A stretch of DNA of 42,524 nt, from positions 1 through 42,524 of the forward strand of contig JAHJDJ010000325.1 of NCBI GenBank assembly GCA_018812585.1. Direction: 5' to 3'. The stretch is from a bacterium (GTDB taxonomy: Bacteria; Electryoneota; B3-LCP). The position numbers and the translations under genes are program-made. Shown in pieces: positions 1 through 42,524 of the stretch. The notes below the pieces were generated by a model, which saw nothing but the letters and a program-made list of their open reading frames with translations, was not told where the DNA came from and ran no database searches. The stretch's first letter is position 1; every line of letters begins with the position of its first letter.

Positions 1-1121
1 AAAAATCCGGGGCGTTCAATGCGTTTTCCGCCGGACAGGATCTCGCCGCCAGTTTTCTTGATGGTTTCAAGGGCTTCTTCCATAGTCACGACAGCCGCTT
101 TGTTAACCAGCGGTCCCATCAGGGTGCTTTCATCCAGCGGGTCACCGAGGCGCACTTGCTTATAGGCATTCAGCAACTTTTCGGTGAAGGATTTGGCGAT
201 ATCTTTATGCAGGAAAACGCGGCGGGTTGAGGTGCAGCGTTGTCCGGAAGTACCCACAGCTCCGAACAGGACGGCTCGCAGCGCTATCTCGATGTCCGCA
301 GTTTCGTCGACGATGACGGCGTTGTTGCCACCCAATTCGAGGATTGTGCGGCCTAATCTCTTGCCGACAACTTCGCCGACGTGGAAGCCGATTTGAGTTG
401 AACCGGTAAAGGAGACCAGCGGAATGCGTTTATCGGAAATCAGGCGGTCGCCGATGACGCGGCCTTTGCCGATCATGAGATTGAACACACCCTGTAATTT
501 ATGGGCTTTCATCACGTCGTTGCAGATTTTCTGCACGGCGACTGCAGTCAAGGGTGTTTCCGAGGATGGTTTCCAAAGCGTGACGTCACCGCAAACGGCG
601 GCTAAAGCGGCGTTCCAGGACCAGACTGCGACGGGGAAATTGAAGGCTGAGACGACGCCGACGATCCCCAGAGGATGCCACTGTTCAAACATGCGGTGGA
701 GGGGACGTTCGGAATGCATGGAATTGCCATAAAGTTGACGTGATAGTCCCACAGAAAAATCGCAGATGTCGATCATTTCCTGAACTTCGCCCCAGCCCTC
801 CTGCACGATCTTGCCCATTTCCAGGGTCACCAGGCGGCCCAATGCGTCTTTCTTGGCTCGTAGAGCATCCCCCAATTCGCGGACGATTAAACCGCGTTTG
901 GGCGCTGGGATCATACGCCATTCAAGGAAAGCTTCAGAAGCGGCTTCCATCACCTTTTCATAGTCGGATTCGTTCGCTTGCGCTACGCGGGCGATCTCTT
1001 TGCCATTGGTTGGATTTATGGATGCCAGCAGATCACGTCCCTCTGTCGGACTCCAGGCCCCCGGTCCAGAACATGCGCCGGGATTCACACCTTCTATACC
1101 AAGTTCTTTCAAGAACTCCAT
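1..1121 (-). CDS. Aldehyde dehydrogenase, ALDH7-like (partial, runs off window start)
   Basis: Reverse-strand reading from ATG at 1121 (AGGAG upstream): MEFLKELGIEGVNPGACSGPGAWSPTEGRDLLASINPTNGKEIARV... with SFTGSTQIG, LELGGNNAVIV and SGQRCTSTRR catalytic-Cys motifs; open at window edge, so missing from ORF track. Confidence 0.93.
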   Translation of the reverse strand, partial: MEFLKELGIEGVNPGACSGPGAWSPTEGRDLLASINPTNGKEIARVAQANESDYEKVMEAASEAFLEWRMIPAPKRGLIVRELGDALRAKKDALGRLVTLEMGKIVQEGWGEVQEMIDICDFSVGLSRQLYGNSMHSERPLHRMFEQWHPLGIVGVVSAFNFPVAVWSWNAALAAVCGDVTLWKPSSETPLTAVAVQKICNDVMKAHKLQGVFNLMIGKGRVIGDRLISDKRIPLVSFTGSTQIGFHVGEVVGKRLGRTILELGGNNAVIVDETADIEIALRAVLFGAVGTSGQRCTSTRRVFLHKDIAKSFTEKLLNAYKQVRLGDPLDESTLMGPLVNKAAVVTMEEALETIKKTGGEILSGGKRIERPGF

Positions 1122-1376
1122 TATCATCTCCTAAGTTGTGGCGCTTTTGGAAGCACTTATAAATCGGTTTAAAAAACGGGCTGAAAAACCCGCCCAATAA
1201 GGTAAGAAAAAGCGTCTGACAAGTCAAGCGGATTTGGAGTATTTTATCAAATCGGACGATCTGTTTTTGCCTGTTCTGCATAAACTTCGGCAGAGGCTTA
1301 AGAAATCATTGAAAACCATTGTCTTTTCTGCGAATCATTTATAATTTGTCTTTGATCTTCTGAACATCCTCTTTAT

Positions 1377-2957
1377 GTGGCGGTTATGCAGAAACGGCTG
1401 ATTGCAATCACTGGGCAGGACAAAGATGGCGGCACACGCATTAAGCATACTCTCGCCAGCCGCGGGATCAATGCGACTTTTCACACCATCGATCTTCTGC
1501 AATTGGAAAAACTGAGTCCAGGGTTCGATGGAGTTGTCGTCCAAGTCAGATCGATGCCGGAGGCGCGTTCCATTGCCTCTATCTTTGAAAAACAAATCCG
1601 CCTCCCCCCCACCATCGCAATACTTTGCAAGGGTCTCCGTTACGCCTCGTACCAACCCATCCTGAACAAAGTTCCTCTCTTCCGCGAACCCAGCACCAAC
1701 GAACAATGGAATAATCTTGGCAGGGTAATCGGAGTTTTGATGCTGCAGGAACAGACTGTAAAAGAACAGCCTGTGAAGCGGTTGACCAAGTCCAGTTCTG
1801 GGTTTACCATTTATCCGAATGCGACACGCTGTGATGCATTGCGTTCATCAGGAGCTGTCGCCGGCGCGTTGACGGTCGAATTCGATCGAGCGCTGCATCA
1901 TATTGCTGAACGAGTCAGCTCTATCAACAAAGCGCTGAAACACGATATTCACATCTCATCCGATCTTGAGGCAATAGAGTGCGAAACTAAAAATGCTTCC
2001 CGCGTGACCACTCAGTTACGCAGTATGTTGAACGGGGAAACCGGGTTGCATGGCAGCGTTGACCTTAACCAGCTCCTGCGGGAAATCGTGCCGCTGGTTA
2101 AATCCATTCTGGGAAACCTGATACCCTTGACATTAGAATTGTATCCCGGCTCACTGCCTCTTTCCGGTGACCGGCTGCAGTTGCAGAGGGCGCTCTTTAA
2201 TATCTTCATCAATGCCAAGGATGCGCTGGGTAAGGAGGGGGCTTTGCGCATCAGGACCGGAAAGTTGAACTACGAGGACAGTTACGATCTGGGATTGGTA
2301 GAGGCGAAAAACGGCAGTGTCTGGATTGCCATACAAGATACCGGTCTGGGGATGACCACCAAAGTCAGAGAGAGCCTCTTTAAACCATTTTTCAGCACAA
2401 AACCTGTCCATGAGCATCCGGGGCTGGGCATGATCATGGTCAAGCATATCCTCGATCAGCATCAGGGGATTATCAACATCGACAGCCAGGCAGGTCGAGG
2501 CACTACGATTACATTTCATTTTCCTGCTCTTCCCATTACGAGAGGCGTTGCAACGAAGAGCGGCACAGCAGAAGACGAGGCTCGCTCCGTGCTGGTCATC
2601 TGCCATGAGCCGGTGATGCTGCAACTTTTAACGGACGTTCTACAACGCGAACAATACCGGGCATTGCATACTAATCGTTTATGGGAAGGGATTGAATTAC
2701 TGTACGAGCACCGTCATGAAATCGAAATTGTCATCTTACATGCGTCACCTTCCGACACGGATATGAAGGAGCTGGTCGAACGTGTACAGCAAATCCACAA
2801 AGAGGCTAAGATCATCATTATCCAGAGCCAGTCCATCGATAGCGACGTCGAAGCGCCAGATTCTCAGAACGTGAGATATCTATACAAACCGTTCCGGCTG
2901 AAGCATCTGTTGGAATCAATTGAACTCCTGAGAAAAGGCTCTGGAGCCGGCAATTGA
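1377..2957 (+). CDS. Histidine kinase-like protein with HATPase_c domain and degenerate N- and C-terminal receiver-like domains
   Basis: N box ALFNIFINAKDAL, G1 DTGLGM, F box FKPFFSTK, G2 GLGM; C-terminal RSVLVICHEP...IVILHASPSD...YLYKPF resembles a receiver domain. Confidence 0.85.
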   Translation: MAVMQKRLIAITGQDKDGGTRIKHTLASRGINATFHTIDLLQLEKLSPGFDGVVVQVRSMPEARSIASIFEKQIRLPPTIAILCKGLRYASYQPILNKVPLFREPSTNEQWNNLGRVIGVLMLQEQTVKEQPVKRLTKSSSGFTIYPNATRCDALRSSGAVAGALTVEFDRALHHIAERVSSINKALKHDIHISSDLEAIECETKNASRVTTQLRSMLNGETGLHGSVDLNQLLREIVPLVKSILGNLIPLTLELYPGSLPLSGDRLQLQRALFNIFINAKDALGKEGALRIRTGKLNYEDSYDLGLVEAKNGSVWIAIQDTGLGMTTKVRESLFKPFFSTKPVHEHPGLGMIMVKHILDQHQGIINIDSQAGRGTTITFHFPALPITRGVATKSGTAEDEARSVLVICHEPVMLQLLTDVLQREQYRALHTNRLWEGIELLYEHRHEIEIVILHASPSDTDMKELVERVQQIHKEAKIIIIQSQSIDSDVEAPDSQNVRYLYKPFRLKHLLESIELLRKGSGAGN

Positions 2958-2972
2958 TCGGATCTGAAAACA

Positions 2973-3096
2973 GAAAATAATAACGCCCCTATCGTGATAT
3001 TCGACAGGGGCGTTTTCGTTATCCGCTCTATTTCATCAAGCCGATGATCTTCTCGACGCCGCGTGACGTGAACCAGAAGCCGACGACCCATTTGGA
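2973..3096. repeat. Left copy of 124-bp direct repeat (terminator plus 3' end of holin gene)
   Basis: Aligned by eye with 4318-4441 at constant offset 1345; identical except 5 mismatches in the hairpin loop. Confidence 0.95.
2982..3016. terminator. Rho-independent terminator hairpin (duplicated copy)
   Basis: aacgcccct...aggggcgtt 9-bp stem; T-rich on both strands. Confidence 0.7.
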
Positions 3097-3247
3097 ACTC
3101 ATAATTACAAAAAAGCACCTCTCATTATGCGAACAAGCACTAAGAGATATAATTAGAAGTAGGGCTAATGGGTCTACGTAAAAAGGAAGATACTATGGAA
3201 TTGGTGCTTGAATTTGAAGATGGTAAGCCTGTTTAAAAAGGCTAGTA

Positions 3248-3772
3248 CTATTCTGTAGGAGGGTCTTCGCCGGTAGGTAAATCTTTAGTGGTTTTTACCG
3301 GGGTCCGTTGACGTGTGAATAAAAATCCACCGAAAACAATTGTCAGGGTTGATACAATTAGTGTTGTAGCGACCCATTCATGGTCATACATTGCTAAAAT
3401 TACGCCACACACAATAATAAATGCCGCCAACAAGCTTCCTAAAGTTTGTCCTCTTCTTTCTAATACACGTTGATCTTTTACCCCTTCAATAGCAGCAGAT
3501 AATTTTTTCTCCTCGAACTCAAACTCTTTAATATCCATCCTAAATCTATGCTGCTGTTCGTTTTCAGCTATTTTTATAATACGATCACCTGCACCAGTAA
3601 GCGTGCGTTCATATACCTCGAACTCAGAAGCCATTGGGAGAGGTCCACGCCGATACAATTCTTGTTGAATCGTAACAAGTCCTTTTGTTTCGCGTGGAAT
3701 CTCCTCAACGTCTCCAATATCTTCTGGCTCAGTCGGGAAATCTTCACCCTGCGGATCTTCAGAATCAGGCAT
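3248..3772 (-). CDS. DUF2335-like predicted membrane protein
   Basis: YRRGPLPMASEFEVYERTLTGAGDRIIKIAENEQQHR followed by two C-terminal hydrophobic segments, typical of the DUF2335 family. Confidence 0.75.
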   Translation of the reverse strand: MPDSEDPQGEDFPTEPEDIGDVEEIPRETKGLVTIQQELYRRGPLPMASEFEVYERTLTGAGDRIIKIAENEQQHRFRMDIKEFEFEEKKLSAAIEGVKDQRVLERRGQTLGSLLAAFIIVCGVILAMYDHEWVATTLIVSTLTIVFGGFLFTRQRTPVKTTKDLPTGEDPPTE

Positions 3773-3780
3773 ATATTACA

Positions 3781-4095
3781 CTAAGGAAACCTAATTGGTA
3801 ATTGAAAAGTGGAGTGAATGGAGTGTTTTGGTTTAGCATCAGAAAGTTCTAAGCCTACTGATGATATCCACATTTTTCGAATCTGGATACCATCATCAAT
3901 CCACGATCTCATTTTTCTAATTGATGGTTCGTGGATTGATGGAAGCCCTAAGCTTTCGGAGCTCACAGGGAAGAAGCTACCAATAAGAGAGCCAACACCA
4001 GAAAAATAGTGAGCTAAAGCGTCTCGCTGATACATGGTAATACTCTTCTTTGTGGATTTATTTCTGAGTTTTTCGAGCGGTTGCCTTCCAAACAT
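3781..4095 (-). CDS. Small hypothetical protein, possible operon partner of DUF2335 protein
   Basis: ORF 8 nt upstream of the DUF2335 ORF on the same strand; GGAG upstream of ATG; contains MYQRDALAHYFSGVGSLIGSFFP; no recognised family. Confidence 0.45.
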   Translation of the reverse strand: MFGRQPLEKLRNKSTKKSITMYQRDALAHYFSGVGSLIGSFFPVSSESLGLPSIHEPSIRKMRSWIDDGIQIRKMWISSVGLELSDAKPKHSIHSTFQLPIRFP

Positions 4096-4317
4096 AATTT
4101 ACCATCTCCATCATATTTTGTCAAGCAGTTTGTTAAATAATTCGCCAGCTACTTAGTTTCTTTTACTTGACTGGTATTCTCTTCTTTACAATATTTGATA
4201 CGTATCTATTCCCGTTCTCGTTGTGATTATACGCACAGAGCGGGAGTATGTTCACCCTAGTTATGTCAGAAAACACACTCAGCGTCCTATTCTACATATG
4301 TTAAACTAAGACATTGC

Positions 4318-4441
4318 GAAAATAATAACGCCCCTATCCTATAGTTCGACAGGGGCGTTTTCGTTATCCGCTCTATTTCATCAAGCCGATGATCTTCTCG
4401 ACGCCGCGTGACGTGAACCAGAAGCCGACGACCCATTTGGA
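4318..4441. repeat. Right copy of 124-bp direct repeat, within the intact holin gene 3' end and terminator
   Basis: See 2973-3096. Confidence 0.95.
4327..4361. terminator. Rho-independent terminator of holin gene
   Basis: aacgcccct...aggggcgtt stem; AT-rich tail on minus strand. Confidence 0.75.
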
Positions 4442-4867
4442 GAGTTCGACGACCTCTTCAGGGATGATGAGCAGATCGGGTAAGCTGATAAACACCTGTT
4501 GATAATATTGGATCAGTATTCCCAGGGCAAAAAGCCCCACCAGGCTAAACGACAGCAAGGGGCGTGTAATCGTCCGCCAGAGCTGTGCCTGAGGACTTAA
4601 CTCTGCGGCTTTGCCGTAGAATGCCATTTCGAATTCCCGCCTGGCTTGCTCTTCCTTCTGGAGAGCGGCTTGCAACTCAGGGTCCTGTTGCGCAAGCCTC
4701 TTCACACCAGATAGCACTTGATCGATCTGTCGATCTGCGATGCCGATTTCCTTGGCGGCTTTGCGAACCAGCAGATGGCCCGCGCCTTCGACCAGAGAAC
4801 GGACGATGGTTCCTCCCGGCAGGAGATCTGCCGCCGATGAAACGATACTTTTCAGATTGATTCCCAT
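4373..4867 (-). CDS. 3TM-type holin (GTA_holin_3TM-like)
   Basis: Amphipathic N-terminus, RPLLSFSLVGLFALGILIQYY TM segment, VVELSKWVVGFWFTSRGVEKIIG C-terminus. Confidence 0.75.
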   Translation of the reverse strand: MGINLKSIVSSAADLLPGGTIVRSLVEGAGHLLVRKAAKEIGIADRQIDQVLSGVKRLAQQDPELQAALQKEEQARREFEMAFYGKAAELSPQAQLWRTITRPLLSFSLVGLFALGILIQYYQQVFISLPDLLIIPEEVVELSKWVVGFWFTSRGVEKIIGLMK

Positions 4868-4881
4868 GATTTCCCCCCTTT

Positions 4882-5877
4882 CTAATTGGATTTCTTAAAA
4901 TAGATCATATACTTGGGATCAAGACGGCTGAAGCGGTAGGTTACGGCTTTGCCTTCCTGATCTTTCTCACCGCAGCGGTTGTATGCTTTCCAGCGCGTCA
5001 GGTTGATATTTTTACGGCCGTAGGGATCATGCGCAATGACGTAGGGTTCATCGAATTTATAGGTATATCCAATCCCCAGGATGACATGCTTCATACGGCT
5101 GGAGTTCAGCAGCGCTGGACTGCCCTGGTCGATGGCGCGTTGGAATTCCGCCAGCGTCACACTGGGTTGATAGACTGGCAACCAGCCTCCTCCATTACCT
5201 TGTGTGAACTGGAGACAGATATCTTTCAGGAAGTCTCCACGCGCCGTGATGATGCTGTTATAAGCGGAGGCAGGGTGGATTCCATCCCAAAGTTGCTGTC
5301 CCTTTCCCCAGTAATCCATCATATAGACATAGAGCCAGGTGGGTGATAAACGGTTAGAGCGCAGCCAGCTTGAAAGCGGCGCGCCATCAGGATATGCGGC
5401 AGGGGATCGGGTCAGGTCGAAAAAGCACAGCAGCATATAGAGCGAGGTCACGTTACAGGAGCCAGGTCTGATGCATCCTTTTTTTCTGGGGCCGGGGCAA
5501 TTTTTAGCGCCTTGACCATAGGATCCACCATCAGGAAGTTCGTTCATCCAGCAGCCGTCCGGAGTTTCGTCTCTACGGTCGGGGTCTGAAGCCCAATAGG
5601 CGCTGTCGGTGTGGGGATTGTCGAGTTGGCTGACGCAGGGGACGTTCCGAATGACGTGCTGATGTTTCGAGGACAGTGTCTCTTTGCATTCAGGCAGCAG
5701 GTATTCCCTGTCGGGCTTAAATATCCAGCCGTCAGATGATAAACAAGGATTATGTTTGACAACCTCTTCCTTGAATTCCTCCCAGGCTATGGGAATGTGG
5801 TTTTTGACCTGTTCGGTGTAGATTTTCCAGCGGCTGCCGCGCAGAGCGCGCTCGCGCCGCGTCCAGGATAAGGACAT
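4882..5877 (-). CDS. C39-like cysteine peptidase domain protein
   Basis: PGSCNVTSLYMLL (Cys), MKHVILGIGY (His), VIAHDPYG (Asp), in the order expected for Peptidase_C39_2; no obvious signal peptide. Confidence 0.75.
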   Translation of the reverse strand: MSLSWTRRERALRGSRWKIYTEQVKNHIPIAWEEFKEEVVKHNPCLSSDGWIFKPDREYLLPECKETLSSKHQHVIRNVPCVSQLDNPHTDSAYWASDPDRRDETPDGCWMNELPDGGSYGQGAKNCPGPRKKGCIRPGSCNVTSLYMLLCFFDLTRSPAAYPDGAPLSSWLRSNRLSPTWLYVYMMDYWGKGQQLWDGIHPASAYNSIITARGDFLKDICLQFTQGNGGGWLPVYQPSVTLAEFQRAIDQGSPALLNSSRMKHVILGIGYTYKFDEPYVIAHDPYGRKNINLTRWKAYNRCGEKDQEGKAVTYRFSRLDPKYMIYFKKSN

Positions 5878-5974
5878 GGTTCCTCCAGTTTAATTGGGGA
5901 TTTGTGGGTGAGAATTACTCAGGTGAGATTATTGAAAGTGAGTGTGGAATTTAAGTAAATAAGTTGTCACAAAG

Positions 5975-6013
5975 CACCTCTGACTAATGGCATTAGATTA
6001 ATGAATCTGACAC
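5975..6013 (+). repeat. 39-bp motif copy A
   Basis: cacctctgactaatggcattagattaatgaatctgacac. Confidence 0.8.
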
Positions 6014-6017
6014 TGTT

Positions 6018-6056
6018 CACCCCTGTCTAATGGCCTTTGATTAATTACGTTTACAG
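6018..6056 (+). repeat. 39-bp motif copy B
   Basis: cacccctgtctaatggcctttgattaattacgtttacag. Confidence 0.85.
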
Positions 6057-6079
6057 GTAGCGCGGGGGCTTGCCCCCGC
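6057..6079 (+). repeat. REP-like GTAG hairpin
   Basis: gtag c gcgggggc tt gcccccgc. Confidence 0.65.
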
Positions 6080-6110
6080 AGACGGTTAACCGAAATGTCT
6101 TACCTGGGGT

Positions 6111-6129
6111 GTCATGGCCACGCCATGAC
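6111..6129. repeat. Perfect palindromic hairpin
   Basis: gtcatggc cac gccatgac. Confidence 0.8.
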
Positions 6130-6138
6130 GCATTATTC

Positions 6139-6162
6139 CTGTCACGGAAGTCTCCGTGACAG
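6139..6162. repeat. Perfect palindromic hairpin, 10-bp stem
   Basis: ctgtcacgga agtc tccgtgacag. Confidence 0.85.
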
Positions 6163-6175
6163 CCGAGGAAAGATT

Positions 6176-6214
6176 TACCCCTGACTGATGGACATTAATT
6201 ATTTATCTTTACAC
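6176..6214 (+). repeat. 39-bp motif copy C
   Basis: tacccctgactgatggacattaattatttatctttacac. Confidence 0.75.
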
Positions 6215-6276
6215 TCAGCCTACCCGCCCAGAATTCACTTGTACGCCTCTGGCGTATTCTGAGGGAGGGGCGGTGC

Positions 6277-6305
6277 ATGTAAACCTAATTAATGCCATCA
6301 TCGGG
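6277..6305 (-). repeat. 39-bp motif copy D (inverted, shorter)
   Basis: Reverse complement reads cccgatgatggcattaattaggtttacat. Confidence 0.65.
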
Positions 6306-6423
6306 ATGCGTAAGGAATCTGACAGCATGTCAGACTCCGGACGCCAAAAGCACAGGCAAGCCGGAGTGACAGGCCAACCATAGGAAATTAGTTTTGGAAA
6401 GCAACTAGAAACTGGGGTTGGAA

Positions 6424-7068
6424 TTAGCGATAGGAAAGTATCTTCTGGCGGAATTGTCGCACGGCTGCGGCGATGTCGGGAGCGGCAGTGATCGCGGTAA
6501 CGACTGCAATCCGGCGAGCGCCGGCTGCCAGCAGCGGTTCGATATTATCGATTTTTATACCGCCCATGACGGTGATGGGGATAGAGACGCGGTCCTTAAT
6601 CTGCTTGAAGAGATCGATGCCAACCGGGCCAGCTAAGTGTTCCTTGGTCTGCGTGGCGTAGATGGGACCGACGTTGATAGTGCTGGCGCCTTCGCTGACT
6701 GCTTTCAGGGCTTCATCCAGATTGTGGGTGGATGCACCGATGACAGCTCGCGGGCCAAGCAGACGCCGCGCTTCAGGGATAGGGAAATCATCCTGTCCCA
6801 GGTGGACGCCGTCGGCTTGTACCGCTATGCAGATATCCACACGGTCATTGATGATCAGGGTCATTCCAGCTTCGCGAGTGCGGCGGCGAAATTCGGCTGC
6901 CAGGTGGAACAGATCTCGATCGGAGAGTTCTTTGGAGCGCAGTTGCACTACTTGCGCGCCACCGGCGATAAGGCCATCCAGCACTTCTAAGTTACTGCGC
7001 CCGGCGGAGAGGGATGCGCAGGTCACGGGATAAAGATCGAAATCTAAAGGGTCAGTCTTGGGAACCAT
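6424..7068 (-). CDS. thiE: Thiamine phosphate synthase
   Basis: VVQLRSKE, LIINDRVDI, DGVHLGQDD, IGASTH, GPIYATQTK, VMGGI motifs. Confidence 0.96.
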   Translation of the reverse strand: MVPKTDPLDFDLYPVTCASLSAGRSNLEVLDGLIAGGAQVVQLRSKELSDRDLFHLAAEFRRRTREAGMTLIINDRVDICIAVQADGVHLGQDDFPIPEARRLLGPRAVIGASTHNLDEALKAVSEGASTINVGPIYATQTKEHLAGPVGIDLFKQIKDRVSIPITVMGGIKIDNIEPLLAAGARRIAVVTAITAAPDIAAAVRQFRQKILSYR

Positions 7069-7268
7069 TAACCGCCTCCCACAAAACGCACCAGCTCAAC
7101 CGTGTCGCCATCCTGCAATTGTGTGGTATCGTAGACCGACCGGTCGAGGACTTCGCGATTCAGTTCAACCAGCGTGGTTTTGGGGTTCAGTTTATAGTCG
7201 TTCAATAGATCGGCCAGGGCTAAGTTAGCTGCCGCTTCCCTGGGCGTTCCATTGACTGTGATCTTCAT
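7068..7268 (-). CDS. thiS: Sulfur carrier protein ThiS
   Basis: [13 protein letters not shown]...VELVRFVGGG; C-terminal GG; TAATG overlap with thiE; ORF can extend to 7283. Confidence 0.92.
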   Translation of the reverse strand: MKITVNGTPREAAANLALADLLNDYKLNPKTTLVELNREVLDRSVYDTTQLQDGDTVELVRFVGGG

Positions 7269-8388
7269 GTGAATATCCTTCATGCATCAAGCGGTCCCAG
7301 TCTTTCCAGACCGGTTCGTATCCAGCTTTTTGAATGGCGCGGGCCACTTCTGCGGGCGACCTCTCATCGACGACGGCAAACTGTTCGCCGCGCCGTTCAG
7401 GGTGAATGTACCCTCCCGGTTCGGTGCGTGATCCGGCGCTCATCTGGGTCACTCCTAAAGGAATCAATTGATCGCGCAGTTCAGCCGGTTCTCTGGTGGA
7501 GACAACAATTCCAGCGTCATGCAGGAAGATCCGCAGCGCCAGCATCATCTGCACCATCTCCACGTCACTGACCAGTGAGGGAATGGAAAAATTCTCGGGT
7601 ATATTCCGCAGACGAGGGAAACTGATAGAGACCTGCGTGCGCCAGTATTTTTTCATCAAATAATCGGCATGCAGAGCCAGAGCGATGGCTTCAGCGCGCC
7701 AGTCGTTCAATCCCAGCAGTGAGCCGATACCCAGGCGCCGCATCCCCACCTGACCGGCGCGTTCAACGGCATCTAAACGCCAGTTGAAATCTTTCTTTTT
7801 ACCTCTGGGATGCATCTTCGCGTAGACGTTGCGGTCGTAGGTTTCCTGATAAAGCGTCAAGCCATCCGCGCCGGCCTCAGCCATCTGAGCGTAGCCTGGA
7901 CCTGACAATGGGTAGACTTCCAGCGATAAGGACGGAAAATCGGGTTGCAGAGCTTGCAGGATTTCTGCCAACCGGGCGACCGGAAGCACTTTGGGCGCCT
8001 CGCCGCTGACCAGCAGCGCGTGTCCGAATCCCCACCGTTTCAGTTGGTCGGCTTCAGCCAGGATTTCTTCCATATTTAACGAAATACGGGGGATGTCGCG
8101 GGTGGCTTTGAAACCGCAATAGACGCAGGCGTTGCTGCATTCATTGGATAGATATATTGGCGCATACATCAGAATCACTCGGCCAAAACGCCGCAGTGAA
8201 ATAGCGTGAGCTTGTCTGGCCATCGGTTCGAGGTAATCCTGCGCAGCGGGTGACAGCAGCGCCAGAAAATCGGAGAAATCCGCCTGGTCTTTGTTAATGG
8301 CAGATGCGACTCTATCAGGGGTGATTTCGGTCAGTTTCGACCGGATCGCAAGCAGGTCGGTGCTATCTAAAACGTCCGTAAAGGTCAT
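7225..8388 (-). CDS. thiH: 2-iminoacetate synthase (tyrosine lyase), radical SAM
   Basis: [10 protein letters not shown] radical SAM motif; [21 protein letters not shown]. Confidence 0.96.
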
Positions 8389-9170
8389 GAGCGTAAAAAG
8401 CCTGTTAACGGTGATGAGGCTTCCGCCAGGTGTCTTTTTGAAGGCTTACCCGCTAAGTACGCCATCCGTCCCGCTTCGACGCCTAACTTGAAGCTGATTG
8501 CCATCTTGACCGGATCGTCGGCGGTGGCGATGGCGGTATTGACCAGCACCGCGTCCGCGCCCATTTCCAGCGATTCGGCGGCGTGCGAGGGGGCTCCCAG
8601 GCCGGCATCGACTACTACAGGCACCGAGGCATTTTCGATGATGATGCCGATGGAATCACGGGTTATAACGCCTTTGTTCGATCCGATGGGACTGCCCAGC
8701 GGCATGACGGTGGCACAGCCGATATCTTCCAGCCTTTTCGCCAGAATCGGATCGGCGTTGATGTAGGGCAACACGATGAAGCCATCCTTGATGAGGATTT
8801 CGGCGGCTTTCAAGGTTTCGACGGGATCGGGCAGCAGGTAGCGGGGATCGGGGGTGACTTCCAGCTTGATCCAGGCTTCCAAACCCGAAGCGCGTGATAA
8901 CTTAGCCAAGCGGACGGCTTCTTCGGCGTCTCGGGCTCCGGAGGTGTTGGGCAGCAGCAGGAAATCGCCGCCTTGCAGCGCGGTCAGCATGTCATCCTGG
9001 GGATTATCCAGGTCGACGCGGCGCAGCGCGACGGTGACGATTTCTGACCCGGAGGCATCTACGGCCTCTCGCATTGCCTTACTCGAGGAGAATTTTCCCG
9101 TGCCAACTAACAGCCGCGACCGGAACTTTCGCCCGGCTATAACTAAGGGATCTTTATTCGAATCAATCAT
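8385..9170 (-). CDS. thiG: Thiazole synthase
   Basis: [67 protein letters not shown]. Confidence 0.97.
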
Positions 9171-9188
9171 AAAGTTATCGGGTTAACT

Positions 9189-9215
9189 GTCGGGGTCAGG
9201 GACGACCCCGACTAC
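9189..9215 (-). repeat. REP-like GTAG hairpin upstream of thiG
   Basis: Minus strand GTAGTCGGGGTC gtccct GACCCCGAC; 9-bp perfect stem. Confidence 0.6.
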
Positions 9216-9821
9216 TTAGATTCTCTAATTAAATATACGTCCGCTGGCGCATAACGTTGTGACGCTTCAGCATAATATAACGATCCCGATTTGAGAATGC
9301 AATATTAAAGGGAGGGAAGAAGCATGTACTGACTGTGTGTGTCAGATTTGACCGTCAGGCTTCCGTGTCCGTCAACGTTGTCGTTTTATTGTGCGGGGGA
9401 AATTGGCGAGGTGACAGATTTATCATCACAAAGTCAAAATGCAAAATTTCCAAGTAAAAAGTCAAAATTGAAAAGTGGTTTGGTGCGGGACGAAGGTAGG
9501 GTGCTTGTATGTAATATACGTCATTATGTCGCTGAATGCAAGGATTATTTTTGGTTTATGATACGTTCATTGTCGGAACCACAGATGACGCAGATTTCGC
9601 TGATTGCGCTGATTAAGGGTTGTCCGAGGGTGCAAAACCTGCCTGAGGCAGGTAAACCCCCGACGAACAACATGGATTTCCGATTTAATGACTGATCCGG
9701 CGAATCTTATATTACGGCTGGGCGGGGGCACCGTGTTAAAGGTGAAGGCATGGGTGCCGGGTTTTAGGGGCGCAGCATTTTTATGCCTATGGTGCTGCGC
9801 CCTTAAAACGAATCCCGACAT

Positions 9822-9845
9822 GGGCGAGGCATGCCTCGCCCCTAC
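9822..9845 (-). repeat. REP-like GTAG palindrome
   Basis: gggcgaggcatgcctcgccc followed by ctac. Confidence 0.65.
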
Positions 9846-9877
9846 ATCGCATGGGTAACCATTTGACGCTCGCCAAA

Positions 9878-9937
9878 GGGCGCGAAGATTGCCACACTGC
9901 ATCCCGTCTGGACGGGATTTCGTTCGCAATGACCGTG
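9878..9937 (-). repeat. Interspersed repeat with conserved ends (CACGGTCATTGCGA...GCAATCTTCGCGCCC)
   Basis: Reverse complement shares both ends with 41980-42041; core contains palindrome atcccgt ccag acgggat. Confidence 0.75.
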
Positions 9938-9951
9938 CTCTATCAGCTTTC

Positions 9952-9997
9952 GTCGGATTCCGCCAAGGCGTCCCTTCGGGAGGAGAATCCGACCTAC
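9952..9997 (-). repeat. REP-like GTAG hairpin, GTCGGATTC family copy 1
   Basis: gtcggattc ... gaatccgac ctac; inner tccc-ttc-ggga stem. Confidence 0.75.
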
Positions 9998-10152
9998 AAC
10001 ACCGTCGTCGAGTACAGGGACTCGACGGCAAGATGAACAAACCAGCCAAGCCACCGACAAAGCCGGATTGAGGATACCATAGGCACAGGAAGGGATGATC
10101 AGACGCCTGCGGCTCTGGTACAAACAAAAAGCTAAGAGCTAACTGCTAACAG

Positions 10153-11076
10153 CTAAATGCTATAGAGTTCTTCCAGCAGATCCAGGCCGTTTTCAGAGAG
10201 TTCGGCTTCTACACCGATGGGTAAGGTGACGCGATCAATGTGGTGTCCGTAGGGGAAGCCGATGCCGATAGGGATGGGGTGATCGGAGGTTAATTCTAAG
10301 AGAATGTCATCCAGTTTCAGGTGCTGGCCGCGGTTGGTTTCGGGCCAACAATCGACCATGCTGCCGACGACCAAACCTGAGATTTTCTGCAGTATCCCAG
10401 CATTTTTCAGATGCGTCAGCGTGCGGTCGATGCGGTACGGTTTTTCGGCGACGTCTTCGATGACGAGGATCGCGCCGGTGAGATCGGGCATAAAAGGGGT
10501 GCCTAAGAGAGTCACTATCATGCTTAAGCAGCCGGGAAACAACCTGCCGCGGGCGGAACCGGGGCGCAGCATTCTGAAGTTGTCTGACTTTATGGTTGCT
10601 GCGGATGATTCCAGGCCCAACGCAGCGCGGAAAGAGCGCAGGGAATCGGGGGGCAAGCCATCGCCTATTTCTCCGACCGTGGGGCCGCTTAAGGTGATCA
10701 GCCCAGTCTTAGCGAAAATCGCCCAATTCAGGGCGGTGACGTCGCTGAAACCGACGAACGGTTTGGGATTGCTGCCGATGGTATCGAAGGGGATCATTGA
10801 CAGGAGACGGCCAGCGCCATAACCACCGCGTGAACAGAAGACGGCGTCGACGGATTTATCTTCAAAGGCGGAGATCAGGTCGCTCAGGCGCTGTTGGTCG
10901 TTGGCTGCGAGATAGGCCGTTTTCCCGGAAGCGTGTTCGCCTAAAACCGGATTAAATCCCCACTCTTCTAATTGCCGCAGACCCTTCTTCAGGCGCTGGG
11001 GATCAATAGGACCGGCGGGTGAGATGACGGCGATTTTTGCGTCAGGCGAGAGCGCTGGAGGTTTGATGATCCTCAT
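10153..11076 (-). CDS. ldcA: LD-carboxypeptidase, S66 family
   Basis: IAVISPAGPI, FCSRGGYGAGRLL, PKPFVGFSDVTALN, GNL-like GCLSMIVTLLGTPF, LVIEDVAEKPYRIDR. Confidence 0.93.
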   Translation of the reverse strand: MRIIKPPALSPDAKIAVISPAGPIDPQRLKKGLRQLEEWGFNPVLGEHASGKTAYLAANDQQRLSDLISAFEDKSVDAVFCSRGGYGAGRLLSMIPFDTIGSNPKPFVGFSDVTALNWAIFAKTGLITLSGPTVGEIGDGLPPDSLRSFRAALGLESSAATIKSDNFRMLRPGSARGRLFPGCLSMIVTLLGTPFMPDLTGAILVIEDVAEKPYRIDRTLTHLKNAGILQKISGLVVGSMVDCWPETNRGQHLKLDDILLELTSDHPIPIGIGFPYGHHIDRVTLPIGVEAELSENGLDLLEELYSI

Positions 11077-12302
11077 TAATAATCCGACCAGATGGGTCCG
11101 ACCAGGCGATACTCACCGAAGCCTTCTTTGTCCTGGAAGACGAATTGCCGGTCGATGTCGTAGTAGTACCATATTTCGTACGGTTTAGTGTGCGTATCGA
11201 AGGGGTGGCGCTCGATGTCGTTGGGATTACCGAAAATAACAAAAACACGCCCCATGTCGGTTTGCCAGCCGTCGTTGTAACCGGAGAAATTCTCATTGGC
11301 GATGCTGATGCGCAGGTAGTACTCTTCCATTTTTTCATTTAACCCTGTGTCCGGCGTCGGATCTCTTCTTTCCCAGAACTCACGGAACAGCGCTTCCCGA
11401 CGATAAGGCGGCGCGTCCATCAGCTTCTTGTACTCATCATCGGAAGCGATATATTTCAACTGGTTGATGGCCAGATCGAGGTTACCGATATAGCTGGGCA
11501 AATTACGTTGGAGGAGCGTGAAAGTATATCCTCGCAACAGTGTTTTGTCAGCCCGCCTGGACCCTAAAATAAAGCGGTAGTTTCCCTGCTGGATATCGCT
11601 GGTGGCGACGGTAATTGTATCAGAGAAGAAAGGCCCTGAACCAGACAAGGGGATCTCTTCATGCTTGACGACCTGTTCCATTTCATCTTCGATTCTAAAG
11701 AACAGCGTGATGCCTTCCTGTTTTTCGCTGTAGAGTTTGTAAGCGACGCGCAGGGGCGGACCTTTGAGGATGCCGGAATTCAGTTGGGGCGTCCCGGTGG
11801 AATCCAGCATCAGAACTTCGCCAAGTTTATAGTCTGAGGCCCATCCATCTTCTGAGAAAGTCAGTTTCTTTTCGATGACGCGGCTCTGCCTGCTCTCATG
11901 ATCCATCAGATCGATACGCAGCTCATAGGTGCGGGGAGCCATTCTGAAAACTACACAGGTTTGATCATACTTTACACGAGAGTTGGTTTGCTGGTAAGAG
12001 TCTGCAGTGATCTTGCGCTCCAGATGCTGAATCCCGCTGAGATTTTCATCCTTATCCCGCAGGACTACATCCAGACTGTACTTTGCGGTAAAGGATTCAT
12101 TCTTTTTGATGAATTGCAGGTCATCGTAAACGATGCGCACGTGGACCTGCACTTCAATGGTATCAGGGTATTCTGTGGGCAGGCGCACCGGCAGTGCGCT
12201 GAATTCTGGCAATCCGAGGAATTGATCAGAGTAAAATTCCGATTGTGCCGCGGCTGTCAACGCCACAGCGAAAAGAGTAAAGATCAATGCCAGTTTCTTC
12301 AT
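11076..12302 (-). CDS. GWxTD domain-containing secreted protein
   Basis: Signal peptide MKKLALIFTLFAVALTAAAQS; NDGWQTDMGRVFVIFGNPNDIERHPFDT...YEIWYYYDIDRQFVFQD. Confidence 0.92.
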   Translation of the reverse strand: MKKLALIFTLFAVALTAAAQSEFYSDQFLGLPEFSALPVRLPTEYPDTIEVQVHVRIVYDDLQFIKKNESFTAKYSLDVVLRDKDENLSGIQHLERKITADSYQQTNSRVKYDQTCVVFRMAPRTYELRIDLMDHESRQSRVIEKKLTFSEDGWASDYKLGEVLMLDSTGTPQLNSGILKGPPLRVAYKLYSEKQEGITLFFRIEDEMEQVVKHEEIPLSGSGPFFSDTITVATSDIQQGNYRFILGSRRADKTLLRGYTFTLLQRNLPSYIGNLDLAINQLKYIASDDEYKKLMDAPPYRREALFREFWERRDPTPDTGLNEKMEEYYLRISIANENFSGYNDGWQTDMGRVFVIFGNPNDIERHPFDTHTKPYEIWYYYDIDRQFVFQDKEGFGEYRLVGPIWSDY

Positions 12303-12338
12303 GGAAAACCTCTTACTGTTCGATCCATATTCAGGCGG

Positions 12339-13640
12339 TTACGCGTCTACGATCTCTGCGAACAGGTCGTACTCTGTGGCCGAAGTAAAGCGCACTTTAA
12401 GCTTGCTTCCGGCTTGCAGTTCGCCCTGGATTAAGATTTCTCCATCGAGATCGGGCAATTCCAGGCGGCTGTGAGCGATACTGTAGCCGGTTTCTTTTTC
12501 GTAGAAATCTACGAATACCTCTGCGACCTGTCCGACACGCGCCAGACAGCGCTCTTCGGAAATGTCAGCCTGTAGTTCCATTAACCGCGTTTGCCGTTCA
12601 GCTTTCACTTCGTCCGGAATCTGATCCGGGAGCAGAGCTGCCGGGGTTCCGTCTTCCGGTGAATACTGAAAAGAGCCCAACCGTGCGATTTCCATCGCGG
12701 CGACGAAACTTAACAACTCTTCGAAATCAGCGTCCGTTTCACCCGGAAAGCCAACGATCATCGAAGTCCTGATGACCACGCCTGGAATCAAGGATCGGGC
12801 GGTTTCGAGGAGTTGTCGTAACTGTTTCTGACTACCTCCCCGCCCCATAGCTCGTAACATGCGATCCGAGGCATGTTCGATGGGAAGATCCAGGTAGGGA
12901 CACAATTTCGGCTGCGAGGCCCAGAAGATGAGCAGCTCTTCGTCGCAGGCCGGGGGATGCAGGTAAAGCGGCCTGATCCATTCGATGCCGTCGATCTGAC
13001 CCAGTCTGCCCAACAGGTCGATCAACGGCTTATTCTTATGACCCGCGTTCAGATCGTGTCCGTAACTGTTTAACTCCTGAGCCACCGGCAGCAGTTCCTT
13101 GACTCCATTTGCCGCCAGAAGTTGTGCTTCCCAGATGATATTTTCAGGCGGGCGGCTGTGATATTTCCCGCGGATCTGGGGAATCACACAGTAGGTACAC
13201 CCGCGATTGCAGCCATCGGCGATACGCAGGTAAGCGTAGTGGCCGGGTGTTCCGATTATGCGGTGCAGCAGTGGATCGGCTGCTGCAGTTGTTTCAGGTT
13301 TCAACTGGTTTTGCAGATCACTCCATTCCTGCACCCCATAAAAGCCATCTACTGCGGGAAGCTCAGCCTGCAACTCTTCTTTAAACCTCTGTGGGAAGCA
13401 GCCGCAGACGTAAAGCCGCTGGCAGCGCGCAGTTTCCTTCAACTGACCGGCTGCGAGGATGGCGTCGATGGCTTCATCTTTGGCAGCATCTATGAAGGCG
13501 CAGGTGTTGATGACAATGATTTCCGCTTCTTCTGCGGCGTCAATCAGCTCGATGCCTTGCAATGCTGCCCAACCGGCAAATGCTTCTCCGTCAACCTGAT
13601 TTTTAGAACAGCCTAAATTGTGCAAGTATAGGGTCGTCAC
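12339..13640 (-). CDS. rimO: Ribosomal protein uS12 methylthiotransferase RimO
   Basis: LHNLGCSKNQVDGE, INTCAFIDAAKDEAI, IADGCNRGCTYCVIPQIRGKYHSRP, TRAM-like C-terminus. Confidence 0.95.
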   Translation of the reverse strand: MTTLYLHNLGCSKNQVDGEAFAGWAALQGIELIDAAEEAEIIVINTCAFIDAAKDEAIDAILAAGQLKETARCQRLYVCGCFPQRFKEELQAELPAVDGFYGVQEWSDLQNQLKPETTAAADPLLHRIIGTPGHYAYLRIADGCNRGCTYCVIPQIRGKYHSRPPENIIWEAQLLAANGVKELLPVAQELNSYGHDLNAGHKNKPLIDLLGRLGQIDGIEWIRPLYLHPPACDEELLIFWASQPKLCPYLDLPIEHASDRMLRAMGRGGSQKQLRQLLETARSLIPGVVIRTSMIVGFPGETDADFEELLSFVAAMEIARLGSFQYSPEDGTPAALLPDQIPDEVKAERQTRLMELQADISEERCLARVGQVAEVFVDFYEKETGYSIAHSRLELPDLDGEILIQGELQAGSKLKVRFTSATEYDLFAEIVDA

Positions 13641-14572
13641 TCGCTATCCTCATCAGAGGCTAACAAGGCTCTCGCGAAAGCGCTGGGATCGAAGGGTTCC
13701 AGATCCTCCATCTTTTCGCCGATGCCGATAAAGCGCAGAGGAATGCCTAATTCGCGGCAGATGGGGATGACGGCTCCGCCTTTGGCCGTGCCGTCCAGCT
13801 TGGTGATGACCAGACCGGTCACGCCGCTGGTTTCCTGGAAAATTTTCGCTTGTTGTAGGGCATTCTGCCCCGTCGTGCCATCCAGAACCAGGAAAACCTC
13901 ATGCGGCGCTTCGGGGTCCTGCTTCTTCATGGCGCGGTATATTTTCTCCAGTTCGTGCATGAGGTTTGCTTTGTTGTGCAAACGCCCTGCGGTGTCTACG
14001 ATCAGGATATCGAAACCGCGGGCTTTGGCGGATTGCAGAGCGTCAAAGGCGACGGCCGCCGGATCTGCACCGTGACCCTGCTGAATGACCTGAACTCCCA
14101 GTCTATCGCCCCATTCCACTATTTGTTCCGTCGCGGCGGCGCGGAAGGTATCTGCGGCGGCTAACAGCACTTTTTTATTCTGCTTCAAAAAGTGATACGT
14201 CAGTTTCGCAATCGTGGTGGTTTTGCCACTGCCATTGACTCCTACGATCAATATGACAGACGGCGTATGTCCCAGATTCAGCGGTTTCTCTTCTGCCGCT
14301 GGCCGCATGACCTCATCAATCGTATCAGTAAGCAGGTCGTAGATGATTTCCGGATCACCGTTGGTTGAGACTTTGCGAACTTTCTCGCGCAAGGTCTCCA
14401 AGATAGCTAACGTGGAATCGATGCCGACATCTGCGGTGATCAGGGTTTCTTCCAGTTCATCGTAAAGCTCCTCACTGATTTTCGAGTGGGAGCTGATAAT
14501 CGATCTGATCTGTCCGCCAAGTTTTGCGCGGGTCTTGGTTAAGCCGTTCTTAAGTTTGCTGAATAGTCCCAT
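13637..14572 (-). CDS. ftsY: Signal recognition particle receptor FtsY
   Basis: GVNGSGKTTTIAKL, DTFRAAATEQ, DTAGRLHNKANLMHELEKI, TKLDGTAKGGAVI. Confidence 0.98.
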   Translation of the reverse strand: MGLFSKLKNGLTKTRAKLGGQIRSIISSHSKISEELYDELEETLITADVGIDSTLAILETLREKVRKVSTNGDPEIIYDLLTDTIDEVMRPAAEEKPLNLGHTPSVILIVGVNGSGKTTTIAKLTYHFLKQNKKVLLAAADTFRAAATEQIVEWGDRLGVQVIQQGHGADPAAVAFDALQSAKARGFDILIVDTAGRLHNKANLMHELEKIYRAMKKQDPEAPHEVFLVLDGTTGQNALQQAKIFQETSGVTGLVITKLDGTAKGGAVIPICRELGIPLRFIGIGEKMEDLEPFDPSAFARALLASDEDSE

Positions 14573-14612
14573 AGTGGTGTCTTTGAAAGATCCTCATCTA
14601 TTGTCGAAGGTT

Positions 14613-15287
14613 TTATTTCCAGGCCTTCACTGCCCAATGCTGGTAGAAGACGTTGTCCAGTTTCTGCAATCTTGGATCGCTGCCGAAAACGGGGTCTTTG
14701 TCATCGTAAGGGCGGGTGACTTTGTCTATTTCAACTCGATTGAAATTTAGCAGCATCTGGCGTAGTTCTTCCTCAGTGTAGAAATGGTGGGGCACACCGG
14801 CTTCAATCCCTTGACGCGGCACGAAGGTATGGGGTTCGATCTGGTCACCTTCTCCATAGCGGGCGTCTTCCCTGCCGATGATTTTGAAGAAAAACGCGCC
14901 ATCCGGTTTCAGCATACGGAAGCTGTCATCGAAAGCCTGTTGGGCTTCTGCGACTTTGGCGTGATTGATGACGTTCATGGCCAAGACGCCGTCGAAGAGG
15001 TTTTCTCTGAAGGGTCCCCAAGCCATGTCTGCCAAGAAAAGATCCGCTGCCAAGTTTTCCTGCATCAGCCAGGTGCGGGAGGAGTGTAGTCCAACCCGCG
15101 CGACATCGCTGCCGATCACACGCAAGCCAGCTTTCGTCAGCGACAACAGATGCCGGCCGGCGCCGCAGCCTAAATCGTAAACGAAAGCGCCCTGTGGCAG
15201 GGCGTCGATGAAGCTTGAGGCTAAGGGATCCGGCTTTTTGATAATCTTCGTCGGATCACGAAACAGTTGATTCCAATCTGGCGACAT
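14613..15287 (-). CDS. Class I SAM-dependent methyltransferase
   Basis: VYDLGCGAGRHLLSL motif I; LDGVLAMNVINH. Confidence 0.85.
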   Translation of the reverse strand: MSPDWNQLFRDPTKIIKKPDPLASSFIDALPQGAFVYDLGCGAGRHLLSLTKAGLRVIGSDVARVGLHSSRTWLMQENLAADLFLADMAWGPFRENLFDGVLAMNVINHAKVAEAQQAFDDSFRMLKPDGAFFFKIIGREDARYGEGDQIEPHTFVPRQGIEAGVPHHFYTEEELRQMLLNFNRVEIDKVTRPYDDKDPVFGSDPRLQKLDNVFYQHWAVKAWK

Positions 15288-15296
15288 AAAGCTGTT

Positions 15297-16184
15297 TCAG
15301 TCTTTTTTATCGTCGGTATTGCGGGGCGGCCCCCATTTCAGCTTTTCACGGAGCACATCATAGAAGTATTTATCTTCGAATAGAACCAGTTTCACCGAGT
15401 AGTCGGCCATGGAAATGAAGACTCTATCTCCCTGGGTCAGTAAGCGGCCATATTCACCATCGGCGACCAAGGTCAGGCTGTCATTGTGTCCGACGATTAA
15501 GGCTTCGACGGTTTTATCGGCGCCGATCACAACCGGCCGGTCGGCTAAGGTATGCGGTGATATAGGGCTGATGATGATGGTATGCAGGCCGGGTTCAACG
15601 ATGGGTCCGCCGGCTGAGAGCGAATAGGCGGTTGACCCGGTTGGGGTGGCGATCACCAGGCCGTCGCCGGTGTAGGTGTTGAGGTATCGTTCGTCGATGG
15701 TCGTTCGTATGCTGACGACGCGCGGGTATGATCCTTTGGCGATGACGATATCATTCAGGGCAAAGAACTCGTCGTCAGATCCTTCCACCCAGCATTTCAG
15801 CACCATGCGGTCTTCTATGCGAAAACAGCCACCCAGAAGTTTCTGCATGCGGGGATGGAGATCTTCTAAGGAAATTTCTGCCAGGTAGCCTAAACCACCC
15901 AGATTGACGCCCAAGATGGGGATCTGGGAGCGGCCGACTTTGCGCGCGGTGGCGAGCATGGTGCCGTCGCCGCCGAACGATAGAATCATATCGCTCGCCT
16001 GGACTAACTCGTCCGCTGGCAAGAAGGTGGTTTCAGGACTTTTGAGGTGGTCTTTCAGATCATCGCACACCAGGACGGTCGGTCCCTGACTTTCGATCCA
16101 CTTTAGAAAATCCGGGAGAACCTCCCACACCCTGGGCATCTTTGTATTGGCGATGATGCCGAACGTCTTGGGGTTTGACGGCAT
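15297..16184 (-). CDS. nadK: NAD kinase
   Basis: ILSFGGDGTMLATAR, GVNLGGLGYLAEI, TPTGSTAYSLSAGGPIV. Confidence 0.96.
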   Translation of the reverse strand: MPSNPKTFGIIANTKMPRVWEVLPDFLKWIESQGPTVLVCDDLKDHLKSPETTFLPADELVQASDMILSFGGDGTMLATARKVGRSQIPILGVNLGGLGYLAEISLEDLHPRMQKLLGGCFRIEDRMVLKCWVEGSDDEFFALNDIVIAKGSYPRVVSIRTTIDERYLNTYTGDGLVIATPTGSTAYSLSAGGPIVEPGLHTIIISPISPHTLADRPVVIGADKTVEALIVGHNDSLTLVADGEYGRLLTQGDRVFISMADYSVKLVLFEDKYFYDVLREKLKWGPPRNTDDKKD

Positions 16185-18135
16185 CTTTCAACTTCAGTTT
16201 GCGGGTATCAGAGTTACTTTGGGCAGCGAAGAAGTTACGCGCCTGGAGCACGATTCCTTCGACATCCAGCCCAACTTTTTGCAACAGCTTGGATCGTTTT
16301 CCCTGTTCAATAAAACAGTCTGGCAGGCCCAGGCATTTCACCTTTGGGATTTCGCCGTCCATCTGTGAATAATTCTCCAGCACCGAAGAGCCGAAACCGC
16401 CGACTACCGTTCCCTCTTCGATGGTCATTATCTTACCGAAACGTTCGCTCAGATCTGCCAGCAGGCCGGTATCTAACGGTTTTAGACTGCGCATGTTGAC
16501 CACTGTCAGCGAAATTCCCGATTCCTCCAACAGTTGCGCGGCAGCCATAGCTTCCCAGAAGACGGGGCCTAATGTCAAAATAGCGCCGTCACTGCCGGTG
16601 CGGGCGACTTCGCCTTTTCCCGGTTCAAGGGTTTTGAATTCTTCGTCCATATGCACACCGACACCTGTGCCGCGCGGATAACGGATGACTATCGGTCCCT
16701 GACGCCACTGAACGGCAGTATGCAGCATGTGCTGCAATTCATTTTCATCGCTGGGGACAAAAATGGTGATACCGGGAACGTTACGTAGATAGGCCAGATC
16801 GAAACAGCCGTGATGCGTGGGGCCGTCGTCGCCGACCAGACCTGCCCGATCAACGGCAAAGATAATGGGCAGTTTCTGCAATGCGGCGTCATGGATGATC
16901 TGGTCATAGCCGCGTTGCAGAAAGGTTGAATAAATGGCGACTACCGGACGATACCCCTGTGCGGCCAGACCGGCTGCAAATGTCACCGCGTGGCCTTCAG
17001 CGATACCAACGTCAAAGAAGCGCTGCGGGTATTTAGCGGCGAACTCCGTCAAGCCAACACCGTCTGTCATAGCGGCTGTGATGGTTACCAGCGATTTGTG
17101 CTTTTCAGCCAGTTTAACGGCGGTTTTACCGAAAACAGACGTATAGGAAGGATGAGCCGAGGTCCCGTTCGTCTTACCGGAGTGCTTGTCGAAAGAGCCG
17201 ATGCCGTGAAACTGCGTGGCATTCTGCTCCGCGGGCTGATAGCCTTTGCCTTTCTGGGACAGGATGTGAACCAGAATGGGGCCTTTCAGTCCTTTGACTT
17301 TATTGAAGATATTGATCAGGTCTTCGGTGTTATGGCCATCCAGCGGTCCAATATAGCGGAAGCCTAATTGTTCGAAGAACATTCCCGGCGCGAGCATCGC
17401 TTTGATGGAATTCTCCAGACGTCCCCAGGAGCGGGTGATGCGTTCGCCCTGCGGCAATTTACCGGCAAAATCCATTAATTGTGCTTTCAGCCGGTTCATT
17501 CGGGGGTCGGTGATGAAGTAAGCCAGATATTTTGAAAGCGCCCCGACATTCGGCGAGATCGACATTTTATTATCGTTCAAGACGACGATAAAGCTGCGCT
17601 TTGAAGCGCCGGCGTTGTTGAGACCTTCAAAGGCTAAGCCGCCGGACATGGAGCCGTCACCGATGACCGAAATGACGTGATAGTCGTCAGCCGCGAGGTC
17701 CCGGGCGCAAACCATACCGTATCCTGCAGATATCGAGGTGGAGGCGTGGCCGGTACCGAAGGCATCGTGGGGACTTTCGGAGCGGTTGGGGAATCCAGAG
17801 ATCCCTCCCATCTGGCGATTCTGGGGGAATTGATCGCGGCGGCCGGTTATGATTTTATGAGCGTAAGCCTGGTGTCCGACGTCCCAGATAAATTTGTCGA
17901 CGGGGCTGTTGAAAACATGGTGCAGCGCCAGAGTCAGTTCCACTACGCCCAGGCTGGGCGCCAGGTGTCCACCGGTAACGCTGACGTTGTTGATGATGTA
18001 GTCGCGGATTTCCTGCGCCAGTTCGTTCAGTTCTGCAACATCCAGTTTTTTCAGATCCGCGGGGGAATTTATTTTACTTAAATGGTCTGCCAAAACAGCC
18101 TCAGGGTTTCCGGTAGATACGCTGACTTTCAGCAA
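16060..18135 (-). CDS. dxs: 1-deoxy-D-xylulose-5-phosphate synthase
   Basis: FIWDVGHQAYAHKIITGRRD, VIGDGSMSGGLAFEGLNNAG, FAVDRAGLVGDDGPTHHG; TTG start at 18135; C-terminal tail overlaps nadK. Confidence 0.97.
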   Translation of the reverse strand: MLKVSVSTGNPEAVLADHLSKINSPADLKKLDVAELNELAQEIRDYIINNVSVTGGHLAPSLGVVELTLALHHVFNSPVDKFIWDVGHQAYAHKIITGRRDQFPQNRQMGGISGFPNRSESPHDAFGTGHASTSISAGYGMVCARDLAADDYHVISVIGDGSMSGGLAFEGLNNAGASKRSFIVVLNDNKMSISPNVGALSKYLAYFITDPRMNRLKAQLMDFAGKLPQGERITRSWGRLENSIKAMLAPGMFFEQLGFRYIGPLDGHNTEDLINIFNKVKGLKGPILVHILSQKGKGYQPAEQNATQFHGIGSFDKHSGKTNGTSAHPSYTSVFGKTAVKLAEKHKSLVTITAAMTDGVGLTEFAAKYPQRFFDVGIAEGHAVTFAAGLAAQGYRPVVAIYSTFLQRGYDQIIHDAALQKLPIIFAVDRAGLVGDDGPTHHGCFDLAYLRNVPGITIFVPSDENELQHMLHTAVQWRQGPIVIRYPRGTGVGVHMDEEFKTLEPGKGEVARTGSDGAILTLGPVFWEAMAAAQLLEESGISLTVVNMRSLKPLDTGLLADLSERFGKIMTIEEGTVVGGFGSSVLENYSQMDGEIPKVKCLGLPDCFIEQGKRSKLLQKVGLDVEGIVLQARNFFAAQSNSDTRKLKLKDAVKPQDVRHHRQYKDAQGVGGSPGFSKVDRKSGTDRPGVR

Positions 18136-18137
18136 TA

Positions 18138-18347
18138 CTATTTAGAAGCGTTTGGTTCGTTGAGAATCTGCAGCTTCTGGTCCGCCTCATCCAGTTTTTT
18201 CGCGCAGGCGGCAATGAGGGTCTTCCCCTCTTCAAAGAGACCGACGGCTTCATCCAGGGAAGGCGCATCGCTCTCCAGTTTTTGTACGATCTCTTCCAGC
18301 CTTAAAATTGAGGCTTCGAAGGATTCCTGCTTCTTTTTTGTGGTCAT
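18138..18347 (-). CDS. xseB: Exonuclease VII small subunit
   Basis: SFEASILRLEEIVQKLESDAPSLDEAVGLFEEG. Confidence 0.94.
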   Translation of the reverse strand: MTTKKKQESFEASILRLEEIVQKLESDAPSLDEAVGLFEEGKTLIAACAKKLDEADQKLQILNEPNASK

Positions 18348-18356
18348 GACAACTAT

Positions 18357-19562
18357 TTACAGTAAACGCAGTTTTTTGATTTGAGCATCCGCTTTACCGT
18401 GGTGCAGGGTGATCTCTACCAGATCCTTTTCTGCAAGCTGGGCGATACCGGTGATGGCTTCAGTTCTGCCGGCGCGCCTGACAACGGCATAGCCGCGCTC
18501 TAAGATCCCCAATGGATTCAGAACGTTGTGTTTAGCGCTTAGCCGTTCAAATAGTGAGCGTCGACGTTCCGTCAAGCGGGAAATCGCCTGCTCGAGACGG
18601 CGGGCTAACTCATCGGTGCGCTGGCTCTCTTCACGCCAGATCGATCTAATGCTTTGTTTTATCACCGTGCCCGCTCGATCTTTCAGCCAGTTACGGGCCT
18701 CTGTGATACGAGTCTGAAGGGAGCGTTGCAGGCGAATTTGCGCTTCATTTAAACGCTCCCGCAGAGCTTCCCGGTCAGGCAGGCACATTTCTGCCGCGGC
18801 TGAGGGCGTCGGAGCGCGCAGGTCCGCGGCCAGATCGGACAAACTGACGTCGACTTCATGACCGACTGCACTGACGATAGGCGTCACACAGTTGGCTACT
18901 GCGCGCACCACCACCTCTTCGTTGAACGCCCAGAGGTCTTCTGCTGATCCCCCGCCTCGTCCGATGATGATCAGATCCAGTGTGCCGGTTTGATCCAGCG
19001 CCTTGACCGCGGCGGCCAATTCAGCAGCCGCCGCCGCTCCCTGCACTGCGGCCGGAGCCAGAAGAAATTCGACCCAGGGGGCGCGTTCACGGGCCACACG
19101 CAGAATATCCTGCAAGGCAGCGCCGGTAGGGCTTGTCACTAAACCAACGCGTTCAGGGAGACGCGGCAGAGGTATCTTGCGATCCAGCGAAAAGAGACCT
19201 TCTTCGTCCAGTTTTCGCTTGAGCGCTTCGAATGCCTGGGCCAGTTGTCCCACACCTGCAGGGCGAACTTCGAAGCAGTCGAACTGGTATCTCCCGCCCC
19301 GTTCGTAGACCGTTACGCGGCCGTTAATCATCACCTGATCGCCGGCTTGAGGAACGTAAACCGCCTCGGCGGCACGGCCCCGCCATAAAACGCAGGGAAG
19401 CACTGATTTCTCATCGCTTAAGGTGAAATACCAGTGCCCCGATCGGTGTTTGGTGAACTGCGATATTTCGCCGCGCACCCATAGTGGAGGCAGGCTTCCC
19501 TCCACGACGACTTTTATCCTTGATGTAACCTCTGCAACTGTCAGGGGAGTCGGATCGGTCAT
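18357..19562 (-). CDS. xseA: Exonuclease VII large subunit
   Basis: LWVRGEISQFTKHRSGHWYFTLSD, GLVTSPTGAALQDIL, IIGRGGGSAEDLWAFN, VGHEVDVSLSDLAADLRAPTPSAAAE. Confidence 0.97.
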   Translation of the reverse strand: MTDPTPLTVAEVTSRIKVVVEGSLPPLWVRGEISQFTKHRSGHWYFTLSDEKSVLPCVLWRGRAAEAVYVPQAGDQVMINGRVTVYERGGRYQFDCFEVRPAGVGQLAQAFEALKRKLDEEGLFSLDRKIPLPRLPERVGLVTSPTGAALQDILRVARERAPWVEFLLAPAAVQGAAAAAELAAAVKALDQTGTLDLIIIGRGGGSAEDLWAFNEEVVVRAVANCVTPIVSAVGHEVDVSLSDLAADLRAPTPSAAAEMCLPDREALRERLNEAQIRLQRSLQTRITEARNWLKDRAGTVIKQSIRSIWREESQRTDELARRLEQAISRLTERRRSLFERLSAKHNVLNPLGILERGYAVVRRAGRTEAITGIAQLAEKDLVEITLHHGKADAQIKKLRLL

Positions 19563-19777
19563 TTCCGACTCAGAAATTGCAGCAGGATTGTCAGAACGAT
19601 ACTGAGCAGAACAGTTGCGCCCAGTGGGAAATAAAGCGTCACGGGTCCCTTTTGCCAGCGAAGATTACCGGGCAGCTTTTCGAGGAAGGACAGATTAGGT
19701 CCCAGGTAGAGAATTCCACCCAGGACGACTAAAATGATTCCGAAAAGAAGCAGCAGTTTTCCAAATTCCTGATGCAT
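19559..19777 (-). CDS. DUF2905-like small membrane protein
   Basis: MHQEFGKLLLLFGIILVVLGGILYLGPNLSFLEKLPGNLRWQKGPVTLYFPLGATVLLSIVLTILL; start trimmed from ORF track. Confidence 0.8.
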   Translation of the reverse strand: MHQEFGKLLLLFGIILVVLGGILYLGPNLSFLEKLPGNLRWQKGPVTLYFPLGATVLLSIVLTILLQFLSRK

Positions 19778-19787
19778 GATATCTGCT

Positions 19788-20303
19788 TTAAGGAAACCGA
19801 CCCAGCCGCGGCAGTTGCACGTGCTCAGCTTTAACATCACTCCCGGATATCTCGATCCAGCCGACCGAGGCATAGGAGCTTCTCGGACTGGTTGCGCTTC
19901 CGGGATTGAACAGCAGCACGTTCCCGCGTTTCTGGCGGCACATGCGATGCGAGTGTCCGAAGATCAGCAGTTCCGGTATTGGAGCTGACCAGCTCTGGTA
20001 AACCCGTTCGGGTAAACCGCTGGCTGATCCCCACCCGTGCGTGATTCCGATGCGAATGTGCTCGCACTCAACTACGGTTCGATCCGGCAATTCATGCCGC
20101 AGCGGCATGACGTCCATGTTCCCATGCACTGCCACGATATTTCCCGCGCACATCAGTTCGGCATAGAAGCCTAAGCTGGTGTGGTCGCCAGCATGAATGA
20201 TCAGGTCAGAAGCCTGGAGATAGCCATCGAGATCTGCTAACAGATTTGAGGCATTCTCCCCGTGCGAGAAATGTGTGTCAGAAAGGACCAGGATGCGGGT
20301 CAT
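19788..20303 (-). CDS. YfcE/MJ0936-like metallophosphoesterase
   Basis: ILVLSDTHFSHG, IIHAGDHTS, VHGNMD, ITHGWG, LIFGHSHR, NPGSATSPR. Confidence 0.93.
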   Translation of the reverse strand: MTRILVLSDTHFSHGENASNLLADLDGYLQASDLIIHAGDHTSLGFYAELMCAGNIVAVHGNMDVMPLRHELPDRTVVECEHIRIGITHGWGSASGLPERVYQSWSAPIPELLIFGHSHRMCRQKRGNVLLFNPGSATSPRSSYASVGWIEISGSDVKAEHVQLPRLGRFP

Positions 20304-20324
20304 GTCCGCGAACCGGATGACGGA

Positions 20325-20417
20325 TTATTTCTTCTTCTTGTGTCTGTTCTTGCGCAATCTTTTTTTGCGCTTATGCGTAGCCATCTTGGCCCGCTTACGT
20401 TTTTTGCCGCAGGGCAA
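20325..20417 (-). CDS. 30-aa basic protein, AURKAIP1/COX24 (mS38/bS22-like) domain, TTG start
   Basis: Reverse-strand reading TTG CCC TGC GGC AAA AAA CGT AAG CGG GCC AAG ATG GCT ACG CAT AAG...: MPCGKKRKRAKMATHKRKKRLRKNRHKKKK; AGAGAGG purine-rich RBS upstream; below the ORF-track length cutoff. Confidence 0.85.
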   Translation of the reverse strand: MPCGKKRKRAKMATHKRKKRLRKNRHKKKK

Positions 20418-20444
20418 TGCCGTACCTCTCTACTTTTGTGCTTT

Positions 20445-20726
20445 TTATTTTTTCTTCAGTAACTCAGTTTTCCATTCAGGTGATGCTCGGAACACGGGCA
20501 CATTTTTCTTTGGAACGCTGATCGTCTGCCGGGTTCTGGGGTGCTGAGCTTTACGGGCTTCCCGTGCGACTGATTTGAACGTTCCGAAACCTCGCAGGTT
20601 CACGGTGCGGCCTTTGGAGACCTGCTCACCAATGATTGTAACGGTTTGGTCGATTGCGGCACGGGCTTCCATTTGAGTTAAGCCTGTACGACTAGCAATT
20701 TCACGAACCAGATCGCTTTTGTTCAT
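20445..20726 (-). CDS. HU/IHF family DNA-binding protein
   Basis: MNKSDLVREIASRTGLTQMEARAAIDQTV...VNLRGFGTFKSVAREARKAQHPRTRQTISVPKKNVPVFRAS. Confidence 0.94.
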   Translation of the reverse strand: MNKSDLVREIASRTGLTQMEARAAIDQTVTIIGEQVSKGRTVNLRGFGTFKSVAREARKAQHPRTRQTISVPKKNVPVFRASPEWKTELLKKK

Positions 20727-20805
20727 GGTCCACCTCTTGTTTTTACGATCGTTCCCCGGTTTGGGGCTGTCATTTAACAGAGCCGTCAGCAACACAACTG
20801 GAAAA

Positions 20806-21708
20806 TCAAGGGAGTAACTGCGGCATTTCGTACCTTAAGGGGCTACCCAATCCAAGCTTTAAAAAGACAATCTCTTCCAAATCACCGAACATCAGATCGA
20901 TAAACGTCATCTTCCGTTTCTTTTCAAGTACCACCGTGGTCGGTTTACCTTCGATGCCACCCATTTCGCCAGCGATACGGATAGCGTCATCCAGGCCACC
21001 TATAACATCTATCAAATTCAACTCCAGCGCCTGTCGGCCGGTAAATATGCGGCCATCGGCTACCGGCTCTAAATCTTCTGATGTAATGTCTCGTTCCTGC
21101 AGGACCGTTTCACGGAATTGCTGGAAGCCGTCATCCAGGAAATCCTGCAGATAGGCCGCCTCATCTGGCGACATGGAACGATAAGGAGATCCGGTATCTT
21201 TAAATTTCCCGCTCTTAATTACTCGGAAATCGATGCCGATTTTTTCGAGCAAATCATAATATGCCGGCAGCATCATCACGACACCGATGGATCCGGTAAT
21301 GGATCCGGCATTGGCGACGATGGTATCGGCGGCAAGCGCCACATAGTAACCACCGGAAGCTGCCACATTCCCCATAGAAGCTATGACGGGAATTCCCAGA
21401 TCATCGCGCAGGTAAGCTATCCGCTGATATACTTCCTGAGACGCGGCCAAAGCGCCGCCAGGGGTTTCCAGCCGCAAAACCAGCGCCTTGACAGCCGAAC
21501 TTTCAGCGACGCGATCTAATTGTTCTAATGTGGGACGGGAATCGTAGATGGGGCCAATCAGGTTGACGATAGCGACCTTTTCGCCGGAGGACAAACTGAT
21601 CTCGCTCAAGCCTACGGATGATGACATCATCCCAAAGACGAGATACATTAGGAGAATAAAGATCAGAATGAAGAATACCAGTACAAATAGATCGCGACGT
21701 CGACTCAA
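20806..21708 (-). CDS. sppA: Signal peptide peptidase SppA (S49)
   Basis: N-terminal TM; VLRLETPGGALAASQEVYQRI; MGNVAASGGYYVALAADTIVANAGSITGSIGVV. Confidence 0.94.
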   Translation of the reverse strand: MSRRRDLFVLVFFILIFILLMYLVFGMMSSSVGLSEISLSSGEKVAIVNLIGPIYDSRPTLEQLDRVAESSAVKALVLRLETPGGALAASQEVYQRIAYLRDDLGIPVIASMGNVAASGGYYVALAADTIVANAGSITGSIGVVMMLPAYYDLLEKIGIDFRVIKSGKFKDTGSPYRSMSPDEAAYLQDFLDDGFQQFRETVLQERDITSEDLEPVADGRIFTGRQALELNLIDVIGGLDDAIRIAGEMGGIEGKPTTVVLEKKRKMTFIDLMFGDLEEIVFLKLGLGSPLRYEMPQLLP

Positions 21709-21721
21709 TCGACCTCCTTTT

Positions 21722-23635
21722 TCAGGGTTGCAACTGCAGCGACATACCGGGTTTAATGCGGCGCGCTGATTTGATGCTGTTCCAGTCCATTAAATTGCGA
21801 ATGGAGACTCCATAGAGCTGCGAGATATCCCACAGGGTGTCCCCTTTGCGGACAACGTGTACCTGTATACCATCGGTTACCGTTCCGGACGTCGGAGGTC
21901 CGACTACCGAAATATGGGTTTCATCGGCAGCTTGCTGCGGCGTTTTCGTCCAGACGATTAAGTTTTGACCGGGATAGATGAATCTTTTACCCCAGAGATG
22001 ATTCCAATTTTTGATATCTGAGATGCGCACCTTGTACCATCCAGAAATCTCAGACAACGTATCACCACGGCGCACGTGATGTATGACACGGGTACGGCCA
22101 TCTTCCGTGGTAACCGTCATGGGTTGCGGCTTTCCTACCGCGGGTTCAAAGACCGGGTCGCCTTTACCTTCGCCCACCGGAATAATTAGGTACTTACCGG
22201 CTCTAATTTTATGCGGATTGCGGAGATTATTCGTCTGAATCGACATAATCGCCCGCTGACTGACTCCATACTTGGACGCGATGGTGCTTAAGGTTTCACC
22301 GGAACGAATCTTATGACGAATCCATTCTGAACGCTGCAAGCGAGGCGCCTGGGCGATCAGCTCATCGAATTGATCGCCTTTGCCCACGGGAATCAGGACG
22401 GTAAAATTTTTAGCGTCATGCGGTGTGCAATCGCGTTTCAGAGCGGGATTTAGATCTTTGATCGTCTGCAAACTCACGCCTGCTGCTTTTGCCACATCTT
22501 TCAAGCTGACACAACCGTCAACCTGCACACGCTTATATTGAGTCGGTTCCACAAACTGGATGGGATCAAATCCGTATTTTTCGGGATTTTCGCCGATAAT
22601 AATGGCCGCCAATATGGACGGCACATAACCGCGCGTCTGGCGGGGAAGACTTTTACGGATTCCCCAGAAATCATCCTTTCCGCTGCGATTGAGAACTTTA
22701 GCCACACGCCCCTCACCGCAGTTATAGGCGGCAAAGGCCAGATACCAATCTCCGAATTGGTCGTATAGCTTGCGCAGATATTGGCAGGCGGCGCGGGTAG
22801 ATTTTTCTTTATCGCGTCGTTCATCGTACCAGTACCCGACCTGCAGGTTATAGATCTTGGCTGTCGAACTAATGAACTGCCAGGGACCGGAAGCATGAGC
22901 GCGCGAATAGGCCTTGGGGCTGAAGCCGCTCTCAATCATCGCCAGATAGACCAGTTCTTCCGGCATGCCTTCGTCTTTGAGTAGAGCCGTGTAATACGGA
23001 ATTGCTTCACCGGCGCGTTCCAGCCATTTGCTGTATACCTTGCGACCCTTGGTCTGGTAAAACTTTATGACATTTTCAACGTACGAATTATAGACGATGG
23101 GAATGTCGGGATAAAGTTGATGCGTTGAACTGGAATCGACGATTCTGGGCGTTTCGGCAACCGGCTGCATCACACCCAGCAGATCTTCCGGAGAGCCGAT
23201 CGAATCTCCGACAAACTCCGAAAGCCCTAAGTAGACGGCTGAGGGCGAACTTTCTGCCGGCAGTTGATCCAAACTTCCGAGAAAATTGGCGTAATCCTGG
23301 GCTAACTGCCAACGGAGCCAGACAAAATCTTCTTCAGCCACATCAAGGTTGTCAAAATCTAATTCTGACAGCTCGATAATGGCGCTTTCAAAGAGCTTTT
23401 GCGCGGCAAGGTCACTGCCAGCCGTAACGCTGTCCAGCGCTTCGCTGTACATCTGAATCGCTAAGTCGAAACGCGAATCTGGTGTAACAGCCTGTTGCTC
23501 TGTGGGAACTTTTATCGCATTTTTATCTTCAGAAACCGCTTGGGTTTCAGATGGTTTTTGAAATAATGAAAAATTTTCCAGCGCCGTGCAACCCGACAAG
23601 ATCACGGCAAGAAGCAGATACGGGAATATACGCAT
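21722..23635 (-). CDS. LysM-containing lytic murein transglycosylase, MltD-like lipoprotein
   Basis: Lipobox ILSGC; MIESGFSPKAYSRAHASGPWQFISSTAKIYNL; three clear C-terminal LysM units (SGETLSTIASKYGV, RGDTLSEISGWYKV, KGDTLWDISQLYGV). Confidence 0.93.
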   Translation of the reverse strand: MRIFPYLLLAVILSGCTALENFSLFQKPSETQAVSEDKNAIKVPTEQQAVTPDSRFDLAIQMYSEALDSVTAGSDLAAQKLFESAIIELSELDFDNLDVAEEDFVWLRWQLAQDYANFLGSLDQLPAESSPSAVYLGLSEFVGDSIGSPEDLLGVMQPVAETPRIVDSSSTHQLYPDIPIVYNSYVENVIKFYQTKGRKVYSKWLERAGEAIPYYTALLKDEGMPEELVYLAMIESGFSPKAYSRAHASGPWQFISSTAKIYNLQVGYWYDERRDKEKSTRAACQYLRKLYDQFGDWYLAFAAYNCGEGRVAKVLNRSGKDDFWGIRKSLPRQTRGYVPSILAAIIIGENPEKYGFDPIQFVEPTQYKRVQVDGCVSLKDVAKAAGVSLQTIKDLNPALKRDCTPHDAKNFTVLIPVGKGDQFDELIAQAPRLQRSEWIRHKIRSGETLSTIASKYGVSQRAIMSIQTNNLRNPHKIRAGKYLIIPVGEGKGDPVFEPAVGKPQPMTVTTEDGRTRVIHHVRRGDTLSEISGWYKVRISDIKNWNHLWGKRFIYPGQNLIVWTKTPQQAADETHISVVGPPTSGTVTDGIQVHVVRKGDTLWDISQLYGVSIRNLMDWNSIKSARRIKPGMSLQLQP

Positions 23636-23962
23636 TTTCCACCGTTAGTTTTCAAGCATGAGTTGTAAAATACTAAATTAAGCATGGTTTTGCAAGATAT
23701 ATTTCTGGACTTTCCATCGTATACTCGTTAAATTCAGCATTTTCTCCATACGGATGAGGTTACATTCTGGCTGCATCGCACAGATCAGGCCTCTGTCTCA
23801 TAATAATAAAGCGTTTTTTGCCTGAAGAAAACAGAGAAGTGAGTTATTTATAGGGGGATCAGTTAATTTTCTGTTGCCTTTCATCCAGCTTTTTACTATA
23901 TTGACAGATCGAAATATACACAATAAATCGAGATAACGAAAGCGAAATAACTGGAGACTAAC

Positions 23963-24319
23963 ATGGATTTATTTGAAAACATCAATCATCCTGCCGATGC
24001 GGCGCATAAAACTGACCTGGAAAAAAAGCATTATCCGACCGTAGAAGCGCCAGGTTCGGTGAAATCCTGGGAGCCTTTCGACGTCACAGTGACCGTAGGG
24101 AAAGAGCTGGCACACCCGAACGAAGGCGGCCATTTCATCCAGTGGGTCGAACTGTTCTACAACGACGTATTGATCTGCCGCACGGAACTGACACCGACCA
24201 TTTATGAAATGCCGGTGAGGATGCGCCTTAAAATCGGCCAGTCCTGCACGTTGAAAGCCCGCACCCGCTGCAATCTGCACGGCATCTGGGAAGGCAGCGT
24301 TGATTTGAATGTAGAGTAA
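23963..24319 (+). CDS. Superoxide reductase (neelaredoxin/desulfoferrodoxin-type, no desulforedoxin domain)
   Basis: EKKHYPTVEAP, AHPNEGGHFIQWVELF, RCNLHGIWEG ligand motifs. Confidence 0.9.
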   Translation: MDLFENINHPADAAHKTDLEKKHYPTVEAPGSVKSWEPFDVTVTVGKELAHPNEGGHFIQWVELFYNDVLICRTELTPTIYEMPVRMRLKIGQSCTLKARTRCNLHGIWEGSVDLNVE

Positions 24320-24337
24320 TTATCCATGCAGGGTAAG

Positions 24338-24360
24338 AGCCTCGGTTTTCCGGGGCTTTT
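24338..24360 (+). terminator. Rho-independent terminator after superoxide reductase
   Basis: agcctcgg tttt ccggggct tttt. Confidence 0.7.
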
Positions 24361-24366
24361 ATATAT

Positions 24367-26169
24367 TTGATTCAAACGGGAGTCCCTCTGCACCTCATCG
24401 ACTGGGCCATTGTTGTCTTTTATTTGTTGATCGCGCTGGGAATCGGATACTACTTCACCAAGCGATCAGCATCCTCCACTGAAGAATTCTTCCTCTCGGG
24501 TCGTTCCCTCCCCTGGTGGATCGCCGGAACCTCCATGGTCGCCACCACCTTCGCCGCAGATACGCCTTTGGCAATTACAGAGCTGGTGCGCTCCGAAGGG
24601 ATCTGGCGGAACTGGTACTGGTGGTGTTTAGCGATGGGAGGTTTGCTAGGGGTTTTCTTCTTTGCGCGTTTGTGGCGGCGCGCGGAAGTGTTGACGGATA
24701 ACGAGCTGATCGAACTGCGTTATTCCGGGAAATCTGCGGCAGCGCTGCGGGGTTTCAAGGCGCTATATTTTGCACTGCTTTATAATTTTATCGTGATGGG
24801 ATGGGTGATTAACGGGATGTCGGCGGTGGCGTCTGTCACCCTGGGCGTGGGCCGGGGATGGGCGGTCTGGGGATGTGCCATCATCGCGCTGTTTTATTCC
24901 ACTCTATCCGGTTTCTGGGGGGTTGTGGTTACTGACTTCTTTCAATTTATATTGGCGATGGGCGGCGCGATACTCTTAGCCTATCTGGCGGTCGATCGCT
25001 TCGGCAGTATGGCTTCGCTGCTGGAGCAAGCTAAAGCATCCGCCTCGTTTCAAGCGGATACACTGCAGTTTTTCCCTTCCTTCGATATTGGTTCCGCTGG
25101 TTTTTTATCCAGTAATCTGTTTACATTTCTGGTTTTCGTGCTGGTGATGTGGTGGGCGTCGCATAACGCCGACGGGGGGGGGTATATCATACAGCGGATG
25201 TCTTCCTGCAAGAATGAGAAGCATGCGCTCTTAGCGACGCTCTGGTTCAACCTGGCGAATTACGCCTTCCGCGTCTGGCCGTGGGTGGTCGTGGCTGTGG
25301 TTTCAATGGTGATGTTTCCTTCATTGGTGGATGATCCCCTGGGGGATAAGGCGGGTTATCCCAAGGTCATGCTGGAGGTTTGCGGCCCGGGTGTGCTGGG
25401 TCTTTTAATTGCCAGTTTTCTGGCGGCGTTCATGTCCACTATTTCAACACACTTGAACTGGGGCGCGTCTTATCTGTTGAATGACGTGTACATGCGGTTC
25501 ATCAGACCGGAAGCATCGCAGAAACATTACATCTGGGCAGCACGTTTGGCGACCATTTTAGTGATGGCGGGAGCCGCTTTAACCGCGACCTTCATGGGAT
25601 CAATTGCCCGTGCATGGGAATTCATCTGGGCGATGGGCGCGGGCATCGGGCCGGTGTTAATCATGCGCTGGTTCTGGTGGCGCATCAACGCCTTGTCGGA
25701 AATCACGGCGCTGGCGTCGTCGATTCTGGTCACCATCGGTTTTGAAGTCATCGCTTTTGTACAGGCTCTGCAGAGCGGCGCGGAGTACGCGTTGTTCAGT
25801 AAAGCTCCCGTGATAGCGGGGTTGACCTTCAACATTCAGCACAAGGCGCTGGTCATCGTCCCGGTTTCGTTGGTAAGCTGGCTGATCGTGACGTTTATCA
25901 GCCAACCGGTGGAGCGGGAACGTTTGCGGTCGTTTTATGAAAGAGTCCATCCCGGCGGCATCTGGCCTGATGAATGGAAACAGAGGTGGGGATCGCAGCG
26001 CTTGTCCGGCTATATCCTGAATTGGATTTTGGGCGTCATCTTCATTTACGGCGCGACGTTTGGAATCGGCGCGCTGATTTTCACCAGTTGGGCTACAGGA
26101 ATCTGCCTGATTTTAGCTGCGGCAATCGCGGGATACTGGGGTGTCAGGCGCGCACTTGCTACGCCATGA
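24367..26169 (+). CDS. Sodium:solute symporter family protein
   Basis: ~600 aa polytopic; FFLSGRSLPWWIAGTSMVATTFAADTPLAITELVR; TTG start as given by ORF track. Confidence 0.9.
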   Translation: MIQTGVPLHLIDWAIVVFYLLIALGIGYYFTKRSASSTEEFFLSGRSLPWWIAGTSMVATTFAADTPLAITELVRSEGIWRNWYWWCLAMGGLLGVFFFARLWRRAEVLTDNELIELRYSGKSAAALRGFKALYFALLYNFIVMGWVINGMSAVASVTLGVGRGWAVWGCAIIALFYSTLSGFWGVVVTDFFQFILAMGGAILLAYLAVDRFGSMASLLEQAKASASFQADTLQFFPSFDIGSAGFLSSNLFTFLVFVLVMWWASHNADGGGYIIQRMSSCKNEKHALLATLWFNLANYAFRVWPWVVVAVVSMVMFPSLVDDPLGDKAGYPKVMLEVCGPGVLGLLIASFLAAFMSTISTHLNWGASYLLNDVYMRFIRPEASQKHYIWAARLATILVMAGAALTATFMGSIARAWEFIWAMGAGIGPVLIMRWFWWRINALSEITALASSILVTIGFEVIAFVQALQSGAEYALFSKAPVIAGLTFNIQHKALVIVPVSLVSWLIVTFISQPVERERLRSFYERVHPGGIWPDEWKQRWGSQRLSGYILNWILGVIFIYGATFGIGALIFTSWATGICLILAAAIAGYWGVRRALATP

Positions 26170-26258
26170 CCGCACAATTGTTTTGACTAAGACCGTAATA
26201 ATTCGTATATTGGCAGAAAATTCAACATCAACCTGATCGAAATCTTTCAACTTGAACC

Positions 26259-27536
26259 ATGGAACGTCTCATCAGTCTTCTGGGTATCCTGGCGCTTTTA
26301 GGAATCGCTTTTCTGATGTCCAACAACAAGCGGAAGATCAACTTTCGGACTGTTTTGGTCGGAACGGGGATTCAGTTTTCGCTGGGAGTGGTGCTACTCT
26401 GGTGGGAACCGGGCGTTAAGGCTTTCCGCTGGTTGTCAGATCAAGTCTATACCTTTCTGGCGCTTTCTCAGGTGGGCGTTGACTTTCTCTTCGGCGAGCT
26501 GGGAAAGCCTGGTAATTACGGTCTTTACGGCCCGCAGATCGCGCTGATTATCGCTTCTACGATCATCTTTTTCAGCGCTTTCATGGCGATCTTATACTAT
26601 CTGGGCGTCATGCAGTTCATCATCGAAGGAATGGCGAAATTCATGCGTTGGGCGATGCGGACGTCGGGAGCGGAATCTCTCTCCTGCTCGGCCAACATTT
26701 TCGTCGGTCAGACCGAAGCGCCCTTACTGATTCGCCCTTTCTTAAATGAGATGACCGTATCGGAGCTGCATGCTGTCATGGTGGGCGGGTTTGCAACGAT
26801 TGCCGGCGGCGTGCTGGCCAGCTATATGAGTTTAGGCGTTTCGGCCGGACACTTGATTGCGGCTTCGGTGATGTCGGCTCCGGCGGCGCTGGTGATGGCC
26901 AAGATCATCTTCCCGGAAACGGAACATTCGAAAACTGCCGGCGACGTGAAAATACCTGAGGTGAAGCTTTATGATAATGTCCTTGATGCCGCCGCGCGGG
27001 GCACGACGGATGGATTAAAGTTAGCGGCTAACGTGCTGGCTATGTTGATCAGTTTTCTGGCGTTAATCGCACTGGTGGACGTAATCCTGGGTGGATGTGA
27101 TACTCTGATCGACGGAAAGCTTATGGGAGGAACATTCATGGAGGGGAGAGGGTATGAGGGTATTTTCCCGGCCAAACTGAGTGTTCTTTTCGGAACCATC
27201 TTCGCTCCGCTGGCGTTTCTCATGGGCGTTCCCTGGGCTGATGCAAGTATAGTCGGGAATCTACTGGGCACGAAAATCGCGGCTAACGAATTTGTCGCTT
27301 ATCTGCAGTTATCGCAATTAATTTCAGACGGTCACTTGAGTGAACGCTCCATTACCATTGCAACTTATGCGTTGTGTGGATTTGCCAATTTCGGATCGAT
27401 TGGTATCCAGTTGGGGGGAATCGGATCCCTGGCGCCGGGGCGACGTCCGGAATTGTCTAAGGTTGCTCTGAAGGCGATGTTTGGGGGCGCACTGGCTTCC
27501 TGGATGACCGCTTCAATAGCAGGACTATTAATTTAG
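26259..27536 (+). CDS. Concentrative nucleoside transporter (CNT/NupC family)
   Basis: SANIFVGQTEAPLLIRPFL, MVGGFATIAGGVLASYMSLGV, ANFGSIGIQLGGIGSLAP. Confidence 0.93.
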   Translation: MERLISLLGILALLGIAFLMSNNKRKINFRTVLVGTGIQFSLGVVLLWWEPGVKAFRWLSDQVYTFLALSQVGVDFLFGELGKPGNYGLYGPQIALIIASTIIFFSAFMAILYYLGVMQFIIEGMAKFMRWAMRTSGAESLSCSANIFVGQTEAPLLIRPFLNEMTVSELHAVMVGGFATIAGGVLASYMSLGVSAGHLIAASVMSAPAALVMAKIIFPETEHSKTAGDVKIPEVKLYDNVLDAAARGTTDGLKLAANVLAMLISFLALIALVDVILGGCDTLIDGKLMGGTFMEGRGYEGIFPAKLSVLFGTIFAPLAFLMGVPWADASIVGNLLGTKIAANEFVAYLQLSQLISDGHLSERSITIATYALCGFANFGSIGIQLGGIGSLAPGRRPELSKVALKAMFGGALASWMTASIAGLLI

Positions 27537-27549
27537 AGAGATAACCAAT

Positions 27550-28626
27550 ATGAGTGAGACAAAGAAAAAACAGATAGTAAAATCCAATTTGCCATCCCGC
27601 GAAGAGATCTTTGCGTTACCCAAAGTTGACCTGCACTGCCATCTTGATGGCTCGGTCCGACCTGAAACCCTATGGGAATTGGCCGAGGAACGAAAATTTC
27701 CGCTAAAAGCAAAAACCAAGGAAGAATTCCTCGATTTCTTCCGTGTGAAAAAGCCTTTCAAGAACCTGGAAGAGTATCTGGAGCGTTTTCATACGGTTCT
27801 GCCCATTTTGCAGGACACAGAATCACTGGAGCGGGTCTCATACGAGCTTGCTGTCGATGCCGCCGCAGAGAATGTGCTTTACCTCGAAGTGCGATATGCT
27901 CCCATTCTGCACACGGATCAAGGGTTGACTCTCTCGCAGGTGATGGATGCGGTACTGGAGGGTCTGCGACGCGCGGAGCGCGATGCTGATATCATTGCGC
28001 GCGTGATCGTCTGCGGAATTCGCAACATCAGTCCGCAGACGTCACTTCGTCTGGCGGAACTGACCGCAGCCTATAAGTCGCAAGGAGTGGTCGGATTCGA
28101 TCTGGCCGGCGCTGAGGATCAGTATCCGGCAAAAGATCATTCCGAAGCATTTTATCTGATCCGGCGCAACAACATTAACTGCACGGTTCATGCCGGTGAG
28201 GCTTACGGTCCTGAATCGATCCGCCAAGCGCTGCATGATCTGAATACGCATCGCATCGGACATGGCACACGCCTGCGGGAAAATGGCGATCTGTTGAATT
28301 ATGTCAACGATCATCGTATTCCCATGGAGGTCTGTCTGACCTCAAACGTACAGACGCGTGCCGTCAAAGATTTCCAGTCGCATCCACTGCAGTTCTACTA
28401 CGATTACGGTTTGCGTGTCACCCTCAATACCGACAACCGGCTGATTTCAAATACAACCGTTACGGATGAGTATGTCGCTGCTTGCGAGACGTTTGGCTTC
28501 GATGAGCAGGATCTCAAGAATATGATCGTGATGGGTTTCAAAAGCAGTTTTCTGCCATATAAGAACCGGGTAAGACTGTTAGAGCGCGTGCTGCGCATCT
28601 TACGAAAGAAAAAGACTCCTTTTTAG
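27550..28626 (+). CDS. add: Adenosine deaminase
   Basis: LPKVDLHCHLDGSVRPETLWELA, GVVGFDLAGAED, CTVHAGEAYGPESI, HRIGHGTRL, VTLNTDNRLISNTT. Confidence 0.95.
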   Translation: MSETKKKQIVKSNLPSREEIFALPKVDLHCHLDGSVRPETLWELAEERKFPLKAKTKEEFLDFFRVKKPFKNLEEYLERFHTVLPILQDTESLERVSYELAVDAAAENVLYLEVRYAPILHTDQGLTLSQVMDAVLEGLRRAERDADIIARVIVCGIRNISPQTSLRLAELTAAYKSQGVVGFDLAGAEDQYPAKDHSEAFYLIRRNNINCTVHAGEAYGPESIRQALHDLNTHRIGHGTRLRENGDLLNYVNDHRIPMEVCLTSNVQTRAVKDFQSHPLQFYYDYGLRVTLNTDNRLISNTTVTDEYVAACETFGFDEQDLKNMIVMGFKSSFLPYKNRVRLLERVLRILRKKKTPF

Positions 28627-28629
28627 AGT

Positions 28630-29448
28630 ATGTCTAAATTAGATAACATCGTAAAAACGGTGCAGCCGCTTTTCCCCGAACCTCCCGCAATTGCGGTCGT
28701 CTTAGGCAGCGGCCTGGGGACCTTTGCGGAGGAGTTGGAGTCGCCGCGGAAAATTGCGACGTCCGAAATCGCGGGTTACCCCAGATCCACAGTGGCCGGT
28801 CATGACGGGTTTATCATTTCCGGTTCTCTTGCTGGTAAGCGTGCGATCTGCTTTCAGGGGCGGATTCATCTCTACGAGGGTTACGAGGTTGATGAGGTCG
28901 TTCTGCCAATTCAATTAGCTTCCGCGTTGGGGGCTAAGACATTGATCATCACGAATGCATCCGGGGGGGTGAACGATGCTCTTGCTCCCGGATCGCTGAT
29001 GCTGATTACCGATCAGATCAATTTTCAGTTTCGCCGCAGAGTATTGCCTTCAGAAAATCAGCCAACAATAGAAAGACCGACATGGTATTCAGGGACAGGG
29101 CCGTATTCGCCTCCTTTGCAAACCTTAGCATTAGAAGCGGCTTCTGATGAGAAGATTCGACTATTTCCCGGCCGCCTTGGGGCGGTGTTGGGGCCAACTT
29201 ACGAAACACCGGCAGAAGTTCGCATGCTGCGGTTTTTAGGAGCTGACTCTACCAGTATGTCAACGGTGGCGGAAGCCGCGGAAGCCGCGCGCTTGGGGAT
29301 GGAAGTCCTGGGAATAAGCTGCATTACCAATAAAGCCGCCGGTCTGCCGGGGTCAACCTTGGATCACGAAGACGTAATTGCCGTCGCGGCGCGCGTGAAG
29401 GACGATTTTATCCGCCTGTTGAAGTCGATTATCCAACGGATCAAATAA
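28630..29448 (+). CDS. Purine-nucleoside phosphorylase
   Basis: VVLGSGLGTFAEEL, GRIHLYEGY, LIITNASGGVNDALAPGSLMLITDQIN, GPTYETPAEVRMLRFLGADSTSMSTVAEA. Confidence 0.96.
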   Translation: MSKLDNIVKTVQPLFPEPPAIAVVLGSGLGTFAEELESPRKIATSEIAGYPRSTVAGHDGFIISGSLAGKRAICFQGRIHLYEGYEVDEVVLPIQLASALGAKTLIITNASGGVNDALAPGSLMLITDQINFQFRRRVLPSENQPTIERPTWYSGTGPYSPPLQTLALEAASDEKIRLFPGRLGAVLGPTYETPAEVRMLRFLGADSTSMSTVAEAAEAARLGMEVLGISCITNKAAGLPGSTLDHEDVIAVAARVKDDFIRLLKSIIQRIK

Positions 29449-29450
29449 TC

Positions 29451-29600
29451 ATGTTTATCAGTTCAGCAATTATTGCGCGGCTGGACGATCAGGTCTGGGA
29501 GATGATTTTAGATGGCCTGCGACCGGTTGAAAGCGATGCATTGGATTATCAGGCAGGGGACGAAGACCTGGAATATATGATTGAAAGGGGGGAAGATTAG
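29451..29600 (+). CDS. 49-aa acidic hypothetical protein
   Basis: ATG 29451 to TAG 29600: MFISSAIIARLDDQVWEMILDGLRPVESDALDYQAGDEDLEYMIERGED; fits the gap between PNP and the M20 peptidase gene. Confidence 0.6.
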   Translation: MFISSAIIARLDDQVWEMILDGLRPVESDALDYQAGDEDLEYMIERGED

Positions 29601-30941
29601 ATGCCGCGGCGCTTATTTATCTTTTTATTCTGCTTCTTTCCAATTTTGGTTCAAGCAGTAGAACCGGATTGGAATAAGATCGAAGAGGAACTGATTGACC
29701 TGTTGCAGAAGCTGATTCAGGTCGATACGCAGAATCCTCCCGGCAATGAATTAGCTGCGTGCCGCGTTTTAGATAAATTCTTCCGCAAGAATGGCATTTC
29801 CAGCAAGATCTATCGGGTTGACGATCAGCGGGCAAACCTTTTAGCTCGTTTGAAGGGAGACGGTTCGCAGAAAGCGATTCTGCTGGCGGCTCACACTGAC
29901 GTGGTTCCTGCCAACGGAGATAAATGGTCGGTTGATCCCTTCTCAGGGGAAGTGCTCGATGGTTATATTTATGGGCGCGGCGCCATCGACGATAAGGGGA
30001 TGCTGGCAGTTCATGCGATGACGCTTGTCTTGCTGAAGCGACAAAATGTCCCCTTGCGGCGGGATGTCATTTTTTTAGCGACGGCAGGCGAGGAATCGGG
30101 CGGCAGTCCGGGAATTAAGTGGATGCTGGAGCGGCATCGTCCCAAGTTGGAAGCAGCCTTTGCATTAAATGAGGGCGGCCGCATCATCTACAGAAATGGC
30201 AAACCGCTCTACATCGCACTGCAAACGGAAGAAAAACAGGCATATAACATAAATTTGACTGCCACGGGCACGACCGGGCATTCGTCGATTCCCAGATTGG
30301 ATAATGCGATTGTCAGCATGGCGAAGGCTCTGGAACGGTTAGAGCGGCGTCCGATGCAGCAATCGCTGGACGCCGTGACGACAGCGTTTTTCCAGGAGAT
30401 CAATCGGGTTGATACGGCAGTGGTTTGGACCGACAATCAGGTGCTAACCACCGATCCATTATATCTGGCGATTCTGTCCAATACGATCGCTCCGACGATT
30501 ATCTCGGGCGGTATTAAGTCGAACGTGCATCCTCCATCAGTCGAATTGAATTTGAACTGCAGGTTGCTGCCCTCTCAGGATGTGGATGAGTTCGTTGACA
30601 GTCTACGCACCTGGATCTCTCCCGGACCTTATTCATTTGATTATCGCAAGCGGAATCCTGCCCCAGCGCCGTCACCACAGGACGGTCTTGGTTATATTCT
30701 GATTGAGCAGGTTTGCAATGAATTATATCCGGGTACGCCGGTTTTGCCTTATCTTTCACCGGGAATGTCGGATGGGACGAGCTTACGCCATGAAGGCATT
30801 CCGACCTATGGGCTGCTCCCTTTCCCGCTGGATGAAGAAGAGGTCTGGAGACAGCACGGCGTCGATGAGAGATTGTCGCTGGAATCGTTGATGATGGGGA
30901 TGAAGCTGGTACACAGGTTAGTGAAGTTAGCAGGGATTTAG
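29601..30941 (+). CDS. Secreted M20/M25/M40 family metallopeptidase
   Basis: Signal peptide; LLAAHTDVVPAN, YGRGAIDDKGMLAVHAM, ATAGEESGG. Confidence 0.93.
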   Translation: MPRRLFIFLFCFFPILVQAVEPDWNKIEEELIDLLQKLIQVDTQNPPGNELAACRVLDKFFRKNGISSKIYRVDDQRANLLARLKGDGSQKAILLAAHTDVVPANGDKWSVDPFSGEVLDGYIYGRGAIDDKGMLAVHAMTLVLLKRQNVPLRRDVIFLATAGEESGGSPGIKWMLERHRPKLEAAFALNEGGRIIYRNGKPLYIALQTEEKQAYNINLTATGTTGHSSIPRLDNAIVSMAKALERLERRPMQQSLDAVTTAFFQEINRVDTAVVWTDNQVLTTDPLYLAILSNTIAPTIISGGIKSNVHPPSVELNLNCRLLPSQDVDEFVDSLRTWISPGPYSFDYRKRNPAPAPSPQDGLGYILIEQVCNELYPGTPVLPYLSPGMSDGTSLRHEGIPTYGLLPFPLDEEEVWRQHGVDERLSLESLMMGMKLVHRLVKLAGI

Positions 30942-30954
30942 TCAGGGATATCAT

Positions 30955-31950
30955 ATGTTGACTTTCAAGCAATATGTCGCAGAGATAACGGATGTCATTC
31001 ATCGGACCAGCGGATTTGACCCTGATCTGCAGGCCAAAATTCTGGCAACGCTTGTCTTTCTTCTGTCGCTCTCTATCCTGCGTTACGTTATTCTCCGCAT
31101 CGTCTGGAGACGTACCGAAGATGTTCACGTCCGCTATCTCTGGCGTAAGAGTATAAGTTATATTGTCACGGCGCTGGGATTACTGTTCATCGTCCGTCTG
31201 TGGTTTTCAGGATTTAAGGATCTGGGCACATTTTTAGGGTTAGTTTCTGCTGGACTGGCAATTGCGTTAAAAGACCCTTTAACCGATATCGCAGGCTGGA
31301 TGTTTATTCTCTGGCGTAAGCCGTTCGGTATCGGTGACCGCATTCAGATCGGCGCGCACGCGGGCGACGTTATCGATATTCGTCTTTTCCAGTTCACTTT
31401 ATTGGAAATTGGCAACTGGGTGGATGCAGATCAAAGTACCGGTCGGGTGATTCACATCCCAAATGAAAAGGTCTTCATGGAAGCGCTGGCCAACTATAGC
31501 AAAGGCTTTCAGTTCATCTGGAATGAGATCGCGGTACTGGTAACTTTTGAGAGTGATTGGAAGAAAGCGAAAGAAATTCTGGCGCGGATTGTTGCTCGGC
31601 ATGCGGAGCATCTGACTCAAGAGGCACAGGAGAAGGTCAAAAAGGCGAGCCAGAAATTCATGATATTTTACACTCAATTGACACCGATTGTGTACACTGA
31701 CGTTAAAGATAGCGGAGTCAACTTGACCATCAGGTATCTCACTGATCCGAGAAAGCGACGCGGATCCACGCAAAATATCTGGGAAGATATCCTGACAGAA
31801 TTTGCTGAGCATAAAGATATTGATTTCGCTTATCCAACGACCCGGTTTTACAATAATTTGAACGAGGGAAAAGAGGCTGGTAACTCAGGTCTACCGAGTC
31901 AACAGAGGGTAGATCACTTGGATAATCGTGAAGCAAAAAACTCGACATAG
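30955..31950 (+). CDS. MscS-family mechanosensitive ion channel
   Basis: LVSAGLAIALKDPLTDIAGWMFILWRKPFGIGDRIQIGAHAGDVIDIRLFQFTLLE. Confidence 0.92.
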   Translation: MLTFKQYVAEITDVIHRTSGFDPDLQAKILATLVFLLSLSILRYVILRIVWRRTEDVHVRYLWRKSISYIVTALGLLFIVRLWFSGFKDLGTFLGLVSAGLAIALKDPLTDIAGWMFILWRKPFGIGDRIQIGAHAGDVIDIRLFQFTLLEIGNWVDADQSTGRVIHIPNEKVFMEALANYSKGFQFIWNEIAVLVTFESDWKKAKEILARIVARHAEHLTQEAQEKVKKASQKFMIFYTQLTPIVYTDVKDSGVNLTIRYLTDPRKRRGSTQNIWEDILTEFAEHKDIDFAYPTTRFYNNLNEGKEAGNSGLPSQQRVDHLDNREAKNST

Positions 31951-31959
31951 TTGCCGGGT

Positions 31960-31977
31960 TTCGCGGAGAGGGCGGGA
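31960..31977. repeat. 18-bp direct repeat, duplicated tRNA-Ser(GCU) 3' end (att-like)
   Basis: ttcgcggagagggcggga identical to 32410-32427. Confidence 0.95.
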
Positions 31978-32409
31978 AGGTAGTTTGAGGTTTGAAGTAG
32001 ATAAAGCGCTACATATATAATGCAGAATTACAAAACGTTATCCGTCTGGCACAAAAGTCACCGTTTGGTGTTAGAGACATACGAATTGACGGCTAAGTAC
32101 CCAAAGACTGAACAATATGGATTGACCAGCCAAATGAGGCGGGCAGCGGTTTCTGCACCTGCCAATATCGCAGAAGGGTGCAGCCGCGACTCTGCTGCGG
32201 ATTTCGTCAATTTTTTGAGGATCGCGGTTGGATCAATCAATGAATTAGAATATTATTTCATACTTTCCGGTGAACTTGGCCTTCTAACTGATGACTCTGC
32301 TGTGCTACTTGGGGAGAAGGCATTAGAAATAAAGAAAATGCTCATCAACCTTATCAAAAAGGTGAGAGCATCACAGTGACTATAAACCACAAACTACAAA
32401 CTATAAACT
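31978..32409. mobile_element. Putative small mobile unit carrying a four-helix-bundle gene at tRNA-Ser
   Basis: Bracketed by 18-bp direct repeats; imperfect inverted ends (gtagtttgaggtttgaagtag versus reverse complement gtagtttgtggtttatagtca). Confidence 0.6.
32020..32379 (+). CDS. Four helix bundle protein (S23/23S rRNA IVP-like, Avd-related superfamily)
   Basis: LSVWHKSHRLVLETYELTAKYPKTEQYGLTSQMRRAAVSAPANIAEGCSR...FLRIAVGSINELEYYF. Confidence 0.92.
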   Translation: MQNYKTLSVWHKSHRLVLETYELTAKYPKTEQYGLTSQMRRAAVSAPANIAEGCSRDSAADFVNFLRIAVGSINELEYYFILSGELGLLTDDSAVLLGEKALEIKKMLINLIKKVRASQ

Positions 32410-32427
32410 ATTCGCGGAGAGGGCGGG
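32410..32427. repeat. 18-bp direct repeat inside and adjacent to tRNA-Ser(GCU) 3' end
   Basis: ttcgcggagagggcggga. Confidence 0.95.
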
Positions 32428-32504
32428 ATTCGAACCCGCGGTGAGGTTTTGGCCCCACACTCGCTTAGCAGGCGAGCGCCTTCAGCCAGCTCGGCCACCT
32501 CTCC
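32414..32504 (-). tRNA. tRNA-Ser(GCU)
   Basis: Acceptor GGAGAGG/CCTCTCC, anticodon arm CTCGC-CTGCTAA-GCGAG, long variable arm, GGTTCGAATCC T-arm; no encoded CCA. Confidence 0.95.
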
Positions 32505-32510
32505 AATTTG

Positions 32511-32596
32511 CGGAGGATGAGGGACTCGAACCCCCATGGCCCCAAAGGGCCGGCGGCTTTCAAGGCCGCTGCCTTACCAATTAGGACTAATCCTCC
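32511..32596 (-). tRNA. tRNA-Ser(UGA)
   Basis: Acceptor GGAGGAT/ATCCTCC, anticodon arm GCGGC-CTTGAAA-GCCGC, long variable arm. Confidence 0.95.
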
Positions 32597-32717
32597 CAAG
32601 AACCCTGAATGGCTTATAGGGGTATAATACCCAGGAACTCCGAGTCAAGGTAACAGTAAACAATAAATATAAATAAAGAACTTAGCAAAGTCAAGCATTT
32701 TTGTAAAACCTCTTCGG

Positions 32718-33890
32718 ATGAAAATAATTTACCGCTATCTGGCGATGGAGTTTATCCCGCCTTTCTTTTACGGTTTCTTTCTGATCACCGTTATCATTTT
32801 GATGAACCTGGTCGTGCAGATGTTGGGGAGAATTGCGGGAAAAGGATTAGATCCATACGTAGTCACTGAATATTTCTTTCTGAACTTAGCCTGGATCGTG
32901 GCGTTGGCCGTACCGATGGCGGTGCTGGTGGCGACGCTTTCAGCATTTGGACGGCTTTCTGCTGAGAATGAATTTACGGCCATGAAGGCCGCGGGTATGA
33001 GCCTGTGGCAATTAATGATGCCTTTTATTTTAATGGCTGGTCTGCTCTGTTACCTGCTGATTGAGTTCAACAATCGTGTCCTGCCTGATTTTAATCATCG
33101 CACTCGTGTGCTTTCCGGGGATATCAGCCGAAAGCGCCCCACGTTAGCTTTGGAAGCGGGAACGTTTATTTTTGACATTCCGAAATACGTGTTATGGGCG
33201 CAGCAGATCGATCAGAAAGGTTCGGAGCTGAAATCACTGGTCATTTATGATCGCAGTGAACCGCGTCATCCCACTGTGGTATCAGCAGAGCATGGGAAAT
33301 TGACGTTTGTGCGCGCAGACGAAGCGTTCCACATGCAGCTTTTCGACGGGGAGATTCACCGCCAGGATACGGGTGATCCGGGTTATTATCAGCGCACTAA
33401 ATTTGAGCGCTCGCTGGTGCGTATTCCTGCTCCTAATATGGTCTTCGAAAGGCATGACAGCGAATATCGATCAGACCGCGAATTGTCGGCTTTAGAAATG
33501 TGGCAGCAGGTGCAGTTGATGAAGCAGGATGATCCGGTTAAGAACAAACGCAAGATCAACGCCTACATGGTCGAAGTCCACAAAAAGTACTCTATTCCGG
33601 TTGCCTGTCTGGTGTTCGTCCTGATTGGCGCTCCATTAGGCGTCAGGGTTCACCGGGGCGGTCTGGGTGTCGCGGCTGGTTTGAGCGTCCTCTTCTTCCT
33701 CGTCTATTGGGCGTTTCTGATTGGCGGTGAAGATTTAGCTGACCGCAGTATCATCACACCTGCAATGGCGATGTGGGCTCCGAATGTGCTTATGGGAGTG
33801 CTGGGGTTCTTCCTGGTGCGCAGTACCATCCGCGAAGCGAAAATCCTGGATTTCGGCGTCATTTTGCGGAAATTTAAGAAAAATCAGTGA
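32718..33890 (+). CDS. LptF/LptG family permease (YjgP/YjgQ)
   Basis: Polytopic; RYLAMEFIPPFFYGFFLIT, VPMAVLVATLSAFGRLSAENEFTAMKAAGMS, HKKYSIPVACLVFVLIGAPLGV. Confidence 0.93.
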   Translation: MKIIYRYLAMEFIPPFFYGFFLITVIILMNLVVQMLGRIAGKGLDPYVVTEYFFLNLAWIVALAVPMAVLVATLSAFGRLSAENEFTAMKAAGMSLWQLMMPFILMAGLLCYLLIEFNNRVLPDFNHRTRVLSGDISRKRPTLALEAGTFIFDIPKYVLWAQQIDQKGSELKSLVIYDRSEPRHPTVVSAEHGKLTFVRADEAFHMQLFDGEIHRQDTGDPGYYQRTKFERSLVRIPAPNMVFERHDSEYRSDRELSALEMWQQVQLMKQDDPVKNKRKINAYMVEVHKKYSIPVACLVFVLIGAPLGVRVHRGGLGVAAGLSVLFFLVYWAFLIGGEDLADRSIITPAMAMWAPNVLMGVLGFFLVRSTIREAKILDFGVILRKFKKNQ

Positions 33891-33938
33891 CCTGTAACAC
33901 AAATTCTCCTGAAATATCATTTAAATTATAGACGTGCC

Positions 33939-35441
33939 ATGTCAATGCCAATGACCCAGATCGCTATACCACGGTCATTTTTTCTGCTCTCTGGAATCGT
34001 GCTGATGGGATTATTATTAATCCCGATCCCTGTTTCTGCACAATCGAATCTGGTAGATTACGACAGGGTTTGGCGTATCTATGAGGAAGCAAGAGCAGCG
34101 CGCGCTGACCAATTAGCTTCTGATCTTTTCCTTAAAGCTGAAGCAATCTTCAGCGGTGCGCGAGCCGATTCAGGCAATTCTAAGCGCACCAAGCGGATAC
34201 AAAAAAACTTAGCCGCGGCCCACAACCAGTTTTCGGACGCCATCAGAGTAGCCGGGGCAATACAGAATGAGTTTCCTTCGCTGATTAAGGCATACGATGC
34301 GGCGCTGGCATCACACGCTCCGGATATCGCTGTAAAATTGTGGAAGCAAGCAACAGTCCAGTTTCTGAAAGTGCAGGGTTTCATCGCAGAATACAAATCA
34401 AACTCTGCGGTAGGGCCTGCGATGGAGGCCGAAGATCTGTATCTGCAGGCTGAATTAGCAGCTTTTAAGCAGAGCTATCTTCATGACGCGAAGAGTCGTT
34501 ATGCCGCTCTGCTGGAGGAAGATCTAGACGAGTTGACTCCACTTCTTCTGCGGAAAGCAGCGGTAGCGCTTGCTGGGGCAGAAACACAGCTTGAAAGGGA
34601 TCGCTACAGCGATGATGAGATCAAACGATATGTGAAGGCAGCCGAGTATTACCTGACACATGCCGAGTTTCTGGCATCATGGATCAAGAGTCTCCCAGAA
34701 GAAGATGGCGCTGTTGAAACGTTGATTCTTCAATTTGAAGAGCAGCTTTCCCGGCTGTGCAGAAGCGTATCACTGGAACCGGACTTCAATCGAAACCATT
34801 CGCTGAGTACCGACGCGATCTTGAGGGAGATCCGCCGGTTGCAGGATAATGGTCAATACCTCGAACAGCAGATTCAGCAGCGCGATTTGCAGATTGGCGA
34901 ATTGGAAGCAGAATTGAGGAAATTGCAGAGTCAATCCGGCAAATATCTGTCAGAGATTGAGATCAATCGACGGAAGATTCAACAGAAAGCACGCTTCGAG
35001 GCGAAGATCAAAGCGATAACCACCGTTCTTGATCCCGAACGAGGAACCGTTTCGTACGCGACAAGCGGCGGTAACGCTGAGATCATCATCCGCTTAAACG
35101 GTTTGCAGTTTTCATCAGGATCAGCAAAGCTTAAAAATGAGGATTTAGAGCTGCTGGACGACTGTATTACGATTATGAAAGAGTTTCCTCGCGCTCGCAC
35201 CGAAGTTCTGGGACACACCGATTCACAGGGCAGTACTTCTTTAAATCAGAAATTATCGCAGGAACGCGCCGCGTCGGTGCGTGACTATCTGGTCACTAAA
35301 TTGACAGATAAGGCGGAAATTCTGGCGATAGGACTCGGTGAGGACAAACCGATCGCTTCCAACGATACGGCTGCAGGGCGTAAGCAAAACCGACGCATCG
35401 AGATTATCTTGAAAGATATAAAAATACAGGACAATTACTGA
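33939..35441 (+). CDS. OmpA family protein with helical periplasmic region
   Basis: C-terminal LQFSSGSAKLKNEDLELLDD...EVLGHTDSQGSTSLNQKLSQERAASVRDYL...GRKQNRRIEIIL. Confidence 0.93.
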   Translation: MSMPMTQIAIPRSFFLLSGIVLMGLLLIPIPVSAQSNLVDYDRVWRIYEEARAARADQLASDLFLKAEAIFSGARADSGNSKRTKRIQKNLAAAHNQFSDAIRVAGAIQNEFPSLIKAYDAALASHAPDIAVKLWKQATVQFLKVQGFIAEYKSNSAVGPAMEAEDLYLQAELAAFKQSYLHDAKSRYAALLEEDLDELTPLLLRKAAVALAGAETQLERDRYSDDEIKRYVKAAEYYLTHAEFLASWIKSLPEEDGAVETLILQFEEQLSRLCRSVSLEPDFNRNHSLSTDAILREIRRLQDNGQYLEQQIQQRDLQIGELEAELRKLQSQSGKYLSEIEINRRKIQQKARFEAKIKAITTVLDPERGTVSYATSGGNAEIIIRLNGLQFSSGSAKLKNEDLELLDDCITIMKEFPRARTEVLGHTDSQGSTSLNQKLSQERAASVRDYLVTKLTDKAEILAIGLGEDKPIASNDTAAGRKQNRRIEIILKDIKIQDNY

Positions 35442-35470
35442 TAATTCGCTAATATTTCAGGGTTCGTATT

Positions 35471-36268
35471 ATGAACAGATTAATTAAGAATCAGCACGGT
35501 TCCCATTTTTACGATCAGCTTGCTTCCGAATACGATCAGATGATGGATTGGGAATCCAGACTGCATAAAGAGACACCCTTCTTTGAAAAAGTTCTCCGCA
35601 ATTATGACGTGAGAAGTATCTTGGACGTCGGCTGTGGAACAGGACGGCACTGTTTCTTCTTCAGCACTCTGGACGTTGACAAGATCGTGGGTATTGATCC
35701 CGCTGCCAATGTTGTGCAGTACGCTCAATCCCGGGCACAAGTCAGCGGCGCAGAAATACGTTTCATTGAGGGGGCGTTACCGAACCTGACCGATTATGTC
35801 ACGGAGCGATTCGATCTGGTTTGTCTGCTGGGTAATGTTCTATCGAACCTGATCACTTATGATAACCTGGAGTTGACCCTCAAGAATCTCAAAAGAGTAC
35901 TGACCCCTTCGGGTGTTATTCTAATCCAGATGATTAACTGGGATGCTCGCATCGCATCACGGGATCGCTTTTTCCCACCGACGGGTCATACCAGCACGCA
36001 AGGCGAAAAGCTGTTCTTCCGCTTCTTCGATTTCCACGATGAATTAGTAACCATGAATCTGGTGATTTTCCATTCTCCGGGGTCTCAACCTCGAAGCTGG
36101 TCAAATCGTATCCTGCAAACCAAACTGCGCCCCTGGCGAAGAGAAATTATCACTATGGCTTTAGCCGATACCGGTTTCGATCTGCTGCAGGAATACGGCG
36201 GGACTGATTTGTCGGAATACAGCCAGAACGAGTCGCCGAATTACATCTTCATCGCAAAACCTCAATAG
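35471..36268 (+). CDS. Class I SAM-dependent methyltransferase
   Basis: SILDVGCGTGRHCFFFS motif I. Confidence 0.9.
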   Translation: MNRLIKNQHGSHFYDQLASEYDQMMDWESRLHKETPFFEKVLRNYDVRSILDVGCGTGRHCFFFSTLDVDKIVGIDPAANVVQYAQSRAQVSGAEIRFIEGALPNLTDYVTERFDLVCLLGNVLSNLITYDNLELTLKNLKRVLTPSGVILIQMINWDARIASRDRFFPPTGHTSTQGEKLFFRFFDFHDELVTMNLVIFHSPGSQPRSWSNRILQTKLRPWRREIITMALADTGFDLLQEYGGTDLSEYSQNESPNYIFIAKPQ

Positions 36269-36404
36269 CTCCTACACTTCTTGTTTATCCCCAACTCCTG
36301 GTTGTTTTGCGGCGTATCATAGAAACAACAACTAGGAGTTGATTATCTCCTCCTCCAGTCTTACCTTTATATAACCTTGCATATTTGCATGAAAGTAATT
36401 CATC

Positions 36405-38072
36405 ATGCCAACTATAAAAAAGATCGCCTTAATTGAACCGGAACCTCCCGGACTTCACGTTTTCAGCAGCTTCCGCATGCCGCGTCTGGGTTTACCTTTA
36501 TTAGGCGCTATTCTGAAGAAAAACGGTTATGACGTTACCATACACGTAGGCGCGCTTAGTGATGCCTATATCAAGGAATTCAGTCAGAGTGATCTGATTG
36601 CCATATCGACAACGACGTCGACCGCCATTGAAGCTTACCGTATTGCCGATCTTTTCAGAGCGTTGGGCAAAACAGTAGTGATTGGCGGCGTGCACGCTAC
36701 TTTCCTTCATGACGAAGCTCTGGGACACGCGGATTATGTGGTGCGGGGTGAAGGTGAAAACGTCTTTCCGGAGCTGATTCGGCATATCGCCGATGAAACT
36801 CTACCAAAGGGTCTTCAGGGCGTCAGTTTTAGCGATGGTGAGGAGATCATCCATAATCCTGTAGCGCCGTTAATTGATGATCTGGATACACTGCCGTTTC
36901 CCGATTTTTCACTGCTGAATGACAGTTTAAAACTGTTCAATACACCCGTTCAAACCAGCCGCGGTTGTCCGTATCCCTGTAATTTCTGCAATGTCACTCA
37001 GATGTTCGGCCGAAAAATGCGCTATCGTTCGGTTGATCATGTTATCGCTGAATTATCTCAGTTACCCAGCGAAGAAATCTTCTTTTATGATGATAACTTC
37101 TGCGCCAACCCAAAGCGCACCAAAGACCTCTGTGAAGCAATGGCGCAGAAAAGCATTAAGAGCAAGCGGGGATCAGCGCAGGTACGCGCGGATATGACTC
37201 GTGATCGCGAGCTGGTGCAATTGATGAAAAGCGTTGGGATCAATCAGGTTTATGTCGGTTTCGAGTCGATCAACCCTGACTCTTTGGAATATTTTGACAA
37301 GAAGCAGACGGTCGAAGAGATTGCTCAGGCGATGGAGGTATTCCGCCAGTTCAAGATTCATGTACACGGCATGTTTGTCATGGGCGCGGAGCACGATACG
37401 GAAAAGACAGCTCAGGATACGTTGAAATTCGCCAGGAAGCATCGCATCGATACGGTACAGTTCATGATGCTATGCCCCCTTCCGGGGACGATGTTGGCTG
37501 ACCAGTTGGACACCGAAGGCCGCATCCTGACCAAAGATTGGAGTCTCTACGACGCACATCATGCGGTTTACATTCCTAAGAAAATGAGCGCGGAAACATT
37601 GCAAACATCCACCATCCTGGCGATGCAACGGTTTTATTCCTTATGGGATGGCGTTTTAAAGCTTTCGAAGGGTGATTGGTATAACGCGGTACGCCGGGCT
37701 ATGGGTTGGTATCTGATTCGTAATTGGAAGAAGGACAACAAGGGTTGGGATGCGCATTTACGTCAGCTCAATACCGGCAAATACCAGGCAATAATCGACC
37801 AATACCTGGTAGAGGCTAAGAAACAGATCGATGAATTACGCGAAAAATTCAAGACGAAGAATCCCGTCTTGAATGCCAGGCTCGATGATCTGCGCAATAC
37901 GATTGAGGCTTATGGTAAGGAAGTAGCCCGCATCTCCAGCGAACTGAGAAGCGGCATCGAAACTGATTTACCGAAGCTGCAAAAACGGGCGGAGCAGGTT
38001 CTACAATCTGCGGAGAATGCGGTTAATGAATTCCGCAGGTTAAGTCAGAGGATTAACAAGCAGGCTATTTAG
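36405..38072 (+). CDS. B12-binding domain radical SAM protein with C-terminal helical extension
   Basis: VIGGVHATFLHDEALGHADYVVRGEGE; TSRGCPYPCNFCNV; helical tail after ~residue 430. Confidence 0.92.
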   Translation: MPTIKKIALIEPEPPGLHVFSSFRMPRLGLPLLGAILKKNGYDVTIHVGALSDAYIKEFSQSDLIAISTTTSTAIEAYRIADLFRALGKTVVIGGVHATFLHDEALGHADYVVRGEGENVFPELIRHIADETLPKGLQGVSFSDGEEIIHNPVAPLIDDLDTLPFPDFSLLNDSLKLFNTPVQTSRGCPYPCNFCNVTQMFGRKMRYRSVDHVIAELSQLPSEEIFFYDDNFCANPKRTKDLCEAMAQKSIKSKRGSAQVRADMTRDRELVQLMKSVGINQVYVGFESINPDSLEYFDKKQTVEEIAQAMEVFRQFKIHVHGMFVMGAEHDTEKTAQDTLKFARKHRIDTVQFMMLCPLPGTMLADQLDTEGRILTKDWSLYDAHHAVYIPKKMSAETLQTSTILAMQRFYSLWDGVLKLSKGDWYNAVRRAMGWYLIRNWKKDNKGWDAHLRQLNTGKYQAIIDQYLVEAKKQIDELREKFKTKNPVLNARLDDLRNTIEAYGKEVARISSELRSGIETDLPKLQKRAEQVLQSAENAVNEFRRLSQRINKQAI

Positions 38073-38078
38073 CACACC

Positions 38079-38125
38079 GTCGGATTCTGCCATAGGCACT
38101 CCTTCGGAGGGAGAATCCGACCTAC
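38079..38125 (-). repeat. REP-like GTAG hairpin, GTCGGATTC family copy 2
   Basis: gtcggattc ... gaatccgac ctac; inner ctcc-ttc-ggag stem. Confidence 0.75.
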
Positions 38126-38144
38126 CTGTCGCACTTGAACGAAC

Positions 38145-38172
38145 AAAAAAACCCGCCCTCTGGCGGGTTTTT
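38145..38172. terminator. Bidirectional Rho-independent terminator
   Basis: aaaaaacccgcc ctct ggcgggttttt. Confidence 0.88.
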
Positions 38173-38192
38173 CTTTAGGTATTCAGTATCTC

Positions 38193-39359
38193 TTATTTCA
38201 TCAGGAATGCTTTGCGCGTATGCACAAATCCACCGGCGCGCATCTGGACTAAGTAGAGACCAGAGGCCACATTCGGAGCATCCCAGATCACCGTATGATA
38301 ACCTGCTTTCAACTGCTTGTCGATTAATGTTGTTACTTTGCTGCCCAGGATGTTGTAGACGTCGATACGGACATTGGCAACATCCGGTAATCCGAATTGG
38401 AATTGAGTTGACGGATTGAAGGGATTGGGATAAGGCGGCGCCATGAAGAATACGTCGGGGATGGGCGACGTGATAAACTCGGTTGTTTCCCAGCCCTCAA
38501 CTTCCCAACCGACCAGATTCGCTTCCAGACCATCGGAACCTGCCGCGCCTTCTTTTTCAAAGGGGAAGCTGTCTTCAGCGATGATGGCGCCGGTAAGGTA
38601 AACGCCGGAATGTACCTGATAAAGGTACAAACCTGCGGGAGCGCCTCCGGGAATCGACTGTGACAGGGTACGCGCCAGACTGCCGCTGGTCGGCATAGTT
38701 AAACCGGTACGCGTAAGCAGAGGCCCGTATATATTGCCGTTGGGCAGGACAAGATCAATCCAGACGTCGTAAGTTACCGGTGTCTGGATGTTGTTGGCGA
38801 TTACAACATTATAATCGAAGGAGCCGCCTATCACCGGCAGCGAAATTGGGGGATCCACTGGCGCTGCGGTCACGGTCAAGTCGGTTGTGCCACCCAGAGA
38901 TGCGGTCATAACATCAGGAAACTCGACACCGTAAAGGATGGGATCGTCCATAAGTGGAGCCAGGAATTCCGTGACAGACTCAGAGTAATAGGTTCCGACT
39001 GTCGGTGAGGCGGCATTAAAAGCGCGCAGGAAAATCCAGCCACCTTCAGCGGGCGCGGTTCCTGGCAGCACGAAATTGCCAGCGGACGGCGCGCCGCCTG
39101 TCATAGCGACGAAACAGGCGCCCATCAAAACGTCATCGCCAGTGGGAAGGCCATTCAGGGCCGGTGGATTCATGCCGTTGCCTTCGCTGTCCCAGATCAA
39201 CTGCAGAAGAGATCCAGAAGCTAAAGGCTGACCATTTTCATCCGCTACGACGCCAAAGAAGCCGGAGGCGTAATTTGTGGCGGTTATCATGTAGGGTTGG
39301 GCTTGCAAACCGCCAACCAAAGCCAATGTCAGAATGATGACAGCTATAAGTCGTTTCAT
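38193..39359 (-). CDS. Secreted protein with T9SS type A-like C-terminal sorting domain
   Basis: Signal peptide MKRLIAVIILTLALVGGLQAQ; C-terminus YPNPFNPSTQFQFGLPDVANVRIDVYNILGSKVTTLIDKQLKAGYHTVIWDAPNVASGLYLVQMRAGGFVHTRKAFLMK. Confidence 0.88.
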   Translation of the reverse strand: MKRLIAVIILTLALVGGLQAQPYMITATNYASGFFGVVADENGQPLASGSLLQLIWDSEGNGMNPPALNGLPTGDDVLMGACFVAMTGGAPSAGNFVLPGTAPAEGGWIFLRAFNAASPTVGTYYSESVTEFLAPLMDDPILYGVEFPDVMTASLGGTTDLTVTAAPVDPPISLPVIGGSFDYNVVIANNIQTPVTYDVWIDLVLPNGNIYGPLLTRTGLTMPTSGSLARTLSQSIPGGAPAGLYLYQVHSGVYLTGAIIAEDSFPFEKEGAAGSDGLEANLVGWEVEGWETTEFITSPIPDVFFMAPPYPNPFNPSTQFQFGLPDVANVRIDVYNILGSKVTTLIDKQLKAGYHTVIWDAPNVASGLYLVQMRAGGFVHTRKAFLMK

Positions 39360-40198
39360 TGCGCACCTCCCTTTGCTGAAGAAGCCGGCGCGGTTGTATT
39401 TGTGATTGCTGTTGGCATAGGTGGTCTTCCAATTATCTCCAAAGCATCTAAATCGGGGTAGTATCCTCCGGGGCCGCGGGAATCCAAACCGGTTGGACCA
39501 GGCTGCGGGTAGGTCCAATTAAATCCCGGATGCCCTGGTGCTATGTAAACCCAGTACCCTTTGCAGGGTTCGAATTCGGTCAGGTTACCCTGCCAGAGTG
39601 CGGCGTCGTTTTTCCAAGCGTAGGTATGATTGCCTGAAGCGGCGTCATAACTCATAATCAAGTCGGATAAGAACAGATAAACGCCTCCCTGAAATCCGCT
39701 CATCCCGGCATTGGTCAGAGAAGTCGGCATCGCCCAAACGGAACCGACAGCGTTATATCCCGGTGAGATTGCGCCCATATTGTAGGTCGGTTCTTCAATG
39801 ACGTTGCCGTAAGCAACGATGGTCTGCACGGCAGGATGATCGGGCTGCACGTAGACCCAGTAAGCTTCAGCTTCAGAAAGTTCGCTGAACTCTCCTGCCC
39901 ATTGACTGGTAGTGCTGTTGTACCAGGCTATCTGGAATCTTGCGGAAGTCGGATTCCAGCGTATGATCTGATCAGATTCTTCCACTGTCGCGCCGCCGGT
40001 CAATTGATCACTCAGCACGTTATTCAGCGCTTTGTTATCTGGAAGGAGGGGGAAGGAGATCTGGGTAAATCCCGGTTGCACGTCCAGTTTCCAAAAACCG
40101 ACGGTATTCGATGGGCCGGAATCAGTCGCGAAAACGGTACAGGGAAGCAGTATCGCAGCAGCCATCAACGCATAAATCATTCTGCTGATCATCATCAC
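39356..40198 (-). CDS. Secreted hypothetical protein with internal duplication
   Basis: Signal peptide; repeats ...AWYNSTTSQWAGEFSELSEAEAYWVYVQPDHPAVQ and ...AWKNDAALWQGNLTEFEPCKGYWVYIAPGHPGFN; 4-nt overlap with downstream gene. Confidence 0.75.
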   Translation of the reverse strand: MMMISRMIYALMAAAILLPCTVFATDSGPSNTVGFWKLDVQPGFTQISFPLLPDNKALNNVLSDQLTGGATVEESDQIIRWNPTSARFQIAWYNSTTSQWAGEFSELSEAEAYWVYVQPDHPAVQTIVAYGNVIEEPTYNMGAISPGYNAVGSVWAMPTSLTNAGMSGFQGGVYLFLSDLIMSYDAASGNHTYAWKNDAALWQGNLTEFEPCKGYWVYIAPGHPGFNWTYPQPGPTGLDSRGPGGYYPDLDALEIIGRPPMPTAITNTTAPASSAKGGAQ

Positions 40199-40416
40199 TC
40201 CATTGAGGGAATCGCATTTTTATCGAGCTGTCTAAGAATATAATACATTATATTGCAAAAATCAAGTGAAATTTTTTTTCTCCTCACGATTTTCATTTTT
40301 TCCACGTCAGCATTGCAAAATCGGTCGGAATTCATTATATTTAAACCCGGACAACCAGACGCGCATCCTTGATATCTCTGAACATTTCGTAAAATCATCG
40401 AAAATAAGGGTGACTC

Positions 40417-41082
40417 TTGCTATATAATTCCAGGCGAGTTCTTTTCTGGATGACGCTGTTTGCCATCGCCATGGCCTATCTGGAAGCGACGGTGGTGGTC
40501 TATCTGCGCATGCTGTATTATCCCGATGGTTTCGATTTTCCGCTGATGCCAACGCCCCCAATGGTCATGTTTATCGAGTTAGGCCGGGAAGCCGCGACCA
40601 TCATCATGCTGGTGGCGGTGGGGATTATCGCAGGACGAAGTAAAATCGAGCGGTTCGCTTACCTGATTTTTGCTTTTGGCGTCTGGGATATCATGTATTA
40701 CGTCTGGTTGAAGGTACAAATTGGCTGGCCGGACTCTCTCTTGACCTGGGACATTCTCTTTTTGATACCAACGATCTGGGCAGGACCGGTCATCGCGCCA
40801 GTGTTAGTCTCACTTACCATGATCTGGGCGGCGCTGTGGATTATCCGCAAACAGGATGCGGGCATCACTCCGCATTTCGCCCGCTGGGCCTGGTGGGTGG
40901 AGATCTTTGCTGGACTTATAATCATCATCTCTTTTATCTGGGACGCTAAGAACGTTGCTGCAGGAGGTTATCCGAACGCCTTCCGCTGGGAAATCTTTCT
41001 GATTGGTTTGCTGCTGGGGATAAACGTATTTATCCGTGAAATACGCAAACCGGCTAACCGACTGCAAGGACATGGGGCATGA
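40417..41082 (+). CDS. Hypothetical polytopic membrane protein
   Basis: Multiple TM segments; TTG start; ATGA overlap with trmB. Confidence 0.75.
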   Translation: MLYNSRRVLFWMTLFAIAMAYLEATVVVYLRMLYYPDGFDFPLMPTPPMVMFIELGREAATIIMLVAVGIIAGRSKIERFAYLIFAFGVWDIMYYVWLKVQIGWPDSLLTWDILFLIPTIWAGPVIAPVLVSLTMIWAALWIIRKQDAGITPHFARWAWWVEIFAGLIIIISFIWDAKNVAAGGYPNAFRWEIFLIGLLLGINVFIREIRKPANRLQGHGA

Positions 41083-41750
41083 ATCAGCAGCAGTTTCAAC
41101 GTGACGCTTATCTTGCACGCATCTGTGATCAGAATGTAGATATTTTCGATGACAAGTATCACTGGAATTTCCAGCCGGAGGATCTTCCGCTGGATCCCCG
41201 TGCTGAATTTGCTCATTGTAAGCGCACCTTTCTGGAGATCGGGTTCGGGCATGGCGAGGTGCTGGAGGAGCTGATTCCACGACATCCAGACACCGGCTTC
41301 ATCGCCATAGAGAGGCGGCCGCCCCGGGTGAGGAAATGCCTGAAGCGGATGCAGCGCGTGGGTGAGCAGCGCGCCAAGCTGATGCGCGTCAACCTGGAAC
41401 TGCTGCGGCGCAGACTTTTTGTCCCGGGTTCATTTGACGATATTTTGATTAACCATCCCGATCCGTGGCCTAAAAGTCGTCACGGGCATCACCGCCTTTT
41501 TCAAGCAGAAACGATTGACTGGTTGGCAGATATCTTAATCGCAGGCGGCATTGTCGAAGTGGCCAGCGACCACACGGAATATTTCTTCACCATCCTGCAT
41601 CTGTTTGAGACGCACCCGCAGTTCGAAAGCCTGATGCCTCCCCCCTGCTACACCGACCAGCCTATTCCCAACAGACCAACCAGCCGCTTTGAGATACACA
41701 AGCGCCGTTCCGGCTTGACGGTGCGGGTGATGAGGTTTGGGAAGAAGTAG
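41079..41750 (+). CDS. trmB: tRNA (guanine-N7-)-methyltransferase
   Basis: FLEIGFGHGEVLEELIPRHPDTGFIAIER; INHPDPWPKSRHGHHRLFQ. Confidence 0.93.
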   Translation: MNQQQFQRDAYLARICDQNVDIFDDKYHWNFQPEDLPLDPRAEFAHCKRTFLEIGFGHGEVLEELIPRHPDTGFIAIERRPPRVRKCLKRMQRVGEQRAKLMRVNLELLRRRLFVPGSFDDILINHPDPWPKSRHGHHRLFQAETIDWLADILIAGGIVEVASDHTEYFFTILHLFETHPQFESLMPPPCYTDQPIPNRPTSRFEIHKRRSGLTVRVMRFGKK

Positions 41751-41979
41751 CAAAATCCCTTACTTGAAAATCTCATCCATCCCGAAATTATCTCTTGACA
41801 TTTTGAAAATATGGTAGTATATTGAATATTACCGGACAATGCCGGAGGTGTAAAACCACCGGCTACTAACATGGATATCACCCGGATCAATCGCTGAAGT
41901 TTGAATCCACAATAATAGCCGCGGGCTTGTCCGCCTCTGGCGGGTTTTATACCCACGGGAAAGTCCAAAGCCAATAAAA

Positions 41980-42041
41980 CACGGTCATTGCGAGGAAAAG
42001 CGCAGACGTAGTCTAAGCGATCCGAAGCAATCTTCGCGCCC
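41980..42041 (+). repeat. Interspersed repeat with conserved ends, second copy
   Basis: cacggtcattgcga ... gcaatcttcgcgccc; see 9878-9937. Confidence 0.75.
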
Positions 42042-42121
42042 AGTCTCCTACGCAAATCCTTTTAATCCGTGTAATCCATGGTTCAGACAATTTGAAAATC
42101 TTATTAAAACAGGAGCCCCCC

Positions 42122-42524
42122 ATGCGCACCCTGATTCTTTTACTCACCCTCCCCACCCTCCTTTTCGCGCAGGATTTGCAGTTTCAATTCGAGCCGGAAG
42201 CATTCCCGGTGGAAATAGAGGGTTTTCAAGTGTACAGTCCCTGGGCTGGGTGCAGCTCAGAATCCAAGCCGGAACTGTGTGACATTGATGCCGACGGCGA
42301 TCTGGACTTTTTCGTGGGCGAGTTTTTGGGCTATTGTGAGTTTTACGAGAATATCGGTGACGGCAATAATCCTGATTTTATTTTTTCTTCTGGTGATTTC
42401 GATTCTATGACCATTGATGCGCGTTTCAATCCCTGTTTCGGAGATATTGACGCAGATGGTGATTTTGATCTGATCTTTTCAGATGATCACCCACATTTGT
42501 GGTTGTATGAAAATATTGGGGATT
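42122..42524 (+). CDS. Secreted FG-GAP/VCBS-like repeat protein (partial, runs off window end)
   Basis: Signal peptide MRTLILLLTLPTLLFAQ; repeated DIDADGDLDFFVGEF...LYENIGD units. Confidence 0.88.
   Translation, partial: MRTLILLLTLPTLLFAQDLQFQFEPEAFPVEIEGFQVYSPWAGCSSESKPELCDIDADGDLDFFVGEFLGYCEFYENIGDGNNPDFIFSSGDFDSMTIDARFNPCFGDIDADGDFDLIFSDDHPHLWLYENIGD

Follow-up and report, generated by a model that had tools for sequence, protein, structure and literature searches.

How did a small block of foreign DNA come to lie between two copies of the 3' end of a bacterial gene, with that gene left complete, and what does it carry? The question is raised by the left part of a 42,524-nucleotide stretch of a bacterial contig (GTDB lineage Bacteria; Electryoneota; B3-LCP; GenBank assembly GCA_018812585.1, contig JAHJDJ010000325.1, positions 1 to 42,524), referred to here as the window. 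An earlier note on this DNA had described a repeat that brackets a two-gene cassette next to a holin gene, and had proposed insertion at the 3' end of that gene or, alternatively, a tandem duplication. The repeat, the cassette, the genes on either side and related loci were analyzed as described below.

The direct repeat

Repeat search of the window recovered an ungapped direct repeat of 124 bp at 2973-3096 and 4318-4441 (offset 1345, 96% identity), matching the coordinates, offset and five loop mismatches given in the earlier note. The mismatches occur at repeat positions 22, 24, 25, 26 and 27 (2994-2999 versus 4339-4344), all inside 6 bp of the terminator loop. As the chance of such clustering is p ~2.5e-6, the loop difference between the copies is probably the result of a single event rather than drift. 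The longest exact run shared by the two copies is 97 bp, the 66 coding bases before the stop codon are identical in both, and the composition of the repeat is host-like. The search for further copies that the earlier note had proposed was carried out in the window's own genome, a 3.85-Mb draft, where only the two repeat copies were found (next best match ~21 bp) and no further copy of the cassette. When 60 relatives were searched at the DNA level, the one match obtained was of 32 bp, inside the holin-like gene of genome G003.

As had been read previously, the repeat consists of a terminator and the last codons of the holin-like gene. The right copy holds the last codons, stop and terminator of the intact gene, and the left copy holds an orphan 3' end (22 codons and the stop) with a bidirectional terminator, which would end the cassette operon. 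Read in the same direction as the holin-like gene, each copy forms a strong hairpin (-26.6 and -23.2 kcal/mol, z -6.6 and -5.5). That of the right copy would terminate the holin transcript, and that of the left copy would terminate the cassette operon and, on the opposite strand, the transcript of the neighboring kinase gene. At the left junction the displaced holin tail could be read as a 24-residue frame, MSSKWVVGFWFTSRGVEKIIGLMK (3028-3102, minus strand), from an in-frame ATG two codons before the left repeat copy. The Shine-Dalgarno spacing of this frame is poor, and it is probably due to chance.

Other repeats were observed in the same genome (G000). On contig C39, a 103-bp direct repeat (92%; 1988-2090 and 3720-3822 of locus L086) holding a gene 5' end brackets a histidine-kinase gene beside phage-like genes, guessed from sequence to be of capsid type. 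This locus may be a second single-gene insert between target-like repeats of ~100 bp. Single genes, by eye of ORF6N type and GIY-YIG type, lie between direct repeats of 68 bp and 79 bp at two further loci (L101, 1008-1774; L109, 199-676), and these flanking repeats look like dispersed repeats. Within the window, CTTGTRCGCCTCTGGCGTATTC (6238-6259) is a dispersed repeat found at 8 places in the genome at no more than one mismatch, with none for the reversed control, and the intergenic stretch 6060-6180 carries several short perfect palindromes, for example GCGGGGGCTTGCCCCCGC and CTGTCACGGAAGTCTCCGTGACAG, which are REP-type in look.

Composition and signals of the cassette

The cassette between the repeats (3097-4317; 1,221 bp, single-copy) has a GC content of 39.4% compared with 51% in the rest of the window, in agreement with the earlier description of an AT-rich insert with two open reading frames, which were found at 3248-3772 (ORF1) and 3781-4095 (ORF2). 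When compared with 2,087 reference windows from 464 kb of its own genome (40 contig stretches sampled), the cassette fell within the lowest 1.05% for GC content and the top 0.84% for tetranucleotide distance. Third-position GC is 0.30 in ORF1 and 0.36 in ORF2, versus 0.57-0.63 in the adjoining genes. The composition of the cassette is foreign.

A promoter-like site (TGAACA-17-TATAAT) lies on the minus strand at 4254-4226, upstream of ORF2, and is a putative promoter of the cassette's own; it is a consensus match only, and such matches barely exceed chance in this stretch. No Rfam match to an RNA element was found in the region. The repeat search revealed no terminal inverted repeats at the cassette ends and the profile search no transposase domain among the cassette open reading frames, so that neither hallmark of an insertion sequence or transposon is present.

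The two genes of the cassette

ORF1 (174 aa; 3248-3772, minus strand) encodes a membrane protein of the DUF2335 family. It matched DUF2335 (PF10097) with E=1.2e-9 and 38.3 bits, above the curated cut-off of 25, and PHROG_3996, a membrane protein family in the moron category, at 4e-23. Its N-terminal part is soluble and bears the family motif, while two predicted membrane helices form a hairpin at the C-terminus. Searches for solved-structure relatives of DUF2335 produced nothing convincing, and the literature searched holds passing mentions only. No close relatives of ORF1 or of the holin-like gene were confirmed in the searched genome contigs.

ORF2 (104 aa; 3781-4095, minus strand), with GGAG 9 nt before its ATG, had no match above chance in profile libraries. 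It lies directly upstream of the DUF2335 gene, as small genes do at other loci, and aligns to both motif segments of the partner family described below. Against a first partner profile of 16 members its score was not separated from those of shuffled sequences. Against a second profile of 22 members, in which the two longest had been trimmed to the domain, its score was reached by 10 of 2000 of its own shuffles in this second attempt. We take ORF2 to be a probable divergent member of the small-partner family, for which the sequence evidence is moderate and the positional evidence good. A 13-bp inverted repeat, CATCAATCCACGA / TCGTGGATTGATG, was seen within ORF2 (3894-3941) as a self-match of the cassette.

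The two-gene module at other loci

Most other DUF2335 loci examined (10 of 11 in chromosomes, 12 of 13 in phages or plasmids) have a small open reading frame directly upstream, which in many cases overlaps the start of the DUF2335 gene; it was not present in genome G004 or in Klebsiella phage RAH1. In 21 of these 24 other loci (L055-L078) the upstream protein is of the partner family. Two segments, G-[VL]-x-S and DW-x-x-VG-x-DL-x-x-A (core W-x-x-VG-x-x-L), are common to the small partners, of which 21 of 22 outscored all of their own shuffles against a profile of the others, the exception being that of proPhi6. In PHROGs the tested partners are spread among several unknown-function families (27385, 26284, 10654 and 29944), and none of those tested matched a Pfam model. 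Together they appear to form one family.

The position of the pair in phage genomes is recurrent. The gene order of Staphylococcus phages E72 and IME-SA4 runs from holin and lysis gene (then other genes) through the pair to the integrase. The pair comes after holin and lysin in Lactococcus phages D6890 and proPhi6, and after holin and LytA in Streptococcus prophage Javan433, where it is at most about 400 bp from the prophage end. It adjoins the integrase in Pseudomonas phage MD8, and it was also present in an Enterobacter plasmid with phage-like genes. Lysogenic-conversion genes classically lie between the lysis genes and the attachment site, and the window's pair likewise lies directly behind a holin-like gene. 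The cassette pair is a recurrent phage module, a point absent from the earlier reading of this locus. No comparable flanking direct repeats were found within 4 kb at 11 other DUF2335 loci, which indicates that the repeat belongs to the window's insertion and not to the module.

No match to a known defense system was obtained for the cassette with PADLOC. Superinfection exclusion or a related trait would suit a small partner and a membrane hairpin protein that temperate phages carry in their conversion region, and we infer that phage exclusion or a similar conversion trait is the most likely function of the pair. The wider lead lies in this recurrent, unnamed and uncharacterized module of DUF2335 and small partner, which occurs in phages of both Gram-positive and Gram-negative hosts, in a phage-like plasmid and in chromosomes.

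Host genes and related loci

The holin-like gene (164 aa; 4373-4867, minus strand) is present as the earlier note had described, while its identity as a holin was reduced to a below-cut-off profile match (PF11351, GTA_holin_3TM; E=0.003, 18.5 bits, cut-off 24.8); hydropathy gave one strong helix versus three in the family. A 54% identical homologue was found in G003. Its partner is a gene for a C39_2-like peptidase (331 aa; 4882-5877, minus strand) with homologues in G001 and G003. The convergent left neighbor of the cassette is a histidine kinase / response regulator gene (1377-2957, plus strand).

For comparison there were five other genomes of the host family, all from other genera. The same region of G001 carries aldehyde dehydrogenase, kinase, C39 peptidase and thi genes, with ~160 bp between the kinase and C39 genes that hold no cassette and no convincing holin remnant. 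In G003 the C39 and holin-like genes are close to thi genes, and a glycosyltransferase comes after them; the holin-like gene has only one 3' end, with a different terminator, and the cassette is absent. As to the comparison with empty sites, which the earlier note had suggested, both loci are cassette-free and G003 has one holin 3' end, but the left neighbor in G003 differs from that in the window, G001 has no holin and both are of other genera. The simplest reading of these sequences is that the holin/C39 pair is older and that the cassette was gained in the window's lineage.

Origin of the insertion

Insertion at a gene 3' end with the target left intact, as proposed in the earlier note, agrees with the complete holin-like gene, the foreign cassette and the cassette-free region in G001 and G003. 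The same note had pointed to the missing integrase, and this was borne out: no hit to PF00589 was obtained on the contig and no integrase is present among the cassette open reading frames, while the genome has 9 tyrosine-recombinase hits, none of them on the contig. Its objection to a repeat of this length as an att core did not hold, since att identity blocks reach ~250 bp where the integrase targets a site inside a gene such as icd, so that 124 bp is not too long, and those at fis can run from the stop codon into the terminator of the gene (PMC10111431). In its layout the repeat corresponds to attL and attR at a gene 3' end.

The reading that we prefer, which we place somewhat short of an even chance, is that the cassette is a phage-type lysogenic-conversion ('moron') module and the remnant of an integrative element or prophage that has been stripped down. 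Such an element would have targeted the 3' end of the resident holin-like gene, with an attachment site bearing a replacement for the last codons and terminator. On integration, the element's copy (right) would have completed the holin-like gene, and the host's own 3' end would have been displaced to the far side (left), where it may now terminate the cassette operon. Since then the element would have lost its recombinase and all its other parts, or else recombination may have been provided in trans. A crossover between the repeats would cleanly remove the cassette. The make-up of the repeat (3' codons, stop and terminator of the target gene), with the gene intact and the far copy left as an orphan, argues for this reading. 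So does the recurrence of the DUF2335 pair in temperate phages between the lysis genes and the integrase or prophage end: a conversion module beside an att site is the expected leftover of prophage deletion, for which reason we rank the remnant first. Against it are the absence of a recombinase from cassette and contig, the lack of such repeats at the other DUF2335 loci and the fact that the available relatives are all of other genera. The identical 66 coding bases also count against it, as an attP copy evolving elsewhere should have gained silent changes.

That identity and the missing recombinase are what make illegitimate insertion with a 124-bp target duplication a serious rival, although one we regard as doubtful and less probable than the remnant. 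Phage DNA would have been ligated or copied in where the DNA was broken at the holin 3' end, with 124 bp of host sequence copied again through staggered repair or template switching and no site-specific recombinase involved. Copies that are identical outside one 6-bp cluster, as for a recent host duplication, and host-like in composition are consistent with this; however, the repeat ends neatly past the terminator and takes in the gene 3' end, which is the usual att layout, and the loop difference would need a separate multi-base event. Homologous recombination over the 124-bp block with a circle carrying a host-derived holin 3' end and the cassette would give the same end structure without an integrase, and the 97-bp exact run suffices for it. 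As host DNA and cassette must then have been joined beforehand on a single circle, and neither the block nor the cassette has another copy in the genome, we think this improbable.

An assembly artefact, that is a misjoin at a repeat of a length hard for short-read assemblers, could be suspected in a draft of 383 contigs. The loop differs between the copies, so that they are not one collapsed copy, the cassette was found nowhere else in the draft and both sides are biologically sensible, which together make a misjoin very improbable. The least probable of these explanations is the earlier note's alternative, in which the holin locus was duplicated in tandem long ago and the second copy was then largely replaced. 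By its sequence the left copy is indeed a piece of the holin-like gene, but near-identity implies a recent event, and yet no further holin sequence is present on the left, where the copy ends 24 codons into the gene; in addition, the cassette is foreign in composition and there is no second holin in the own genome or in G003. Turning from these rivals back to a recombinase-mediated insertion, one more speculative and improbable form of it is a minimal mobile element of ~1.35 kb, in which a putative exclusion pair and a 124-bp att site (holin 3' end and terminator hairpin) would be moved in trans by a recombinase encoded elsewhere, and the holin tail, displaced and given a new start codon, might act on the holin.

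Comparison with known systems

The insertion is of a known kind and is an unusually compact, integrase-less example of it. It illustrates how a conversion module of phages can come to lie next to a lysis-like gene pair of a bacterium and leave that pair unbroken. As in icd prophages and fis PICIs, the repeat is built from the end of the target gene (last codons, stop and terminator), the gene is intact and an orphan 3' end is left behind; unlike these elements, the cassette has only 1.2 kb between its repeats, with two genes, no integrase and no replication genes (PMC10111431). Because it has no integrase, the cassette can be at most a remnant, and not a complete member, of the integrative elements that target gene 3' ends. 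It resembles insertion sequences and integron cassettes in being a small gene cassette at a discrete site, and differs from them in that terminal inverted repeats and a transposase are lacking and the repeat is target-gene sequence.

In contrast to phage morons, the cassette is chromosomal, adjoins a holin/C39 pair, has no other prophage genes around it and is bracketed by a 124-bp direct repeat; like them, it is an AT-rich, self-contained unit with its own terminator beside lysis genes, and ORF1 belongs to the moron-category PHROG_3996. Identity between the window's pair and the DUF2335 phage pairs is low (16-30%), and the two genes overlap in most phages, whereas those of the window do not. 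Nevertheless, the pairs of E72, Javan433 and MD8 are like that of the window in gene order, size, N-terminal motif and C-terminal membrane hairpin.
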